A DNA stretch of 64,000 nt from Leptolyngbya sp. SIO1E4. Lineage in GTDB: Bacteria > Cyanobacteriota > Cyanobacteriia > Phormidesmidales > Phormidesmidaceae. The notes beneath the pieces are model-generated. The model made no database searches. It was not told the DNA's origin and was given only the letters and a program-made list of their open reading frames with translations. Both the position numbers and the translations under genes were made by a program. Positions 1 to 64,000 of this stretch are shown one piece after another. Positions within the stretch are counted from its first letter, which is position 1. Every line of letters starts with the position of its first letter. The stretch spans positions 1,860,001 to 1,924,000 of the forward strand of contig JAAHFU020000001.1 in the NCBI GenBank assembly GCA_010672825.2. Direction: 5' to 3'.

Positions 1-621
1 TTTTGATTCGGCTTGGGCACCCCGATAGCGCTGGTGGGATTGGACAAGGTTATCGATCGCCAGTTGAGAGAGATTGACCTCAGGCTCAGTCGGAGTCGTC
101 GCTCCACGGGCTAATTCAATCGCTTCAACCCGGTCAAGGGCAGAAAGCATTGCCAGCCAGTTGCGATCGCTTCTGGCTTGCTCAATGCGGCTTACCGCAT
201 CGGCTTGAAATTGGTCGAGGGCACAGTAAACGGATTGTGCAAAGCAGGGCTTATCAGCTTCCGTGGTCTGCTTTTGAGCTTCCAACAGAAATCGCTGTGC
301 CTCTTGACTAAGCAACTGTTGCTCGAATTCTTCAAGTTGTTGGGTGCTTTGAAACACCGTGTTGGTGTGGGAGTCTTGGGCACCAGCGACAATCGCCCCC
401 TTATCGAGCTGGGCTTCTGGAGAGGCTTCGTATACCTCGCTCTCAGGTGAAGAACTGAAGAGGCTAATACCCAAGCCAACCAGCAACAGGACACCGACAC
501 CAGCCCCAGCCAGAAACTTGGGGTTGCGAGTGTATTGCTTCCACCCCGTCTGTTTCAGTTGCCCTGGGGGGATATCTAGATTGAGTTTGAGCGCTTGCTT
601 CTGGGCTTCATCATGCATCAT
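1..621 (-). CDS. Membrane-anchored protein of unknown function (C-terminus beyond the left edge)
   Basis: An open minus frame starts at a double ATG (619-621 and 616-618) preceded by AGGGA about 7 bases upstream, and runs without a stop off the left edge, so only 207 N-terminal residues are visible. Residues 1-35 are hydrophilic. A single membrane segment follows at about 36-55 (FLAGAGVGVLLLVGLGISLF), then an acidic, Gln-rich, probably helical region likely outside the membrane. I do not recognise a family. The N-in single-span layout and its place beside a partition module suggest an element-encoded envelope or transfer accessory protein, but that is only an inference from context. Confidence 0.65.
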   Translation of the reverse strand, partial: MMHDEAQKQALKLNLDIPPGQLKQTGWKQYTRNPKFLAGAGVGVLLLVGLGISLFSSSPESEVYEASPEAQLDKGAIVAGAQDSHTNTVFQSTQQLEEFEQQLLSQEAQRFLLEAQKQTTEADKPCFAQSVYCALDQFQADAVSRIEQARSDRNWLAMLSALDRVEAIELARGATTPTEPEVNLSQLAIDNLVQSHQRYRGAQAESK

Positions 622-688
622 GGAAAATCCCTATCTCGTGGTTTGCAGCCCTGATGAGCAACCTCCAGGGCTGTGTAAGCTGCGTGGT

Positions 689-1006
689 CTAGCTAAGGCC
701 AATCTGGGCATATGCTGCGAGTGCTTCAATCAGGCTCAGCGCCTGGGGTAAGCCCTCAAGCTCTTCATCAAGTTCATTGAGGATCTGTGGCACTGCGAGA
801 TCTTCAAAGTCGTGGCCGTGAATCTCGCTAGCCACAATTCCCAGGTGCTCACTCTCTGAACCGTCAGAGACGATGTAACTGCACTCGGTTAGAGCATGAA
901 GAATAGCTAGCAAGTCTGGTTGAGGCATTTGCTCTAAGCAAGACCCGTAAAGAGTTTCGAGCTTAGCTAGCGAATCGTAGTGGAAATCTGAGTTCAGATT
1001 TTGCAT
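689..1006 (-). CDS. Small acidic protein of unknown function
   Basis: A 105-residue acidic protein with many Leu, Glu and Asp residues, predicted mostly helical, with no membrane segment and no cysteine cluster. The ATG is preceded by AAGGA about 10 bases upstream. It lies between the left-edge membrane protein and the ParR-like gene, all on the minus strand, so it probably belongs to the same element-borne transcription unit. I do not recognise a domain. It could be an accessory protein of replication, partition or transfer; nothing in the sequence decides this. Confidence 0.6.
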   Translation of the reverse strand: MQNLNSDFHYDSLAKLETLYGSCLEQMPQPDLLAILHALTECSYIVSDGSESEHLGIVASEIHGHDFEDLAVPQILNELDEELEGLPQALSLIEALAAYAQIGLS

Positions 1007-1128
1007 GATGAATAAGTCCTTGTGAGTGTGTGCGGTTCAGAGCACCGCGTCTAAGGCTGTGGCCGCGTCTTCGGTCATGTAATACATGAGCTTTGCCTCA
1101 TGGTTAATTTCGTGATCATTGGCTCGGG

Positions 1129-1347
1129 TTAGAGGCTAAGCCCTGACCAATTGCCAGCCAGAGAGACCTCGTCAGTCTCGGCACTTGGAAAAACCTCTGA
1201 GGGCTTTACACCCCTTGGTGAACCGCCACAAATGAAGTCCTGTGTAATCAGGTGATGCAAGTAGAGATCAACCTCAACGCCGACTGCAGCGGCCTTTTCG
1301 CTGAGGATCTTGGCGTAAGCCTTATCTAAATAAAACCTCTGTTTCAC
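1129..1347 (-). CDS. Small ParR-like partner of the ParM-like ATPase (tentative)
   Basis: A 72-residue protein starting at GTG 1345-1347. The start overlaps the TGA stop of the ParM-like gene by four bases (GTGA), the usual sign of translational coupling. The N-terminal half (residues 3-35, containing YLDKAYAKILSEKA) has the strand-then-two-helices look of ribbon-helix-helix proteins; the C-terminal half is short and acidic. In type II partition systems the gene after parM encodes ParR, a ribbon-helix-helix protein that binds parC and caps the ParM filament. Position and size fit that role. The family assignment is inference, because no diagnostic ParR motif is visible. Confidence 0.5.
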   Translation of the reverse strand: MKQRFYLDKAYAKILSEKAAAVGVEVDLYLHHLITQDFICGGSPRGVKPSEVFPSAETDEVSLAGNWSGLSL

Positions 1348-2339
1348 AGCCTATAAAGCCCCCGCACTTCGATTTCCTGAGGTTCGGGACAGATGCCAAC
1401 CCCTATCTTTTTCGCAACCTCAGCTACCCCTGGTAGCTGAGATCCGCCGCCAGCAAAAAACTTGTTTGGGCACTTTCCAAAGATATGCCCCGCCTGGGTT
1501 TTGGCATCATTGACTCGTGCCTTAAGCCAAGGTTCAAAGCACCGCCAATAGGCTTCTTTAAATGACACACCGCTATAGCCGTTCAATTCAAAGGTGCGGG
1601 TCTCGACGCCTAGTCTCACTTCCTCCGCACTAGGTCGCTCACCAGTCTCGTTCACTAGGTCGGCAATCGCCTCAAATAGACTGCCTACGCCTGTCTTCAA
1701 GCTCAAGACATCGATCATCTGGCTCACAGACGGGTCAAAGGCTGCGACTGTAGTGTTTTGATATCCGAGATCCACAACAGCGGTTGCGAGATCACCTGCC
1801 AGGTAGTAGGCCGTGCCAAGAGCTTCAGGTAGTGGCTTGATGTCAGTCACGTTCACGGTGACACGCCGACCGTTAACCTCCACGTCATGCAACCCTTTGA
1901 GTGGAGCTAGTTTCGGGGCCATATTCGGCGTGGGTAGAGAGCAAACTAGCCTCACGTTGAAAAGCTCTAACCCAACCGGAGCCATATAAGCTAAAACCGC
2001 CAAAGCTAGCGGAGCGCACCATTCGCCCTTGAGTCCGTCCTTTAACGATTGAAGTGCCGTAGAAGATTCCAAATTCTCTCCGACCGCGAACTTACTCGAA
2101 AGCTTTGAATTGGAAATCTCAACACGCAATTGCTTCGGTGAACCGTTCCCAGTTACAGGGATTGCCTCGGTGACCAGAGAGCGTAACTTATAAAAATCGC
2201 AGCCGTCGTATACCTTCACGAAACCCGACCCGACCGCGATCGCCAACTTGCTCGATTCGGAACGATTTTGTACGAATTTGGACGAGGCGGGCAAAGTCCC
2301 CTGAATAGTCTTTCTGTGTGTTGAGAGCGACGAAATCAT
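1344..2339 (-). CDS. ParM/StbA-like actin-fold plasmid segregation ATPase
   Basis: A 331-residue actin-fold protein. The chosen ATG at 2337-2339 has GGAG about 7 bases upstream; a longer TTG-initiated reading to 2399 exists but has no good ribosome site. Visible actin-superfamily motifs are the phosphate-1 loop (AVGSGFVKVYDG), the phosphate-2 loop (VVDLGYQNTTVAAFD) near the middle, and the adenosine-type loop (FFAGGGSQLPGVAE) near the C-terminus. ParM proteins polymerise with ATP and push plasmid copies apart, together with ParR bound at parC. Here the downstream small gene overlaps it and paired inverted repeats lie just upstream. Together these point to a type II partition cassette on an integrated plasmid-like element. 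Confidence 0.75.
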   Translation of the reverse strand: MISSLSTHRKTIQGTLPASSKFVQNRSESSKLAIAVGSGFVKVYDGCDFYKLRSLVTEAIPVTGNGSPKQLRVEISNSKLSSKFAVGENLESSTALQSLKDGLKGEWCAPLALAVLAYMAPVGLELFNVRLVCSLPTPNMAPKLAPLKGLHDVEVNGRRVTVNVTDIKPLPEALGTAYYLAGDLATAVVDLGYQNTTVAAFDPSVSQMIDVLSLKTGVGSLFEAIADLVNETGERPSAEEVRLGVETRTFELNGYSGVSFKEAYWRCFEPWLKARVNDAKTQAGHIFGKCPNKFFAGGGSQLPGVAEVAKKIGVGICPEPQEIEVRGLYRL

Positions 2340-2479
2340 TATGTCTCCTGCATTCGAGGTCGTTTTGGATGTTCCCTTCGTGGTTCGGATTTGGCCCAAT
2401 TTGTACCTATCGATTCCGGATGTGTCGGTCGAATCAGCTCGTATCCGAACGTATCTGGCACCATATTAGCAACCAAATA

Positions 2480-2517
2480 GTAGCTGTCAAGCTACTTATC
2501 AGCTACACTCGGTAGCT
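2480..2517. promoter_or_regulatory. Paired inverted repeats, parC- or operator-like
   Basis: Two inverted repeats of the same hexamer lie in tandem: GTAGCT/AGCTAC at 2480-2495 (4-base spacer) and AGCTAC/GTAGCT at 2501-2517 (5-base spacer). They sit between the divergent ParM-like gene and the first ribbon-helix-helix gene. In type II partition systems the centromere parC is a set of repeats next to the parM promoter and also serves as operator. The position fits, but a plain operator for the ribbon-helix-helix protein at 2566 is equally possible. Confidence 0.45.
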
Positions 2518-2565
2518 AGTTGCAGCCTAGCCGTTGCAACACAGTAGTATTGAGGCGATCAATTA

Positions 2566-2766
2566 ATGGACAACAGCGACGCCGTGAGTAAAAGAGTTTT
2601 CCTGACCCTGCCCGACGTGGTCTACGAGGATTTGGAGAGGTGGGCTGACGCCCAAGGGCGTCCGGTAGCAAATTTGGGTGCATTCCTGATCGAAACAGCT
2701 ATTAGGAATGCCAAGGCTAGCGGGGAGTATCAAGGTGCTAAAAAAGAGGGCGATCGCGATGACTAA
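2566..2766 (+). CDS. Ribbon-helix-helix (CopG/Arc-type) protein
   Basis: A 66-residue protein. Residues 8-46 read as a strand (KRVFLTLPD) followed by two helices (VVYEDLERWADAQG, then NLGAFLIETAIRNA), the ribbon-helix-helix layout of CopG/Arc DNA-binding proteins that act as dimers on repeated operators. GAGG lies 11 bases before the ATG. The stop overlaps the next start by 8 bases, so the two genes are coupled. It is divergent from the ParM-like gene with inverted repeats in between, so autoregulation or copy-number control is a reasonable guess. Confidence 0.65.
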   Translation: MDNSDAVSKRVFLTLPDVVYEDLERWADAQGRPVANLGAFLIETAIRNAKASGEYQGAKKEGDRDD

Positions 2767-3337
2767 GCCTGTCCAAGTATTAGAAAGCAATTTCAAGCCG
2801 CCGAAAAAGAAGCCGTATCGCAATCGAGCGCTCGAAACTCGAACTAAATGGCAATGCGTTGCTCACATCCAGGGGCGATTAAGAAGAGGAGCTGATCGCA
2901 AGAGTCTATTTTTTCAAACGCACGATAGCGTTCTATTTCCCGTAGATAGCGTCGCCCGAGAAGATCCAAAGTCTCTAATATGGCTCATTGCAAATATCGA
3001 CAGGGCCATGAACCAGGAAAACCTCTGGTGCGTTTACCCGAAAGCCCAAGGTCGTTCTACGGTCCTAACTCCGGCAGCGATCGTCCAGAATAAAGCCGAT
3101 ATTAACGAGGATATCCTGCGATTCAGCGCAAATATTGGAAATATCGACTTGGAGCGGCACCCCAGCAACCTGCCCCTGTTCATCGGCAGGAACCGCCCAC
3201 CCTTCCGGCACCACTTCCTGAACATCCGGATCCCGGCGGACTTCTCCCTACCCGACCTGGCACCCCGAACTCCGGTACAGGGGCAGGCCCGGCGGGTGGG
3301 AGACGAATTTGAGTTAACAAATCTTAACGCTTCCTGA
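2759..3337 (+). CDS. Unknown 192-residue protein of the integrated element
   Basis: The start chosen is ATG 2759, which overlaps the end of the upstream ribbon-helix-helix gene and has GAGG upstream; a longer reading from 2708 would overlap that gene by 59 bases. The product starts with a basic Pro/Lys-rich segment (residues 15-25). A mixed alpha/beta region of about 120 residues and a Pro- and Arg-rich tail follow. There are no membrane segments, and I see no recognisable catalytic motif. It is co-transcribed with the ribbon-helix-helix gene and is probably specific to this family of cyanobacterial elements. No function can be named. Confidence 0.6.
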   Translation: MTKPVQVLESNFKPPKKKPYRNRALETRTKWQCVAHIQGRLRRGADRKSLFFQTHDSVLFPVDSVAREDPKSLIWLIANIDRAMNQENLWCVYPKAQGRSTVLTPAAIVQNKADINEDILRFSANIGNIDLERHPSNLPLFIGRNRPPFRHHFLNIRIPADFSLPDLAPRTPVQGQARRVGDEFELTNLNAS

Positions 3338-3585
3338 TATCGGGCGCGGGCTGGGCTGGGGGCCTTGTGGGGCCTCGGATTGAGGGATGTATGACTTAAG
3401 GTATTCCTCAAAAAATATTTTGGAAATTCCAAAACTTAAACTGAAAAATGACTGTTTTCTCTAATTTTATTTATTCTAGAGAGGCCCCTGAGGGGGATGC
3501 TTTTGGGAAATTTTTTCCAGTGGATGCTGAGTTTAGGTGCGGGGATTGCACTTGGACTTGTTCTTGGTTAGCTGGAAAAAATTTC

Positions 3586-3765
3586 ATGCGCAAAGTAAAG
3601 CGATTGCAGAGCAACACTCGAAGCTTTGGCCTTTCTCTTCCTATAGAGCTAGCAAGCCAAGTCGATCGAGCAGCGGAAGCGACTGATACAAGTCGGGGGT
3701 TTGTGGTCGCAGAAGCCTTACGTAGATACTTCAAATCACAAGAAGAAAGCCCAGAAGCTGCCTAG
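3586..3765 (+). CDS. Short ribbon-helix-helix DNA-binding protein
   Basis: A 59-residue basic protein. The sequence SFGLSLPIELASQVDRAAEA followed by SRGFVVAEALRRYF is a standard CopG-type strand-helix-helix: beta strand at residues 12-18 and helices at about 19-31 and 36-48. The internal ATG at 3586 is preferred over the in-frame start at 3448, because the extra 46 residues do not resemble the family; the ribosome site is weak in both cases. A strong terminator overlaps its stop codon. It probably represses an element promoter. It is distinct in sequence from the other ribbon-helix-helix protein at 2566. Confidence 0.6.
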   Translation: MRKVKRLQSNTRSFGLSLPIELASQVDRAAEATDTSRGFVVAEALRRYFKSQEESPEAA

Positions 3766-3779
3766 CTTTTGGGCTTTCT
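3744..3779 (+). terminator. Rho-independent terminator overlapping the end of the RHH gene
   Basis: A 10-base perfect stem, AGAAAGCCCA (3744-3753) with TGGGCTTTCT (3770-3779), plus an inner AAGCT/AGCTT pairing, followed by TTATG. The stop codon TAG (3763-3765) lies inside the hairpin, so the last codons of the upstream gene double as the terminator stem. Confidence 0.7.
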
Positions 3780-3835
3780 TATGTGGTTTTCCGGCTAACG
3801 TCCTGACCAAAAGACCAGCCAGAAAGAAAATCAAA

Positions 3836-4084
3836 ATGGTTAATTTAAATATACCTCAAAAGCATGAAAGTTTCGACCCTCTGACCTCAGACTGGGATCG
3901 ACTTCAGCGAACCTTCGTTTGGTTGAACCAAATCCGGCCTACCTCCCGAAGACTCTTTTATCTAGAAAGAGTTGCGAAGTCTCACGGACTCACCAAGTCC
4001 GGATTCAGGGCCGTGTACCGAGCCTGGAGCCTTGAGCAGGCCGAGCAGGCTTTGGGCCAGGATGGCCGGGGAGGTGTGGGATGA
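3836..4084 (+). CDS. Small protein encoded just before the primase-like gene
   Basis: An 82-residue protein whose stop overlaps the ATG of the primase-like gene by four bases, so the two are translationally coupled. ATG 3836 is preferred to the in-frame start at 3701, because the longer form would read through the terminator hairpin of the previous gene. The middle (residues 20-70) is rich in Arg, Leu and aromatic residues and looks helical. I do not recognise the family. Its fixed position suggests an accessory of the replication protein, such as a primase partner, but this is inferred from location only. Confidence 0.55.
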   Translation: MVNLNIPQKHESFDPLTSDWDRLQRTFVWLNQIRPTSRRLFYLERVAKSHGLTKSGFRAVYRAWSLEQAEQALGQDGRGGVG

Positions 4085-6825
4085 AGAATTTCAGCATCCT
4101 GGATTACCTAGATACCCTGATACCCGATGGCGGAAGTGAAACGAAGACCGAGAAATCCTTTTTTTGCCCTCTTTGTGGGGCAAAAAACTTCAAGGTCAAT
4201 TTGAGAACGGAAAAATACAGCTCCTTTGGTTGCAGTTGTGCGCTCACGAAAGCTGGGAAACGACGAATTGTACAGGCACTCTTGCCGCTGACTTGGAAAA
4301 AGCCACCCCGCTCCAAACAGAAACGGACATGGACTTATCGCACTTTAAAGGGGAAGCCCATCATCAAGGTTCATCGGATTGACGATGGGGAGGGAGGGCG
4401 CGACCTCTGGCAAGAGTCCCTCATCCCAGGCAAGCAACCTAAAGACCTGGAGCCCCATACAGCACCGTACCGCTTTGATGAATGCCTCAAAGTACTAGAG
4501 CAGGGGGCACCCTACATCCTTTGGGTCGAAGGTGAACCGTGCGCGGATGCCTGTTGGCAATTGGGCATCCCAGCAACGACAACTATTCGGGGTTGTGGTG
4601 CCTATCGTCCTGGTGTTCATCAGGGTGTGTTTCCCCCTGAAAAAGTGATCGTCTGCCCCGATCAAGATACGAAGGGTATGAAATATGCCAATGCGGTTGC
4701 GGCTGATTATCCTGAGGCCCAATGGCTGTACGCCAATCCCACCTCCTACCTGTGGCAGCGGTTGCCAGCTTCCAATGGGTTTGATATCGCAGACTGGATA
4801 GCAAATGGGGCGACGGCAGAAACCATCCTATCCGCCATCGAACCTCGGCGTCCTCTCCAGCCTGACACTCCTTTCCGACCGGATGAGCTAGCTGAAATGT
4901 CTCTGGCTGACGCTTGTCATCGCTTGGAAGCTTTGGCTTTGGAAGGCATTGCCCATTCAAACGTGCAACTAGAAATATTTCGCCTGGCAGAGCAAACAGG
5001 ACGGCAACCCCGCGAACTTGAAAACCTTTATCAAGCCATTCAGCAGGAGCGCGATACCGCAGCAGTATCGGCGGTAGACCAAGCTGATTTCGACAGCTTG
5101 GTTAAGGCTACACAAGACAATTACGACGTTTCGCGGCTGTTGCCAACCTTGGCTTCCACAATCAAACAGTATGCGCGAGCCTTCAATCAGCCTGCTGTTG
5201 CTTTTTGTCTGCCACTGCTTTCAGTAGCGGGCTCACTGCTCAATCCAGAAACCAATCTAGCAATAGGTGGCTCTACGGACTATCGACTGCCCCCAATCTT
5301 TTGGGGTGGCCTGGTGGCTGACCCTGGTTCTATCAAGACCCCGATCTTTAATTTGGCCCTAAAACCGCTCCAACTGTTGCAAGGATCGGCCTACGACCAG
5401 TATCAGCTAGAGAAGGTGGATTACAACGACGCACTGAAAGAGTATCGTTCAGACTCTGCCCAAGAGGAGGAGCCAAAACCCCCGAAACTAAAGCAGTATT
5501 ACTGCGATAACTCAACAGTCGAGAAAATTCAGCGAATTGTCACCGAGCAGACTCAGAAGGGGCTTGCAATAGCGCCTGATGAACTCTCGGGCTTTTTTCA
5601 CGGATTCAACCAATATAAAGGCGGCAAGGGCAACGATCGTGATTTTTGGAAGTCGGCAGCAGACGGCGGAGCGGTCAAGGTAGATCGGGTCTCTGAAGAA
5701 ACTCGATTTGCGGCTAAGACTTCAATCGGAGTCACAGGCACTATCCAACCCGAGGTGCTGAAAGAGTTGATGGGGTCTGGCGATGCCGATGGCTTCTGGT
5801 CACGCTTCCTATGGGTTCGGTTGCCCTTGAGACGTCTCCCTGCCCCCGATGATGGCCTCAAGATTGATTTGACTAGCTGGCTGCACTCCACCTATCAACG
5901 CTTGGAGCAAGTTCCGGCCAAATCCTTCCGGCTTTCACGTGAGGCGCGAGCGACGTGGCGACGCTGGCATGAATGGATCGAGGACAAACGACTCGGCACT
6001 GAAATTCCTGTTGAGCGAGTACTGTATCCCAAATATCGTGATCGGGCGGGAAGAGTGGCGCTCATTGCCCATTGTCTTGAAGCGGCTAGCCAGGGTGTAG
6101 AGGCATCCGAGGAAATCTCGAACGAGACGCTAGAGGCTGCGATCTCCTTTACTACCTTCTGTTTGAATCAGACTCGGCTGCTGTATGCAGACATGGGCTT
6201 ATCGTCAGAACTCACCGGACATCTGCTAAGAACCTGGCAATTCATTGAGGAGAAAGGCTTATCCGAAATCACGCCCAGCGACCTCCAACGCTCGAAGCGA
6301 ATTAAGATCGGGCCAAAGGACTACGCCAAGACTTCTTACTGCCGAGAGCTCCTAGAAAAACTTGTAGGGTTAGGACGTCTCACCAAATCCGGCAAAACCT
6401 TCTCGAAAGTTGAAACTCTTCCAATAGTTGAAAGTAAAGTTGAAAGTCTTTTCAACTCTCAAAACCCTTTATCAGAGAGTGATTGGGGAGATGAGAAGCC
6501 AAAAATTGAAAAATTGAAAGAGGGTGGTTTTTCTCCTGGCAGGGATCTCGATTCCAGCGGGCACAGTGCGCCGACTGAAGTCAAGCCGATCAGTGAAACT
6601 GAAAGCCTTTCAACAGTTGAAAGCGAAGTTGAAAAAGCTTTCAACTTCCAGACACCTTTCTCAGAAAGCGTTTCAAGCGACGAGGATGCAAAAATTGAAA
6701 AATTGAAAGGGGGTGGTTTTTCTCAAAACCATAACCCCCCGGCAAACGGCGACAGTCCACCAATTGAAGTTGAACCCCTGAGCGATCGCGAACTGGCCCA
6801 GCTTCTGGGAGGTGAGCGACTATGA
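4081..6825 (+). CDS. Zinc-finger/Toprim/DUF3987 primase-helicase-like replication protein
   Basis: A 914-residue protein with GGAGG upstream of its ATG. Residues 29-53 hold a CHC2-like zinc site (CPLC and CSC). Residues about 145-200 look like Toprim, with a glutamate in LWVEGEPCADA and the DxD of VCPDQDTKG. Residues about 340-730 match the DUF3987 helicase-like domain of mobile-element and plasmid proteins. Its P-loop (ADPGSIKTPI, about residue 415) is degenerate, with Ile where Gly normally precedes Lys. The C-terminus contains two 44-residue repeats, 63 residues apart, each ending in a KIEKLK-GGFS motif. The likely role is replication initiation or priming of the element. It is coupled at both ends to small genes. 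Confidence 0.75.
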   Translation: MKNFSILDYLDTLIPDGGSETKTEKSFFCPLCGAKNFKVNLRTEKYSSFGCSCALTKAGKRRIVQALLPLTWKKPPRSKQKRTWTYRTLKGKPIIKVHRIDDGEGGRDLWQESLIPGKQPKDLEPHTAPYRFDECLKVLEQGAPYILWVEGEPCADACWQLGIPATTTIRGCGAYRPGVHQGVFPPEKVIVCPDQDTKGMKYANAVAADYPEAQWLYANPTSYLWQRLPASNGFDIADWIANGATAETILSAIEPRRPLQPDTPFRPDELAEMSLADACHRLEALALEGIAHSNVQLEIFRLAEQTGRQPRELENLYQAIQQERDTAAVSAVDQADFDSLVKATQDNYDVSRLLPTLASTIKQYARAFNQPAVAFCLPLLSVAGSLLNPETNLAIGGSTDYRLPPIFWGGLVADPGSIKTPIFNLALKPLQLLQGSAYDQYQLEKVDYNDALKEYRSDSAQEEEPKPPKLKQYYCDNSTVEKIQRIVTEQTQKGLAIAPDELSGFFHGFNQYKGGKGNDRDFWKSAADGGAVKVDRVSEETRFAAKTSIGVTGTIQPEVLKELMGSGDADGFWSRFLWVRLPLRRLPAPDDGLKIDLTSWLHSTYQRLEQVPAKSFRLSREARATWRRWHEWIEDKRLGTEIPVERVLYPKYRDRAGRVALIAHCLEAASQGVEASEEISNETLEAAISFTTFCLNQTRLLYADMGLSSELTGHLLRTWQFIEEKGLSEITPSDLQRSKRIKIGPKDYAKTSYCRELLEKLVGLGRLTKSGKTFSKVETLPIVESKVESLFNSQNPLSESDWGDEKPKIEKLKEGGFSPGRDLDSSGHSAPTEVKPISETESLSTVESEVEKAFNFQTPFSESVSSDEDAKIEKLKGGGFSQNHNPPANGDSPPIEVEPLSDRELAQLLGGERL
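6410..6708. repeat. Iteron-like cluster of TTGAAA motifs inside the primase-like gene
   Basis: By eye I count 13 copies of TTGAAA or its complement TTTCAA in 300 bases. They start at 6410, 6428, 6440, 6450, 6506, 6514, 6608, 6617, 6629, 6639, 6671, 6695 and 6703. Chance expectation on both strands is well under one. They form two similar blocks 189 bases apart, each with a GTTGAAAG pair followed by an inverted TTTCAAC. The protein repeat KIEKLK explains some copies but not the inverted ones. Intragenic iterons near a replication gene could mark an origin. Confidence 0.5.
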
Positions 6826-7031
6826 ATTTTGAAAACTGTAAGCACATTCACCGCTGGCTGACAGCCGTTGCTCGGAACCAGCCCACTCAAACAGACATTG
6901 ACGATTGCCTAGACCTGTTAAGGAAGCTAGACCGCTCTGAAAAACGTGACTTGTGGCTCTGGGTTAGTCAGCACGACTCCAACCTTAAGCAGTGGTTGAA
7001 AGTCCACGGACAGCAAAGGAGGGCAGCCTAA
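6822..7031 (+). CDS. Small helical protein of unknown function
   Basis: A 69-residue protein with GGAGG 9 bases before its ATG. It overlaps the primase-like gene by four bases upstream and the next gene by one base downstream (TAATG). The sequence is Trp- and Asp-rich and predicted helical, with no cysteine motif beyond one N-terminal Cys and no membrane segment. I do not recognise it. The tight coupling on both sides puts it in the replication-excision operon of the element. Confidence 0.6.
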   Translation: MNFENCKHIHRWLTAVARNQPTQTDIDDCLDLLRKLDRSEKRDLWLWVSQHDSNLKQWLKVHGQQRRAA

Positions 7032-7324
7032 TGTCTGATTTGAAAGAATTGGAACCTATGGTCCGCGCGATCGTCCATAAAACCTTAGCCGATATGCTGG
7101 GTATTAATGCAATCCAAGAACCCCAGCGACAGTGGTATCGAGCTGCTCAGGCAGCCAAGCTTCTGGATCTGGAAACCGCCGACAACCTCCATGACTTAAG
7201 GCTCTCAGGCGACCTCAGAGAAGGTGCTCACTGGAGAGATACCAGCTCCAAGAACAGCAAACGACCAAGCTACCAATACAACGTCGGCAACTGTCGAAAA
7301 CTCCTTGAAAGCCGACGCAGCTGA
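7031..7324 (+). CDS. Excisionase-like small HTH protein (tentative)
   Basis: A 97-residue protein starting at the ATG that overlaps the preceding stop (TAATG), with GGAGGG about 8 bases upstream. Residues 37-90 (WYRAAQAAKLLDLE, then LHDLRLSGDLREGAHWR) resemble the winged-helix/MerR-like fold of excisionases: a short HTH followed by a basic wing. It lies 5 bases before the integrase gene, the usual place of a recombination directionality factor. This makes it the best candidate for controlling excision of the element, though the assignment is inferred from fold likeness and location. Confidence 0.5.
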   Translation: MSDLKELEPMVRAIVHKTLADMLGINAIQEPQRQWYRAAQAAKLLDLETADNLHDLRLSGDLREGAHWRDTSSKNSKRPSYQYNVGNCRKLLESRRS

Positions 7325-7329
7325 CAGCA

Positions 7330-8427
7330 ATGGTAAGACGCGATATTCAGGCAGAGGTGCGCTCAGTCAACCTCTGGCTCAAAGCCGAATGCTATCGGGT
7401 AGCAATCCAGATCCGGGGGAAGCGATTATCTCTGGCGGCAACGCTCCCCCCGAAGCCCAACAGTACAAAAGTAAAATCTCACCAGCAGCGCATTCCCTTA
7501 AAACTGGGGGCCACCCTGGCCGGGCTCCGACGGGCCAAGGCTCAAGCTATCTTGCTCGCAGACCAACTAGACCGGGAAAAATTCAACTGGGCAGATTGGA
7601 TCGACTTCTCCAAAGACGAACCCGAGGTCAAAACCTGTAAATATTGGTTAGAGAAATTCAAGGCCCACGTTTGGCCAGACCTGCCAGATGACAAGGAATT
7701 TAATTGGACTAAGCGGTATCTTTACTTTGGGCTAAACAAGCTACCTCTGGACAAACCCCTGACCCCTGAGGTGCTGGTCGCAGCCGTTCTGACAAAGAAA
7801 GCCGGTAACAAAGCTAGCCGGGATAGAGCCTGCATCCAGCTACAGCGACTAGCCAACTACGCAGGGATTGACGTCGACCTAAGCCCCTTCAGGGTTGGAT
7901 ACTCATCAGCGGACGTAACACCCAAAGAGATTCCTGGCGACAATGAAATTGAGCGTGTCATTAGCGATATCTCTAATCCCCAGTGGCGCTATGTCTTCGC
8001 TCTAATGGCAATATACGGTCTACGCGACCATGAAGCCTTTCTATGCAACCTGGAAGAGCGCAATGGCGTGCTGGTTGCCGTGGTTCCCGACAATACCAAG
8101 ACAGGGCAGCATATAGCCTATCCGCATCCTGCGAAGTGGGTTGAGCTTTGGCTGATGGGTGAGCGCGATGTGCCCTTAGTTAAAGCCAAAGCAAATTCAG
8201 ACTACGGGGCTAGCGCGGCTGAATACTGGCGACGCATTAAAGCTCCTGAGACTCCCTACACTCTGCGTCATGCGTATGCAATTCGCCATATAGGAAAGGT
8301 TGACTCCGCAATCGTTGCATCCTGGATGGGGCATAGTCCCGAGATGCATCGCAAAACCTACCAGCGCTGGATATCCGAGTCAGTCCAAAAGGATGCCTGG
8401 CAAAAATTACAGTCCAAATCGGAGTGA
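7330..8427 (+). CDS. Tyrosine site-specific recombinase (integrase)
   Basis: A 365-residue integrase. The C-terminal catalytic domain shows the tyrosine recombinase set: Arg in YGLRDHE, Lys in DNTKTGQH, His and Arg in TLRHAYAIRH, His in ASWMGHSPEMH, and the nucleophile Tyr in RKTYQRW. The N-terminal 200 residues hold an arm-type and a core-binding helical region. It would integrate and excise the element by strand exchange through a 3'-phosphotyrosine. It is the last element gene on the right. The DNA just after it (a tandem 11-mer and an inverted repeat) is where the attachment site should lie. No tRNA gene is seen there. Confidence 0.85.
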   Translation: MVRRDIQAEVRSVNLWLKAECYRVAIQIRGKRLSLAATLPPKPNSTKVKSHQQRIPLKLGATLAGLRRAKAQAILLADQLDREKFNWADWIDFSKDEPEVKTCKYWLEKFKAHVWPDLPDDKEFNWTKRYLYFGLNKLPLDKPLTPEVLVAAVLTKKAGNKASRDRACIQLQRLANYAGIDVDLSPFRVGYSSADVTPKEIPGDNEIERVISDISNPQWRYVFALMAIYGLRDHEAFLCNLEERNGVLVAVVPDNTKTGQHIAYPHPAKWVELWLMGERDVPLVKAKANSDYGASAAEYWRRIKAPETPYTLRHAYAIRHIGKVDSAIVASWMGHSPEMHRKTYQRWISESVQKDAWQKLQSKSE

Positions 8428-8429
8428 TT

Positions 8430-8451
8430 TTTGGCTTAAATTTGGCTTAAA
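8430..8451. repeat. Tandem 11-mer after the integrase gene
   Basis: Two perfect adjacent copies of TTTGGCTTAAA (8430-8440 and 8441-8451) begin three bases after the integrase stop codon. Short direct repeats in this position often are arm-type integrase binding sites, so this is a candidate part of the attachment site. They could also be chance. Confidence 0.4.
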
Positions 8452-8508
8452 AATCCGGGGAATTAGACCGAATTAAGTGGAGTTCAGGTGTATTTGATAA
8501 GCCCCTAA

Positions 8509-8548
8509 AACCCTTGTGAATTGCGGAAACACTTGTAGTGCAAGGGTT
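8509..8548. other. Inverted repeat, candidate attachment-site region
   Basis: AACCCTTG (8509-8516) and CAAGGGTT (8541-8548) form a perfect 8-base inverted repeat, with a second small dyad CACTTGTAGTG just inside the right arm. A further dyad, GTTACTG/CAGTAAC, lies at 8566-8582. There is no T-run, so this is not a simple terminator. It lies between the integrase and the first chromosomal gene, where an attachment core or a cut target would be expected. Confidence 0.35.
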
Positions 8549-8665
8549 CTAGGATGCTTCTTGATGTTACTGAAACAGTAACGTTGCAGTTTAACCCCGG
8601 TGGCTGTGTCACAGTCGGTATATGGAAGCTACGAAGAAGCCTTCTTTAGCAAGGTGAGGAGAATA

Positions 8666-9385
8666 ATGAAACAGGTTTTATGGTCTAACGTGTTGAGTTG
8701 GACGCTTGCCATTGGAGTGGTTGGGATAACGGCCTGTGCGCCAGCCACAGCTCAGGAGGCTGTGATGAGAACATTAACGGTGACCGGTCGCGGCAGCGAG
8801 AGTATTGAGACAACTAAGACGCGAGTTGAGCTGGGCGTTGAAGTGCAGGGCAGCACGGCTGAAGCGGTGCAGCAAGAAGTTGCTCAGCGGTCTTCTGCGG
8901 TGGTGGAGTTGTTGGGCGATCGCAATGTCGAAAAGCTCCAAACGACAGGCATTCGGCTCAATCCCCAATACAACTATGACGGGGGTCAGGGGCGTCTGGT
9001 AGGATACATCGGCGTGAATACCGTTAGCTTTGAGATGCCGACTGATCAGGTAGGCACACTGCTAGATGAAGCCGTCGCCGCAGGGGCTTCTCAGATTCAA
9101 GGGGTTAGCTTTATCGCATCACAGGAAGCGTTGGCGGCTGCTCGCCAGGTAGCATTGCGGGCAGCCACGGCAGAAGCTCAGGCTCAGGCAGATACGGTGC
9201 TTGATGCGTTGGATCTGGGGGCAGAAGAAATCATTGGCATTCAGATTAATGGCGCCAATGGGCCGATTCCCATACCACTGCCGCAGCAGGCGCGACTAGA
9301 GACCGCTGCAGCGGAATATGACACCCCAGTGGTGGGTGGAGAGCAAACGGTGGAAGCAACTGTAACCTTACAAATTCGGTACTGA
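8666..9385 (+). CDS. SIMPL domain (DUF541) exported protein
   Basis: A 239-residue protein with AGGAG before ATG 8666; an upstream in-frame start at 8600 lacks a ribosome site. It has an N-terminal signal with a lipobox-like ITAC, so it is probably an envelope lipoprotein. A SIMPL/BP26-type domain then spans about residues 30-239, with the family's opening RTLTVTGRGSESIETTKTRVELGV split over short strands and a closing beta hairpin. SIMPL proteins form ring-like channels or are induced by oxidative stress in other bacteria; the exact role is not established. It is the first gene to the right of the integrated element. Confidence 0.75.
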   Translation: MKQVLWSNVLSWTLAIGVVGITACAPATAQEAVMRTLTVTGRGSESIETTKTRVELGVEVQGSTAEAVQQEVAQRSSAVVELLGDRNVEKLQTTGIRLNPQYNYDGGQGRLVGYIGVNTVSFEMPTDQVGTLLDEAVAAGASQIQGVSFIASQEALAAARQVALRAATAEAQAQADTVLDALDLGAEEIIGIQINGANGPIPIPLPQQARLETAAAEYDTPVVGGEQTVEATVTLQIRY

Positions 9386-9460
9386 TGTAGCAAAAGGCGA
9401 CAGGATGAGGATAGAAGGATGAATGGAACCGCTTGATTAGAGAACAGTTGAGTGATGGCC

Positions 9461-9545
9461 TTGTTCAGTTGAATCCATTACATCTGGGTCAAGGCAGGGT
9501 CTAGGGTTTGGGATCTAGGGTGTGCTTTATCCGAATGCATACCGC
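9461..9545 (+). repeat. Dispersed intergenic repeat, copy A
   Basis: About 85 bases centred on TCTAGGGTTTGGG followed by a second TCTAGGGT, with a left part reading TTGTTCAGTTGAATCC. Closely similar copies are at 35227-35313 and, inverted, at 39355-39436; a degenerate one is at 43736-43798. This copy lies downstream of the SIMPL gene in a 300-base gap that holds no gene. Confidence 0.7.
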
Positions 9546-9686
9546 TTAAACCCTGTCGCGTGTCGTCCGCGCAGCGATGCACATTTGCCGGTTATTTTCA
9601 GCGCAACTGGATTAATACCAATTCTCTAAAACAGTGCTAGAGGCTCTAACTTTAGGGCCTCTAGAAATACTAGAGATGTCGTAAAT

Positions 9687-10151
9687 CTAGCGATCGTCCT
9701 CGGCTGGGGGCAGCACTTCGACTGAAACTTCCACCGCATCCGTCGAATTCGCGCTGCCTTCTGTCACATCTACAGCGCTAACTTCTACCGTGCCATCCGG
9801 AGTAAAGCGTTCGAATCCTTCTCTAGTCGCCTGGAGCGGTGTCTGACAGTTTGGGCAAATGAGCTGGGAGTGGTTCAGACCAGCCAAGGGTGTTTGGCAT
9901 ACCGGGCAATCGCTTTGTATGAGATTGCGATTCAACCACCAGCGAAATCCGATGAACGCTAGGATGGGCGCTGCCACAATCAGCACAAACAGAAAGGCTA
10001 TAGACTTGACAATCCACCCTAGACCAACAGCACCCAGCAGCCAGATAACGGCAAACACCGTCAGCCAACAGCCAATGCCAGAAAAATTAATTTGATAATT
10101 GTTAGAACCTTGTGGATACACGCTAACGTCCTCACCGCCGTACCTTCTCAC
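9687..10151 (-). CDS. Two-span membrane protein with a zinc ribbon
   Basis: A 154-residue protein. Hydrophobic segments at about residues 28-48 and 50-72 form a membrane hairpin. A zinc ribbon follows at about residues 82-105 with two CxxC pairs (CPVC and CPNC). The rest is an acidic, Val/Thr-rich tail. The zinc ribbon should face the cytoplasm. No partner gene is adjacent: it is alone on the minus strand with over 200 bases free on each side. I know of similar zinc-ribbon membrane proteins in cyanobacteria but cannot assign a function. Confidence 0.65.
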   Translation of the reverse strand: MRRYGGEDVSVYPQGSNNYQINFSGIGCWLTVFAVIWLLGAVGLGWIVKSIAFLFVLIVAAPILAFIGFRWWLNRNLIQSDCPVCQTPLAGLNHSQLICPNCQTPLQATREGFERFTPDGTVEVSAVDVTEGSANSTDAVEVSVEVLPPAEDDR

Positions 10152-10378
10152 GATCGCCTAGCATGACCATGTCTAGGCGCTTTCAGTGCTCGGAGAGCTT
10201 CCAGTTTTATGCGGTAGAACCGCTGTTAAACACTTTTTTAATCGTGTTTATAGCCTAGAACACATTTCTGAAAGCTGCCCATCGTAATGGCCGAACGGTG
10301 GCTCCAAGACGATAAAGGGGTTAGGCTCGATTGGCAGCCCACTCCACTAAGTCTCACCTTACCCCCTTTATGCCTCAT

Positions 10379-10930
10379 TTATCGTCCCAGAGATTCGAGG
10401 ACTTTTGCTAAATCAGCAAGGGGCTCTAAGATTTCATAGAGTTGGCTATAGGTTTCCATCATCTGGTCACCTTGCACAACAATCTCAGGGCTTGGATAAA
10501 CCTGCATCAATTCCAGCAGCGTTACTTGATTATCATCGGAAACTGCACCAATCAATGCACCTCGCAAGGCTAAGGGGGCCGCTTGGCCTGAAGCTGGTTG
10601 AATGGTTTCACCAATGCGCTCTAGTACCCACTCACCGGGCGGAGAATTAAAGGCCAGATCCATCACGACTGGACTAATTTCTATCGGTTCCTTCAACGCT
10701 GTACGCAGCATTTCGGGGTCTTGATCAGCTATCTCAAGCAATTCATCCAGTTCCCCTGTGGTTTCTCCATCATGGGCAAATGCCTCTAAGTCTTCAATGG
10801 GAATTTCCATAGAGACAAAGCCATAGGTTAAGACAACGGTCTCCGCCGCGATCGCAGCCCCCGCCATGCCGATGCAGCTTACAGCTAAACCGCCCCCAAG
10901 CGATAACAGTGTTTTTAATCCAGCATTCAT
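10379..10930 (-). CDS. DUF1400 domain exported protein
   Basis: A 183-residue protein with GGAGG before ATG 10930, which overlaps the stop of the upstream gene by four bases. It has an N-terminal signal peptide (residues 1-27, ending AIAAE). The rest matches the DUF1400 pattern: a YGFVSMEIPIEDLEAFA start, then helical segments. In cyanobacteria DUF1400 often precedes an alpha/beta hydrolase domain, but here the protein ends without one, so it is a stand-alone DUF1400. It is the last gene of a four-gene minus-strand operon with the SafE-type membrane protein. Confidence 0.7.
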   Translation of the reverse strand: MNAGLKTLLSLGGGLAVSCIGMAGAAIAAETVVLTYGFVSMEIPIEDLEAFAHDGETTGELDELLEIADQDPEMLRTALKEPIEISPVVMDLAFNSPPGEWVLERIGETIQPASGQAAPLALRGALIGAVSDDNQVTLLELMQVYPSPEIVVQGDQMMETYSQLYEILEPLADLAKVLESLGR

Positions 10931-11583
10931 CCCTTTCCTCCTGGCGATCGTAAACCGCCGATTATGCCCCAAAGCACACCAACTACAAGCACCGCCCCAC
11001 TGCCAAACGCAAGGCGTCTCCAAGGGAAAGACGACGTTACAGAAGGCGGAGTTTCCGGCAGGCGGGCGGTCTCACCAGGTTCTGATGAGCCAGCATCTGG
11101 TTGTTCTGTCGCAGGCACCGCTTCTGTCTCAGAATCCGTCTCTGCATCCGCAGGAGCCGTGGCTGCCTGGCCTGCCACGGTTACTTCAAAGCGTAATTCA
11201 AACGGAGTAAACTGATCGCCCTCTAAGGGGCCCCCCGTCAACACCAGTTCGTAGGCACCCACCTCTGGAAAGGTCACCAATGCTCCTGGAATATCGTCAT
11301 ACCCTTCTGCCGACACTGGCACCAGGGATGGATTTGCGATCGCAGTTTCACTGGAATCATAGAGTGTCAGCGCACAATCACACGCAGCTAAGGGAATCAC
11401 GGTGCCGCCAGCCTGAGTTAGGGCAAACCAGACCTCTGAGGGGGCTCCAGCGAGTGGGATGTCATCAGGTTCTATATGTAAGGTCGCCCCGACGTCTTCT
11501 TGCACCTGCACCTGATGCGCCCAGACGGGGAGGGCGGCTGTCCCAACGAAGAGTCCAGCGATTAGCAGCAGGGGGTATTTCAT
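10927..11583 (-). CDS. FixH/YtkA-like exported protein with C-terminal membrane anchor
   Basis: A 218-residue protein: signal peptide (residues 1-22, ending VWAHQ), then one immunoglobulin-like beta domain (about 24-140) resembling the FixH/YtkA fold and containing an ACDCAL Cys-x-Cys. A Ser/Glu/Thr/Pro-rich linker and a membrane segment at about 190-210 complete it. FixH-like proteins sit with SafE-type membrane proteins in copper and cytochrome oxidase assembly clusters of other bacteria, and here too the upstream neighbour is a SafE-type protein. The Cys-x-Cys could bind a metal. Both points are inference. Confidence 0.55.
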   Translation of the reverse strand: MKYPLLLIAGLFVGTAALPVWAHQVQVQEDVGATLHIEPDDIPLAGAPSEVWFALTQAGGTVIPLAACDCALTLYDSSETAIANPSLVPVSAEGYDDIPGALVTFPEVGAYELVLTGGPLEGDQFTPFELRFEVTVAGQAATAPADAETDSETEAVPATEQPDAGSSEPGETARLPETPPSVTSSFPWRRLAFGSGAVLVVGVLWGIIGGLRSPGGKG

Positions 11584-11666
11584 AGCAAGCTAGAGACAAC
11601 GAAATAGATGGTAGACATGGACGATAGACCGTAGACACTTGGGCATAAGAATCAGCAACATAAGAG

Positions 11667-12941
11667 TCAGCTATGGTGAATCGGCAGAGGGGATGGCTGT
11701 GGGCGAGCTGCCTGGGAGGCAGCGTACCATTGCCCCACTCGCAACAGTTGCCAAACCCTGCGCGATCGCACAGCCAAGACTAACAGCAGGCCGCCTGCCA
11801 ACAGTAGGGTATGAACCAGTGGGCGCCCTTGCCACTGCAGACTCCCCAGATAATTGGACCCTGCCAGCGTACAGTGAACGCCACAGAGCACAATGGCAGG
11901 CACACTCAGCAAATGGAGCGATCGCCAGTGACGTCCTAGCTGCCGCTGCGCTGTATTCGTGCTTGTCAGGGTCAAAGGCACCATAAGGGCCAACGCAATG
12001 CTGCCGGCCAACATACCCCACTGGTGTTGGGGCAGCATAAACCTGACTGCAGCCAAGTTCCAGTTCCAGCTATGCTCCAGCATATGAACGGTATGCGCTG
12101 CCGCTAGCACAAAGGCACCCACACCCAAGAGACGACGGAATTTCAGCGGCTGTGACCATAGCTTGCTGATGGGGCGAGCGATCAAGGCAAGCGCCAGACA
12201 GAAGATAGCCAAGTGTCCGGCATAGTCCACCATCAGGTCGCCTGTGCGCACCAGGGTCAAGAGCCCAATGCTCAAGGTAATCCACCCGCCTAGCTGAAAA
12301 AGCTGGCTGGTGCGATCGCGGCTGAACCAGGCACTCGAGACCCCCAACCCAACCATTACCGGCATTGTGCCCAGCCCAAAAGCCAGCATAGTGACAGCCC
12401 CCCAGAGCAGAGAACTGGTTTCTGCAGCTTTAATTTGCGCTGCATAGAGAAATCCACAGGGCACTAACCCCCATGCCAACCCTAACAGTGCCGGGGTCCA
12501 CCAGCGCTGTTTTTGCGCCGCATAGGCCATTGCTTGCTGAAGTTTGCCATGCAAAACCCCCTGCAGCGGATGCAGCAAGGGCAGCTTAGGAAACAGCTGT
12601 GGTGCTACTTGCTTGAGCCCCAGAGCCACCAGTAACCCGCCTGTCAGGAGTGCAATACTGCGTCGCAGCAGGCTACCCACCCCCGCCATCTGCCCGCCCG
12701 CCACCAAAACCGACCCCAGCCCTCCAATGGCAGCCCCCACCAGGGCATAGCTAAGCAACCTGCCGAGATTGAGCCAAAGATGAAAGGTAAACTGCTGCCA
12801 GCGCCTTGAGGCTGTGTCCGCGATCGCCGATTCGGCTTGAGCCGAGAGCGAAAAAGCCATGGCAATGGGGCCACACATGCCCACGCAATGCCCAAAGCTG
12901 CCCAAAAAACCCAAGGCTGCAATCAGTCCTAACTCCAGCAC
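11667..12941 (-). CDS. SafE/UreH-type membrane protein fused to a ferric-reductase-like membrane domain
   Basis: A 424-residue membrane protein starting at GTG 12941 with GAGGG upstream. Residues 1-235 match the sulfite exporter TauE/SafE family, UreH-like subgroup, with the motif FGHCVGMCGP in the first span (a possible metal site). Residues about 245-415 look like a ferric-reductase or MsrQ-type heme domain: histidine pairs in AAAHTVHMLEH and LCGVHCTLAGS, and the linker LGRHWRSLHLL. Such a fusion suggests a metal or electron transfer role in the membrane. It is operonic with the TPR protein upstream (7-base gap) and the FixH-like protein downstream. Confidence 0.65.
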   Translation of the reverse strand: MLELGLIAALGFLGSFGHCVGMCGPIAMAFSLSAQAESAIADTASRRWQQFTFHLWLNLGRLLSYALVGAAIGGLGSVLVAGGQMAGVGSLLRRSIALLTGGLLVALGLKQVAPQLFPKLPLLHPLQGVLHGKLQQAMAYAAQKQRWWTPALLGLAWGLVPCGFLYAAQIKAAETSSLLWGAVTMLAFGLGTMPVMVGLGVSSAWFSRDRTSQLFQLGGWITLSIGLLTLVRTGDLMVDYAGHLAIFCLALALIARPISKLWSQPLKFRRLLGVGAFVLAAAHTVHMLEHSWNWNLAAVRFMLPQHQWGMLAGSIALALMVPLTLTSTNTAQRQLGRHWRSLHLLSVPAIVLCGVHCTLAGSNYLGSLQWQGRPLVHTLLLAGGLLLVLAVRSRRVWQLLRVGQWYAASQAARPQPSPLPIHHS

Positions 12942-12948
12942 GATTGTG

Positions 12949-13755
12949 CTATCCCTCTAACGTCAAAAACTGCTCGAGCGCATCAGCCATGGTGGGGGGC
13001 CAGCGACGAATCGTGCGAACCCACTCCATATCTTTATACCGTTGGTCCAGGCCACTCACGGCCACCCACTGACTCTCCGCTTCACCGCGCTGACCCGCCG
13101 CCCACAGTCCAGCGGTTAGCGCAGCTCGGGCATCGGGAAAGTTGGGATATCTCCGCACCACAGATCGCAGAGTCCGGAGGGATTCCTGGGTGTCTCCAGC
13201 TTGATACAGAGCCAGCCCATAGTTAACGCGAGCCAAAGCAAAGTCAGAATCGAGATCAGCCGCCTTGCGATAGTCTGCGATCGCCGCTGCCCAATCGCCC
13301 AACCCCGCTTCTGCATTACCTCGGTTGTTCAGCGCCCCAGCTTCTTCAGGATCGAGATCCAAAACGTGGTTGTAGTCTGCGATCGCGGCATCCCATTCCT
13401 GCTTGACTTCATAGGCTGCACCCCGATTCAAATAGGGATCCGCCGCATCCGGGGCCAGGGTGATCGCCCGGGTATAGTCAGCAATCGCGTCGTCCAGATG
13501 ATATTGACTGGCCCGAATCAGGCCCCGATTGCTCCAAATCGCCGCCTCATCAGGCAGAAATTCCAACAGTTGCGTCCAATAGTCTTCGGCAGCTTCGTAT
13601 TGACCGGTGCGGCTCGCCATAAAAGCCTGCTGACGGAGTTCAGCAATCGCTTGGATCTCTTCCGCAGTGTAGGAATTGGGTTCAGCGGCGATCGCGGGTG
13701 ACCCTAAGGTCATCAGCAGGCACAGACATAGACACAGGCTCCAAAACAATTTCAT
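12949..13755 (-). CDS. Exported tetratricopeptide repeat protein
   Basis: A 268-residue protein using ATG 13755; a TTG reading to 13797 has no better ribosome site. It has a signal peptide (residues 1-24, ending AIAAE), so it is periplasmic or lumenal. At least five tandem TPR units cover about residues 45-210, seen as repeated blocks such as AIADYTRAITLAPDAADPYL and AIADYNHVLDLDPEEAGALN. TPR arrays mediate protein assembly. It heads the operon with the SafE-ferric reductase fusion, the FixH-like protein and DUF1400, so a chaperone role for a membrane redox or metal complex is a reasonable inference. Confidence 0.75.
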   Translation of the reverse strand: MKLFWSLCLCLCLLMTLGSPAIAAEPNSYTAEEIQAIAELRQQAFMASRTGQYEAAEDYWTQLLEFLPDEAAIWSNRGLIRASQYHLDDAIADYTRAITLAPDAADPYLNRGAAYEVKQEWDAAIADYNHVLDLDPEEAGALNNRGNAEAGLGDWAAAIADYRKAADLDSDFALARVNYGLALYQAGDTQESLRTLRSVVRRYPNFPDARAALTAGLWAAGQRGEAESQWVAVSGLDQRYKDMEWVRTIRRWPPTMADALEQFLTLEG

Positions 13756-13956
13756 AGTCAAGATTTGCTTAAACTCAGCAGGGGGCTTTGCAGGCAACCA
13801 GGAAGTTGCGAGAAACTTCTAATAGCCTATCGAGTCCTGGAGGCAAAAGGGAACACCCGCCTGCAGACCCACTCCCAACCCTGGCAGGGCGATCGCCCCC
13901 TAATCAGTGCCGGTTTAGCGTGACTACAGTATCATCAGGGGGTAAAAGCGCTAGAT

Positions 13957-14562
13957 ATGGGCGATCGCGTGGCTGACTATCAACCTTCCCTTCTCTCCGA
14001 TCAGGATTTGAAAGCCGCTGAGGTCTCTTGGGCCTATAATCGAACCCCCGTTGCAGGGACGCTGACTGCAAACGAACTGATCGCCTGGAAGCAGCGCATT
14101 TTTCAATTTCAGCAACGTGTTTTAACAGATGCTGCCCCAGCCCAAGGCACGCTGTTTGACTCGTCATCCAGGTCTCCCGCCGATGAGATTGATCCCTTCA
14201 CGCTACCCCAGCGCAATGCTGAGTTTTGGCGGGGGCAGTTCAGCGATGCCGGCAATGCGGCTCTTTACTTTGTCGTGGATCATGAACTCCCGCTTTTGCT
14301 GTACGTCGGGGAAACGGTGAAAGCCAACCAGCGCTGGAAAGGGACCCACGACTGCAAGCGCTACATTTTGAGCTATGTTTCTGCCCACCGTGCCCAAACG
14401 GCACCGATACAGGTCAATATTGGGTTTTGGCCCCATGCCCCTGAAGACCGTAAAGCCCGACAATCCCTTGAATCTGAGCTAATCCGTAAATGGCGATCGC
14501 CTTTTAATAAGGAGAACTGGCGTCGCTGGGCTACCCCTTTCATCGGCCCAGTCTCTTCATAA
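13957..14562 (+). CDS. GIY-YIG nuclease family protein
   Basis: A 201-residue protein. The C-terminal half has GIY-YIG features: LYF in place of GIY, YVG in LLYVGET, the conserved Arg in NQRWKG, and a Glu in SLESELI followed by an Asn-containing FNKENW. The N-terminal 90 residues are specific to a cyanobacterial group. GIY-YIG domains cleave DNA with a metal ion, although many stand-alone members have unknown targets. It is alone on the plus strand, divergent from the TPR operon. Similar-length proteins exist in many cyanobacteria. Confidence 0.65.
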   Translation: MGDRVADYQPSLLSDQDLKAAEVSWAYNRTPVAGTLTANELIAWKQRIFQFQQRVLTDAAPAQGTLFDSSSRSPADEIDPFTLPQRNAEFWRGQFSDAGNAALYFVVDHELPLLLYVGETVKANQRWKGTHDCKRYILSYVSAHRAQTAPIQVNIGFWPHAPEDRKARQSLESELIRKWRSPFNKENWRRWATPFIGPVSS

Positions 14563-14599
14563 CAATGCTCTCCAGCATCCAAGGCAATCAGGTGCAGCC

Positions 14600-15573
<974 letters not shown>

Positions 15574-15577
<4 letters not shown>

Positions 15578-15984
15578 GACTCTAAAACCTCTTTGACGAC
15601 TGTCATGCCATTGAGCGCAGCCGGAAATCCGGCATACACAGCCATTTGCATGACAACTTCTACAATTTCCTCACGGGTACAGCCCACGTTAAGGGCTGCC
15701 TGTACGTGAACCTTGAGTTGTGGCCGTGCGTTTCCCATCGCCGTCAGCGCGGCGACTGTCGCAATCTCTCGCGATTTGACATCTAATCCTGGTCGCGGGT
15801 AGATATCTCCAAAGGGAAACTCAATCACGTAGCGAGCCAGATCAGGGGCGATCGCCTGAAGACTCTCAATCACTTGCTCGCCCGCCTCTCCATCAATAGC
15901 TTTGAGGGTTTGCCACCCCCGTTGAAAGCGTTCAGAGGGAGTGGTTTCATCCTGAAGGGGTAAATAATCCATTAGCTTCTGCAT
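15574..15984 (-). CDS. Carboxymuconolactone decarboxylase/AhpD-like protein
   Basis: A 136-residue helical protein. ATG 15984 is chosen for its GGAGG 8 bases upstream, and it lies inside the end of the merR gene (38-base overlap). The core [13 protein letters not shown], then [11 protein letters not shown] and [18 protein letters not shown], is typical of the carboxymuconolactone decarboxylase family. It has only one Cys in the active-site region, so an AhpD-type peroxidase with a CxxC is unlikely. It probably acts on a small organic substrate or as a general hydroperoxide/lactone-type enzyme. It is operonic with MerR and an aldo/keto reductase. Confidence 0.8.
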
Positions 15985-16348
15985 TCGCCTCCAATTCTGA
16001 ATAGTGCTGAATTTTCCAGTCAATCACGGCGAGATTTTCTTGCAGCTGCTGTATCTGCTCCAACACTGCTTTCCGATGAGCTTCCAGCAATCTGCGCCGC
16101 TCCTCAAAACAGTCAGGCTGCTCTCTCATGAGCACGGCATATCGCTGCATCTGACGAATCGGCATACCCGTCAGCCTTAATCGGTTCAAAAACTCAATCC
16201 AGCGGATATCTTTAGCGGAGTAGCGCCTATGTCCACTGGTAGAGCGATGAATCGGGGCGATCAGGCCGCACCGCTCGTAATACCGCAGCGTATGAACGCT
16301 GAGTCCAGTCGCTGCAGACACCTGTTGAATCGTGAGTTCCTGTTCCAT
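15947..16348 (-). CDS. MerR family transcriptional regulator
   Basis: A 133-residue regulator with the MerR winged HTH at residues 4-72 (LTIQQVSAATGLSVHTLRYY, then GHRRYSAKDI), followed by the dimerisation coiled coil (about 80-120). The short C-terminus has no cysteine cluster for metals, which suggests sensing of an organic or electrophilic signal. It leads the operon with the decarboxylase-like and aldo/keto reductase genes and should control its own promoter, where a dyad lies in a 19-base spacer. The mRNA start predicted from the -10 box coincides with the ATG, so the transcript may be leaderless. Confidence 0.85.
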   Translation of the reverse strand: MEQELTIQQVSAATGLSVHTLRYYERCGLIAPIHRSTSGHRRYSAKDIRWIEFLNRLRLTGMPIRQMQRYAVLMREQPDCFEERRRLLEAHRKAVLEQIQQLQENLAVIDWKIQHYSELEANAEANGLFTPSG

Positions 16349-16354
16349 ATCTGC

Positions 16355-16385
16355 ACGTTAGAAGTTAGAGCGCACTCTAAGTCAA
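16355..16385 (-). promoter_or_regulatory. MerR-type promoter with dyad operator
   Basis: On the minus strand, -35 TTGACT (16385-16380) and -10 TAACGT (16360-16355) are separated by 19 bases, the long spacer typical of MerR-controlled promoters. The dyad TTAGAG-TGCG-CTCTAA (16380-16365) fills the spacer. MerR regulators activate such promoters by untwisting the spacer. Confidence 0.75.
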
Positions 16386-16497
16386 GCAGATATCTCAATA
16401 TTTTTTTGCCGCATCCCTGGCATAGAGGCGCAACCCTAGGCATATAGGAGAAATACAGGTAAATGGGGCTGACTTACCGAACTTACGTCAGTACCAT

Positions 16498-16531
16498 CCC
16501 CTTAATCTCTCCTTCCCCTTAATCTCTCCTT
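16498..16531. repeat. Tandem 17-mer
   Basis: Two adjacent perfect copies of CCCCTTAATCTCTCCTT lie in the gap between the merR operon and the YggT gene. No function is apparent, and the rest of this 290-base gap shows nothing recognisable. Confidence 0.7.
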
Positions 16532-16643
16532 ACGAAAGAGGGAAAGTCAGATCTCTTCGTTAAGCAGGAGACGTTAGAGAAGCGCTAGAGTCTTGCTGCT
16601 GAAGCATGGGTGTGTATTTTGTAGAGAAACAACACAGAGGAAT

Positions 16644-17120
16644 TTAACGATTAGCCAAAATTCGAATTTGCCAAATTACCAGAAACAGCAACACCAAATA
16701 AGCAGCCATCGCCACCAAGACATTGACATCAAAGATATGCTCGCTGCCGTTGAACGTAGGGCTAATGAACAAGGTCGAAAAAGGGCTGACGAAGGGACGT
16801 GAAACGCTGTAAATAAAGCTGGCAAAGGTATTATCAGGATTGGCTGCCGTTAGCCGTAATAGAAATCGCGCTCCCAAAAGCAGCTCCAAAACTCCCACAA
16901 GATAACTCAGCATCTGAGTCAGCTTGCCCGCTAGCGTGACGCGGCGTGCCTTAATAACGCGCGCACCTTCCTGCCGCAACCGTTGGGCTTCCGCTTCCTG
17001 AGCGTGATACTGCGCTTGTTCTGGAGAATAGCCACGATACTCAGAATCAGCATTATAAGCCTCAGGTCTTTGAGGCTGGTGAGGATCGGGTTTTTGCTGG
17101 TGATTGTTGGAATGGCTCAT
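16644..17120 (-). CDS. YggT family membrane protein
   Basis: A 158-residue protein. The first 55 residues are hydrophilic, rich in Gln, His, Pro and Tyr. The C-terminal 90 residues carry two membrane segments (about 68-92 and 130-152) separated by a loop with the YggT/Ycf19-like signature SVSRPFVSPFSTLF. YggT proteins are small membrane proteins found beside cell-division or photosynthesis genes. In cyanobacteria and plastids the family influences nucleoid or thylakoid organisation. It is monocistronic here. The 349-base gap that follows (17121-17469) shows no gene. Confidence 0.75.
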   Translation of the reverse strand: MSHSNNHQQKPDPHQPQRPEAYNADSEYRGYSPEQAQYHAQEAEAQRLRQEGARVIKARRVTLAGKLTQMLSYLVGVLELLLGARFLLRLTAANPDNTFASFIYSVSRPFVSPFSTLFISPTFNGSEHIFDVNVLVAMAAYLVLLFLVIWQIRILANR

Positions 17121-17469
17121 AGCTCCTCTAGCTGCAGCATAGCGTCAGATACGAAACTGCTAGCCATCATCAGTCTATCTGGCACCCCTATTGTCGTGAA
17201 CTTTACCAGGCTATTCGCTTTTCTCGCCAGGGCCATCTTTCAATAGACATAGACAAGTCCATCAAAAACACTCAGCCCACCATCAGAGATATTGCCGTAC
17301 GCATTGGTGTTAAGACAGCCCAAATAGCTAAACGGCCCTCTCATCCAGTTTTTGATTTTGCCTTCTGCCTTCTGATTTTTACCTTTTGTTTAGCCCGCTT
17401 GTGATATTTTACACCTCACCCCTCACCCGAAGTTTGCTCACGGCTCCCCTGAAGAGCCTTTCAGGGCTA

Positions 17470-18882
17470 TTAAGCGCTTACCAGCTCATAGAAAAGCTGA
17501 TGCATTTCTGTCTTCAAGACTGTCAAGGCACACTCCACATCCCCTTCCTGCAGTGTTTGATGCCGTTGAGCATCTCTTAGACAGTGCACAACCACCACCC
17601 TGGCCAACAACTGTCCTAACTGCATCAGACTGCGCTGGGGCATATCGTAGTTAGGGCTGATGGCCATAAAGCGATCGCACAGCGATACATCAGCCAGTTT
17701 TGTCAGTTCAAACGCCTGTAGAAACTGTGGAAAATTGTCTATCCTACGTGCCTGCATGTCCTTAATGAGCAACCAGGCAATTTGCATAGACAGAATATCG
17801 TTAGAGCCATCCAAAATCTGAAAGGGGCGGCTATCAGCAAAGGCCATTTCTGGAAAACTAAACCGCCGATACCCCATCCCGCCATAGAGCTGCTGCAAAG
17901 AGTGTGATGCCTTCAACATCAGATCACTGATGATGACTTTGTAGACATCGGCGAGCAAAGTTTTATCGGCCAAAGGCTGATAGACGTTGATGAGAGTAAG
18001 GCTATGTTCAAACAACACAGCACAAATAGTTTTCCAGGCTCTCAAATGCTCTAGGCGAAATTTCACTAGATCATAGGTTTTGAGCGCTTTTTTATTCACC
18101 TGGCGCAGCTCGGCATAGCTTTCTGCTTCTTCTTGAATTCTGGTAAAAAATCCTAACCCCATGGCTGGAAAAGCCAGGCGAGCTGTATTAAAAACATCCA
18201 TAATTAACGGATTTCTTTTGCCACTCGGAAAGGTGAGTTTTCGATGGGTAGGAATCTCCACATTAATCTCATTTTTGCCGTACTGCATCATGAGCAAACC
18301 AGGGGTATGATAACGCTCGGCAATTTGCATACCCCCCTGGCTCATCTCATGCAAAAAGAAGTCAACATTTCCAGCAAGTTTGCCATCTGGAGTCTTAGCT
18401 CGCGCGGCAATGAGAAACCATTCAGTTTCCCCAGAGAGCCCCTGCCAATGCTTCATTCCTGAAATGGAATACCCTTGATGGGTCGGGCAATAATAGGTTT
18501 GCATTCCGAGTGCATCTGACCCGTGATCTGGCTCGGTAATGGCAATCCCACCAATCTCACCAGCCATCAGTCGAGGAAAGATTTCATCCTTCGTAGCTGA
18601 GCTTGCATGCTTCACCAAGGTAGAGGTGAAAAGCAGCTGAATAATCATAATTCGTAACGATAACGGTAGCGCAAAGTAAGAGGCGATCGCGAGTAAATGA
18701 AAAGTTGTTTTTGTACTGAGTTTTCCTCCATACGGAGATGGAATGCAGGGCACCATAATGCCTACATCCACTAGCTGCATCCAATGCTCTTTTGTGAACG
18801 GGCGTTGATAGAGATCAGCACTCTTGCTAAAGAGATCATCTAGGACAGATCGAACTTGGCCGAGGAGATGTTCCTGATGCAT
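17470..18882 (-). CDS. Acyl-CoA dehydrogenase family protein with Asp at the catalytic base position
   Basis: A 470-residue flavoprotein of the acyl-CoA dehydrogenase fold. N-terminal helices are followed by the ITEPDHGSDA beta-domain motif, and a C-terminal four-helix bundle contains LYGGMGYRRFSFPE and FQILDGSNDI. In medium-chain enzymes the last segment reads IYEGT, with Glu as the base; here Asp takes that place. Cyanobacteria usually lack a beta-oxidation cycle and no thiolase or hydratase is nearby, so a role in lipid remodelling or a specialised pathway is more likely. The protein is isolated: the flanking gaps (349 and 316 bases) hold only the tRNA on the far side. Confidence 0.75.
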   Translation of the reverse strand: MHQEHLLGQVRSVLDDLFSKSADLYQRPFTKEHWMQLVDVGIMVPCIPSPYGGKLSTKTTFHLLAIASYFALPLSLRIMIIQLLFTSTLVKHASSATKDEIFPRLMAGEIGGIAITEPDHGSDALGMQTYYCPTHQGYSISGMKHWQGLSGETEWFLIAARAKTPDGKLAGNVDFFLHEMSQGGMQIAERYHTPGLLMMQYGKNEINVEIPTHRKLTFPSGKRNPLIMDVFNTARLAFPAMGLGFFTRIQEEAESYAELRQVNKKALKTYDLVKFRLEHLRAWKTICAVLFEHSLTLINVYQPLADKTLLADVYKVIISDLMLKASHSLQQLYGGMGYRRFSFPEMAFADSRPFQILDGSNDILSMQIAWLLIKDMQARRIDNFPQFLQAFELTKLADVSLCDRFMAISPNYDMPQRSLMQLGQLLARVVVVHCLRDAQRHQTLQEGDVECALTVLKTEMHQLFYELVSA

Positions 18883-19198
18883 AGTTGCTACCCCTTAATC
18901 GTAAACATAGCTAGCTAGCTCTTCAGTAAAGCGTTAAAACCCTGCACGACTCTCGGGTTTGCTCCTTTCAGAAGATATTCGGAACTCTATTATTCTATTT
19001 TTCTAATTCAAGTTGCTGCCGAACGGGCATTTTCACTTTTTGAGATCAGCCCAATTACTGCATCTATTGTGATGCCATTCTGCAGAATATGCGGTATCAC
19101 ACCCAACCATTGATCATTGAAGAGCTCATGGGTTGGCGTGACTAATTAACACGAACCTTAATCAAAGATCCGAACAAACATATTATTTCTTTTGAGTA

Positions 19199-19271
<73 letters not shown>

Positions 19272-19373
19272 GCTCCGCACGGTTTACAATCATAACAGAC
19301 AAAAGGAGCAATTGCACTTAAACCTTAAGAGTCTGTTCCCTGTCGGCCCTTTCACCCTCTCAGCTTTGACTGC

Positions 19374-19910
19374 ATGCCCTCAGGAAAAACCCACGATCGC
19401 ATTACTTGGTGGTGTACACCCTGGGTCAGTTTATTTGCGCGCATGATTACCCAACATTGGGGCTATACGCTGCTCGTGGTCGGGGGGTTTCTCTTTGGGG
19501 GATTCATGTTTGGCCCCGACTTAGATATTCGGTCTATCCAGATCAAACGATGGGGTTGGCTAAGCTGGATTTGGCACCCCTATCGCAACAGCCTGCGCCA
19601 TCGCTCTTGGCTATCACACGGTTTTTTAGCCGGAACCCTGGTGCGGCTGGTGTATCTCTCGGTCTGGATCTTTCTGGGGATTCTGTTTGTGCTGGAGTTT
19701 ACCAACACCTCAGGTAAGACAAGCGTCACCTGGAATGAGTTAGGGCTCTCGATTCGTCAGACGTTTGTGCACCATTGGCCCATTTGGCTGGCGATCGCCG
19801 TCGGCATTGAAGTGGGTGCCATGAGCCATTCTGTCAGCGATTGGCTGGTTTCTGGATGGAAGCGTCAGCCCCACACTACCCGCAAACGCACCTCTCGCCG
19901 TCGAAAATAA
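19374..19910 (+). CDS. DUF2227 putative metal-binding membrane protein
   Basis: A 178-residue protein beginning MPSGKTHDRIT, the DUF2227 signature (PSGxxHD). The acidic/histidine motif GPDLDIRS is at about residue 48, and HRSWLSHG and MSHSVSDWL come later. These His and Asp residues are proposed to bind a metal. Two or three membrane segments are visible (about 28-50, 85-108, 135-155), and the C-terminal tail is highly basic. The function is unknown. It lies 47 bases upstream of mazG on the same strand, so the two may be co-transcribed. Confidence 0.75.
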   Translation: MPSGKTHDRITWWCTPWVSLFARMITQHWGYTLLVVGGFLFGGFMFGPDLDIRSIQIKRWGWLSWIWHPYRNSLRHRSWLSHGFLAGTLVRLVYLSVWIFLGILFVLEFTNTSGKTSVTWNELGLSIRQTFVHHWPIWLAIAVGIEVGAMSHSVSDWLVSGWKRQPHTTRKRTSRRRK

Positions 19911-19957
19911 CCGCCAAGGTCTGCTAAGACTGTATAGACCTGGTTGTGCACCGCATC

Positions 19958-20788
19958 ATGACAAACCCTTCCAACGCCGTCTTACCGCCTGTCTTAGCAG
20001 CTCTGAAACGATTAGTTGACGTGGTGGCCCAACTGCGCCACCCTGAGACGGGCTGCCCTTGGGATCTACAGCAAACCCCCCAAAGCCTCATCCCTTATGT
20101 GATTGAAGAAGCCTATGAAGTCGTCGATGCCATTCAAAGCGGGGATAATGCAGCGATCGCCGAGGAGCTGGGCGATTTGCTGCTGCAGGTTGTTTTGCAG
20201 TCCCAAGTTGCTCAAGATAACGGCGACTTTGACCTGACCGCTGTCGCCCATGGCATTGCCGATAAGCTCATTCGCCGTCATCCCCATGTATTTGGCGATG
20301 TGCAGGTACACACCGCTGAGGATGTGCACCTCAACTGGGAGCAAATTAAAGCCGCAGAAAAAGGCGAAAACCATGACCCTACGCTGCTATCCCCCAAGCT
20401 GCATAAATACAGCCGCACCCTGCCGCCCCTCATGGCCGCCACCAAGATTTCTCAAAAGGCTGCCAAGGCTGGCTTTGAGTGGGAAACTGTGGATGGCGTG
20501 TGGGAGAAATTTCACGAAGAGTTAGAAGAATTTCGCACTGCGATCGCCCATGAACCCAAAGCGAACCAAACGGCAGAACTCGGTGACTTATTATTCACCC
20601 TTATCAATATTGCGCGTTGGCATGACTTAGATCCTGCTGAGGCACTGCAAAGCACAAACCGACGCTTTATCCAACGGTTTGAGCAAGTTGAAAGAGCCGC
20701 AGGCTCATCGCTAGAAAACTACTCCTTAGAGGAGTTAGAAGCCTTCTGGCAGCAGGCGAAAGCAAAGCTCAAAGCGACAGAGCCTTAA
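19958..20788 (+). CDS. mazG: Nucleoside triphosphate pyrophosphohydrolase MazG
   Basis: A 276-residue protein from ATG 19958 (a GTG four codons earlier is possible). It hydrolyses NTPs or dNTPs to NMP and pyrophosphate, cleaning altered nucleotides. Two MazG domains are visible: the first has the classic CPWDLQQT then YVIEEAYEVVDAI and EELGDLLLQV, the second has FEWETVDGVWEKFHEELEEF and AELGDLLFTLIN. The ExxE and EExxD metal ligands are intact in both. Length and two-domain layout match the E. coli type. The gene ends 4 bases before the convergent PBP gene's stop. Confidence 0.9.
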   Translation: MTNPSNAVLPPVLAALKRLVDVVAQLRHPETGCPWDLQQTPQSLIPYVIEEAYEVVDAIQSGDNAAIAEELGDLLLQVVLQSQVAQDNGDFDLTAVAHGIADKLIRRHPHVFGDVQVHTAEDVHLNWEQIKAAEKGENHDPTLLSPKLHKYSRTLPPLMAATKISQKAAKAGFEWETVDGVWEKFHEELEEFRTAIAHEPKANQTAELGDLLFTLINIARWHDLDPAEALQSTNRRFIQRFEQVERAAGSSLENYSLEELEAFWQQAKAKLKATEP

Positions 20789-20792
20789 CGCA

Positions 20793-22724
20793 CTAAGGTT
20801 TCGCAAATTCTGAGGGCTTACGAAAATCTTCAACGGGCACATCTGCTAGGGCCTGTTGCATAAAGTCACGCCAAACTGGGGCAACCAGGGTACCGCCTGT
20901 AGCGCCAGACCCCATCGGCGCATAGTTGTCATTGCCCACCCAAATTGCGGTGGCTAACTGAGGCACATAGCCCACAAACCAGACATCTCGCTGGGAGTCT
21001 GTCGTGCCGGTTTTACCCGCTGCCGGGCGACCAATGCGGGCAGCCGTCCCCGTGCCTCTGGTGATAACGCCCTGCAACACATCTGTTAGGGCCGCTGTTG
21101 CCCACGGATCTAAAATCAGCTGGGGTTTGGGCGTGTTGTCGAGCAGCACATTCCCATTGCTGTCGGTCACTTGCACGATAAAGGTCGGGTCAGAATGCCA
21201 GCCATTGCTGGCAAACGTCGCATAGGCCCCAGCCATCTCCATCGGAGTCAAGTCAACGGCTCCGAGGGGTAAGGAAACGACGGCATCCATCGCACTCTCA
21301 ATTCCTAATAAGCGTGAGACTTCGATAATGCGATCGACCCCTACAGACTGGCCCAGCTTCACAGCAGGCACATTCCGCGACAGCTCTAAAGCTCGACGGA
21401 TGGGGATGTTGCCCATAAAACTGCCATCGTAGTTTTTAGGCGTGTAATATTCGTAGCCATCAGGATAGCTGACCGGAGTGTCCTGAATGACGGTATCGGG
21501 AGTAAAGCGGCCAGATGCAAAAGCGGTGTAATACACAAACGGCTTAAACGACGAGCCCGGCTGTCGTTGAGCTTGCACAGCCCGGTTGAATTGACTGGTG
21601 GTGTAGTCAACCCCACCCACCATTGCCTTGACAAAATGAGTGCGGGGATCAATCGCCACCAGGGCCATTTGATCAGCGGCGACCCCGCGCCGACGTAATT
21701 GGGCATGGTTTCGCTGCACGGTTTCCTCAGCCATCCGCTGCATGTTGAGGTCAACGGTTGTTTGAACCCGCATCCCTCCTTTCAGCACAGCATCATTGCC
21801 GAAAATTTCTTTCAGCTCTTGAACCACAGCCTCGGTGACATAGGGCGCAACGCTCGTGCGGAAGGAGGTAATTTCTCCTACCAGCAGGGGTTGAGCTTTC
21901 GCAGCCGCTTCTTCTTCGGCCGTAATCCACCCCAGCTGCCGCATACGCCCTAGCACGGTTGCCTGGCGCTGTTTGGCCACAGGATAGTTAACAAAGGGGC
22001 TATATTCTTCAGGAGCCTGAATTAGCCCGGCCATCATCGCGGCTTCAGCCAGGGTCAAATCTGCCGCAGACTTATTGAAATAACTTTGGGCAGCGGTTTC
22101 TGCCCCATAGGTGTTATGCCCCCAATAGACCTGATTGAGATACATCTCTAAAATCTGGTCTTTTTCAAAAATCTGCTCTAGTCGCAGTGATAGAACAGCT
22201 TCTGCAACTTTACGGCTAATGGCCTGCTGCGGAGTTAAAAAGAGGTTCTTCACCAACTGCATGGTGATCGTTGACCCCCCCTCTACCGTTGAACCCGCTT
22301 GGACATTCGCCAGTAAAGCCCGACCAACGCTACTGGGGTTAATCCCCTGGTGGGAATAGAAGTAGCTGTCTTCAATCGCCAATACCGCCCGCTTCAGGGT
22401 CGGAGACACCTCATCTAGATCAACGACTTCACGGTTCGCCTCATCGTGCAGGCTATCAAGCAGCGTGCCATTGATGTCATAAATGTAGCTAGTTTCACTG
22501 GGCAGATAGTTCCGCAAGACCCTCACATCGGGAAGGTTGCGAAAACTGATGGCTAACCCTACCAGCCCCCCAGCAGCCACAGAGCTGGCCAGCATCGTAG
22601 TGCCCAGAAGCGTGGCCACCGTAATTTGCCCAACATCTTGAATAAACTTGATGACATCGGGGGTAGCGCGGGTAGAGCGTGCGTCACGCCGCTTGGAAAC
22701 CGTGTTAGTAGACACTTTTAACAA
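20793..22724 (-). CDS. Class A penicillin-binding protein (PBP1A type)
   Basis: A 643-residue bifunctional peptidoglycan synthase. A cytoplasmic tail and one membrane segment (about 32-60) precede the GT51 glycosyltransferase domain (about 85-260). That domain has the catalytic EDSYFYSHQG and GGSTITMQLVKNLF motifs. The transpeptidase domain follows, with SxxK in GSSFKPF, SxN in SRNVP and KTGT. The C-terminus is short. The start is uncertain: TTG 22724 is given, and a GTG three codons downstream is equally likely. It polymerises and cross-links murein in the periplasm. It is divergent from tyrS and convergent with mazG. Confidence 0.9.
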   Translation of the reverse strand: MLKVSTNTVSKRRDARSTRATPDVIKFIQDVGQITVATLLGTTMLASSVAAGGLVGLAISFRNLPDVRVLRNYLPSETSYIYDINGTLLDSLHDEANREVVDLDEVSPTLKRAVLAIEDSYFYSHQGINPSSVGRALLANVQAGSTVEGGSTITMQLVKNLFLTPQQAISRKVAEAVLSLRLEQIFEKDQILEMYLNQVYWGHNTYGAETAAQSYFNKSAADLTLAEAAMMAGLIQAPEEYSPFVNYPVAKQRQATVLGRMRQLGWITAEEEAAAKAQPLLVGEITSFRTSVAPYVTEAVVQELKEIFGNDAVLKGGMRVQTTVDLNMQRMAEETVQRNHAQLRRRGVAADQMALVAIDPRTHFVKAMVGGVDYTTSQFNRAVQAQRQPGSSFKPFVYYTAFASGRFTPDTVIQDTPVSYPDGYEYYTPKNYDGSFMGNIPIRRALELSRNVPAVKLGQSVGVDRIIEVSRLLGIESAMDAVVSLPLGAVDLTPMEMAGAYATFASNGWHSDPTFIVQVTDSNGNVLLDNTPKPQLILDPWATAALTDVLQGVITRGTGTAARIGRPAAGKTGTTDSQRDVWFVGYVPQLATAIWVGNDNYAPMGSGATGGTLVAPVWRDFMQQALADVPVEDFRKPSEFAKP

Positions 22725-22749
22725 TGACTTTAACCAGGGGGGGTTTGTG

Positions 22750-22785
22750 GCTCAGGGTTTTGCAATTGCTCAAGGTTTTGCAATT
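22750..22785. repeat. Tandem 18-mer in the PBP/tyrS divergent region
   Basis: GCTCAGGGTTTTGCAATT (22750-22767) is repeated at once with a single change (22768-22785). It lies 26 bases upstream of the PBP start and about 170 bases upstream of tyrS, in the shared promoter region. It may be a paired binding site for a regulator. Confidence 0.6.
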
Positions 22786-22953
22786 ATAGAAGTCTTGGCT
22801 TGCAAACGGTAGAAATGCTCTGCTTGGCAACAGGATAAAGTAACTAGCCTTAGCCTGCCACTTTCTAGGGACATTGACCACCTATCGTTAATACCCCGCT
22901 TAACATGAGGGGGGGATGCATCAGTGTTGGTTTATAAGAGAGTCTTCGCTCCT

Positions 22954-24168
22954 ATGGTGCCAATTCCAGAAAAATTTCAATGGATATATCGGGGAATTAC
23001 TGAAGTCTTTCCGGATCAGCCAGATACCGATGACGAGCAGCAGAATCTCCTGACGCTTCTACAAACCTGCGATCGCCCCCTGCGCATCAAGCTGGGCATT
23101 GACCCGACCGGGGCAGAAATTCATCTGGGGCACAGTATCCCAGTGCGGAAGCTGCGGGCTTTTCAGGATGCGGGGCATACCGCCATTCTGCTGATTGGCG
23201 ACTTTACCGCTCGCATCGGTGACCCCACTGGCAAATCTGAGGTGCGCAAGCAGTTAACGGAAGCTGAGGTCAAAGCCAACGCTCAAACGTATCTGGATCA
23301 GGTGCGCCCGATCTTAGATTTCGATACACCAGGGCGACTCGAAATTCACTACAACTCGACATGGCTCTGCGATCTTGATCTGGCGAAAATTCTAGAACTC
23401 TTTTCCACCATGACCGTGGGTCAAATGCTTGCCAAGGAAGGATTTGCAGAACGGTATGAAAAAGGCAACCCGGTCTTCCTGCACGAGTTTTTCTATCCAT
23501 TGATGCAGGGCTATGATTCTGTGGCCCTTAAAGCAGATATTGAACTGGGGGGCACGGATCAAAAATTTAATATTGCCGTCGGTCGAGATTTGCTCCGCCA
23601 CTTTGGCATGCGCCCCCAGTTTGGCATGCTGCTGCCGCTGCTGCTCGGAACGGATGGAACCCAAAAGATGTCGAAATCTTTGGGCAACTATGTCGGGCTG
23701 CAGGAAGATCCCCTGACCATGTATTCCAAGCTCGAAAAAACCCCTGATGCCTTGATTGAGCAGTATGTTGAACTGCTGACGCAGCTCCCCTTAGATAGCT
23801 TGCCAGAGTCACCCCGCGATCGCCAAAAGCTACTGGCCCTTGAGGTGACGCGCCAGTTCCACGGAGAAGCGGCAGCTCAGCAAGCTCAGAAAGATGCGTT
23901 GAACCTAGTGCAGGGGAGCGGCGGGGCAGAAAGTGTCCCGGAATTTTCCCTGGCAGCGGTTAACTTCCCAGCAAAAGCGTTTTATTTACTAGGGGCGACG
24001 CCCCTCTGTGCCAGCAGCAGCGAGGCGCGACGGCAAATCCAGGGAGGGGCCGTTAAGCTAGACGGTGATCGCATTGGCGACCCCAACCTTACTTTCGAGA
24101 ACGCCCCTGCCCTGGTCGGCAAAGTCATTCAGGTCGGCAAGAAAAAGTTCGTCCGCCTGGTGGAATAA
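22954..24168 (+). CDS. tyrS: Tyrosyl-tRNA synthetase
   Basis: A 404-residue class I aminoacyl-tRNA synthetase that charges tRNA-Tyr. The HIGH box is HLGH in the [15 protein letters not shown] segment and the KMSKS box is in [12 protein letters not shown]-terminal S4 RNA-binding domain covers about residues 335-404. ATG 22954 is chosen because the product then begins like other cyanobacterial TyrS; a GTG at 22924 has a purine-rich GAGGGGGG upstream and cannot be excluded. No T-box leader is seen. pyrF follows in the same direction. Confidence 0.93.
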
Positions 24169-24285
24169 CGCTCTAGGGTATTGGCAAGGTGCAGTCTCAG
24201 GTCTCAAAGCGCACCCGAGCCCAAACCCCCAGCCCCTATGTTGACCCAGATATCCCGCACTCAATCAAAAGGGCCATCCCCCTCC

Positions 24286-25014
24286 ATGACGCGCAGCCAC
24301 CTCTCCCCTGCAGAGCGCATCATCGTTCCCTTAGATGTTGCCAGTGAAGCAGAAGCCCGTACCCTGATTCAGCAACTTCCCCACGTCACGTTTTGGAAGG
24401 TGGGACTAGAACTCTTTGTCAGCACTGGGCCGCGCATTGTAGACCTGCTGAAAGACCAGGGTAAACAGGTTTTCCTGGATCTCAAATTTCATGACATTCC
24501 TAACACAATGGCGGGAGCCTGCCGCGCAGCCGGGCAATACGGCGTCGATCTGCTCACCGTTCATGCAACGGCAGGGCCAACGGCGCTCGCCGCAGCCCTC
24601 ACCGCCGCGACAGAAGGGGCAACCCTCACAGGCCAACCCTCACCCAAGCTAATCGCGGTCACCGTGCTGACCAGCATCAGCGGGCGATCGCTAGCGGTTG
24701 ATCTCAAAGTGCCACTAGAACTGTCAGACTACGCCCTTCAAATGGCATTGCTTGCCCAACAAAGTGGCCTAGCTGGAAGTGTTTGCTCACCCCAAGAAGC
24801 AGCTTTGTTGCGGCGCTGTTGTGGGGCGGACTGGTTACTGGTATGCCCTGGGGTAAGACCACATTGGGCACAAACAGGCGATCAGCAACGTGTGATGACG
24901 CCGAAGGCAGCTATTAAGGCAGGTGCAGACTATTTAGTCATCGGTAGGCCGATCCGTCAGGCCACAGATCCTAGTGGAGCGTTTCAACGCATCTGTGATG
25001 ACCTATCAGACTAA
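24286..25014 (+). CDS. pyrF: Orotidine 5'-phosphate decarboxylase
   Basis: A 242-residue TIM-barrel enzyme that makes UMP from OMP in the last step of pyrimidine synthesis. The active-site [11 protein letters not shown] holds the catalytic Asp-Lys-Asp set, IIVPLDV is the first strand, and CPGVRP and VIGRPI near the end bind phosphate. Start ATG 24286 gives the usual family length; the frame is open further upstream to 24181 but that part is Pro/Ser-rich and unlike the family. It lies 117 bases downstream of tyrS on the same strand. Confidence 0.93.
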
Positions 25015-25040
25015 ATAGCCAATGCCTTGATGTGTCTGCT

Positions 25041-25232
25041 CTAACTTTGGCGACGGAATCGTCTTCTCTGACGACGCCTAGCAACTTCTTTACGCTTTCG
25101 CTTCTCTGCAGGGGTTTCAAAGTGGCGGTTCTTTTTCATGTCTGCGAAAATGCCCGCGCTAGAAACTTTACGCTTAAACCGCCGAAGAACAGATTCGAGC
25201 TGTTCATTTTCCCCAACTACCACTTGGGCCAT
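25041..25232 (-). CDS. rpsU: 30S ribosomal protein bS21
   Basis: A 63-residue very basic protein with the bS21 pattern [20 protein letters not shown] and an Arg-rich tail ([12 protein letters not shown]). AGGAG lies 8 bases before the ATG. It assists translation initiation on the 30S subunit. It sits downstream of the RNA-binding protein gene, the classic cyanobacterial rbp-rpsU arrangement, with a strong terminator between the two. Expression may come from read-through or from its own promoter. Confidence 0.93.
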
Positions 25233-25274
25233 TCAGTTTTCTCCTACGCTTGATATGTTTAAATTCAATCGAAC

Positions 25275-25320
25275 AAAAACCTAGCCAGGATAGATGGATA
25301 AATCCCCTATCCTGGCTAGG
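25275..25320 (-). terminator. Terminator/attenuator between rbp and rpsU
   Basis: On the minus strand CCTAGCCAGGATAG (25320-25307) pairs perfectly over 14 bases with CTATCCTGGCTAGG (25293-25280), with a 13-base loop and then TTTTT (25279-25275). It follows the rbp stop by 33 bases and precedes rpsU by 43. Partial read-through would set the rbp to rpsU ratio. Confidence 0.85.
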
Positions 25321-25353
25321 CTTGGGAATCTCAGGCTGACACGCAGCCGTAAC

Positions 25354-25689
25354 CTAGTAGCCTTTAGAAAAGTTGCGGTTGCGATCGCCGCCACCGCTCC
25401 AGCCACCCCGGCCACCGCCGCCACCGCCGTTAGAAGGTCGGCGCTCAGTGCGAGGACGTGCCTTATTCACCTTAAGGGTGCGGCCCATCCATTCAGCACC
25501 ATCGAGATCCTCAATGGCAGCTTCCTCCTCCGACTCTTCGGACATTTCTACAAAGGCAAATCCGCGGATGCGCCCTGTCTCACGATCTAGAGGCATTTGA
25601 ATCCGCTTAACGGAGCCATATTCCTTAAAGACTTCGTTGAGATGTTCCTCTGTTGCGTCGTAGGAAAGATTACCTACATAAACCGTCAT
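25354..25689 (-). CDS. RRM RNA-binding protein with Gly-rich tail
   Basis: A 111-residue protein. One RNA recognition motif covers residues 1-80, with RNP2 (VYVGNL) and RNP1 (RGFAFVEM) clear. A Gly/Arg/Ser-rich tail follows. This is the cyanobacterial Rbp type, known in Anabaena to be cold-induced and linked to rpsU; family members bind mRNA and influence its localisation or stability. Here the leader can form a 10-base stem covering the GAGG ribosome site, and a terminator separates the gene from rpsU. Both fit post-transcriptional control. Confidence 0.9.
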   Translation of the reverse strand: MTVYVGNLSYDATEEHLNEVFKEYGSVKRIQMPLDRETGRIRGFAFVEMSEESEEEAAIEDLDGAEWMGRTLKVNKARPRTERRPSNGGGGGGRGGWSGGGDRNRNFSKGY

Positions 25690-25743
25690 AGCTTACCTCA
25701 TGAAATAGTCTAACGAGTCGAGATTGGAATACGGAGGTAAGCT
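25690..25743 (-). promoter_or_regulatory. Leader stem hiding the rbp ribosome binding site
   Basis: In the rbp mRNA leader AGCTTACCTC (25743-25734) pairs perfectly with GAGGTAAGCT (25699-25690), which holds the Shine-Dalgarno GAGG and ends directly at the ATG (25689). The loop is 34 bases. When closed, the stem blocks translation. A temperature switch or feedback by Rbp itself are candidate uses. The rest of the gap up to murG (25744-26050) shows no gene. Confidence 0.65.
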
Positions 25744-26050
25744 TGCAAACCAGAGACAATGGAAACAGCTTCCAGACAACCAGTGAAGACTCAGCCACCG
25801 ATACCTAATCTGCATACCATCATAGCGTTAGTCATTCAATTACAGATCACTTTCAGACAGCGACCCTGACTATCCCGGTTGCATTTCTGGGCAAGTGTTT
25901 GAGGGCATACAGCCACAAAAATTGCACGGGCTTAAGGCACGAATATTCCAAGATCGCAAGGGTCAAATCACCGCTTTCAAACGCCACAGATCTGACGAGC
26001 CTGGCTTTCCTACTGCATCCCTGCATCGACCTCAAAGACAATGGTTCTTC

Positions 26051-27136
26051 TCAGGAAGGCACTTTGTCATGGGCTGTTAACACCTGTTGCACTAACCCCG
26101 CTAGCTGCTCTGCACTATCGGGAATTGCTAAGCCCGCAGCAGCTTTCGACATATCCTGCAGGCGGTTAGGATCGTTAATCAGCTTTAAAACCCGCTCTCG
26201 TAGGCTATCGATGGTGAGATCTCCTTGGTGGCAAACCAGGGCAGCATTGGCCGCTGCAAATGCAGCAGCATTATATGACTGGTGATCTTCAGCCGCGAAG
26301 GGATAGGGAATCAGCAGGGAGGGGGTATGGGTAAAGGCTAATTCTGTCAAAGTTCCCGCTCCCGCACGGCTAATCACCAAATCAGCTCGCCGAAACAGGG
26401 TGGCCATTCCGTCAAAAAACGGGCGATGAATATAGTGAGGATGCTCGAGGGTGTCTGCCTCAGGGTCATGGGTTCCCGTTTGATGCACTACCCAAGCACC
26501 TTGCCGAAACCAAGCAGGGGCAGCGGCTCTCACCAGTTGATTGACCGCCACGGCTCCTTGGCTGCCCCCCACCACCACAATGAGCGGAACATCATCAGGC
26601 AGCTCCAGCGGGTTTGAAGTATCCGTCGTGAGGAACTGCGATCGCACTGGCGTGCCCACGACCACGCTTTTGGCTTTGGGCAGATGGGTGGTTGCGGCTT
26701 CAAACCCCAGGGCAACGAGCGAACACCATGGACTCAGCCAGCGCGTCACCTTACCGGGCAGAGCGTTAGACTCATGCAATACGGTCGGTAACCCTAAAGA
26801 ACGCGCTGCTAAAATTGCTGGCGCGGCAATATAGCCACCAGTGGTGAACACGGCCTGAAACTGGCCTTGTCGCAGAAGTCGCCGTACCTCTAGGGTGGCC
26901 TTAGCCACCTGCATGAGCAGCCGCACATAGCCTAGCCCCAAGCGCCCTTGAAAACCGCCCAACTTCACGGTGTGCAAAGGATACTGCTGGGGCACTAACT
27001 CTGTTTCGAGCCGATCGGGCACCCCTAGCCACTCAATGGTGTAGTCAGGCAGATGATCAGCGGTGGCGATCGCGGGGAAGAGATGCCCCCCGGTACCACT
27101 CGCGGCAATGAGGAGTTTCACTGGAGTCTCTGCCAA
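26051..27136 (-). CDS. murG: UDP-GlcNAc:undecaprenyl-PP-MurNAc-pentapeptide transferase MurG
   Basis: A 361-residue GT-B glycosyltransferase that adds GlcNAc to lipid I to give lipid II at the cytoplasmic membrane face. The N-terminal glycine loop LLIAASGTGGHLFPA, the middle VVVGGSQGA and the C-terminal SRAGAGTLTE and PYPFAAEDHQ motifs are all present. TTG 27136 is chosen because GAGGG lies 7 bases upstream and the product then starts like other cyanobacterial MurG; an upstream GTG at 27199 has no such site. It is followed on the same strand by intergenic DNA leading to the rbp leader. Confidence 0.93.
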   Translation of the reverse strand: MAETPVKLLIAASGTGGHLFPAIATADHLPDYTIEWLGVPDRLETELVPQQYPLHTVKLGGFQGRLGLGYVRLLMQVAKATLEVRRLLRQGQFQAVFTTGGYIAAPAILAARSLGLPTVLHESNALPGKVTRWLSPWCSLVALGFEAATTHLPKAKSVVVGTPVRSQFLTTDTSNPLELPDDVPLIVVVGGSQGAVAVNQLVRAAAPAWFRQGAWVVHQTGTHDPEADTLEHPHYIHRPFFDGMATLFRRADLVISRAGAGTLTELAFTHTPSLLIPYPFAAEDHQSYNAAAFAAANAALVCHQGDLTIDSLRERVLKLINDPNRLQDMSKAAAGLAIPDSAEQLAGLVQQVLTAHDKVPS

Positions 27137-27298
27137 AGCTACACCCTCTGAATTACATCGTTTCAGTGTATCGCCCAGAATGGGTCTGGAAAGCGACACT
27201 TCAGGAAACCAAACACGCTATCAAAACAGCAGAGCATTCGGCTCACAGCATGGCTCGGTAGCTCAGGACTCGAGAGACACCTCGCCATACATTCCTAC

Positions 27299-27868
27299 CT
27301 ACTCATCCCTGACTAACTCACTATTGACTTCGTTGACTGGACGGCGACGCAGTTCAGCAGATTCGCTACGGGGTAACAAGTCAAAAACCTCGCGCATGAC
27401 GTCATCGATCGCCTCGTAGCTAACAGCCCCCGCCTCATCTAGACGCACCGTACCCGATTGGTCTAACACTAACGTTTGCGGCACAGACCCCGTAAAGTAG
27501 TAGCCGGGTTCTGTCGGCTCATAGCGGCCCTTAACCGGAATGGAATCCGCCATGATCGGGATAAAATTGGCCGCTCGTCCGTAGGGTGCCTGCAGCTGTG
27601 AGATCACCGACGAAAACTGCTTACAGTCAGAACTGTCGTCCACATAAAACACCAGCAGCGCAGGCTTTTCTTGGCGGAGAGACTGCGCTAAGGTGACCCG
27701 AGGCGGCACGATAGAGCCATTCCCTGCATAGAGCGCAAAAATATTGCCGTCGTAGTGATCGTCCGTTAGGCCAGCCCAGGCGACCTGTGGGAGGCTCAAA
27801 CAGCTGAAGAGCACGATGAGTCCTAAAAACAGCCACCGTTGCCAGCCCGAAAGTTGCCGATGCTTCAT
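27299..27868 (-). CDS. Thioredoxin-fold exported (lumenal) protein
   Basis: A 189-residue protein from ATG 27868. It has a signal peptide (residues 1-32, ending QVAWAG), so it is periplasmic or thylakoid-lumenal. The domain has a thioredoxin-like fold: strand ALLVFYVDD, then SSDCKQFSSVISQLQ where only one Cys is present in place of CxxC, and the cis-Pro-like SVPQTLVLDQ. Single-Cys thioredoxin-like proteins of this type occur across cyanobacteria, and I recall some being linked to photosystem I accumulation, but I cannot confirm this one from sequence. It cannot form the usual redox disulfide. Confidence 0.65.
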   Translation of the reverse strand: MKHRQLSGWQRWLFLGLIVLFSCLSLPQVAWAGLTDDHYDGNIFALYAGNGSIVPPRVTLAQSLRQEKPALLVFYVDDSSDCKQFSSVISQLQAPYGRAANFIPIMADSIPVKGRYEPTEPGYYFTGSVPQTLVLDQSGTVRLDEAGAVSYEAIDDVMREVFDLLPRSESAELRRRPVNEVNSELVRDE

Positions 27869-27927
27869 AATATAGAGTCCATCATCACCTTCTCTATTAG
27901 GCCACATCCTGCTCCCGACCTGAAGGG

Positions 27928-28560
27928 TTATGAACCGATTTCCCGGAAGGTTTCTGTAATGGTTTCGAGTTCAGACTTGTAAACGTCATACTGCTCTGGG
28001 GTGGTCCAAGCCACAATCTGGTAATAACGTCTTTCAGTCACGACCGTCGTATGTAGGTAAACAACGGCGGTATTTTCATTGATATCCCCCCTAATCTCAT
28101 ATTGGCTCGCAAAATGATCTCCTACAAAAGCCAGATCAGTGGGGGACTCTCCTTGAAAAGCTTGCAACCGATCAATCAGCAGTTTGCGATAGTTTTCAGC
28201 ATTTTCTCTCAGCCCCAGCCGTAGCAGCGAGTCGTTTTCTTCGGCGACTACCACCAAATATAGCTGTTGGTCAATATCGGATGCCTCGAGTTCTGCAGAA
28301 TCATGCAGGCGATCGTCTTCAGACCAAGTGGCAGGCAGGGTTATCTCAATATCTGCTTCTTCATTCCTCAGAACGCTACCGGTTTCAGAAACGGTCAGCG
28401 CTTGTGTTCCAATCTGCTCACTCGCATCATCTTCACTGGTTTCGGCAATGGGCTCTTCAGTTCGCAAGCCCATCGCCTGCAAGACGCTATCGCAGCCTGC
28501 CAACCCCAACATTAGGACGCCTAAAGGCACCACCGAATATTTTTTCCACGCTGATCTCAT
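27928..28560 (-). CDS. Lipoprotein with PsbP/Mog1-like domain (tentative)
   Basis: A 210-residue protein from ATG 28560. The signal ends in the lipobox LAGC (residues about 19-22). An acidic linker (about 35-65) is followed by a mixed alpha/beta domain: VLRNEEADIEITLPATWSED, a central sheet, and a C-terminal helix ETITETFREIGS. This layout resembles the PsbP/Mog1 fold, which is common in cyanobacterial lipoproteins. It lies 59 bases upstream of the thioredoxin-fold gene on the same strand, and both may act in the same envelope or lumen process. The 445 bases upstream show no gene. Confidence 0.6.
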   Translation of the reverse strand: MRSAWKKYSVVPLGVLMLGLAGCDSVLQAMGLRTEEPIAETSEDDASEQIGTQALTVSETGSVLRNEEADIEITLPATWSEDDRLHDSAELEASDIDQQLYLVVVAEENDSLLRLGLRENAENYRKLLIDRLQAFQGESPTDLAFVGDHFASQYEIRGDINENTAVVYLHTTVVTERRYYQIVAWTTPEQYDVYKSELETITETFREIGS

Positions 28561-29005
28561 AGCTTTCGATCGCAATTGGATACCAAAGCATAACACCGCT
28601 ATTCCAGATCAGTGCGTGGATCTACCCCACATTATTGGCTTGAGCGGATCGAAGGCAGCAAAACAAGCGCCGTGGGCCTGACTACACGGGTGAGCAGCGA
28701 GCGTAGTGCAAGTCACAGTTTACAGTCGATATCTGTTAGATAGTACAGAGCATCTACCTGCAATAGTATCATTGAGCAAATGTTAGGGTATCCTAACCTC
28801 TAACTCAGACTGCCATTCACTCACGGTTGCTAACCACCTTTTGCCAGAGCATCTACCCCTCAGCCTGTTTTGAGTCATCTGTTGCGTCACTAGCATCGTT
28901 CACATCGTTTGGCAGCACAAATACCCATCAAGATCTAGGGCTGATCGTCACACTCATCAGGGCTGTTCAGGAAAGGAATGCCGCTTCCGTCGCTGTTAGG
29001 GAGTA

Positions 29006-31873
29006 ATGACGCTGACCTTGTCTTCTCAACTACGATTACCCCGTAGCCTCAGTTCTTTAGAAACTTGGGGATTTGGCTTGACGGGCTTACTCCTTTGGTT
29101 AGGGGTAGCCCCAGCCATGCAGTTAGAACTCGGTTGGCAAGCGCTTTGGGTCTGGCTTCCAGGCGCTGTCATTGGCATTCTGATTAATTTGCAAGTGCAG
29201 CGGTTGGGAGAGGTATGGACAGACCTCTCAGGGGGCACGCCTAGCTATCTTGGTCGCCTGCTGCCAGAGTCGCCATGGATGGCAACCTATGGGGCTTTGG
29301 GCTACTACCTAAGCTGGGTCGCTGTACTGCCTGTGAATGCCATCGTGCTAACGGAGCTTGTGCAGGCCAATTTAGAACCGTTCGGTATTCCGTGTCCGAC
29401 CCTGACCCTACAGATCGGATTTACCGCGATCGCGTTTGTAGTCGCCTTCAGCGGTACCCGCGCCTTGGGGGTGCTACATCTATTTTTTGTGGTGCCTGCA
29501 GTCTCTTTGCTGCTGCTGTTTTTTCTGCAAGGGATTGGCTGGCTAGCCATCATGGGCGACACCGTGCCCCCTGTTGTCTGGGGCGACTTTCACCTAGGCA
29601 GCTGGGCCAAGTGGTATGTCATCGCCAGCTATGCCGTCTATGCCTGTGAAAGCGGGGCTGCCTTCGTTGCCGACAGTCGCTACCCTCGGCATACGCTCAA
29701 AATTCTGCCGATTGCAGCTGGCCTCATTCCCCTCGTGTATATCGCAGGCAGTTGGAGTCTGTTGCATCTGGGCATCCCCTTGGCAGGCATCAACACCCCC
29801 TACAAGCAACTGCTGGCTGCCAGCCCCTTTTGGGGGCAGAGCGCCCCCTTCATGGTGACCTTTTTACTGGCCTCCGGGAGTCTCTTAAGCTGTGCCACCG
29901 CCGTGGCAAACACGCCTCGCATGCTTTACCAATTAGCGCTGGATGAACGGTTACCGCCAGCCTTTGCCCAAAGGTCACGGCAAGGAATTTTAGGGGTGGG
30001 TTTACTCCTGACACTCATTCTGAGTTTGGCGTTTCTGCTGTGGGGCGATATTGCTCACATCATTTTTGTCACGGGCTTAGGCTGGCTCAGCTCGTTTGCT
30101 ATCTTCCATTGGGGCCTCTGGCAGCAGCGACATCAACCCTATGTACGATGGCCATGGGGGTCTTTGGGGTTTGCCCTCATAGAAGCTTTGATCATCGTAA
30201 TCGGGGGGTGGGCCTGGAACTGGCAAGATCTCGTCCTGGGGCTTCTGCTGCCGCTGGCTGTTTGGGCCTTATTTCAGGGGATAGGGCGCTTGCCTTGGCC
30301 ACAACCAGCCGCAGCGTTACAGCCGCACCCTATCATCGGTTTATCCCCAATGTCCTATGACTGGGTGATTGTGCAGATCGCCGGATTAATTGGGCTGTTA
30401 AGTGGAGCCATCGCCGTGAGTTGGCTGATCCACAGTTGGGTAGCCACGCTGCCACCGACCCATCAGGCAAACCTGTTGGTCGTGGTGCTCTTGATTGGCG
30501 CCGCCGTGGGGGTTGCGATCGCAGGCTGGACCACGCTGCCACAGATCACAGCCTTGGGGGACGCCCGTGAACAAGCTGAGCAGTTTTTTAATTTGGCCGC
30601 TGATGGCATTCTGGTGTTGAATGCTGCAGGGCGTATTCAACAGGCCAACCAGGCCAGCCAAACCTTGTTTAGCACACCCCATCAGGGGCTGATCGGTCAG
30701 TCTTTATATGAGCTGCTGCCAGACTTACCTCGTCCTGAGGCTGAGGCCTCAAACGCAGCTGACCCTATTCCGTTGAAAGCTACGTTGGCCACTAAAGCCC
30801 TAGAAGTTCGCCTTTCGACCCGCCCCCACTCAGGCAATTTGGCAGACCCAGCCGATCAATATGTTGCCATTGTGCGAGACATTACTCAGCAGCAGGCGGC
30901 AGAGAATGCTCTCCGTCAAAAAGCTACGGAGTTACAACAGCTGCTGACTGAACTCACCCAAACCCAGAGCCAACTCATTCAAGCGGAAAAAATGTCGAGC
31001 CTGGGGCAATTGATGGCAGGGGTCGCCCACGAAATCAACAACCCTCTGGCTTTTATTGCAGGCAATGTGAACTTTGCTCAAAACTATGCCTTCGACTTGC
31101 TCACCCTGATTGATGCTTACCAGGCAGCCTATCCTCATCCCACCGCAACCCTGGTCAACAAACTTGAGGCCATTGAACTAGATTTCCTGAAAGCAGACTT
31201 CCCCAAACTGTTGTCCTCCATGCAGGACGGGGCCAATCGCATCCTCAGTATCGTCCAGAGTCTAAAGCGGTTCTCTCGCCATGATGAATCTCCCACCAAG
31301 GCGGTGAATCTCCACGACGGCATTGAAAGCACGCTTCTAATTCTCCAAAATCGCCTCAAGGCCCAGGGACAACATCTAGAGATTCAGGTTCAGCGCTGCT
31401 TTTCAACTCTGCCGCCGGTAGAGTGCTACCCCTCAGCCCTCAACCAAGTCTTCATGAACCTCCTGGTGAATGCGGTGGATGCGCTCGAAACCCTGGATCA
31501 TGGGCGGTCTCAGGTGCAGCCTACGATCACGATTACAACTTGTGCTCAAAACCGAGGCGATCGCCCTGGCGTTGCCATCACCATTACAGACAATGGCCCT
31601 GGCATCCCAGCCCATAATCTAGACCGGCTGTGCGATCCCTTCTTTACCACGAAGCCCATTGGCAAAGGTACCGGTCTCGGACTCTCCATCAGCTATCAGG
31701 TGATCGTTGAGAGACATGGAGGCGCATTCTCCATTGAAAGTACGCCCGGAACGGGAGCCCAGTTCAACCTTTGGCTGCCGTTAACCCTCACCCATGACCA
31801 GCCCTTCGATGAATCAGCACTCACCCTTCCTCAAACGACAGCGGGCGCTACGGGCACAGGGGCTGGCTCATAG
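29006..31873 (+). CDS. Amino-acid-permease-like/histidine kinase fusion (transceptor-type sensor)
   Basis: A 955-residue fusion. Residues about 15-510 hold 12 or more membrane spans with APC-superfamily features ([13 protein letters not shown] near the N-terminus and [20 protein letters not shown] in the second half). A PAS domain (about 525-635) and a coiled coil follow. The HisKA helix has its phosphorylated His in [12 protein letters not shown], and the HATPase domain shows [22 protein letters not shown] and GKGTGLGLS. The design parallels CbrA, where a solute transporter is fused to a kinase. It probably senses or transports an amino acid-like solute and signals to a regulator that is not encoded nearby. 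Confidence 0.8.
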
Positions 31874-32205
31874 AGATATTCAAACCAGTTGCCATCCGGG
31901 TCTCGACCGTAAAAAGATGCGGTGCTGTCTCGATGCTCATGAATGGGCGTGACGTGAATACCTTCAGCTTTAAGGCGCTCATAGGCAGCGTCTACTTCGG
32001 CGCGATCGTGGAAGATAAACCCAAAATGGGGGCCTGCCTGCTCATAGCTAGGACTCAACAGCGCCAGCCCATCGTCACCGGCTTTGAGGTAGGCCCAGTC
32101 AGCATCTTGCCAGGCAACTTCCATGCCTAGGTTTTTGTAGAATTCCACAGCCTTGGCAATGTCTTGGACGCAGATAGCAACGTGTCCGAGGCGCTTAGGT
32201 TTCAT
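31831..32205 (-). CDS. VOC/glyoxalase-fold protein
   Basis: A 124-residue protein with two beta-alpha-beta-beta-beta units: LGHVAICVQDIAKAVEFYKN at the N-terminus and the repeat near [19 protein letters not shown] at the C-terminus. His8 and Glu in WFEY are the expected metal ligands. VOC proteins include glyoxalases, dioxygenases and drug-resistance proteins, so the substrate is open. Its 3' end overlaps the convergent permease-kinase gene by 43 bases. Confidence 0.8.
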   Translation of the reverse strand: MKPKRLGHVAICVQDIAKAVEFYKNLGMEVAWQDADWAYLKAGDDGLALLSPSYEQAGPHFGFIFHDRAEVDAAYERLKAEGIHVTPIHEHRDSTASFYGRDPDGNWFEYLYEPAPVPVAPAVV

Positions 32206-32347
32206 GGGTTACAAATGCTTTGCACTGGCGACCGTTTCATTGTAAGCCAGCTATCTTGGGCATGGCTGTGGCGCGATCGCGCTGCGCTAGCCTATCCATA
32301 ACTCCCACCGGGCGATGCGCCCATTGCCGATACCCAATTGCGACTCT

Positions 32348-33097
32348 ATGGTCTTTAGCCTGATAAATCTGCCGTACTGGATTCTCCTAGGTGCAGGAAT
32401 TATCTTGTTTCTGTTCGTCATCGTATCTGGCGGCGGCGATGACGACATGGATGTTGACACCGATATTGACGCCGATATCGATGCTGATATTGATGTCGAC
32501 ATGGATGCTGAGGTAGAGATAAGTGGAGACGTCAACATTGATGCCGACGTTGACTTAGACAGCGATGGAGACACCTTGGGGCCGATGCAGATGTTGGCCT
32601 GGTTTGGCGTCGGGCGCACGCCGCTGCTTCTGTTGTTGGCCATGGATTTAACCCTCTGGGGATTTGTGGGCTGGGTACTGAATGTCGCCATCGGGGAAGC
32701 CTTAACACGTCCCCCCTTAGGGTGGATATCCGTCGGCATTTTTCTAGGATCCCTGGCCTTTGCCCTATCTGTAGGAAGTCTGCTGTCACGGCCCATTGGC
32801 AAAGTGTTTGCCGCCTTTGGCGAAGATGCTAGCAGCGATCGCCTGATTGGCTGCCTCGGCACAGTGACCTCAGCCTTTATCCCTTTTGAGCAGTCCGGCA
32901 AAATCGGCCAGGTCGATGTGAAAGATGCCGCCGCCAACCTGGTGACCATCAGTGCCAAACTCCCGGATTGGGCCACCATCACCCTCCGACGAGGCGCCAA
33001 GGTTCTGGTGATTGAGCGCACAGGCGGCTACTACCTTGTGATTGCCCAGGAGAGTCCTGACCAAGATCGTTGGTTGAGCAGCGGCAAATCCACTTGA
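32348..33097 (+). CDS. NfeD/YqiJ-like membrane protein with an Asp-rich repeat
   Basis: A 249-residue protein from ATG 32348. It has a first membrane segment (about 8-30), then an unusual loop of alternating Asp (about 34-78, DIDADIDADIDVDMD and similar). Two membrane segments follow (about 95-120 and 130-155), then a C-terminal OB-fold-like domain (about 170-235) as in NfeD/YqiJ. NfeD proteins are encoded beside flotillins and work with them on membrane organisation, and here the flotillin gene follows. The Asp repeat would bind divalent cations such as calcium; that is inference. Confidence 0.75.
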   Translation: MVFSLINLPYWILLGAGIILFLFVIVSGGGDDDMDVDTDIDADIDADIDVDMDAEVEISGDVNIDADVDLDSDGDTLGPMQMLAWFGVGRTPLLLLLAMDLTLWGFVGWVLNVAIGEALTRPPLGWISVGIFLGSLAFALSVGSLLSRPIGKVFAAFGEDASSDRLIGCLGTVTSAFIPFEQSGKIGQVDVKDAAANLVTISAKLPDWATITLRRGAKVLVIERTGGYYLVIAQESPDQDRWLSSGKST

Positions 33098-33189
33098 TTT
33101 AGCGCTGTCTGCTAAATACGTGTTTGACGACGAGTCCATCGTTTTGATCGTTTTTGATCGTTAGGTTTTTCTGATCTTTGAGGCACCTT

Positions 33190-35151
33190 ATGTTGTACTG
33201 GCTCACCCTGATCCAATCTTTACCCACCCTACCCAGCACGCCTCCCTGGCAGCGTCAAGACTCCTTTGAAATCACAGCTGCCATCGAAGAAATTCCGATC
33301 AGCGCTAGACCGACCGTTGGGCAGCTCGGGGGCTTAGAAGGGCTGGGAGGCGCAGTCGTTTTGGCATCAAGTGGGTTCGTAATAACCTTCATTGTGCTGG
33401 TGCTGCTGGCAGTGTGGGCCTACACACGGGTTTATGTCATCACTCCCACTAACGAAGCTTTTGTGAAAACCGGGGGCGTTATCCGCAAGCGTAAGAAGGT
33501 CATCCTCAATGGCGGCTGTGTGGTGTTACCCGGTTTCCATGAACTCACACGCGTACCCCTGCGGGAGCTTTCTATCGACGTCGAGCGCACCGGTAAGCTA
33601 GCCGTGCGCACCCAAGACTATCTGCGGGCAGACATGCGGGTGACGTTTTACGTCTGCATCAACGCATCAGAAGAAGACGTGCTGACCTCTGCAGCACGGC
33701 TCTCCCGCGATGGCAAAATTACCCCAGAAGATATTAAAAACGCCCTAGAAAAACGGGCAGATGACGGCATCCGAGCTGCCGCCAAGACCAAGAATCTGGC
33801 AGAAATTGACTCAGATAAACTGGGCTTTGCTCAAGAGGTGCTGAACCTGATTGAGCCAGATCTGAAAAAGGTGGGGCTGACCCTCAACAACATCGCTATT
33901 TCCGAAATCGAAGAAAGCGATACCTATGACACCAACAATTTCTTTGACGCCCAGGGGGTGCGGCTGCGCACAGAAACCATTCAGCGATCCATCCAACAAA
34001 AGCGAGAGGTAGAGCTGGCCACTCGGGTAGCTATTGAGCAAAAAGAACTAGATGCAGAGAAGCGATCGCTACAAATCGCCAAAGACCAAGAAGACGCCAA
34101 GCTCACCCAAACCCTAGAAATCGAGTCTCTCAAAGCAGAGCGGGAACGGGAGATGCAAGAAAAGCGCGATCGCGAAACCGCCACCGCCCAACGCACCAAA
34201 ATTCTGCAAGAGAAGTCGGTCGAAGAAGAGGAAATTCAGCGCAAACTCAGCGTCCAGCAAAAACAAATTGACGCAGATATTGAACTCGAAGAACGACAAA
34301 AGGCCCTCAAGGTGACCCAAGCCCGTCAGCGTGAAGAAGCAGATGTGGCAGAAGTGACTCGCCAGAAAGCCGTAGATTCGGCTCAGTATCTGGCCATGGT
34401 AGAGATCGCAGAAGCCGAAAAGGAATCGAAAGTCGCACAGGAAGACGCCGCAATTGCAATCGCCGAACGAGAACGCAACCGTTTCCAAGCGGAGGCAGAA
34501 CGCGCCCAGGCAGAGGCAGGCGTACAAACCGCAACGGCAGTAGAGCAGGCGGAACGTCAACAGCGTCTATCGATCATCGCTGCCGAGCGAGAAGCCCAGG
34601 AGCGCCGCATTGCGGACCAAAACGTTGTGGAAATCGATGTGTTCCGTAAGCGGCGGCAGGCCGAAATCGCCCGCCAAACTGCTGAACTTGAGGCAGAGGC
34701 CATCCGGACCCTGGCTCAAGCACAACTCAACAAGGCCCTCGCTGAAGCCCAAGGCACCCAGGCAAACATCCAAGCTCGTAATGCCATCAGCAACGCTAAC
34801 CTCACCGCCGATGTGATCGCTCAAATCTGGCCCCAGCTAGCCGATCGCCTCCCCGAAGTGCTGCGTGCCCTGGCCCCTCAACCCGGCGTGATCGGCGACG
34901 CCCGCATCTATGCCTTCCCGGGGGCCAACGGCACTGGGGAAAGCAACGGGACGGGGGACATCAACAAACTGCTGCTATCCACCAGCGGTCTGGCTCTGAT
35001 CAACAGCCTGCTAGAGGATGGCAAGCTTGGGACTGTGTTAGGCCAGGTCAAAGAACTGATTCAAGGCGAGTCTGCGCCATCATCGACAGCATCAGAGGCT
35101 CCAGCAGAGCCCGCTTCTCTACCGACCCCAGAGGAAGAGTCAGCGAGTTAG
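33190..35151 (+). CDS. Flotillin (YqiK-like)
   Basis: A 653-residue protein from ATG 33190, chosen for GAGG about 8 bases upstream. It has one membrane segment (about 55-80), then a band-7/SPFH domain (about 85-260), a long Glu/Lys/Arg/Gln-rich coiled coil (about 265-500), and a flotillin-type C-terminus with ALAPQPGVIGDARIYAFPG. Flotillins oligomerise at ordered membrane domains and affect fluidity, secretion and signalling. It forms a pair with the upstream NfeD/YqiJ-like gene (92-base gap), as in yqiJ-yqiK of enterobacteria. Confidence 0.88.
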   Translation: MLYWLTLIQSLPTLPSTPPWQRQDSFEITAAIEEIPISARPTVGQLGGLEGLGGAVVLASSGFVITFIVLVLLAVWAYTRVYVITPTNEAFVKTGGVIRKRKKVILNGGCVVLPGFHELTRVPLRELSIDVERTGKLAVRTQDYLRADMRVTFYVCINASEEDVLTSAARLSRDGKITPEDIKNALEKRADDGIRAAAKTKNLAEIDSDKLGFAQEVLNLIEPDLKKVGLTLNNIAISEIEESDTYDTNNFFDAQGVRLRTETIQRSIQQKREVELATRVAIEQKELDAEKRSLQIAKDQEDAKLTQTLEIESLKAEREREMQEKRDRETATAQRTKILQEKSVEEEEIQRKLSVQQKQIDADIELEERQKALKVTQARQREEADVAEVTRQKAVDSAQYLAMVEIAEAEKESKVAQEDAAIAIAERERNRFQAEAERAQAEAGVQTATAVEQAERQQRLSIIAAEREAQERRIADQNVVEIDVFRKRRQAEIARQTAELEAEAIRTLAQAQLNKALAEAQGTQANIQARNAISNANLTADVIAQIWPQLADRLPEVLRALAPQPGVIGDARIYAFPGANGTGESNGTGDINKLLLSTSGLALINSLLEDGKLGTVLGQVKELIQGESAPSSTASEAPAEPASLPTPEEESAS

Positions 35152-35226
35152 TCACCTTGCCCTTCATCATCCAATGGATGGAGAAATGCAGAGTGTTTGC
35201 CCTGACGGCGGCAATCCTGTTTATGG

Positions 35227-35313
35227 CTTTGTTCAGTTGAATCCAGTCCATCTTGATCAAGACAGGGTCTAGGGTTTGGGGTCTAGGGTTTGCTTGATCA
35301 GCCTGCATATCGC
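35227..35313 (+). repeat. Dispersed intergenic repeat, copy B
   Basis: Same family as 9461-9545: CAGTTGAATCC on the left, then TCTAGGGTTTGGGG, TCTAGGGT and a TTGATC-type end. It starts 76 bases after the flotillin stop codon. Confidence 0.7.
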
Positions 35314-36221
35314 TCTATCAACGGGCAAACAGTCGCGGTTAGATCCTCGGTTTCTGTCGAGCCAGCGCCCAACCTTAGGGGCTTCAGTCAGAAACCGGGG
35401 ATCTTTAAGTCTGTCCTCAGGGCGATCGCCCACACCATCGCTGTTGACATTCCATAAGGTAGTCAGATCTTTGCTGCTTGCAAGAAAGAGAGCATTCAGA
35501 GCACAGGCTTGAGGGCGGTGAGCGGTTCTCACCCTCCAGGTATCGAGGTTTTTGGTAATTCATAAACGCTGAAGCCAGCGCCATTAAATCTAGGGATCCT
35601 TGCAGAGGAGCGGGCCTTTTAGTGTCTTTAGAAATACAAAGGAAGCCAGCAGGATGGCTACTCAGGCTTATCCATACTGCTGATCGGGTACCCTACCGGT
35701 TTCACCACTGATCAGGCTCTATCCACGTTCCAGACTGTATAGAAAGTTACCGTTACTGACAGAAAGAGAGCATTACCGTAAGCGCCTAGCCACTTTCATG
35801 AAGAGTTTTCAAGAACTTCTGGAATCTGAGCTATCTGCCCCCACAGCGAATAGCAGCCCGCGTATGAAGAAATGAAGCCGCGATCGCACTCAAAAATAGA
35901 GTGTCAGGGTTTATAAAGCTATCACTAGAATTCCCTATCTCTTAGTCAAAAACAATACAGTTACTGAAAGTAGGCTAGCAAATAAGTTTCAGTAATTCTT
36001 CTGGAATACTTTTACTTAAACTGTAGAAGACAGATTATTCTACAGTCAAAACAGATGTTCTAAAAATCAATGAAAGTGCTCCTATAACTGGCTTTTCTAA
36101 GATCTTTATGAGTTTGAAACTAAGAGTACCCTAGTGGGGTATTTTCGATCTCTCTGTGAACTTGCCATGATGCATTCAGGCAAGCAAACAGCCTATTTCA
36201 CCAAACACAGAGGATAACGGT
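35314..36221. other. Gene-free stretch upstream of the first beta-rich protein
   Basis: About 900 bases with stop codons in all frames and no coding signal I trust. It ends in a small hairpin (TACCC/GGGTA at about 36127-36141) followed by TTTT, 80 bases before the next ATG, which could be an attenuator or chance. The AT content rises toward the right end, as in a promoter region. Confidence 0.4.
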
Positions 36222-36827
36222 ATGACCACGTTTCCAGTTCTTGAGCAAACCGCTGAAGCAGTTTCTCCAGAGGAAATTGTTGCTTCTCCTGCTGAAGCTT
36301 TAGTAAAAAAACTTCCCGAGCAAACTGGCTTAGTTTCAGACACAGAAACCTACAGCCGTGAAGTTTTAGGAGAAGCCTCTTTTGAACTTTACAGACTAAC
36401 CGTTGCGGGCCTGCGTGGCGATGTTCCGCCCTGGGGTCCCCACCCTGACCAATCTCCTCATATCATCGACACCGATGAGAGCATGAGAGTTGGAATGGTC
36501 ATCAAATTCAACCGTAGCCCACTCACAGCCCTTCTAATGTGCCTGGGAGTCGATATTCGCGCAACCTTCCACTTTGAAGGTTTGGGTGGCATTGCGGCTG
36601 AAAAAGATGTTCGGGTGTCTATCACGTCCAAAGAGGGACAATTTACCTACTGGATTGGCACCATTCTGAAGCCCCAAGATCTTGGCTTAAACCCAGGTTA
36701 CTATCAGATGGCCGCCACAATTGAAGTGGGTCCTGTAACTCACAAGTGTGGCCAATACGTCTTTGGCTATGGCTACATCGGTGAGCGACGGGTTCAAATT
36801 GCTAAACAGCCCTTCGTTGGCCCGTAA
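36222..36827 (+). CDS. Unknown beta-rich protein (first of a related pair)
   Basis: A 201-residue protein with AGAGG before its ATG. Residues 1-55 are acidic and likely disordered; residues about 85-195 alternate strands and turns like a beta sandwich, ending with LGLNPGYYQMAATIEVG and GERRVQI. No signal peptide or membrane segment is seen. It is followed by a strong terminator. The C-terminal pattern (strand, long loop, strand, GLxPGYYxM-like strand) can be aligned by eye to the next protein at 37202, suggesting divergent relatives. I do not recognise the family. The LuxR-type regulator at 38618 may control the pair. Confidence 0.6.
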   Translation: MTTFPVLEQTAEAVSPEEIVASPAEALVKKLPEQTGLVSDTETYSREVLGEASFELYRLTVAGLRGDVPPWGPHPDQSPHIIDTDESMRVGMVIKFNRSPLTALLMCLGVDIRATFHFEGLGGIAAEKDVRVSITSKEGQFTYWIGTILKPQDLGLNPGYYQMAATIEVGPVTHKCGQYVFGYGYIGERRVQIAKQPFVGP

Positions 36828-36913
36828 TTTATCTCACTTCTGACACACAGGGGGACGATCACTTAACGTTGAAAGTCCCTACTGACGGCTTCAAAGTCTA
36901 GTATAAATTTCTC

Positions 36914-36951
36914 ACCAAACAAGAGGCTAAGCCTCTTGTTTGGTAGTTTTT
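36914..36951 (+). terminator. Strong rho-independent terminator
   Basis: ACCAAACAAGAGGC (36914-36927) pairs perfectly over 14 bases with GCCTCTTGTTTGGT (36931-36944), with the 3-base loop TAA, followed by AGTTTTT. It ends the transcript of the 36222 gene. Confidence 0.9.
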
Positions 36952-37201
36952 AAGCTTGGCACCCGCGCAAAAACTTTTTTCTACTTCAGGAGATCTGAGC
37001 CTGTCATTCATCAGTCTTTTCTCCTCACACATAATACCTACCCTTGTGCAGAAAAGGCATTCACGTCACCGTGCATGTGCTAAAAAAAACGGGCGGTTGA
37101 CATCGCTTGTAACGCCTTTATTAACGTTAGCCAATGCGCCTCAAACATCTGCAATCAGGGCAAAAAACAATGGCAAATTTAGGATCTTGAGGGAAAAAAT
37201 C

Positions 37202-37765
37202 ATGATCTTGCCTCCAGGTTCTCATTCTCCTACGCCTGCACCAGAAAACAATCAAGAAAGTCACCCTGAGTTCATAAATGAAGATGCACCTGTAACCACC
37301 AAAGACACCCTGTGGAATGCAGATTCCCTTGAAACTGACATGTCTATCCCTGCGCTACATATACAGGCAGTAACCCTGTTTCAAACCAACAATCCCAATA
37401 GCCCGATCGCGGTAGACATCCCTCACCAAACTATTCCCCCAGCACTCAGCAGCCAGTCCCCATTTATTTTGGAACTGACTTTTGAACTCACAGCTGGGGG
37501 ACAACAACAACTCACACAACAGACAGACGCGCCCATCCTCTGTCAAATTCAGGTATTTGCCAAGCCATTGAGCCCAATTCGAGGCACCCACCGCTGGCGA
37601 GAGGCGCTCTCTTTACCGTTATCTCCAACGCAGAAAAGCTATACGACACGGCTCACGCCCGTTTTGCTAGGGGCCGGGCTGTACTCATTACAGGTGTTGC
37701 TACTGATACATCGCTTACCATCATCACCCATGCTGCTCGAAATTCCTGTCTTCCAGGTCAATTAA
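37202..37765 (+). CDS. Unknown beta-rich protein (second of a related pair)
   Basis: A 187-residue protein from ATG 37202, chosen for GAGGG 8 bases upstream; the frame is open to 36956 but that part looks non-coding and includes no ribosome site. Residues 1-60 are Pro/Glu/Asn-rich and probably disordered. Residues about 85-187 form alternating strands, including LLGAGLYSLQVLLLIH, which lines up by eye with LGLNPGYYQMAATIEVG of the preceding protein. No signal peptide is seen. Family and function are unknown. Confidence 0.55.
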   Translation: MILPPGSHSPTPAPENNQESHPEFINEDAPVTTKDTLWNADSLETDMSIPALHIQAVTLFQTNNPNSPIAVDIPHQTIPPALSSQSPFILELTFELTAGGQQQLTQQTDAPILCQIQVFAKPLSPIRGTHRWREALSLPLSPTQKSYTTRLTPVLLGAGLYSLQVLLLIHRLPSSPMLLEIPVFQVN

Positions 37766-38617
37766 CCCATTGCACTTCACTGAGTTGCAGACACAATCCC
37801 CGCCCGAGAGCTGCCACCCTCGACGCTGATGATGCCAATGACGCTCACCATCACACCTCAAAATCACGTCTTCGTACCAGCGCTATGCCTCATTATGAAC
37901 AGTTGATGACTTTTATTTAGAGAAGGTATTAGGGGATTTCTCACCCGTAAAAGGTTGAAGCAAAGTAGCTCTGATCGGCTTTATTCGGCTCTATATAGTT
38001 ACAGTGCCAATCATTCTAGCGCGGTCATTAGTCATACACTCTGAGTCTAAAAAGCTAATACGAGAGTAAAAATAAATTAGCAATTTAGCACATTTTTATT
38101 CTGCGGCTATATTGAAATTAAGACAGTTCATTATGATTCATAAAATCAATTTAGGAGCATATCCATTGTAAATTCATTCGATTTTCATCTAAAACTCTTA
38201 CCAGAAAAGGGGGCTAGCGTTCTTGGATAGCGTCCAACATCAATCTTTATAGCTATAATTTTGATCTGCAATTGCTCAGATCAATCATGAAAAATTGGAG
38301 CCAAAATTTATTTCAAGGAGCAGATTTTCCAGAAAAACTGAGCCTACATTTTAGGATACCTATCTTTTCTTTAACTCTTAAAAAGAAGAAAATCAGTTAT
38401 TTGTCTAAAACTTATAAATTCTCTAAAATCATAATATGATTCAACTCAGCGTTTTCTCCCGTATCAAATTTATTACTTGATTCTGGAATTCGCGTACATG
38501 TCTTGAAGATTATTGATAAGCCCCTAAAGCCAGATTTTGTCATTTCGGGCGATTTTAGCGCGCATTTGAGTTGACTGGCAACGTTGATGGGCATTTAAGG
38601 CGCGTCAAGGATTATTA
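37766..38617. other. Long AT-rich gene-free stretch before the LuxR regulator
   Basis: 850 bases with frequent stops in all frames and low GC compared with the neighbours. I see no tRNA, repeat or terminator that stands out. It probably holds the regulator's promoter and leader. A minus-strand ORF of 60 residues at 38412-38594 has no ribosome site or family likeness. Confidence 0.4.
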
Positions 38618-39241
38618 ATGATGTCTGCATTCCTTTCTTCTAAGACTCACCAGTCTTCCCCTAGGCAAGGTATTTTACAGGCCTTGCAGTCCCCAAAAGA
38701 CCGGTTGACACACTCACAAATCTTGCAGATCGGGGGTGCATCTCTTGAAACTCATATTGGAAGCGTCCTGATTTTAACGGATGATGATAAGGTTCTCTAT
38801 GCTACGGAAAGCCTGCAAAGCAGGCTAAAAGAACTCACTGAACCTGGAGAAGATGTCTCTTTAGTCACCCATGAAATTAGTTTTATTGGCCAAGTTCTCA
38901 AGCAGTGTCGCGATCGCTTTCCGAGTCAAAATTGGGCAATTGAATTCGATATCTTTACCAAGGATGCGATCGCACTACGGATTCGCAGCCGCTGGCTCAA
39001 GCTAGAAGGCATCGAAAGGCCCTGTATGCTGCTCATCGTGGAAGATCGCCAGCAGTTTATTCAAGACATGGTGCTAGATGAGGCCGAAGATTGGGGTCTC
39101 ACGGCTCGGGAGCAAGAGGTTTGGCTATTGCATCGTGATGGCCATACCTATAGACAGATTGCTGAAAAGCTATACATCACCATCAACACGGTGAAAAAAC
39201 ATATGCGTAGCATCCATGCCAAACGTAAGGTTCAAACCTAA
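38618..39241 (+). CDS. LuxR-type HTH transcriptional regulator
   Basis: A 207-residue regulator. The N-terminal 130 residues look like a PAS-type sensor (SVLILTDDDKVLYATESLQS, then paired strands). The C-terminal LuxR HTH is at about 148-203 (GLTAREQEVWLLHRDGHTYR, then LYITINTVKKHM). There is no receiver domain, so it should respond to a bound ligand or partner instead of phosphorylation. It follows the two unknown beta-rich genes and precedes a convergent pnp. Its target genes are not known. Confidence 0.75.
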   Translation: MMSAFLSSKTHQSSPRQGILQALQSPKDRLTHSQILQIGGASLETHIGSVLILTDDDKVLYATESLQSRLKELTEPGEDVSLVTHEISFIGQVLKQCRDRFPSQNWAIEFDIFTKDAIALRIRSRWLKLEGIERPCMLLIVEDRQQFIQDMVLDEAEDWGLTAREQEVWLLHRDGHTYRQIAEKLYITINTVKKHMRSIHAKRKVQT

Positions 39242-39354
39242 ATCGCAGAGACTTATATCCCAAAAGGTAGAAGGCAGAAGGATAAAGACAGAAACACTTG
39301 ATGAGAGAGCAGTTGAGTTATCTAGACTGTCCTCACACAAATACAGGCTGCCAT

Positions 39355-39436
39355 AGCAATGTGCATTTGGCTCAAGTACACCCTAGACCCCAAACCCTAG
39401 ACCCTGCCTTCACCAAAATGTACTGGATTGAACCGA
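39355..39436 (-). repeat. Dispersed intergenic repeat, copy C (inverted)
   Basis: The reverse complement of copies A and B: on the minus strand CGGTTCAATCCAGTACAT, then GGTCTAGGGTTTGGGG and TCTAGGGTGT. It lies downstream of the LuxR gene and of the convergent pnp. A shorter likeness to copy A's left flank (CTTGATGAGAGAGCAGTTGA) is at about 39298. Confidence 0.7.
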
Positions 39437-39472
39437 TAGGGCTACATACGGAAACCCACAGCTCAAGAACTC

Positions 39473-39507
39473 AAAAAGCCCGGTATGTTTTGGCAACATA
39501 CCGGGCT
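39473..39507 (-). terminator. Terminator of pnp
   Basis: On the minus strand AGCCCGGTATGTT (39507-39495) pairs over 13 bases with AACATACCGGGCT (39489-39477) with a 5-base loop, then TTTTT. It lies 30 bases after the pnp stop. Confidence 0.9.
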
Positions 39508-39536
39508 AGCTAAAACATTTGAAACGTTACCGCTGC

Positions 39537-41690
39537 TTACTCAACTGGCATTGCCTTTTTGCGAGCCGCTTCTGCTTCATCAGGGTGAATATTTAAACGC
39601 GTCAGATTAATGCGACCGCGATTGTCGATTTCTCGAACCTTCACAACCACATCATCGCCCACGGATAATTCATCTTCCACCTTGTTGACTCGATAGTCTG
39701 CCAGTTGGGAAATGTGAATCATGCCTTCTTGACCCGGCATAAACTCAACGAATGCCCCAATGGGAATCACCCGCTTGACCTTGCCATAGTAAACATCGCC
39801 CGCAGAAGGCCGGTGAACGATCGCCTCAATCATGGCTTTCGCTTGCTCTCCCTTCTTACCATCTAAGGAAGCCACGGTGATGGTGCCATCATCAGAAATA
39901 TCGACCTTTGCCCCGGTTTGTTCGGTAATAGACTTGATTTTCTTACCACCAGGACCAATCACCATGCCGATCATTTCTGGATCGATTTTAAAGGTCAGCA
40001 GGCGCGGTGCATAGGGCGACAGAGTACTCCGAGGCTGATTAATAGCCTTCAGCATCGCCTCTAAAATATGGAGACGAGCCCCGCGCGCCTGATGAACCGC
40101 TTTGGCAATCACATCGACGGGGAGGCCAGTGATTTTCATGTCCATCTGTAAGGCGGTAATACCAGTATCCGTACCCGCCACTTTGAAGTCCATGTCACCC
40201 AGGAAGTCTTCAATGCCCTGAATATCAGTCAGGATACGCACCTCATCGCCTTCTTTAATCAGGCCCATAGCCGCCCCACTGACAGGCTTCATAATGGGAA
40301 CCCCGGCATCCATCAGGCTTAGGGTTGACCCACAGACCGATCCCATAGAAGTTGACCCATCTGAAGAGAGAATCTCAGAGACCACTCGAATCACATAGGG
40401 GAAACTTTCCTTGGTCGGCAGCACTGGCACTAGCGCGCGTTCTGCCAATGCCCCATGTCCAATCTCACGACGCCCGGGCGATCGCATCGGACGAGTTTCG
40501 CCCACAGAATAAGGAGGGAAATTGTAATGATGTAGATACCGCTTTTCCTCTTCAGGATGTAGGTCATCCATGAGCTGAGCATCGCCCCCGGTGCCCAACG
40601 TCACCACAGACATTACCTGGGTCAGGCCCCGTTGAAACACCCCACTCCCATGCACCCGCGCAGGCAGAAGACCCACGCGACAGCTCAAAGGACGGACTTC
40701 ATCAAGTTTGCGCCCATCGATACGCACCCCTTCTTCCAGGATCTGCTTCCGCATGAGCTTTTTCGTGAGCGCTTTGTAGGTATTGCCCAGCGCTTTAGCG
40801 TCTTCCTCAACCGCTTTGCGAATGGGGTCATCTTCAGGCTTAGCTGCGATCGCATCGGCAATTTCAGCCTTGATTGCATCCAGCTTTTCATCACGCTCAG
40901 GTTTAGGCAGCTGGAACTGGGTCAAGATCTCCTTAACCGGTTTAGATGCCTGCTCTTCAAGGTATTGCTGGAATGTGGCATCGGCCTCAGGGGTAGGCAC
41001 AACGGCTCGCTCAATGCCTAACTCAGCCAGCAAATCGTTTTGAGCTTTAATCAGATCCTGGACAACCTCGTAGCCAAAATCGATCGCTTCAATCACATCT
41101 TGCTCTGGCAACTGATTCGCACCGGCCTCAACCATGATGACACCATCAGGAGAACCCGCCACCACGAGATCAAGATCTCCTTTGTCGATCTCGTTATAGG
41201 TAGGGTTGATGATAAAATCATCTCCTAACAAGCCGACCCGTACGGTCGCCATCGGGCCGTTAAAGGGAATTTTTGCGAGCAGCGTGGCTACGGAGGCTCC
41301 CGTTGCTGCTAACACATCCGGCGGCACCTGCTCATCCATCGCCAGAGTTGTTGCCACAATTTGAATATCGTCTCGCATCCAGGATGGAAACAGGGGACGC
41401 ATGGGGCGATCAATTAGACGGCTAACAAGGGTCGCGCGCTCAGGTGGGCGTCCTTCTCGACGGAGAAACCCTCCTGGGATTCTGCCTGCAGCGTAAAGAC
41501 GCTCTTCGTAGTCAACCAGCAAAGGTAAAAAATCGATCCCTTCTCGCGCAGAAGAACGTGTTGCGGTCACTAAGACAGAGGTTTCCCCTGACTCAATTAA
41601 CAGGGCCCCACCTGCCTGTGGCGCGAGTAAACCCACTTTAAGTCGAATATCCCGTCCATCGAAGGATATTGACTTGTCAATTTCCTGCAT
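39537..41690 (-). CDS. pnp: Polyribonucleotide nucleotidyltransferase (PNPase)
   Basis: A 717-residue 3'-5' phosphorolytic exoribonuclease involved in mRNA decay and tailing. The order is two RNase PH domains (about 1-215 and 310-545) split by the helical domain, then KH (about 555-615, [13 protein letters not shown]) and S1 (about 620-695, [19 protein letters not shown]). The catalytic region of the second PH domain ([15 protein letters not shown]) is intact. Length is normal. It is monocistronic, with a strong terminator. The 648 bases upstream to the next gene hold no recognisable gene. Confidence 0.95.
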
Positions 41691-42338
41691 GTACTACTTT
41701 ATCCTTTCGTTTTCTTTCTTCTCTGTGTCGCACTTATCGTAGCACTGTTATTGCAATGCAAATTTTTACGCGGTCAAGGGGGCAAATTCCCTTATCACCA
41801 CGTACCTTTCAGACTTTTAGAGATCTTTAAATGATCGGTTGCCTATCGGCTTACCGGCACGCATTCATGTGTCTTCTAGATATCGAGAAACTGAATTTCC
41901 CGACCTTAGAACCGCGCTGGATATTGAGACAAAGCCAGACAGGGTAAAGCATCATGATTCTTTCATCAAACGATGACGTTGCTTAAGCGCTGAGAGAATA
42001 CTGGGTAACCCAGAACTTCTCGACATCTCAATATTAACTGTTTGAAACAGCTGGAAACATTTCTGAGTATTAGAAAAATAGTGTAAAGCTTTAGTGAGAT
42101 TACTCTATACAACTACATACATTTGAGGAGGGACTATCCAGCTATCAAAAGACTAAAAGTACCTGGCATGGCCTTTTCTGATGGATGCACAGCGATTGGC
42201 CCTGGCTACAGGAGACTACCCATAATCCCCCCAGACAGATGCCAGAAGATTCCCGAAAATGGGTAACTTATGGGAGATATTTCAAACTTTGAGTACATTC
42301 ACTGTCAAGACCCGAAACCAGCCACGTCTTCAAGGAAT
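41691..42338. other. Gene-free divergent promoter region of pnp and the epimerase
   Basis: About 650 bases, AT-rich, with stops in all frames. One near-palindrome CTGGGTAACCCAG is at about 42003-42015. Beyond the two expected promoters I see nothing specific. The in-frame extension of the epimerase to 42270 lacks a ribosome site. Confidence 0.4.
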
Positions 42339-43346
42339 ATGACAAACTTAAAAATTTTAGTAACCGGAGCCGCAGGATTTGTAGGGTTTTCCCTCTGTCA
42401 GCGGTTGCTAAGTCAGGGAAAAACAGTGCTAGGCATTGACAACCTGAATGACTACTATAGTGTCCAATTGAAGCGCGATCGCCTGGCTCAACTCCAAGCC
42501 TACGACCTATTTACATTCCAACAGCTGGACTTAAATGACCGGTCAGGCATGCAAACGCTCTTTGAGCAAACAGCGTTTAGTGACGTGGTTCATCTCGCAG
42601 CCCAAGCTGGCGTTCGCTATTCGTTGCAAAATCCCTACGCCTATGCCGATAGCAACTTATCAGGTTTTCTCAACATTTTGGAAGGGTGTCGCCATCAAAA
42701 AATCGGGCATTTAGTGTTTGCCTCTTCGAGTTCAGTGTATGGCGCGAACCGCAAAGTTCCGTTCGCCACTGAAGATAACGTTGATCACCCAGTCTCTCTG
42801 TATGCCGCAACCAAAAAAGCGAATGAGTTGATGGCCCATGCCTACAGCCATCTCTATGGCATTCCCATGACGGGGCTACGTTTTTTCACCGTCTATGGGC
42901 CTTGGGGTCGACCCGATATGGCATATTTCAAGTTTGTAGATGCGATCGCCCAAGGGCGACCCATTGAAGTCTACAACCACGGCAAAATGAAGCGCGACTT
43001 CACCTACATTGATGACGTGGTAGAAGGCATTGTGCGAGTTCTAGAACACCCACCCCAACCCCCTTCTCAAGATGCAGCAGCAGGGGGCGACTCCACTGCA
43101 CCGTACAAAATTTACAACATTGGCAACCATAGCCCAGTTGAGCTAATGCGGTTTATTGAAGTGATTGAGACGGCCATGGGGAAACCTGCCGAGAAAATCA
43201 TGAAACCGATGCAGCCAGGAGACGTGCCTGCCACTTATGCAGACGTCGATGATTTAATGCGAGATGTCGGGTTTAAGCCTGACACCCCCCTAGAAGTTGG
43301 TATTCAGAAATTTATTGACTGGTATCGCAGCTATTACTCCCAATGA
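42339..43346 (+). CDS. NAD-dependent nucleotide-sugar epimerase (UDP-glucuronate 4-epimerase type)
   Basis: A 335-residue extended short-chain dehydrogenase; ATG 42339 has AAGGA upstream. The NAD-binding GAAGFVG and the catalytic SSSSVYG with YxxxK (LYAATKK) are intact. RFFTVYGPWGRPDMA fits the UDP-glucuronate 4-epimerase (CapI/WcaG) group, which makes UDP-galacturonate for polysaccharides. No glycosyltransferase is nearby, so it serves the cell's sugar-nucleotide pool. It is monocistronic. Confidence 0.88.
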   Translation: MTNLKILVTGAAGFVGFSLCQRLLSQGKTVLGIDNLNDYYSVQLKRDRLAQLQAYDLFTFQQLDLNDRSGMQTLFEQTAFSDVVHLAAQAGVRYSLQNPYAYADSNLSGFLNILEGCRHQKIGHLVFASSSSVYGANRKVPFATEDNVDHPVSLYAATKKANELMAHAYSHLYGIPMTGLRFFTVYGPWGRPDMAYFKFVDAIAQGRPIEVYNHGKMKRDFTYIDDVVEGIVRVLEHPPQPPSQDAAAGGDSTAPYKIYNIGNHSPVELMRFIEVIETAMGKPAEKIMKPMQPGDVPATYADVDDLMRDVGFKPDTPLEVGIQKFIDWYRSYYSQ

Positions 43347-44156
43347 CGATAGATCAGGGGATCCAGCTAGCGACGTTATACGGAATAGAACAGTCTAGAT
43401 CACTCCACTGTCATCTCTCATCAAGCCTTGCATTCATCCCCTCTGTCTTCAATTCTTCTGTCTTTTGCAATACCCATCGTCTATGCCCCTAAAGCGATAG
43501 GAACGATGGGTATCGCTAGCACACCCTGTCAAGTCGGTTGATGGAGCAAAGACACGTTGAAGTGGTGGCGTAACGCCTTGTTCGGTTCAGTCCATCCAAC
43601 CGCTGCCCCCCCTTTGAATAGCTCCCTACATCCCCCAACGGTGGGCGACTTTCACGGTGAGTTAGCGCTTTGAGTGTGACTGTCTCCCAATTTTGTAGGA
43701 CACAAGGGGGATTTTCTGTTACGCGGGCAGGCGGTCTATTACATCTACATCTTGGTCAAGACAGAGGCTGGGGTTTGCTGCATCCCTGAGCAAACCGCTA
43801 GAGGTCGCTGCCAGAGACATTGCCAAACTTGATACATCACTGGCACCCAGGATTGTGTGAACGATGCGGGTCGCTGCATGCTGATGACAAATTAAATATC
43901 AGCAATAATATTGATGAGTTCCTCTATGACCGATTGACGGCCCCCGATGATCGATCCAGCTATCCTATTTCTGGAGAACGCTCATGAGCAGCGCTTAACC
44001 ACCCGTGCCAAGCTGACCTGAACAAATTCTCTTAGCAGATAGTCGTTAGGAATTTTTCTCAGCCTCAACAGACTGGGCCTCAGCCCAAGAGGAGAGCAGA
44101 AGTTTCTCTGGGAACGGAGCGATCGCGTTTGCATCTATTGCCCCGACTGCTACTGC
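43347..44156. other. Gene-free stretch with a decayed repeat copy
   Basis: 810 bases with no convincing gene. It includes a decayed copy of the intergenic repeat (listed separately) and, at about 43578-43600, a second fragment reading TTGTTCGGTTCAGTCCATCC like the left end of copies A and B. The last 150 bases are the promoter region of the hybrid kinase. Confidence 0.4.
43736..43798 (+). repeat. Dispersed intergenic repeat, copy D (decayed)
   Basis: ATCTTGGTCAAGACAGAGGC followed by GGGGTTTGC and a CAAACCGC end match copy B with several changes and a deletion of one TCTAGGG unit. It lies 390 bases after the epimerase stop. Confidence 0.5.
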
Positions 44157-46358
44157 ATGGCTGCCATGACCTCTAAGACCCTCTACTCACCCTTCCCACC
44201 CACCGCTCATCTGCAGCCTCAAGCGCTTTCTCAGCGGAACCGAAGGATGCGGATCCTAATGGGCGCAACCATGCTATTGGCCAGCTTTTGTGCGTATTAC
44301 AGTTACCGGATCATTCGCCAAGACGCTCTAGAAAATATTAAACACAGCGCCTTGTTAGAAGTACAAACGAGGGTGGATGAAATTGATATGTGGCTGTATT
44401 CCCGCCGGGCTGAAATTCAAACAATCGCGAGCGCACCGACTAGCCAGTCGATGGATTGGTCTGTTTTAAACCCTTATTTGACCACTGAGGCAGCTCGGAT
44501 CTCTGATTTTGAGTTTTTAGGATTCTCTGACCTGACAGGTTGGCGGCATACCACCAGTGATAATCGCCTCGTGAACGTGAAAGATCGCCGCTGGTTTCAA
44601 GCAGCGATCGCCGGTCAAACCTATGTAGACGACCCTTTTATCAGTCGAGCCATTAGCGTGCCGATTATTGCCATTTCAGCGCCTATCTCATCGCAGCCCT
44701 CTGAACCCCCCTCACCGATGGGTGTTATTCACGGCGCCGTGAGGGTTGATCGCATTGTTCAAATTGTCGAACAACTCCACAACGGGGATGGTAGCTACGC
44801 TTTTTTGCTGAATTCTGAGGGGCGAGCCATTGTTCATCCCGATCGCAGCCTCATGTCAACAGTAGAGAAGCAGGCTCCGAGTCTAACGGAAGCAGCGGCT
44901 CCTGATATGGCGCTGATCGCTCAGCAGATGGTCAATCGTCAGCAGGGCATCAGACGCACTCAGATGCATGGAACCGTCGTATACGTCGCCTATTTACCCT
45001 TGCAATCGGCCAATTGGTCGATGGGGCTCGTTATTCCCCAAGGGGAAATTGAAAACCAGCTGCGGCTGCTGGATTTAATGGCCCTGGTTATTGTCGGGCT
45101 GACCAGTGTGATGATTTTGATTCTTTGGCAAATTCAGACGTTTAAGCAACGCGCTCTGACAAAAGCCAAAGTCGCGGCTGAAACCGCTAGCCGTACCAAA
45201 AGTGAATTCCTTGCCAACATGAGCCATGAACTTCGCACCCCCCTGAACGCCATTCTGGGCATGACCGAAGGGCTACAAGAAAGTATCTTTGGCCAAATTA
45301 ACCCTCAACAGAGCGAAGCACTTCAGACGATTAACCACAGCGCCTCGCATTTACGAGAGCTGATTAATGATCTGCTTGATGTGGCCAAAATTGAATCTGA
45401 TCGGATGGAATTAGACTGCCAGCCTACCGCTGTCAAGCTTCTCTGCCAATCTAGTTTGGCCTTTATCCAACAGCAAGCACTGAAAAAAAGCATCCAGATT
45501 ACAACTGAACTGCCCTCCAATTTGCCTGATTTATGGGTAGATGAGCGTCGCATCAGACAGGTCTTGCTCAACCTGCTCGACAACGCGGTTAAATTCACCC
45601 CGGATAGCGGGCAAATTACCTTAAAAGTCAGCCCTATCAAATTTCCTGTTGATCAAGAAGGTCGCAATTTTGCCCCCGCCCATTATTTACGGATTTCGAT
45701 TACCGATACCGGCATCGGCATTGCTCCCAACGCTATCAAGAAGCTGTTTCAACCGTTTGTTCAAATTGATAGCGCTCTCAATCGTCAATACGCTGGAAGC
45801 GGCCTGGGGTTAGCGCTTGTTAAACGCATCGTCGAACTTCATGGCGGCCGCGTCGGGGTAAAAAGCCAGGTGGGCAGAGGCAGCAGCTTCACAGTTGATT
45901 TGCCTTGCGTGGTAACCGCCGCCGCCTCACCCATCTCTCCGCATCGACCTGAACCCAGCAGCGTTGACACCCGCTTCTCCATCCAGGGAAGCGCTCCTTT
46001 AATCTTGCTGGCAGAAGACAATGAAGCCAATATCAGAACCGTTTCGAGCTTCTTGAAAGCTAAAGGCTATCGCACGCTTTTAGCCAAAAATGGCATTGAG
46101 GCCATCACTCTCGCCCAGTCTGAAACACCCGATTTGATCCTGATAGATATTCAAATGCCGGGAATAAATGGACTGGAAGCGATACATCAGATTCGCCACG
46201 ATACCACCGTAGCTGACGTCCCCATCATTGCCCTCACTGCGCTGAGCATGGCTGGCGATCGCGAACGTTGCCTGGCTGCTGGAGCGAACGAATACCTGAG
46301 TAAGCCTGTCAAGTTAAAGCAATTAGTCATCACCATCCAACAGTGTTTAGCACCCTAG
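44157..46358 (+). CDS. Hybrid sensor histidine kinase with extracellular Cache domain
   Basis: A 733-residue protein. A first membrane segment (about 35-55) is followed by a dCache-type sensor outside the membrane (about 60-305) and a second span (about 310-333). HisKA comes next, with the phosphorylated His in FLANMSHELRTPLNAILG, then HATPase (LLNLLDNAVKFTP, DTGIGI, GSGLGLALVK). A C-terminal receiver (about 615-733) has its Asp in LILIDIQMPGI. It probably senses a small organic ligand and relays phosphate through its own receiver to the linked second kinase or to a phosphotransfer protein. It forms an operon with the 46368 gene (9-base gap). Confidence 0.9.
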   Translation: MAAMTSKTLYSPFPPTAHLQPQALSQRNRRMRILMGATMLLASFCAYYSYRIIRQDALENIKHSALLEVQTRVDEIDMWLYSRRAEIQTIASAPTSQSMDWSVLNPYLTTEAARISDFEFLGFSDLTGWRHTTSDNRLVNVKDRRWFQAAIAGQTYVDDPFISRAISVPIIAISAPISSQPSEPPSPMGVIHGAVRVDRIVQIVEQLHNGDGSYAFLLNSEGRAIVHPDRSLMSTVEKQAPSLTEAAAPDMALIAQQMVNRQQGIRRTQMHGTVVYVAYLPLQSANWSMGLVIPQGEIENQLRLLDLMALVIVGLTSVMILILWQIQTFKQRALTKAKVAAETASRTKSEFLANMSHELRTPLNAILGMTEGLQESIFGQINPQQSEALQTINHSASHLRELINDLLDVAKIESDRMELDCQPTAVKLLCQSSLAFIQQQALKKSIQITTELPSNLPDLWVDERRIRQVLLNLLDNAVKFTPDSGQITLKVSPIKFPVDQEGRNFAPAHYLRISITDTGIGIAPNAIKKLFQPFVQIDSALNRQYAGSGLGLALVKRIVELHGGRVGVKSQVGRGSSFTVDLPCVVTAAASPISPHRPEPSSVDTRFSIQGSAPLILLAEDNEANIRTVSSFLKAKGYRTLLAKNGIEAITLAQSETPDLILIDIQMPGINGLEAIHQIRHDTTVADVPIIALTALSMAGDRERCLAAGANEYLSKPVKLKQLVITIQQCLAP

Positions 46359-46367
46359 GAGGGGGTC

Positions 46368-47564
46368 ATGAAACAACCCTGCATTTTAATCGTTGATGAC
46401 GACCCTCAAAATTTTGAGGTGATTGAAACCCTGTTAAGTATTGGCGTTAGCAAAGATCTTCCCCTCGAAGCAGACGCTTTAGGAGAGCATCAAGACTACC
46501 AACTCTATTACGCAGCGAGTGGACAGGAAGCGATCGAATTCCTGGATATATTTCGACCTGACCTCATTTTGTTAGACGTCATGATGCCAGGCATCGGCGG
46601 CATTGAAGTCTGTCGGCGAATTAAAGCCATGCCAAAATGGCAGGCGGTTCCCATCATCATCGTGACGGCATTAAGCACTAAATCAGATCTGGCTAAGTGC
46701 ATTGCTGCTGGCGCCAATGACTTTATTAGCAAACCTATTAGTGCCATTGAACTGCGCGCTCGAGTGCACTCAATGCTGAGAATCAAACAGCAATACGACA
46801 ATATTCAAACCTTATCTCGTATTCAAAACAACACAATTAATATCTTAGAAAGTACGCTCAGTGAACTTCACGGCAATCTAGCTTCTAACTTAGCCCACGA
46901 GCTGAACACCCCCTTGAATGGCATTGTAGGAACGGTTAGCTTTCTCAAAAGCTACCTCGAAAACATGGACACTAGCGAAGTTCGTGAAATGTTAGATCTT
47001 GTGGATCGATCGGCCCGTCGATTAGAGAACTTAACGCAAAAGTTTCGAGTCTATTTAGAATTAGAACTCTCTGCTAGCCAACTATCAACCAGTCAACAGC
47101 CACGCTTTATCTCTAACCAAACTCGATTTTCTAGTTCTACAATTGAGTCTGAATTAAAAACCTATGCCTACAAATGCGATCGCGGCAATGACCTGATCTT
47201 AGAACTAGAAGAGGCCAATCTCGCACTCTCAGAAAGACATTTATCCATTATTTTTCGTGAGCTAGTCGAGAATGCATTAAAGTTCTCTTCCCCAGCAAGC
47301 ATTGTCAAAGTGACCAGTCAAGTAGCGGGGGACATGCTGAATTTATCTGTTCATGATTCGGGGCGGGGCATGACAGAGGCTCAAATTGCAAAGGTCGGCC
47401 CTTTCATGCAATTTGAACGTGAGGTCCATGAGCAACAGGGGGTTGGAATGGGACTAAAGCTGGTCAAGAAAATTGTCAAACTTGCCGGAGGGCAGTTCTG
47501 GATTAACAGTGTCTATCAACAAGAAACCACCGTTAATATTGCGTTGCCGATTGTTCGCAATTAA
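46368..47564 (+). CDS. Response regulator-histidine kinase hybrid
   Basis: A 398-residue cytoplasmic protein with GGAGGGGG upstream of its ATG. An N-terminal receiver (about 1-130, Asp in LILLDVMMPGIGG) with a longer than usual first loop is followed by HisKA (NLAHELNTPLNGIVG) and HATPase (ELVENALKFSSP, DSGRGM, GVGMGLKLVKK). The receiver-first layout means it is likely controlled by phosphate from another kinase, most simply the Cache-domain kinase encoded just before it. There is no output DNA-binding domain, so the end effector is elsewhere. Confidence 0.88.
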   Translation: MKQPCILIVDDDPQNFEVIETLLSIGVSKDLPLEADALGEHQDYQLYYAASGQEAIEFLDIFRPDLILLDVMMPGIGGIEVCRRIKAMPKWQAVPIIIVTALSTKSDLAKCIAAGANDFISKPISAIELRARVHSMLRIKQQYDNIQTLSRIQNNTINILESTLSELHGNLASNLAHELNTPLNGIVGTVSFLKSYLENMDTSEVREMLDLVDRSARRLENLTQKFRVYLELELSASQLSTSQQPRFISNQTRFSSSTIESELKTYAYKCDRGNDLILELEEANLALSERHLSIIFRELVENALKFSSPASIVKVTSQVAGDMLNLSVHDSGRGMTEAQIAKVGPFMQFEREVHEQQGVGMGLKLVKKIVKLAGGQFWINSVYQQETTVNIALPIVRN

Positions 47565-47637
47565 CACCCATTTTTCCCATGTCTTTTGATGATCATGACC
47601 TCTGATGCCCATGACCTCAGAAGATAATGGGCAACCC

Positions 47638-48078
47638 TTAGCCAAGTACCTGTTGCATAAAGGCTTGCCAGGTTTCGTTAGGCGTCCAGATCTGGTGTAA
47701 CAACGGTTCCGCTTCCGTCTGCGAGATCCCGGTCAACCGCCGATGCAAATAGACAAACACCGAGACCCGCATATTGGCCGCGCAGTGAACAAACATCTTG
47801 CTCTCTGCATTCTCAACGAGCACTGTCTGGAATTGTCGCCAGTCTTCTACAGTCGGGCTTTCCCACACCACCGGAATGGGGACATAGGCCATCCCCTGAG
47901 CCTCTACCACAGCACGCTCGTCAGGGAGGGCATTGTCTGCGGTTGGCAGGGCCAGATTGACCACAACCTTGAAGCCAGCCCGACGAATCTCAGCAAATTG
48001 TGCCTCCGTGGGCTGACCTGCGGTCGCTAGGGTCTCTGAGATAGGGAGATAGTTGTAAATGTCTTCTAGCATGGTCAA
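47638..48078 (-). CDS. Protein-tyrosine-phosphatase-like protein with a shortened P-loop
   Basis: A 146-residue protein of the dual-specificity phosphatase-like/DUF442 kind. The phosphate loop reads HCAANMRVS: Cys and Arg are separated by four residues, where classical enzymes have five. The general-acid region is around VWESPTVEDW. It may be a variant phosphatase or a binding protein. It lies 3 bases after the MOSC gene on the same strand, so the two are co-transcribed. Confidence 0.7.
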   Translation of the reverse strand: MTMLEDIYNYLPISETLATAGQPTEAQFAEIRRAGFKVVVNLALPTADNALPDERAVVEAQGMAYVPIPVVWESPTVEDWRQFQTVLVENAESKMFVHCAANMRVSVFVYLHRRLTGISQTEAEPLLHQIWTPNETWQAFMQQVLG

Positions 48079-48081
48079 GGG

Positions 48082-48861
48082 TTACTCACAGGACACGACA
48101 TCACCTACTTTCAGACTTTTGCCAGCGGCGACGGGTAAAACGCGGGTATTCACCGCTAACCGATAGAAATGGTTAAAACGCGATCGCGCTACCCCCGCAG
48201 GCAAGGTCGCCGCCCGCTGTTGAATAAACTGTTTCTGAAACGCAGGCATCGCTGCCCCGGTCTGGGGATCTCGCGTTGGCACCACACATCGTTGGCAGGG
48301 ATTAATCCCCTGCAGAGGCACTGCACCAATCTGAAAAGTGACGGGGTCACCGGTTTCAGAAAAAAGGCGATCTTCCCAAAAAGCAGGCACCCCATCAATT
48401 TCCAAATTCGTGCGGAAACGACGCCGAACCTCTGCCAAACTCAACCCAAACCAGTCTGCCACTGCTTGCAGCGTCGCCGTACTGATCACCGTGGGACCCG
48501 GGGAATCGGTATCGTCGGGAAACCCCATCTCAGTATTTTGCTGCAGCGTAATTGGCTGCTGAAAATAGGCACTGAACCAGGCTTCTAGGGCAGCTTTTTC
48601 CTGAACTAGCCGAAACGTCTGCGAGGCATCGGCAGCTTCAGCTTGCACGGTGACGGCGCTAACGTCTGCAGAGAAGTGCGATCGCACTCCATGAACGCTC
48701 GCATTCCGTTTACCGTTTACAAACTTGCCCGCCTGATCAAACAGGGCAAAGGTGCGATCGTCCTGTAGAGCTCCACTCGGCAAAACCGTAGCTGTTTGAA
48801 CGGTGACCCCATCCAGAGACTTAATGGGGTACAGATCAATTCTTACAAGGTGAGGATGCAT
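48082..48861 (-). CDS. MOSC domain protein
   Basis: A 259-residue protein. A MOSC N-terminal beta barrel (about 1-100, LYPIKSLDGV) and a MOSC domain (about 110-259) hold the conserved Cys in NPCQRCVVPTRDPQTG and the RFRTNLEIDG motif. MOSC proteins of the mARC type bind molybdenum cofactor and reduce N-oxygenated compounds. The set of motifs is complete. It is transcribed with the phosphatase-like gene downstream. No molybdenum cofactor gene is nearby. Confidence 0.85.
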   Translation of the reverse strand: MHPHLVRIDLYPIKSLDGVTVQTATVLPSGALQDDRTFALFDQAGKFVNGKRNASVHGVRSHFSADVSAVTVQAEAADASQTFRLVQEKAALEAWFSAYFQQPITLQQNTEMGFPDDTDSPGPTVISTATLQAVADWFGLSLAEVRRRFRTNLEIDGVPAFWEDRLFSETGDPVTFQIGAVPLQGINPCQRCVVPTRDPQTGAAMPAFQKQFIQQRAATLPAGVARSRFNHFYRLAVNTRVLPVAAGKSLKVGDVVSCE

Positions 48862-49022
48862 GGAATCGTCTGCAACAAAGTCAGCGCCCTCAGGATAAGG
48901 CGAACCTATCCTTTACCGCCATCGACACCACCCTTGGCAACCATCGATACAGGCCATACCAGGCACCAACTCCATCCCCGCCAGCGCCTCACACCAGCAG
49001 CACGCTCAACGCGTACAGACAA

Positions 49023-49535
49023 CTAAAACAGATCGAAGTTGTATCCCACACCGATCAACAGCCCCGCATCGGTATCGCCGCTATCAAAGCCGACATTAAC
49101 CCGCGTCGTGACAGTGAAATTCTGGCCCACAGGCACATCTACCCCAGCACTGAGCAGCGGATCGATCTCACCATGCAGCCAAATCCCTCCGCCAATAAAT
49201 GGAGTTGCCATGATGGCACCCTGGGAATCCCTGAGGGGCAACTCCCCAGTCAGAGCAAACAAGGACGCGGTTTCATCCCCAAAGACTGTGGAGTTGCGCA
49301 AAGAGAGATAATCAATAATTCGCGTCCTAGAGACAATGGCAAACCCACCATCCCCAAGGGCAGACTCATCACCACTGAGCCCAATGTTGCCGCCAATGCC
49401 AAGGTAACTCCGCTTTTCTTCAGGCTGATCTCTGGTATCGACTTGAGCGAACACAGGCAGACCACTTAGCAAACTGACCCCGCCCAACACACTCGCCATG
49501 CCCCAAACTGCAGCGACCCGTTGTATGCGCACCAT
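49023..49535 (-). CDS. Beta-barrel-type exported protein
   Basis: A 170-residue protein from ATG 49535, with AGGAG 8 bases upstream; the frame runs further to 49649 without a ribosome site. It has a signal peptide (about 1-30, ending PVFAQ). The mature part alternates short strands with Gly- and Asp-rich turns, ending in the aromatic VGYNFDLF, as outer-membrane beta barrels do. It may be a small outer-membrane protein. A pair of perfect 22-base direct repeats lies just upstream. Confidence 0.6.
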   Translation of the reverse strand: MVRIQRVAAVWGMASVLGGVSLLSGLPVFAQVDTRDQPEEKRSYLGIGGNIGLSGDESALGDGGFAIVSRTRIIDYLSLRNSTVFGDETASLFALTGELPLRDSQGAIMATPFIGGGIWLHGEIDPLLSAGVDVPVGQNFTVTTRVNVGFDSGDTDAGLLIGVGYNFDLF

Positions 49536-49568
49536 GACTTGCTCCTTACACACTATTGCCCAGTCTGA

Positions 49569-49631
49569 CAGTAAAACCATTGGCACATTGGAGCCAACAC
49601 GCTGTCTGCCAGTAAAACCATTGGCACATTG
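49569..49631. repeat. Pair of 22-base direct repeats upstream of the barrel gene
   Basis: The same 22 bases (core AAAACCATTGGCACATTG) occur at 49569-49590 and 49610-49631, a 41-base period, in the promoter region of the minus-strand barrel gene. Each copy contains the palindrome CCATTGG. This suggests two phased binding sites for a regulator. The rest of the 463-base gap to apcD holds its promoter. Confidence 0.7.
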
Positions 49632-49825
49632 CCATGACGACCCAGGCATCTACTTATCGAGCAAGTTGGGCAAAGTTTGATTTAGCTACAACATTCAGCG
49701 GATTGAATCCCGACCCCAATAAATCAGATCTGATTTACCTGAAAGGTCTCTCCTGGCACTCTGGGCAAACCTACGCGATGAAAACGTGATCGCGAAACCT
49801 GATTTGGCGCGATCGCGTTTTCAGA

Positions 49826-49853
49826 TTCAAGCAACCTTTTTGCAAGCTATAAT
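49826..49853 (+). promoter_or_regulatory. Putative apcD promoter
   Basis: A perfect TATAAT at 49848-49853 with TTCAAG 16 bases upstream (49826-49831). This would give apcD a leader of about 140 bases. No other perfect -10 box is seen in the gap. Confidence 0.4.
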
Positions 49854-49998
49854 GTAAACAAGTGTAAATTCATTTCCCTCAAAACCCCCCTGAAATTGGC
49901 TCCGAACGTTACACAGACTACGGATTCCTTTCCTGTGGGAACTGATCTCTGTACACTATCAATGATTAGCAGTCATCCATACCAGTTCTTATAAAAAC

Positions 49999-50484
49999 AT
50001 GTCTGTAGTTAGCCAAGTCATTCTTAATGCCGACGATGAGCTACGCTACCCCACCCTTGGCGAGCTCAAGAGTATTCAGGAATATCTGTCCACGGGTGAG
50101 CAGCGAATGCAGATTGCTCAAGTCTTGTCGGAAAACGAAAAGAAAATCGTTGACAAAGCCAGCAGAGAGTTGTGGCGACGACGCCCAGACTTTATTGCTC
50201 CAGGGGGTAACGCGTTTGCCCAAAAGCAAAGATCCTTATGCCTGCGAGACTATGGTTGGTATCTCCGGCTGATTACCTACGGCATCATTGCGGGTGACAA
50301 ACAGCCCATTGAAAGCATTGGCCTAGTGGGCGTTCGGGAAATGTACAATGCCCTGAATGTGCCGGTACCCGGCATGGTTGAAGCCATCCGTTGCTTGAAA
50401 GAGGCCGCCCTCGGACTGTTGTCTGAAGAAGATGCCCAGGCAGCAACGCCTTACTTTGACTACATCATTCAGGCGATGTCTTAG
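49999..50484 (+). CDS. apcD: Allophycocyanin alpha-B subunit
   Basis: A 161-residue phycobiliprotein, a terminal emitter of the phycobilisome core that passes energy to the photosystems. The sequence is very close to known Apc[19 protein letters not shown] at the start, [10 protein letters not shown] with the methylated Asn at 71, phycocyanobilin-binding Cys81 in [12 protein letters not shown], and [15 protein letters not shown] near the end. Full length. It is monocistronic and separate from any apc operon, as is usual for apcD. Its terminator is at 50607. Confidence 0.96.
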
Positions 50485-50606
50485 CAAGAAAGATGCAAAG
50501 GTGACCCGCTCCCCAGCTTTTGGGGGAAGGTCAGGAGATTTCGAGCGAGCCCGACAGGATTCGCAGCTCTCTCAGCTAATATTTCTAAGGCAATCATTCA
50601 CAACGT

Positions 50607-50642
50607 AAAAGGGGCAAGGCTTACACAGCCTTGCCCCTTTCT
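50607..50642 (+). terminator. Terminator downstream of apcD
   Basis: AAAGGGGCAAGGCT pairs over 14 bases with AGCCTTGCCCCTTT with the loop TACAC, followed by CTATTTC. It lies 123 bases after the apcD stop. It is near-symmetric and could also act on the minus strand. Confidence 0.8.
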
Positions 50643-50815
50643 ATTTCTATTAGGCATCCCCGGAAAAAGAACCTTTCATGTTGAAGAGGCTGATGAGGAC
50701 TCGGATATTACCGGTGAGCGCCACCATCACCGGATTAAAACAATCATGACGCTGTTTCGTAGTTCTCTTCTGTGATCTCGTCTGAGGTGGCGATGCTGTT
50801 TTTCGCTGGTAAGTC

Positions 50816-52150
50816 ATGGCAAAAATTGCGCTGACGTTCAATGGTGCACCTCAGATAGTTCAGTCATCCGAGGGAGTACAGCTAGGAACTGCTGAGCTAT
50901 TGCGAGTCATCGAAGAGCTTAGCGCTGCCTGGAATGAGCCCATCCGTGTGACCCTGTTCATGGTAGGAAAACAGCTGCAGCAGATGCAGTCAAGCCACCC
51001 GGAATTACTCGAACACATCGCCCAAAGCGGTCATGAGATTGGCAACAACTCTTTTAGCCACCCTAAGAACTTTCATCAACTGCCCCTTGCCGACGTTCTG
51101 GCTGAGGTCAGGCAAACCCATGAACTCATTACTCAAATCTTTGATCGACCACCAACCTGTTTTCGCCCTCCCCATGGGCTGATCACATCAGAGGCCACGG
51201 CAGCCATCCAAGCAGAATTTCCTGACTATCAAGTTGTGGGTTGGGATCATCACGACGAGAAAGGGAACGATACGCCGGAGGTTTTTCGCGATCGCACCGT
51301 AGACAATGCCACCGACCAGCAAGTGCTGTTGCTCCATGACTGGCGAAAACCCACCCTATGGGCTCTGCGAGGTATCTTGACCCAGCTGCAGCAGCAGGGT
51401 TATCAGTTTGTCTCTCTGAAAGACCTAGACCGTCAGCTCCCGCAGCAGGGATTACGCGCGATCTTGCCCCCCCGAGTCGATATGCCCCGCATTGCCTTTA
51501 CGTTTGACGATGATCCTAAAGTCATCTCCAAAGGCGGCGTGCGGCTAGGAACCGCAGAACTGTTGCGGGTCATTGAAGACCTCAACCAAACTGCAGCGTT
51601 GCCCATTCGAGTCACCTTTTTTGTGGTGGGTGTCAACCTTGAAAAGGCTCAAAGCCAATATCCTGAAGTTCTCCAGCAAATGAAAGCAGGGGGGCACGAT
51701 ATTCAAAATCATTCCTACAGCCACCCCTCGAATTTTCATCAACTCTCAACGGCTGAAGCAGTGGATGAAGTCAGCAAAAATCATGATCTCATCACTGAAA
51801 TTTTCGGGCGCGCGCCCCAGTATTTCCGCCCGCCTAAAGGGTTTATTAGCCAGGAAAACCATCGCGCTATCTTGAAAGCGTTCCCTGGTTATCATATCTG
51901 CGGGTGGGATCGTCACGACGAGAAAGACAGCTACACCGCAGCTCAGCTTAGGAACGCCGTTGTGCGGAGTGCCCAAGATCGGCAAATCGTCTTGCTACAC
52001 AATTGGTACAAAAATACCTTATGGTCAGTGAGAGGCATGTTGGGTGATTTGCAAGCTAAAAATTATCAGTTTGTCAGGCTTTCGGATCTAGAGCGCCAGC
52101 CCACCTTATATGGCCTGAAGTATGGGGGCAAAACCGTGATGAAAGCCTGA
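50816..52150 (+). CDS. Double NodB-type polysaccharide deacetylase, first domain degenerate
   Basis: A 444-residue protein made of two NodB domains in tandem (about 1-205 and 222-435) that clearly arose by duplication. Domain 2 keeps every motif: TFDDDP, NHSYSHP, RPPKG, VLLHNW. Domain 1 reads TFNGAP and NNSFSHP, so both motif-1 Asp and the first metal His are lost, while RPPHG and LLLHDW remain. Domain 1 should be inactive and may bind sugar or serve as a scaffold. There is no signal peptide, which is odd for an enzyme of extracellular polysaccharide. It stands 44 bases upstream of the HAS-barrel-like gene. Confidence 0.85.
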   Translation: MAKIALTFNGAPQIVQSSEGVQLGTAELLRVIEELSAAWNEPIRVTLFMVGKQLQQMQSSHPELLEHIAQSGHEIGNNSFSHPKNFHQLPLADVLAEVRQTHELITQIFDRPPTCFRPPHGLITSEATAAIQAEFPDYQVVGWDHHDEKGNDTPEVFRDRTVDNATDQQVLLLHDWRKPTLWALRGILTQLQQQGYQFVSLKDLDRQLPQQGLRAILPPRVDMPRIAFTFDDDPKVISKGGVRLGTAELLRVIEDLNQTAALPIRVTFFVVGVNLEKAQSQYPEVLQQMKAGGHDIQNHSYSHPSNFHQLSTAEAVDEVSKNHDLITEIFGRAPQYFRPPKGFISQENHRAILKAFPGYHICGWDRHDEKDSYTAAQLRNAVVRSAQDRQIVLLHNWYKNTLWSVRGMLGDLQAKNYQFVRLSDLERQPTLYGLKYGGKTVMKA

Positions 52151-52193
52151 TCACCTCAACAGGCTGAGTGTATTCAACCAGAGGCAGGAGAGG

Positions 52194-52826
52194 ATGGATT
52201 TTTTAGACCGCTCAGAGACATCCCAGCGCATTGGCAAAGTCGTTAAATCCAACTCTCACTGCGACTATGTCATTCAGGTGGATGATCATCATGATGTCGT
52301 GCACCCACCCAATCCAGAAGACTATGGGTTTGGTCAATTTGTGACCCTTGAAGACGGCGATCGCCACTGGGCTGTCGGGTTAATTTACAACTCCCAACTG
52401 GTGAATCCTCTGTTTCTCAATCATGGGCCGCGCCTTTCGAGCGAGCCTGACCCCATGTTTACCCCTGATCTGATTAGCGAAACCCGGACCTTATTAGGCG
52501 TTGTCCTGGTAGGCACCCTAGCCACTCAGGATGCCATTACCTATGGTCAGCATGGGATTCCAAAACATGTCGTGCCTGTCAACACAGATGTTTACAGGCT
52601 GGATGCCGACACGATTTATCACTTCCATTGCAAGGTGGATGGGAGTCCTCAGTTTGCCTATTACAGCCATCTATTACGATCAGGGGGGTTATTTGCCGCT
52701 CAGCTGACTCAACAGGTACTGACAGAACTGATCGACAACACCTTATTCACCGGGGCCGATCAGCGAGCGCTCACCGTTTTATGTAAAGAACTGTCATGGA
52801 AGAATACGTTGGGAGCAATGCGCTAA
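52194..52826 (+). CDS. HAS-barrel-like conserved cyanobacterial protein
   Basis: A 210-residue protein with AGGAGAGG before its ATG. The N-terminal region (about 8-60, RIGKVVKSNSHCDYVIQVDD) has the pattern of the HAS barrel found in HerA-type ATPases and ATP synthase. The rest is mixed alpha/beta with no catalytic motif I recognise. HerA/NurA genes for DNA end processing are not in this window, so a functional link is only a family-level guess. It may be co-transcribed with the deacetylase gene. Confidence 0.5.
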   Translation: MDFLDRSETSQRIGKVVKSNSHCDYVIQVDDHHDVVHPPNPEDYGFGQFVTLEDGDRHWAVGLIYNSQLVNPLFLNHGPRLSSEPDPMFTPDLISETRTLLGVVLVGTLATQDAITYGQHGIPKHVVPVNTDVYRLDADTIYHFHCKVDGSPQFAYYSHLLRSGGLFAAQLTQQVLTELIDNTLFTGADQRALTVLCKELSWKNTLGAMR

Positions 52827-52867
52827 ACTCCCCCCTGCTCCCCTATCACTCATCAAATTTTCCCAAT

Positions 52868-52943
52868 AAAAAACCGACAGAGCTCCCGTGTGCCCGTCGG
52901 TCAGTGTGTGTTCCCTGTAGATGACTCGGCTAGAGTTGAGTCT
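52868..52943 (-). ncRNA. Putative small RNA, copy 1 (76 nt)
   Basis: On the minus strand: a 5' hairpin GACTC/GAGTC (52942 down to 52923), an unpaired middle containing AGGGAACACACACTG, and a terminator stem ACCGAC/GTCGGT (52901-52896 with 52878-52873) followed by TTTTTTATT. The predicted start lies just downstream of a GATACT -10-like box. An identical copy lies 235 bases to the right. The architecture resembles cyanobacterial Yfr1, but its core motif ACUCCUCACAC is absent. Confidence 0.6.
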
Positions 52944-52997
52944 ATTTAAGTATCTTCAACGAGGCTGTTTCTTCGCACGATCTCCATCACCCTGCCA

Positions 52998-53013
52998 GGT
53001 GAGAATGATCACA
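52998..53013 (-). promoter_or_regulatory. CRP-type palindrome upstream of sRNA copy 1
   Basis: GGTGAGAATGATCACA differs by one base from the CRP consensus TGTGA-N6-TCACA. It lies about 60 bases upstream of the predicted RNA start. In cyanobacteria SyCRP1-like cAMP receptors use this sequence. Confidence 0.6.
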
Positions 53014-53102
53014 TAATTTTTCTACGCATCTTACACACACCCAAGTCAATACCATTGACTCAACAATTTTATGGGTAACACCCCTGCCGTAATTTTCCCA
53101 AT

Positions 53103-53178
53103 AAAAAACCGACAGAGCTCCCGTGTGCCCGTCGGTCAGTGTGTGTTCCCTGTAGATGACTCGGCTAGAGTTGAGTCT
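53103..53178 (-). ncRNA. Putative small RNA, copy 2 (76 nt)
   Basis: Identical to copy 1 over 88 bases (53091-53178 against 52856-52943), that is, over the whole predicted transcript and its T-run. Upstream the two copies diverge except for the -10-like CATACT and the CRP palindrome. This shows that the transcript, not the whole region, is conserved. It ends at T-run 53108-53103. It is divergent from purL. Confidence 0.6.
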
Positions 53179-53232
53179 CCATCAGTATGTTCAACGAGGC
53201 CATGACCTCCCGCGATCGCTATCACCCCAGAA

Positions 53233-53248
53233 TGTGAGAATGATCACA
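53233..53248 (-). promoter_or_regulatory. Perfect CRP-type palindrome upstream of sRNA copy 2
   Basis: TGTGAGAATGATCACA matches TGTGA-N6-TCACA exactly. It is about 60 bases upstream of the predicted start of RNA copy 2 and about 130 bases upstream of purL, so it could also act on purL. Confidence 0.7.
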
Positions 53249-53374
53249 TAATTTTTTGCGCATTTTAGGATGCCTACACTGTAATTACACCGGCTCAATC
53301 CCGGTCGTGTCCCGCGAGGTAGAGGTGCGGGCGGTAGAATAGGGCGGGTCTAACAGTCTAAGAGTATTCAATTG

Positions 53375-55744
53375 ATGGCCGCTCCCTTTTCCCCCGAAGA
53401 CATTGCTGCTGAAGGCATTAAACCAAATGAGTATGAAGAGATTGTAAGACGCTTAGGGCGCCATCCCAATCGCGCCGAGTTGGGCATGTTTGGCGTGATG
53501 TGGTCAGAGCACTGCTGCTACAAAAACTCCCGTCCATTGCTGCGACAATTTCCAACCGAGGGCGATCGCATTCTGGTAGGTCCTGGCGAAAACGCTGGGG
53601 TGGTGGATGTGGGCGATGGTCTCCAGTTGGCCTTCAAAATTGAATCCCATAATCATCCGTCTGCAGTAGAGCCATTTCAGGGAGCTGCCACCGGGGTCGG
53701 CGGCATTCTGCGAGACATTTTTACAATGGGGGCCCGCCCGATCGCAGTCTTGAATGCTTTGCGTTTCGGCGATCTCAACGATGCCCGCACTCGACAGATC
53801 TTTACGGGGGTCGTTTCAGGCATCGCCCACTACGGCAACTGCTTTGGCGTCCCCACCGTGGGCGGTGAAGTGTACTTTGATGCCACCTATAGCGGTAACC
53901 CCCTCGTCAATGCCATGGCGATCGGCCTGATGGAAACCTCAGAAATTGTTAAATCGGGGGCATCTGGCATTGGCAACCCAGTTCTTTACGTGGGCTCTAC
54001 AACAGGGCGTGACGGCATGGGTGGCGCGAGTTTTGCCAGTGCAGAACTCAGCGATGACTCCCAAGACGATCGCCCGGCCGTGCAAGTCGGCGATCCTTTT
54101 CTCGAAAAATCCCTGGTCGAAGCCTGTCTAGACGCTTTTAAAACAGGTGCGGTGGTTGCCGCTCAAGATATGGGGGCAGCAGGTATCACCTGCTCGACCT
54201 CAGAAATGGCCGCCAATGGCGGGGTCGGGGTAGACGTCGATCTCGACAAAGTGCCCGTTCGAGAAACAGGCATGGTGCCCTATGAATATTTGCTATCAGA
54301 GTCCCAAGAACGGATGTTATTTGTCGCCCAAGCAGGGCGTGAACATGAACTCATCAGCATTTTTGAACGCTGGGGACTCCACGCCGTCGTCGTCGGAGAA
54401 GTGATCGCAGCGCCGATCGTCCGGATTCGCTTCCAGGGGGAAATTGCCGCTGAAATTCCAGCCAAAGCCTTGGCAGACGATACGCCGATCTATCACCGCG
54501 AACCCATGAGTGAGCTGCCAGACTATGTGAAACAGGCCCGACAATGGTCTGAAACACAACTGCCGCCGTGCGATCATCAAGGTCTTGCAACACCAGAGAC
54601 CCGGCAGTCTTGGGAAGCGCTTCTCAAAACCTTGTTGGATAGCCCCACGATCGCGTCCAAGCGCTGGATCTTTCGACAATATGATCACCAAGTCCAAAAC
54701 AACACTGTGCTGTTGCCGGGGGGCAGCGACGCCGCAGTGATCCGTCTACGCCCCCAAACAGGACGCCAGGCAGCAACCTTCGTCAACACCCGCAAAGGCA
54801 TCGCAGCGACTGTAGACTGCAACGGTCGCTATGTGTATCTGGATCCTTACACAGGCGCCCAGGCCGCCGTCGCAGAAGCGGCTCGCAATCTGAGCTGCGT
54901 AGGGGCCGACCCGATCGCTGTGACCGACAACCTGAACTTTGGCAGCCCTGAAAACCCTGTAGGGTATTGGCAACTCGCCGAGGCCACCCGAGGGTTGGCA
55001 GACGGGTGCCGCGCCTTCAATACGCCCGTCACCGGAGGCAATGTCTCTCTTTACAACGAAACTCTAGACAGCGATGGCACGCCTACACCTATCTATCCGA
55101 CTCCCGTTGTCGGCATGGTTGGGCTCGTAGAAGATGTCACCCAAATCTGCGGCCAGGGCTGGCAACAGGCAGGGGATGTCATTTATCTTCTCGGTATTAC
55201 CCTACAAGATGCGTTGAACCTTCCCGATACCGTCACCCTCGGCGCGTCCGAATATCTTGCCATCGTCCACAACACGGTCGCTGGCCACCCCCCTCAGGTC
55301 GATACAGGCTTAGAAAAAACAGTGCAAGCCGTCTGTCGGCAGGGTATTCGCCAGGGCTGGATACAGTCTGCCCATGATTGCGCTGAAGGTGGATTAGCTG
55401 TCGCCTTAGCCGAATGCTGTATTAGTGGGCAGGCAGGTGCGGCAATTACATTCCCCCTGACAGCAGCGGATGCGATCGCAGCCACCGCTCGGTGGGATCG
55501 ACTGCTGTTTGGCGAAGGGGGTGCCCGCATTGTGGTGTCTGTCACCCCCAGCAAGATCACCGAATGGGAAGCATATCTAACTGCAGAGCTAGCCGATCGC
55601 TGGCATTCCCTCGGCTCCGTGCAAGCCCCTCATACCCCACTAACAATCACCACAGCCGAAGGCACCCCTGTGCTGACAGCCGACCTGACAGAGCTGAGCC
55701 ACATCTGGGAAACCGCGATCGAACGACGACTGGGTAGCGACTAA
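53375..55744 (+). CDS. purL: Phosphoribosylformylglycinamidine synthase subunit PurL
   Basis: A 789-residue small-type PurL that makes FGAM from FGAR, ATP and ammonia in purine synthesis, together with PurS and Pur[16 protein letters not shown] near the N-terminus, GGYxPNxN-like [32 protein letters not shown] and [13 protein letters not shown] are family motifs. The two AIRS-type halves are complete. ATG 53375 is used. The leader (53279-53340) has two short GC hairpins. purF follows after 544 bases, and purine genes are often neighbours in cyanobacteria. Confidence 0.95.
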
Positions 55745-55974
55745 AAAGATCGGTTTACATTTGAACACAGCACACCCTACCAACCCACACCTTGACCCAG
55801 AGGGACTGGCTTCAACGGAACACGGCTATCGATAGAAATTGAAGGTAGATAGGGATAGAGCACGCACGTAGATTCAAGCCATCCAGCGACAACGACCCAT
55901 CACTGCCTCCCACACCTACATGTGTGCTGTGCCCCTCCCGATTACTCAACCGCTCTCCCCTCAAACCTTTCATA

Positions 55975-56019
55975 CATCCTGCAGAATTCTGCCTTCTGCC
56001 TGCTGAATTCTGCAGGATG
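55975..56019. repeat. 15-base perfect inverted repeat between purL and purF
   Basis: CATCCTGCAGAATTC (55975-55989) and GAATTCTGCAGGATG (56005-56019) form a perfect stem with a 15-base loop reading TGCCTTCTGCCTGCT. There is no T-run after it on either strand. It is the only feature I see in this 544-base gap. It may be a decayed palindromic repeat or a structural RNA element. Confidence 0.7.
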
Positions 56020-56288
56020 CAAAACCTCTCAAGCCTCATACCTGAGCCACAGCCACAGCCTACGGATAAGCCAAGAATTTGCACTATATGGGAGAAGGCA
56101 CTGAATGTTAGGATTTAACTATTAAGAAGTCATTAAAAGACGGGGAAGGTTAAGATTTTTGCCCTCGTCGTTTCAAAATGTTACATCCTATGATGGGGTG
56201 TGGGGTTGCTCTCAAGACTCTCTCGTGAGCTGTCTTTTACTGCCTGCTCTTCCAGAAACTTCAGTGTCATTCGGAGCCGTTGTTCACT

Positions 56289-57800
56289 ATGAATTTGCGA
56301 TCGCCCTCTCCGGCAGCCAATCACCCATCGCCTGTGGAAACCCGCCCAGACAAACCTGAAGAGGCCTGTGGCGTTTTCGGGGTGTACGCTCCCTCAGAAG
56401 ATGTTGCTACCCTCACTTACTTTGGGCTCTTTGCGCTGCAACACCGAGGGCAAGAGTCCGCAGGAATCGCCGCCTTCGATCAAGGAAACTTGCACAGCCA
56501 TAAACATATGGGGCTGGTTTCCCAAGTCTTTGATGACGCTATTTTGAAAGAATTGCCAGGCCAATTCGCAGTAGGCCACACCCGTTATTCCACCACTGGC
56601 TCTAGCCGTCTGGTCAATGCTCAACCCGCGATCGCCAACACCCACCTCGGCCAATTAGCGATCGCCCACAACGGCAATGTCGTCAATGCTGCCCAGCTAA
56701 AAGAAGAGTTACATGCAACCGGGCACGATTTTGTCAGCACCGCCGACACCGAATTGATCGCCAATGCTATGGCTGAAGCAGTGGATGAAGGACACGGGTG
56801 GATCGATGGAGCCATTTCAGCATTCAAACGCTGCCAAGGTGCCTTTAGCCTTGTCATTGGAACACCCAATGGCCTCATTGGTGCTCGTGACCCCCACGGC
56901 ATTCGGCCTCTCGTGCTGGGCATTCTGGGCCCAGAACCCGATCAGCCCGACGGCCCTGCAAACTACATCTTGTCCTCAGAAACCTGCGGTCTAGATATCA
57001 TTGGGGCCCATTACGTGCGCGATATTCAACCCGGAGAACTGGTTTGGATCACAGAGTCTGGCATCACCTCCATGCAGTGGGATGGACACGCTGAGCGCAA
57101 ACTCTGCGTCTTCGAGATGATTTACTTCTCACGTCCTGACAGTGTAGTCAACGAAGAAACGCTCTACAGCTATCGCCTCCGTCTTGGGCAAGAACTTGCC
57201 CAAGAATCGCCTGCAGAGGTGGATTTGGTTATGGCCGTGCCTGATTCTGGCGTTCCAGCGGCGATCGGCTTTGCGCAAGAAGCCCACTTACCCTATGCAG
57301 AGGGTTTAATCAAAAACCGCTATGTTGGCCGCACCTTTATTCAGCCCACCCAATCTATGCGGGAAGTCGGCATTCGTATGAAGTTAAACCCTCTCAAAGA
57401 TGTGCTGGAGGGCAAACGAGTGCTGATTGTAGATGATTCCATCGTGCGGGGCACCACCAGTCACAAAATTGTTAAAGCCCTACGAGAGGCAGGCGCGACA
57501 GAAGTCCACATGCGCATCTCGTCTCCCCCCGTTACCCATCCCTGTTTCTTTGGCATTGATACAGACAACCAAGATCAACTCATCGCTGCCAACCTATCAG
57601 TAGAAGAAATTTCTCAGAAAATTGGGGTTGATTCTCTGGCCTATCTCAGCTGGGAAGGCATGCTCAAAGCCACCCATCAAGATCCCCGTAGTTTTTGCTC
57701 TGCCTGCTTCACGGGCAATTATCCTGTAGAAATCCCTGCGCCCTTCAAGCGCTCAAAACTTAAGTTTGAAGAATCAACACCAACGGCAACTCCCGTGTAG
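56289..57800 (+). CDS. purF: Amidophosphoribosyltransferase
   Basis: A 503-residue enzyme for the first committed step of purine synthesis, making phosphoribosylamine from PRPP and glutamine. A 26-residue propeptide is followed by the N-terminal nucleophile Cys27 (EEACGVFGVYAP). The PRPP-binding VLIVDDSIVRGTTS is in the C-terminal half. The C-terminal Cys cluster FCSACF is typical of the iron-sulfur type. ATG 56289 is preferred over the TTG three codons upstream. Purine repression could act on both purL and purF. Confidence 0.95.
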   Translation: MNLRSPSPAANHPSPVETRPDKPEEACGVFGVYAPSEDVATLTYFGLFALQHRGQESAGIAAFDQGNLHSHKHMGLVSQVFDDAILKELPGQFAVGHTRYSTTGSSRLVNAQPAIANTHLGQLAIAHNGNVVNAAQLKEELHATGHDFVSTADTELIANAMAEAVDEGHGWIDGAISAFKRCQGAFSLVIGTPNGLIGARDPHGIRPLVLGILGPEPDQPDGPANYILSSETCGLDIIGAHYVRDIQPGELVWITESGITSMQWDGHAERKLCVFEMIYFSRPDSVVNEETLYSYRLRLGQELAQESPAEVDLVMAVPDSGVPAAIGFAQEAHLPYAEGLIKNRYVGRTFIQPTQSMREVGIRMKLNPLKDVLEGKRVLIVDDSIVRGTTSHKIVKALREAGATEVHMRISSPPVTHPCFFGIDTDNQDQLIAANLSVEEISQKIGVDSLAYLSWEGMLKATHQDPRSFCSACFTGNYPVEIPAPFKRSKLKFEESTPTATPV

Positions 57801-57975
57801 ATTAACAAAGGGCAGCAGACAGAATAGAACGCTCTTTGCAAAAGCCATTCATCTGAAAGTTTTACAGATGCCTCAAGATCGCGACGAAGCTGGCGATCGC
57901 TGTCCGTTCAAGTTTTCCGTCGCTAGATGTCAGAAACCGAGGCCCTCAGCCAGAGGGTCATGGTCTATTCTGGCA

Positions 57976-58323
57976 TCAGTCCTCCTGGGTAAAAGCCTGA
58001 TACTGAGCCGCTAAATTAGCGTAGGCAGAGTGTGTCTGATGGATGCGAGGATGCAGCAGTCGCTCTACAGGCTTTCCCCCATTCAGATGCTCATCAACGA
58101 TGGTATCCACATCCTCAGGCTGTACTCGGCAGTACCAGGTGTCACCGGGCATGACCCGCACTGTGGGGCCAGACCCACATTGCCCTTGACACTCACAGCC
58201 ACTTATCATGACATTAATTGATTGATGCTCCTGAAACTTCGCTAGAACTTGGTCAGATCCACTGCGCATGCAAGAGCGATGCTGGCAAATAGTGACGAGG
58301 TAGCGCTGAGCACTGTCAGACAT
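57976..58323 (-). CDS. Thioredoxin-fold [2Fe-2S] ferredoxin
   Basis: A 115-residue protein of the Shethna/thioredoxin-like ferredoxin family. Cys residues in TICQHRSC and in SGCECQGQCGSGP are the cluster ligands; one extra Cys is present in each group. RVMPGDTWYCRVQPEDVDTI is the family's C-terminal motif. These proteins carry one cluster for electron transfer. The gene is alone, convergent with purF. Confidence 0.88.
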   Translation of the reverse strand: MSDSAQRYLVTICQHRSCMRSGSDQVLAKFQEHQSINVMISGCECQGQCGSGPTVRVMPGDTWYCRVQPEDVDTIVDEHLNGGKPVERLLHPRIHQTHSAYANLAAQYQAFTQED

Positions 58324-59699
58324 ATGAGTTAGCCGTTGAACGGTAGTGTGTCAAGTAGTAGCCTATTTATCCATGCATCTCTTGACGAGATCGAGGAGTC
58401 ATTAGGCCTCCTTCTTAAACACGTTAACAATTCTTAAGAAGAATGAGTGCACGTTTCTGCAATAGAGCGTCACACTAGTCCTGAAAGTTGTCTGCTCTCC
58501 ACCATCATCTCGCAAAATCCCTTGAGTTAGGGGGTTTTCAGTTGTTGTGTGCATTATCCAAATAAGGTCGGTACAGCTTGCTTTCCGACGGTTTTGTCGT
58601 TGCTGGTGGCTGTCTTCAGGCTCCAAATGGTTGCTTACCTTCACCCGTCAGGACTATTTAAGGAACAGCAGGTTCCCGACAATCGTCATTTAAGTTGACA
58701 TTCCTTTTTGTTGTAACTATTCTCTTGTAGGGCTGTAGCAAATATCACAATATGTGCGTTACTTTGTGAAAAATCTATTGAATCCATAAGGGCCGCTACT
58801 CCAGAAGAATCAATAGTCTTTGCCGGACTTTAAAGTTTTTATCCTTGGTCAAGTCATCGACAAGGGTATATTTCCTGAACTTTCCTGAACTTTTCCCTAT
58901 CGACAGCAGAGGTTACATCGGAGATCTTGGAGATGTCATCAGGAGCGTTTGCTCCAGTGTCGTCAGTCTTCTCAGGAAACCATGCAAGTACCTCTGGTTG
59001 ATCTGTCTACTACGCTGGAATGTCTCAGTTTTGGAAACACTGTTGCTGCTAACTATCAGGCAAATATTTATCAATGCCTGAACATCAACTTTGACCGCAC
59101 TCTTAACTATCACGAGGCTCAAGCAACTGCAGACGACGGTTAGGTGAATTCGTTTTTGCCTGCACAGTTTTTGAGTCATCTGTGCTCACCAGCTGTTATG
59201 AGTCTGAGTTGCTAGGAAACCAGCAAGCTGTAAGTAGCGCCTTTCAAAATCGACTCGCGCAGCTCATTATCTGTTTCCCAGCCTGAAATCGGTATCCCGT
59301 AGATGCTATTCGGCCCTACTTCTGATTTCTTTACGGTTCTAAGGGGTTGGTTCAAAACCAGCCCGGCATTGATAGATGATGTCGAGTTTAGGGAGCTTTT
59401 GGTTTTCTTTAATTCCAATAAAAGGTCTCTGCCCCGGTCAGCTGACGCTCTATTTGAGAGCCTAATGCAAATTTTTGCTCGAACTTCAACGTCTTAGATC
59501 ACCCATGAAGTCTTCCGAAAGTTCTAGACTTCGTCTTGGAGATCTCAACAGTCGGGTTCTGACGATGTCATCGGTGCAGTCGCAAAACCTCACTACTATT
59601 CCAAAACAGTGGACACTGACCCGTAAGCGGACATTAACCACCGCAGATTGCCTTTCTGAGAAACATTTAACCCCATCATCCATTAGAGAGATAAAGCCC
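58324..59699. other. Long stretch without a confident gene
   Basis: Nearly 1.4 kb with only short open frames. The best is ATG 58982-59143 (53 residues, AGGA 7 bases upstream, beginning MQVPLVDLSTTLECL); it has no family likeness. Others (58402-58644 minus, 59212-59418 minus) have no ribosome site. There is a palindrome TTCTTAAGAA at about 58431-58440. I see no tRNA, repeat or terminator of note. It may hold small RNA genes or decayed genes. Confidence 0.35.
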
Positions 59700-59996
59700 A
59701 TGAATGTTTTGAATACCGTGTTCAACAATCAAACTGCAACTTCTGATCTCTTCGAGCGTTCTCTAGGTAATATGCCCGGGCTTCCTAACGTTCAACCGCT
59801 ATGGAAAAACATTGAAAAAACTCAAGCCACAGTCACTGAAACGATTGCACCCAATACGCTAGGCCGTGTGAAGTTTCAGGGAACTCGTTGGCGGGCTTGG
59901 AGCAACAGCCCTCTGACAACCGGAACAGCAGTGCGCGTCATTGGTCGTCAGCGTAGCAATATTTTGATTGTGGAACCTGTCTACGCCGTTGCATAG
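59700..59996 (+). CDS. Short NfeD C-terminal-domain protein
   Basis: A 98-residue protein from ATG 59700 (GAGAGA upstream). Residues about 48-98 match the NfeD-C OB-fold: LGRVKFQGTRWRAWS, GTAVRVIGRQRSN and ILIVEPV. There are no membrane segments, unlike full NfeD. The frame is open upstream to 59475, but that part is Ser/Thr/Arg-rich and unlike the family. Stand-alone NfeD-C domains exist in cyanobacteria and their role is unknown. It is not beside a flotillin here. Confidence 0.65.
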   Translation: MNVLNTVFNNQTATSDLFERSLGNMPGLPNVQPLWKNIEKTQATVTETIAPNTLGRVKFQGTRWRAWSNSPLTTGTAVRVIGRQRSNILIVEPVYAVA

Positions 59997-60190
59997 GCAT
60001 GGGAGCACAGTAAATGTTGAAATTTTGTACGGGTAGCTTTGGCCATGACGCGCTCATTTCTGAGAGGTGGTATCAGCCTAATTTACCCGTACAAGATTGA
60101 TCGAATTGACAGGTCTAGCCTGAGTTATGAATGGTTACTCGGCGCCCAATCTTCAAAATATTTTGGATTCTGGCGGTAGACCACTCACGT

Positions 60191-61105
60191 TCAAGTTGAC
60201 TCAGTCTCTGTACAAGATAAATTGAGAATTTTGAGCGCCTTTCGAATGAGCGAAATTGTCCTTTCAGGCTGCTCAAGTTGTGGGGTCAATCCTACATTGT
60301 CGATCACTTCAAACTGCTTAATAGCATCACTATTTAACGCAGCTAGCCGTTGACCTAAATCAACCTTGGTGAATTGAGCCTCACGCCCCCACAAAATAAC
60401 GGTTGGAACCGTTAGACGCGACATCCAGTCTGCCAGGTCAAAGCACAGATCTCCCCGCACAAAAGATAGAGCAGCGTATTCAGCACCCGGCTGTAGGGCC
60501 GAGGCTAAATATGCAGATACGATTTCTGGAGAAATCAAGTTTGTATTCGCGAACTGCCGATCTGCCAAAAAACTCTGGATTCCCGCTGATGTGGCGATCG
60601 CAGTTTTATAGAGCAGTTGGTCTAGCAGGGGAACGCGCAGAATCTGCGGCAACCATCCCTGTCGAAAGTCTTGACCAAAGTCCGCCAGCCCTGCAGGGGC
60701 TATCAGCACCAGTGACTTGACCAGATCCGGCAACTCAACCGCGACTCGCACCGTCATCGCTGCTGTTAAAGATGACGCCACAACGACTGCCCCTTGCGGC
60801 GCTAACGCCTGCAAAATCTGAGCGATCGCAGTTTGATAGTCTCTCACCTGATAGTCTCGCTGGGGATGCTCCGAACTGCCCCATCCTGGGAGATCGGGTG
60901 CAATCACTCGGCAATCAGCCGCAAAGGCTGGATAGACCTTAGACCATTCATAGGAAGACGACCCTCCCCCAAACCCGTGAATAAAGACCAACGTTTTGTG
61001 AGGGTGCGCAGGCACAGGCCAAAATTCTGGTTGCGGGGCCGCATAAACAACCGTTCCGTAGTCAGTCACTACAGATCTTTGTTCAAATCCTGGCGCAATG
61101 AACAT
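60191..61105 (-). CDS. Alpha/beta hydrolase-fold protein with degenerate catalytic residues
   Basis: A 304-residue protein with the alpha/beta hydrolase pattern: LVFIHGFGGGSSSYEW (oxyanion loop), DLPGWGSSEHP, then VVASSLTAAM at the nucleophile elbow, where GxSxG has become ASSLT. The acid position in ILWGREAQFTK lacks Asp. The His expected in GHxPxxExPe is replaced (NVGLTPQLEQPE). Only the Ser remains of the triad, so it is probably not a normal hydrolase. A binding or chaperone role is possible. It stands alone. Confidence 0.75.
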   Translation of the reverse strand: MFIAPGFEQRSVVTDYGTVVYAAPQPEFWPVPAHPHKTLVFIHGFGGGSSSYEWSKVYPAFAADCRVIAPDLPGWGSSEHPQRDYQVRDYQTAIAQILQALAPQGAVVVASSLTAAMTVRVAVELPDLVKSLVLIAPAGLADFGQDFRQGWLPQILRVPLLDQLLYKTAIATSAGIQSFLADRQFANTNLISPEIVSAYLASALQPGAEYAALSFVRGDLCFDLADWMSRLTVPTVILWGREAQFTKVDLGQRLAALNSDAIKQFEVIDNVGLTPQLEQPERTISLIRKALKILNLSCTETEST

Positions 61106-61339
61106 CTTCCTCCTGATGGCATCCTGATAGCCGCGTAAAGACCCAGTAAAGAGATTTATAGCGGGAAAAAGGCTGGCTGAGAAGTAACTTTTGGTAACCC
61201 TTAAATGTCGGCACAGTGAGCTGTTTTGTTGAACGCGTTACCATTTCAAAGGAGTGTTGACTTCACTCTTTAAATTAGTAGCTTTAAGCCTTCCCACTGG
61301 CTGTTGACTTCTCCAATTTAGTCCACCTAACCAATTACG

Positions 61340-61711
61340 ATGCTCTCAAGACTTCTTTCTGTTAGTTTGCTTGGCCTCAGTTTTGCAGCGGTTGGCTTAC
61401 CCGCCGCCGCCCGCCCAGAAATCGCCAGTGGTGATCAATGGTTAGAGGGGGTCAACCAAGAAGAGTGCTTGATCCGGGTTGACGACTTTATTACCGAGAT
61501 CGATGTTCCTTTTGACGCAGGTGATATTGACCGTACCGGTTACTTTGACGATGGCGTCTTCCGCATTCTCTGCTACGGCGGGAATGAAACATCCAGCATG
61601 CTCTTAGTCTTCACCTCTCATAATGAGAGTATTGAAGTTGCTACACAATTTATGCAATTTGCCCTAGACGAAATTACAGGGGTCGACGAGCCATCTGCCA
61701 TTAATGAGTGA
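61340..61711 (+). CDS. Small exported protein of unknown function
   Basis: A 123-residue protein with a clear signal peptide (residues 1-24, ending PAAAR). The mature part is acidic, with two Cys (in EECLIRV and ILCYGG) that could form a disulfide, and a C-terminal helix (VATQFMQFALDEITG). I do not recognise the family. It is convergent with the GH57 gene, with 18 bases between stops. Confidence 0.65.
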   Translation: MLSRLLSVSLLGLSFAAVGLPAAARPEIASGDQWLEGVNQEECLIRVDDFITEIDVPFDAGDIDRTGYFDDGVFRILCYGGNETSSMLLVFTSHNESIEVATQFMQFALDEITGVDEPSAINE

Positions 61712-61729
61712 CACCTGAAGATACCTCTC

Positions 61730-63211
61730 CTATCGCGGGGTTAGGGCTGTTAAGCCCCGGTGATAAATGGTCTGTGCATAATCAGTCCAGACTCCCTGAC
61801 CCCAATACCGAAAGCAGCTAGTCTCTAATAGAAGGGTATTGAGAAGTGCCCGGTGGAAAGTCGCTGATCGGCGATCGCCCAAAGTTCGGCGCTGGCTAGC
61901 ATCATGAAAACGGGCGCTGAGCCGCTGTAGCGGCTGCATGACATTGTCGTAGCCGCTGACCCAGCTGCGATCGTTGGTCCAGGAGGCACCAGAGATCTGA
62001 TAATGAGGATCCTCCTGTTGGATATCAGCGATCGCCTGCTGAACAGCCTCAGGAGTCACGGTTGGCCCGACATGTTGCCAGAGACGATGTTGCCCAACCG
62101 CCTGGCAGGTGGGGAAAGTTTCCGAACTCACCCCAGCCGCTGCTAGCAATTCTAGATACTCCGTCCCCACAAACCCCACAGTCCCTACGCGACCACTGCC
62201 ATGCTGACGCATTTCATGCCAGGCTCGCTTAAAGGCACTGGGGAATTCATTCATCATGACGCCCCCATTTTCGCCATCGCTGATCTGGCTCACCAGGGGC
62301 GGCACCCTAATATCGCCCAACCTAGAAGGATTCAGGGTCTTCGCTTCCGCTAACGGCTGCATTTGACCCACTAACTTCGTATCCGACCCCTGGGTCTTAA
62401 TTAAGGCTGTAATCTGTACAGTTTCTCCTTGAGAATTCCTTGCCACTAGGCGATGGGGCAAATGAGGTTGGTGGAGAGGCTGGCCATTCAGAGTCTCTAC
62501 CGTATGCTCCTGAACCAGTAACCACTGATAGCCACACTCCAACAGCGCTTTCACGAAAGCATAGAGCGTATCTGGATGATTCGGTAGATGCATTTCGGGG
62601 GGAGAAAACCCCCGCACTCGGGCTAAGGCATCCCAGCCAAACAGAGCTGCAAAATGATGCTGCCAGGCCCGCATGTGAAGTGCAACATCCGGAATGGGTG
62701 TGGAAGGAACCACCGCATGGCCCCACAATGTCCCCATCCATTCGACATAGGGCTGATAAGTGGGATCACAGGTAATGCGGCGCAACTTATCTAAAATGTC
62801 GTGACGCCCCATTTGCTGCAGACCCCACAGCAGCGTTCCGGAATAATCCAGCATGACACGAGGATTGCAGCCTTGTTCCACCAGTTCTGGAATGAAGTCC
62901 CCCATGCGGGCATAGCAATACGCGAACGGCCCGGCATTGTGATTATCCCCTTCGTAGGGGTGGTCAAACATGTACTGCAGATTGTTGATAAGGCTGCCAT
63001 CAGGGCCAGCAGGAATCGTCGGCTGATGCATGTGCAGGGCGATCGCAAACCCCGCCTGAATATCCGACAACCGCAGGTTAGTGCGCTCTAGGAAAACGGG
63101 TTTTGAAGCTTGAGTCACTGATTGAATGCGCTCTTCCCATCCCGCCAGGGGGGGCATGCCATCAATCAAGTCAGGCAGGTGTTCAGAGGTAAACGGAGCA
63201 GCTGCAACCAT
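61730..63211 (-). CDS. Glycoside hydrolase family 57 protein
   Basis: A 493-residue protein. The GH57 barrel starts with FAIALHMHQPTIP. The motif GFSPPEMHLP carries the Glu expected as nucleophile, and a YLELLAAAG region lies later. GH57 enzymes are alpha-amylases, 4-alpha-glucanotransferases or branching enzymes acting on glycogen; this subtype is common in cyanobacteria without a defined substrate. No signal peptide is seen, so it is cytoplasmic. The 308 bases upstream are a divergent promoter region with no other gene. Confidence 0.8.
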   Translation of the reverse strand: MVAAAPFTSEHLPDLIDGMPPLAGWEERIQSVTQASKPVFLERTNLRLSDIQAGFAIALHMHQPTIPAGPDGSLINNLQYMFDHPYEGDNHNAGPFAYCYARMGDFIPELVEQGCNPRVMLDYSGTLLWGLQQMGRHDILDKLRRITCDPTYQPYVEWMGTLWGHAVVPSTPIPDVALHMRAWQHHFAALFGWDALARVRGFSPPEMHLPNHPDTLYAFVKALLECGYQWLLVQEHTVETLNGQPLHQPHLPHRLVARNSQGETVQITALIKTQGSDTKLVGQMQPLAEAKTLNPSRLGDIRVPPLVSQISDGENGGVMMNEFPSAFKRAWHEMRQHGSGRVGTVGFVGTEYLELLAAAGVSSETFPTCQAVGQHRLWQHVGPTVTPEAVQQAIADIQQEDPHYQISGASWTNDRSWVSGYDNVMQPLQRLSARFHDASQRRTLGDRRSATFHRALLNTLLLETSCFRYWGQGVWTDYAQTIYHRGLTALTPR

Positions 63212-63519
63212 GAAGCCTTTAGTGCCAAAAACTTTTCTTCAGTGTCGCACCTCTAACCCTAAATTCAGACTTTTTTATACGTTTGATAAACGATATTTAA
63301 CGTTCTCTAAGCAAAGTTACATACTGAGCCTCAGAAAACGGCAGTGAAGCGGCGCTGAAGCTCCCCCGTCAGAGCTTTCAGTCCCGACCCACGCCCCCTT
63401 TGTCCGTTGAGCCTGCCAGCCTGCCAACCCCCGCCAAACCATTTCAGATTATTGCTAAGGCACTCCGACTTTTGGCAGCTGATTCAAATTGGAGAGATAG
63501 ACCTTCTCTATCAGGGTGC

Positions 63520-64000
63520 ATGATGATTTGTTCGACCTCGGTTCCTGCTGTTTACGGGCCTGTGAGATCGTGGCGTTTTGGACAATCCTTGGGCATTGAT
63601 GTCATTGGGAGCATTTCAACGTGCTCTTTTAACTGTCTCTATTGCCAGCTCGGAGGCATTGAGCAAATCACGTGCGATCGTGGCTTGTTTGTCTCGACCG
63701 CTGCTCTCCAGGAGGAATTAGCCCAACAATCTTGGCAGGATATCGACGTCGTCACCTTTAGTGGCAGCGGTGAACCGACACTGGCCCTCAATTTGGGGGA
63801 AATCATCCAGATCGTGCACGAACTGACTCCCCGCCCTGTCGTCGTCCTGACCAATGGCACCCTGTTGGGAAATCTCAGCGTTCAGCAAGAACTCGCCACC
63901 GCCGACATCATTGCTGTCAAGTTAGATGCCGTCTCCTCGGATCGCTGGAGGCGAGTCAACCGCCCAGCGCCAGGTTTGCTTTTAGAAACGGTCTTGCAAA
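63520..64000 (+). CDS. Radical SAM protein (C-terminus beyond the right edge)
   Basis: An open frame from ATG 63520 runs off the right edge; 160 residues are visible. The radical SAM cluster motif is CSFNCLYC (CxxxCxxC) at residues 35-42, preceded by SLGIDVIGS. The SAM-binding TFSGSGEPTL follows at about residue 80, and VLTNGTLL later. The pattern resembles the radical SAM group related to wyosine-type and Elp3-like proteins. The reaction cannot be told from this part. It is divergent from the GH57 gene. Confidence 0.8.
   Translation, partial: MMICSTSVPAVYGPVRSWRFGQSLGIDVIGSISTCSFNCLYCQLGGIEQITCDRGLFVSTAALQEELAQQSWQDIDVVTFSGSGEPTLALNLGEIIQIVHELTPRPVVVLTNGTLLGNLSVQQELATADIIAVKLDAVSSDRWRRVNRPAPGLLLETVLQ

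Follow-up and report, generated by a model that had tools for sequence, protein, structure and literature searches.

CyaR and Spot 42 are enterobacterial small RNAs (sRNAs) under CRP-cAMP control. The RNA described here resembles them in being encoded by a stand-alone small RNA gene, in its CRP control, which is predicted in our case, and in its intrinsic terminator. It differs in that CyaR and Spot 42 act through Hfq-dependent pairing in enteric bacteria, whereas the present RNA has a two-site promoter and belongs to a different phylum; to our knowledge, there is no sequence relation between them. CRP-controlled sRNAs as a kind are known from enterobacteria, and it is the family and its cyanobacterial link that are, as far as we have found, new. 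In cyanobacteria, SyCRP1 and AnCrpA bind the consensus TGTGAN6TCACA, the -10 box lies about 22 bp downstream of the CRP site, and the CRP targets named in the accessible part of the source code for proteins, which serve pili and motility in Synechocystis and nitrogen fixation in Anabaena (PMC2633013).

Among the cyanobacterial sRNAs, Yfr1 carries the motif CACUCCUCACACC (accessible part of PMC4734099) and Yfr2 promoters are bound by a GntR regulator in Prochlorococcus (accessible part of PMC6778093). The present RNA is set apart from Yfr1 by its core, its CRP-type promoter and its patchy distribution. Its purine-rich open motif is alike in some letters to that of Yfr2/Cyano-1, as an earlier note on this DNA remarked, but it has no Rfam match. 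The same note had stated that neither diagnostic core is present, and this was upheld: the Yfr1 core, tested as CTCCTCACAC, was found in 0 of 80 aligned rows, which places the RNA outside Yfr1, and the Yfr2-like AGGAAACA was likewise found in 0 of 80. Rfam, whose library presumably includes the Cyano-1 model, was searched up to E 10. Neither Yfr1 nor Yfr2 was matched and no family fits; the only matches were to Xoo2 (RF02241), a weak likeness arising mainly through the terminator; its scores of 16.5 and 14.2 bits (E 1.1 and 3.9) fall short of the gathering score, which is 45, and it was rejected as chance. No published description of the RNA was found in the open-licence literature, where a search for GGGAACACAC together with cyanobacteria gave a match that concerns rice. 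Lacking both an Rfam family and a description found in that literature, the RNA appears, as proposed earlier, to be undescribed. We use the word in the sense of uncharacterised, because a Nostoc copy may sit unnamed among the 327 predicted Nostoc sRNAs of Table S3 in PMC4734099, as far as the accessible part of that paper indicates.

The RNA genes and their fold

The window, the whole 64,000-nt stretch of DNA that was analysed, is G000:C1:1860001-1924000 of a cyanobacterial genome and contains two RNA genes:

52868-52942, minus strand: sRNA copy 1, 75 nt, 5' end at 52942, T-run 52873-52868 (sequence and cmsearch)
53103-53177, minus strand: sRNA copy 2, 75 nt, identical to copy 1 (sequence and cmsearch)

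Direct sequence comparison bore out the two identical 88-base blocks at a spacing of 235 that had been reported: 52856-52943 and 53091-53178 are identical for exactly 88 bases and bounded by mismatches at both ends, and a repeat search lists the pair as a single 166-nt direct repeat (89%). The identity was said to run from the transcription start to the T-run, which is roughly correct; it extends slightly further, by 12 nt after the T-run and by 1 nt ahead of the RNA's 5' end. Both copies end in six Ts on their own (minus) strand. The covariance match of copy 1 is G000:C1:1912866-1912942 (E 4.3e-17 with model R1 and 4.8e-14 with model R2), as expected by construction, since both models include the window's sequence. 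The fold of copy 1 is weakly better than that of shuffled sequences (z -1.75; 10 of 200 shuffles equally good), and folds of five sequences from other genomes gave z of -2.75 to -4.79. A simple sigma-70 and terminator scan, which requires a -35 hexamer in its promoter rule and loops of 3-8 in its terminator rule, reported no site at the locus of either copy.

Both sRNA genes lie on the minus strand between an ORF at 52194-52826 (+), which has no Pfam match, and purL (ORF from 53372, +). They converge on the former and diverge from the latter; the earlier description of the pair as upstream of purL holds for position, but the RNAs point away from that gene. The other neighbours are a gene for a phycobilisome protein (Pfam Phycobilisome), which by our reading is apcD, a two-domain polysaccharide deacetylase and purF. 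The deacetylase is a 444-aa ORF (50816-52150, +) with two polysaccharide-deacetylase stretches (PF01522); in the first repeat TFNGAP takes the place of the TFDDDP seen in the second, and one of the two catalytic motifs may therefore be degenerate. Of 152 loci, 84 have one or more of five window genes within 3 kb of the RNA, and the remaining 68 have none. In the large family f28, which is probably Nostocaceae (f35 is probably Thermosynechococcus), the RNA adjoins an apcD-like gene at L046 and L052. The nearest downstream ORF is on the opposite strand in 97 of the 152 loci, on the same strand in 49 and missing in 6; a leader or attenuator of the neighbouring gene was ruled out by the opposite orientation in those 97.

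The RNA consists of a 5' hairpin, an open near-invariant core and a terminator with a covarying stem. Invariant positions make up 34 of the first 37 in a 29-row alignment and take in all of the 5' stem and all but one base of the open stretch, whereas the terminator stem varies with compensation. Among 80 rows, 7 of 13 pairs are changed on both sides, a number matched by 0 of 500 shuffles and set against 0 to 3 in slid controls, although related sequences can beat shuffles for other reasons. As drawn, the 5' stem has a predicted mean pairing above 0.5 in 73% of 74 distinct sequences. At L052 it is rebuilt on CTC-TAGCC-GAG, and at L075:7506-7587 the 5' hairpin is unrelated in sequence and of the same shape, with core and terminator kept. 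Just 37 start codons occur within the first 60 nt across the 74 sequences, 34 of them open to the RNA end, and there is no conserved reading frame, which rules out a coding RNA. Judged by comparison, the unit is a stand-alone non-coding RNA gene: conserved, structured, non-coding and ending in an intrinsic terminator, as befits an sRNA, even though the consensus terminator scan alone was negative.

The open core and its possible partners

The core AYRGGGAACACA occurs in 80 of 80 aligned rows, which were selected by a covariance model that itself includes the core, and the open stretch reads ATCWAYAGGGAACACAC in most members. Folding of the 74 distinct sequences gave a mean probability of 0.82 (lowest 0.57) that the core is unpaired. 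The open AGGGAACACAC core is most likely the functional part. The explanation that we favour, and hold to be probable, is a stand-alone trans-acting sRNA of ~75 nt that is activated by cAMP-CRP and pairs with mRNAs through this core. The pairing step is suggested by the core's invariance and openness.

Target searches were restricted to perfect complements of the core, and neither the 9-base nor the 11-base search gave a start-region site common to several genera and kept in other carriers. The 11-base complement GTGTTCCCTGT was found at 57 places in 34 genomes. Twenty-three of these are the sRNA genes themselves, and the 34 places outside them stand against 37 occurrences of the reversed pattern; 30 of the 34 were examined, that is, all save two each in G037 and G043. 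The recurrent gene recognised there encodes a CVPC-type pterin-4a-carbinolamine dehydratase in the window's genome and in G006 (L205, L213); its early codons contain 14 nt that are perfectly complementary to the RNA core. Dehydratase genes were then compared with PF01329 over 59 genomes (32 loci, then 12 more). Carriers G002, G015, G028 and G033 have TGTATTCC instead, and G004 has a shorter match. The dehydratase was rejected as a target, the complement not being kept in other carriers and the codons encoding a protein motif.

The 9-base complement GTGTTCCCT and its reversed pattern were found 9 and 8 times in G009, 24 and 30 in G140, 16 and 24 in G227, 21 and 8 in G326, and 13 and 14 in G052, an excess in G326 alone of the five genomes. 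Among the 81 of 83 places analysed, the sole gene with GTGTTCCCT in more than one genus (G009, G140 and G227), which we take to be FtsH, carries the site deep in its coding sequence. At L357 and L297, in the Thermosynechococcus-like congeners G140 and G227, a 9-base core complement lies 22 nt upstream of an ATG; the following ORFs are unequal in length, and no similar ORF was found for G326, the third member of the family. Feedback on crp was also unsupported: over 23 start regions the predicted duplex was mostly no better than shuffled, and the four lowest values (0.04 to 0.09) all fell in genomes that lack the RNA.

That no conserved complementary mRNA site emerged from the 9- and 11-base searches, and that the invariant core is longer than a seed usually has to be, would also suit a CRP-controlled RNA that mainly binds a protein through its open AGGGA-type core, as a titration sponge, without pairing to mRNA. 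Long invariance, however, equally fits an sRNA with many targets, each RNA offers one core, and multiple copies occur at just 12 of 152 loci. We know of no candidate protein to report, and consider this reading unlikely.

The two-site promoter and its probable regulator

The following elements precede the two RNA genes:

52949-52954, minus strand: -10 box GATACT of copy 1, at -12 to -7 with the first G as +1 (sequence)
53184-53189, minus strand: -10 box CATACT of copy 2, at -12 to -7 (sequence and logo)
52976-52991, minus strand: proximal CRP-like site GGTGATGGAGATCGTG of copy 1, centre at -41.5 (sequence and logo)
53211-53226, minus strand: proximal CRP-like site GGTGATAGCGATCGCG of copy 2, centre at -41.5 (sequence and logo)
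52998-53013, no strand assigned: distal CRP site of copy 1, 9/10 to TGTGAN6TCACA, centre at -63.5
53233-53248, no strand assigned: distal CRP site of copy 2, 10/10 to TGTGAN6TCACA, centre at -63.5

Each copy has the order distal TGTGATN4TCAC, weaker proximal site, 21 bp, -10 box, 6 bases, RNA. The earlier note had placed one CRP-type palindrome, TGTGA-N6-TCACA, in each promoter. The distal palindromes were recovered as described, but both copies have a second, weaker site whose centre lies 22 bp nearer the start. The proximal site ends 21 bp before the -10 box, which fits the spacing of about 22 bp published for cyanobacterial CRP sites (accessible part of PMC2633013).

The arrangement recurs in other genomes. 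A site with at least 8/10 agreement to TGTGAN6TCACA is present in 168 of 173 distinct upstream regions, and one with 9 or 10 in 149, as compared with 6.2% and 0.6% of base-shuffled upstream regions. By our rule, 139 non-redundant promoters comprise 121 with a distal site, 7 with a proximal site only and 11 with neither. The logo of the 121 promoters reads TGTGAT....ATCAC, then TGAT...GATCGC (TGAT-N3-GATCGC), then the start of the -10 box, the A and T of which are kept in 0.83 and 0.82 of them; information between these elements is near zero, indicating that the elements are conserved for themselves. The proposal that selection acts on the RNA and on a CRP-type site is borne out by conservation across many genomes.

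Departures from this layout were also found. The Thermosynechococcus-like promoters (L039, L044) have one perfect site at the proximal place and none at the distal place. The extra copies L081, L178 and L239, and also L116, have no CRP-type site, and so not every copy need be CRP-controlled; extra RNA copies that lack CRP sites hint at a division of labour. At L016, L017, L018, L019 and L020, all in Adonisia/Leptothoe-type genomes, more GTGAT half-sites lie upstream of the distal site in a CRP-like array.

The window's genome encodes a CRP of 234 aa, counted from the chosen Met, that is related to solved CRP proteins and has the recognition helix SGLARETVTR. RETVTR is present in 23 of 23 CRP orthologues checked, this one included. 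Across the 386-genome sample, a CRP match at E<=1e-40 was found in 122 genomes, of which 109 reach E<=1e-70 and 13 are distant. A SyCRP1-type orthologue at about E<=1e-99 is encoded in 47 of the 48 RNA-bearing genomes, and an orthologue at E<=1e-70 in 62 of the 338 RNA-less genomes (Fisher p 9e-29, uncorrected for kinship, which inflates the association). In the forty-eighth carrier, G154, CRP is a 96-residue remnant with two stops (L312, G154:C1:2550404-2550691), whole in three congeners, and the RNA has a terminator-stem mismatch with its distal site intact. The relatives G199, G205 and G104 have neither a CRP match nor the RNA, and G116, G203 and G291 have CRP and lack the RNA. Within the 386 genomes the RNA never occurs without a CRP gene or its remnant, and the direction of the association is clear. 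The RNA has features expected of a CRP-controlled sRNA: its CRP-type sites stand at distances suited to activation, ahead of a conserved -10 box, and a matching CRP is encoded in the same genome, as a remnant only in one of the 48 carriers.

The window's genome also has 14 PF13545 matches, 11 of them above the cut-off, and binding sites overlap within the Crp/Fnr superfamily, as would be expected if another member regulated the RNA. Yet the sites are the textbook TGTGAN6TCACA, and the SyCRP1-type protein has a matching helix and co-occurs with the RNA. CRP acting as a repressor is at odds with site centres at -41.5 and -63.5 before a -10 box without a clear -35, which are activating positions. 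Control by another Crp/Fnr member, or repression by CRP, appears quite improbable to us.

Comparison across genomes defines the RNA unit, its fold, its two-site promoter and its co-occurrence with CRP; the transcription start, activation by CRP-cAMP and base-pairing as the mode of action we infer. Under the favoured reading of a cAMP-CRP-activated sRNA, a rise in cAMP would lead CRP of the SyCRP1/AnCrpA type to occupy both sites, the proximal site (class II, -41.5), which overlaps the -35 region, and the distal site (class I-like, -63.5), which lies two helical turns further upstream, and to recruit polymerase. Transcription would run away from purL and stop at the intrinsic terminator, and the RNA would accumulate. 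At high cAMP its open core would then pair with mRNAs, altering their translation or decay. The first two steps, the rise in cAMP and the binding of CRP with recruitment of polymerase, draw on established CRP biology and on the promoter anatomy.

Distribution and possible role in cAMP signalling

BLAST, suggested earlier as a check for recurrence, found the block in 37 of 59 genomes, that is, in 36 besides its own, which argues against chance. Two covariance models, built from 29 and 80 sequences, both identified the same 48 of 386 genomes in a sample of the phylum. Among named-genome contigs, 113 stretches contain the exact 25-base core, and 80 of these were listed by title. These 80 are all cyanobacterial, by title or by what we take the genus name to denote, and include Leptolyngbya, Nodosilinea, Stenomitos, Phormidesmis, Myxacorys, Leptothoe, Adonisia and Microseira, among them the culture-collection strains Leptolyngbya sp. 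PCC 6406 and Nodosilinea nodulosa PCC 7104; no title of Synechocystis PCC 6803 is among the 80 of 113 matches listed. Carriage by viruses was ruled out, the exact 25-base core occurring in 0 viral contigs.

When 25 relatives were searched again with looser filters, 22 gave no match and the 3 matches were those that BLAST had already given. Because the looser search adds no genome, the RNA seems to be truly absent from most of these 22, of which two (G016 and G029) are incomplete genomes. As 62 of the 109 genomes with a close CRP orthologue and these 22 of 25 relatives have no RNA, the RNA is, within the reach of these searches, widespread but patchy and no universal partner of CRP.

Copy number is one in 45 of the 48 genomes and more than one in 3. 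The tandem pair reported earlier is real in the window and an exception elsewhere, since a motif search found several copies at 12 of 152 loci. The RNA gene is multiplied to four copies at L129 and L145 and to three at L075, L081, L108 and L237. A functionless repeat element or fossil insertion, with the window pair as a recent local duplication, would account for the 88-bp identity and the existence of tandem arrays, but is highly improbable given the prevailing single copies, the recurrence of one or more of the five window genes near the RNA (within 3 kb) at 84 of 152 loci, the structure and promoter elements kept between variable spacers, and the absence of exact cores from viral contigs.

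The role of cAMP in cyanobacteria is just partly mapped. If our reading is correct, a conserved sRNA with a two-site CRP promoter would link cAMP directly to post-transcriptional control. We suggest more tentatively, and at somewhat less than even chances, that in many filamentous cyanobacteria, and in some others, this RNA may be the chief post-transcriptional arm of cAMP signalling. It would then be an output dedicated to CRP, with an invariant core that controls a broad set of mRNAs and a gene that, along with its two-site promoter, persists as long as CRP does and disappears from lineages without it.
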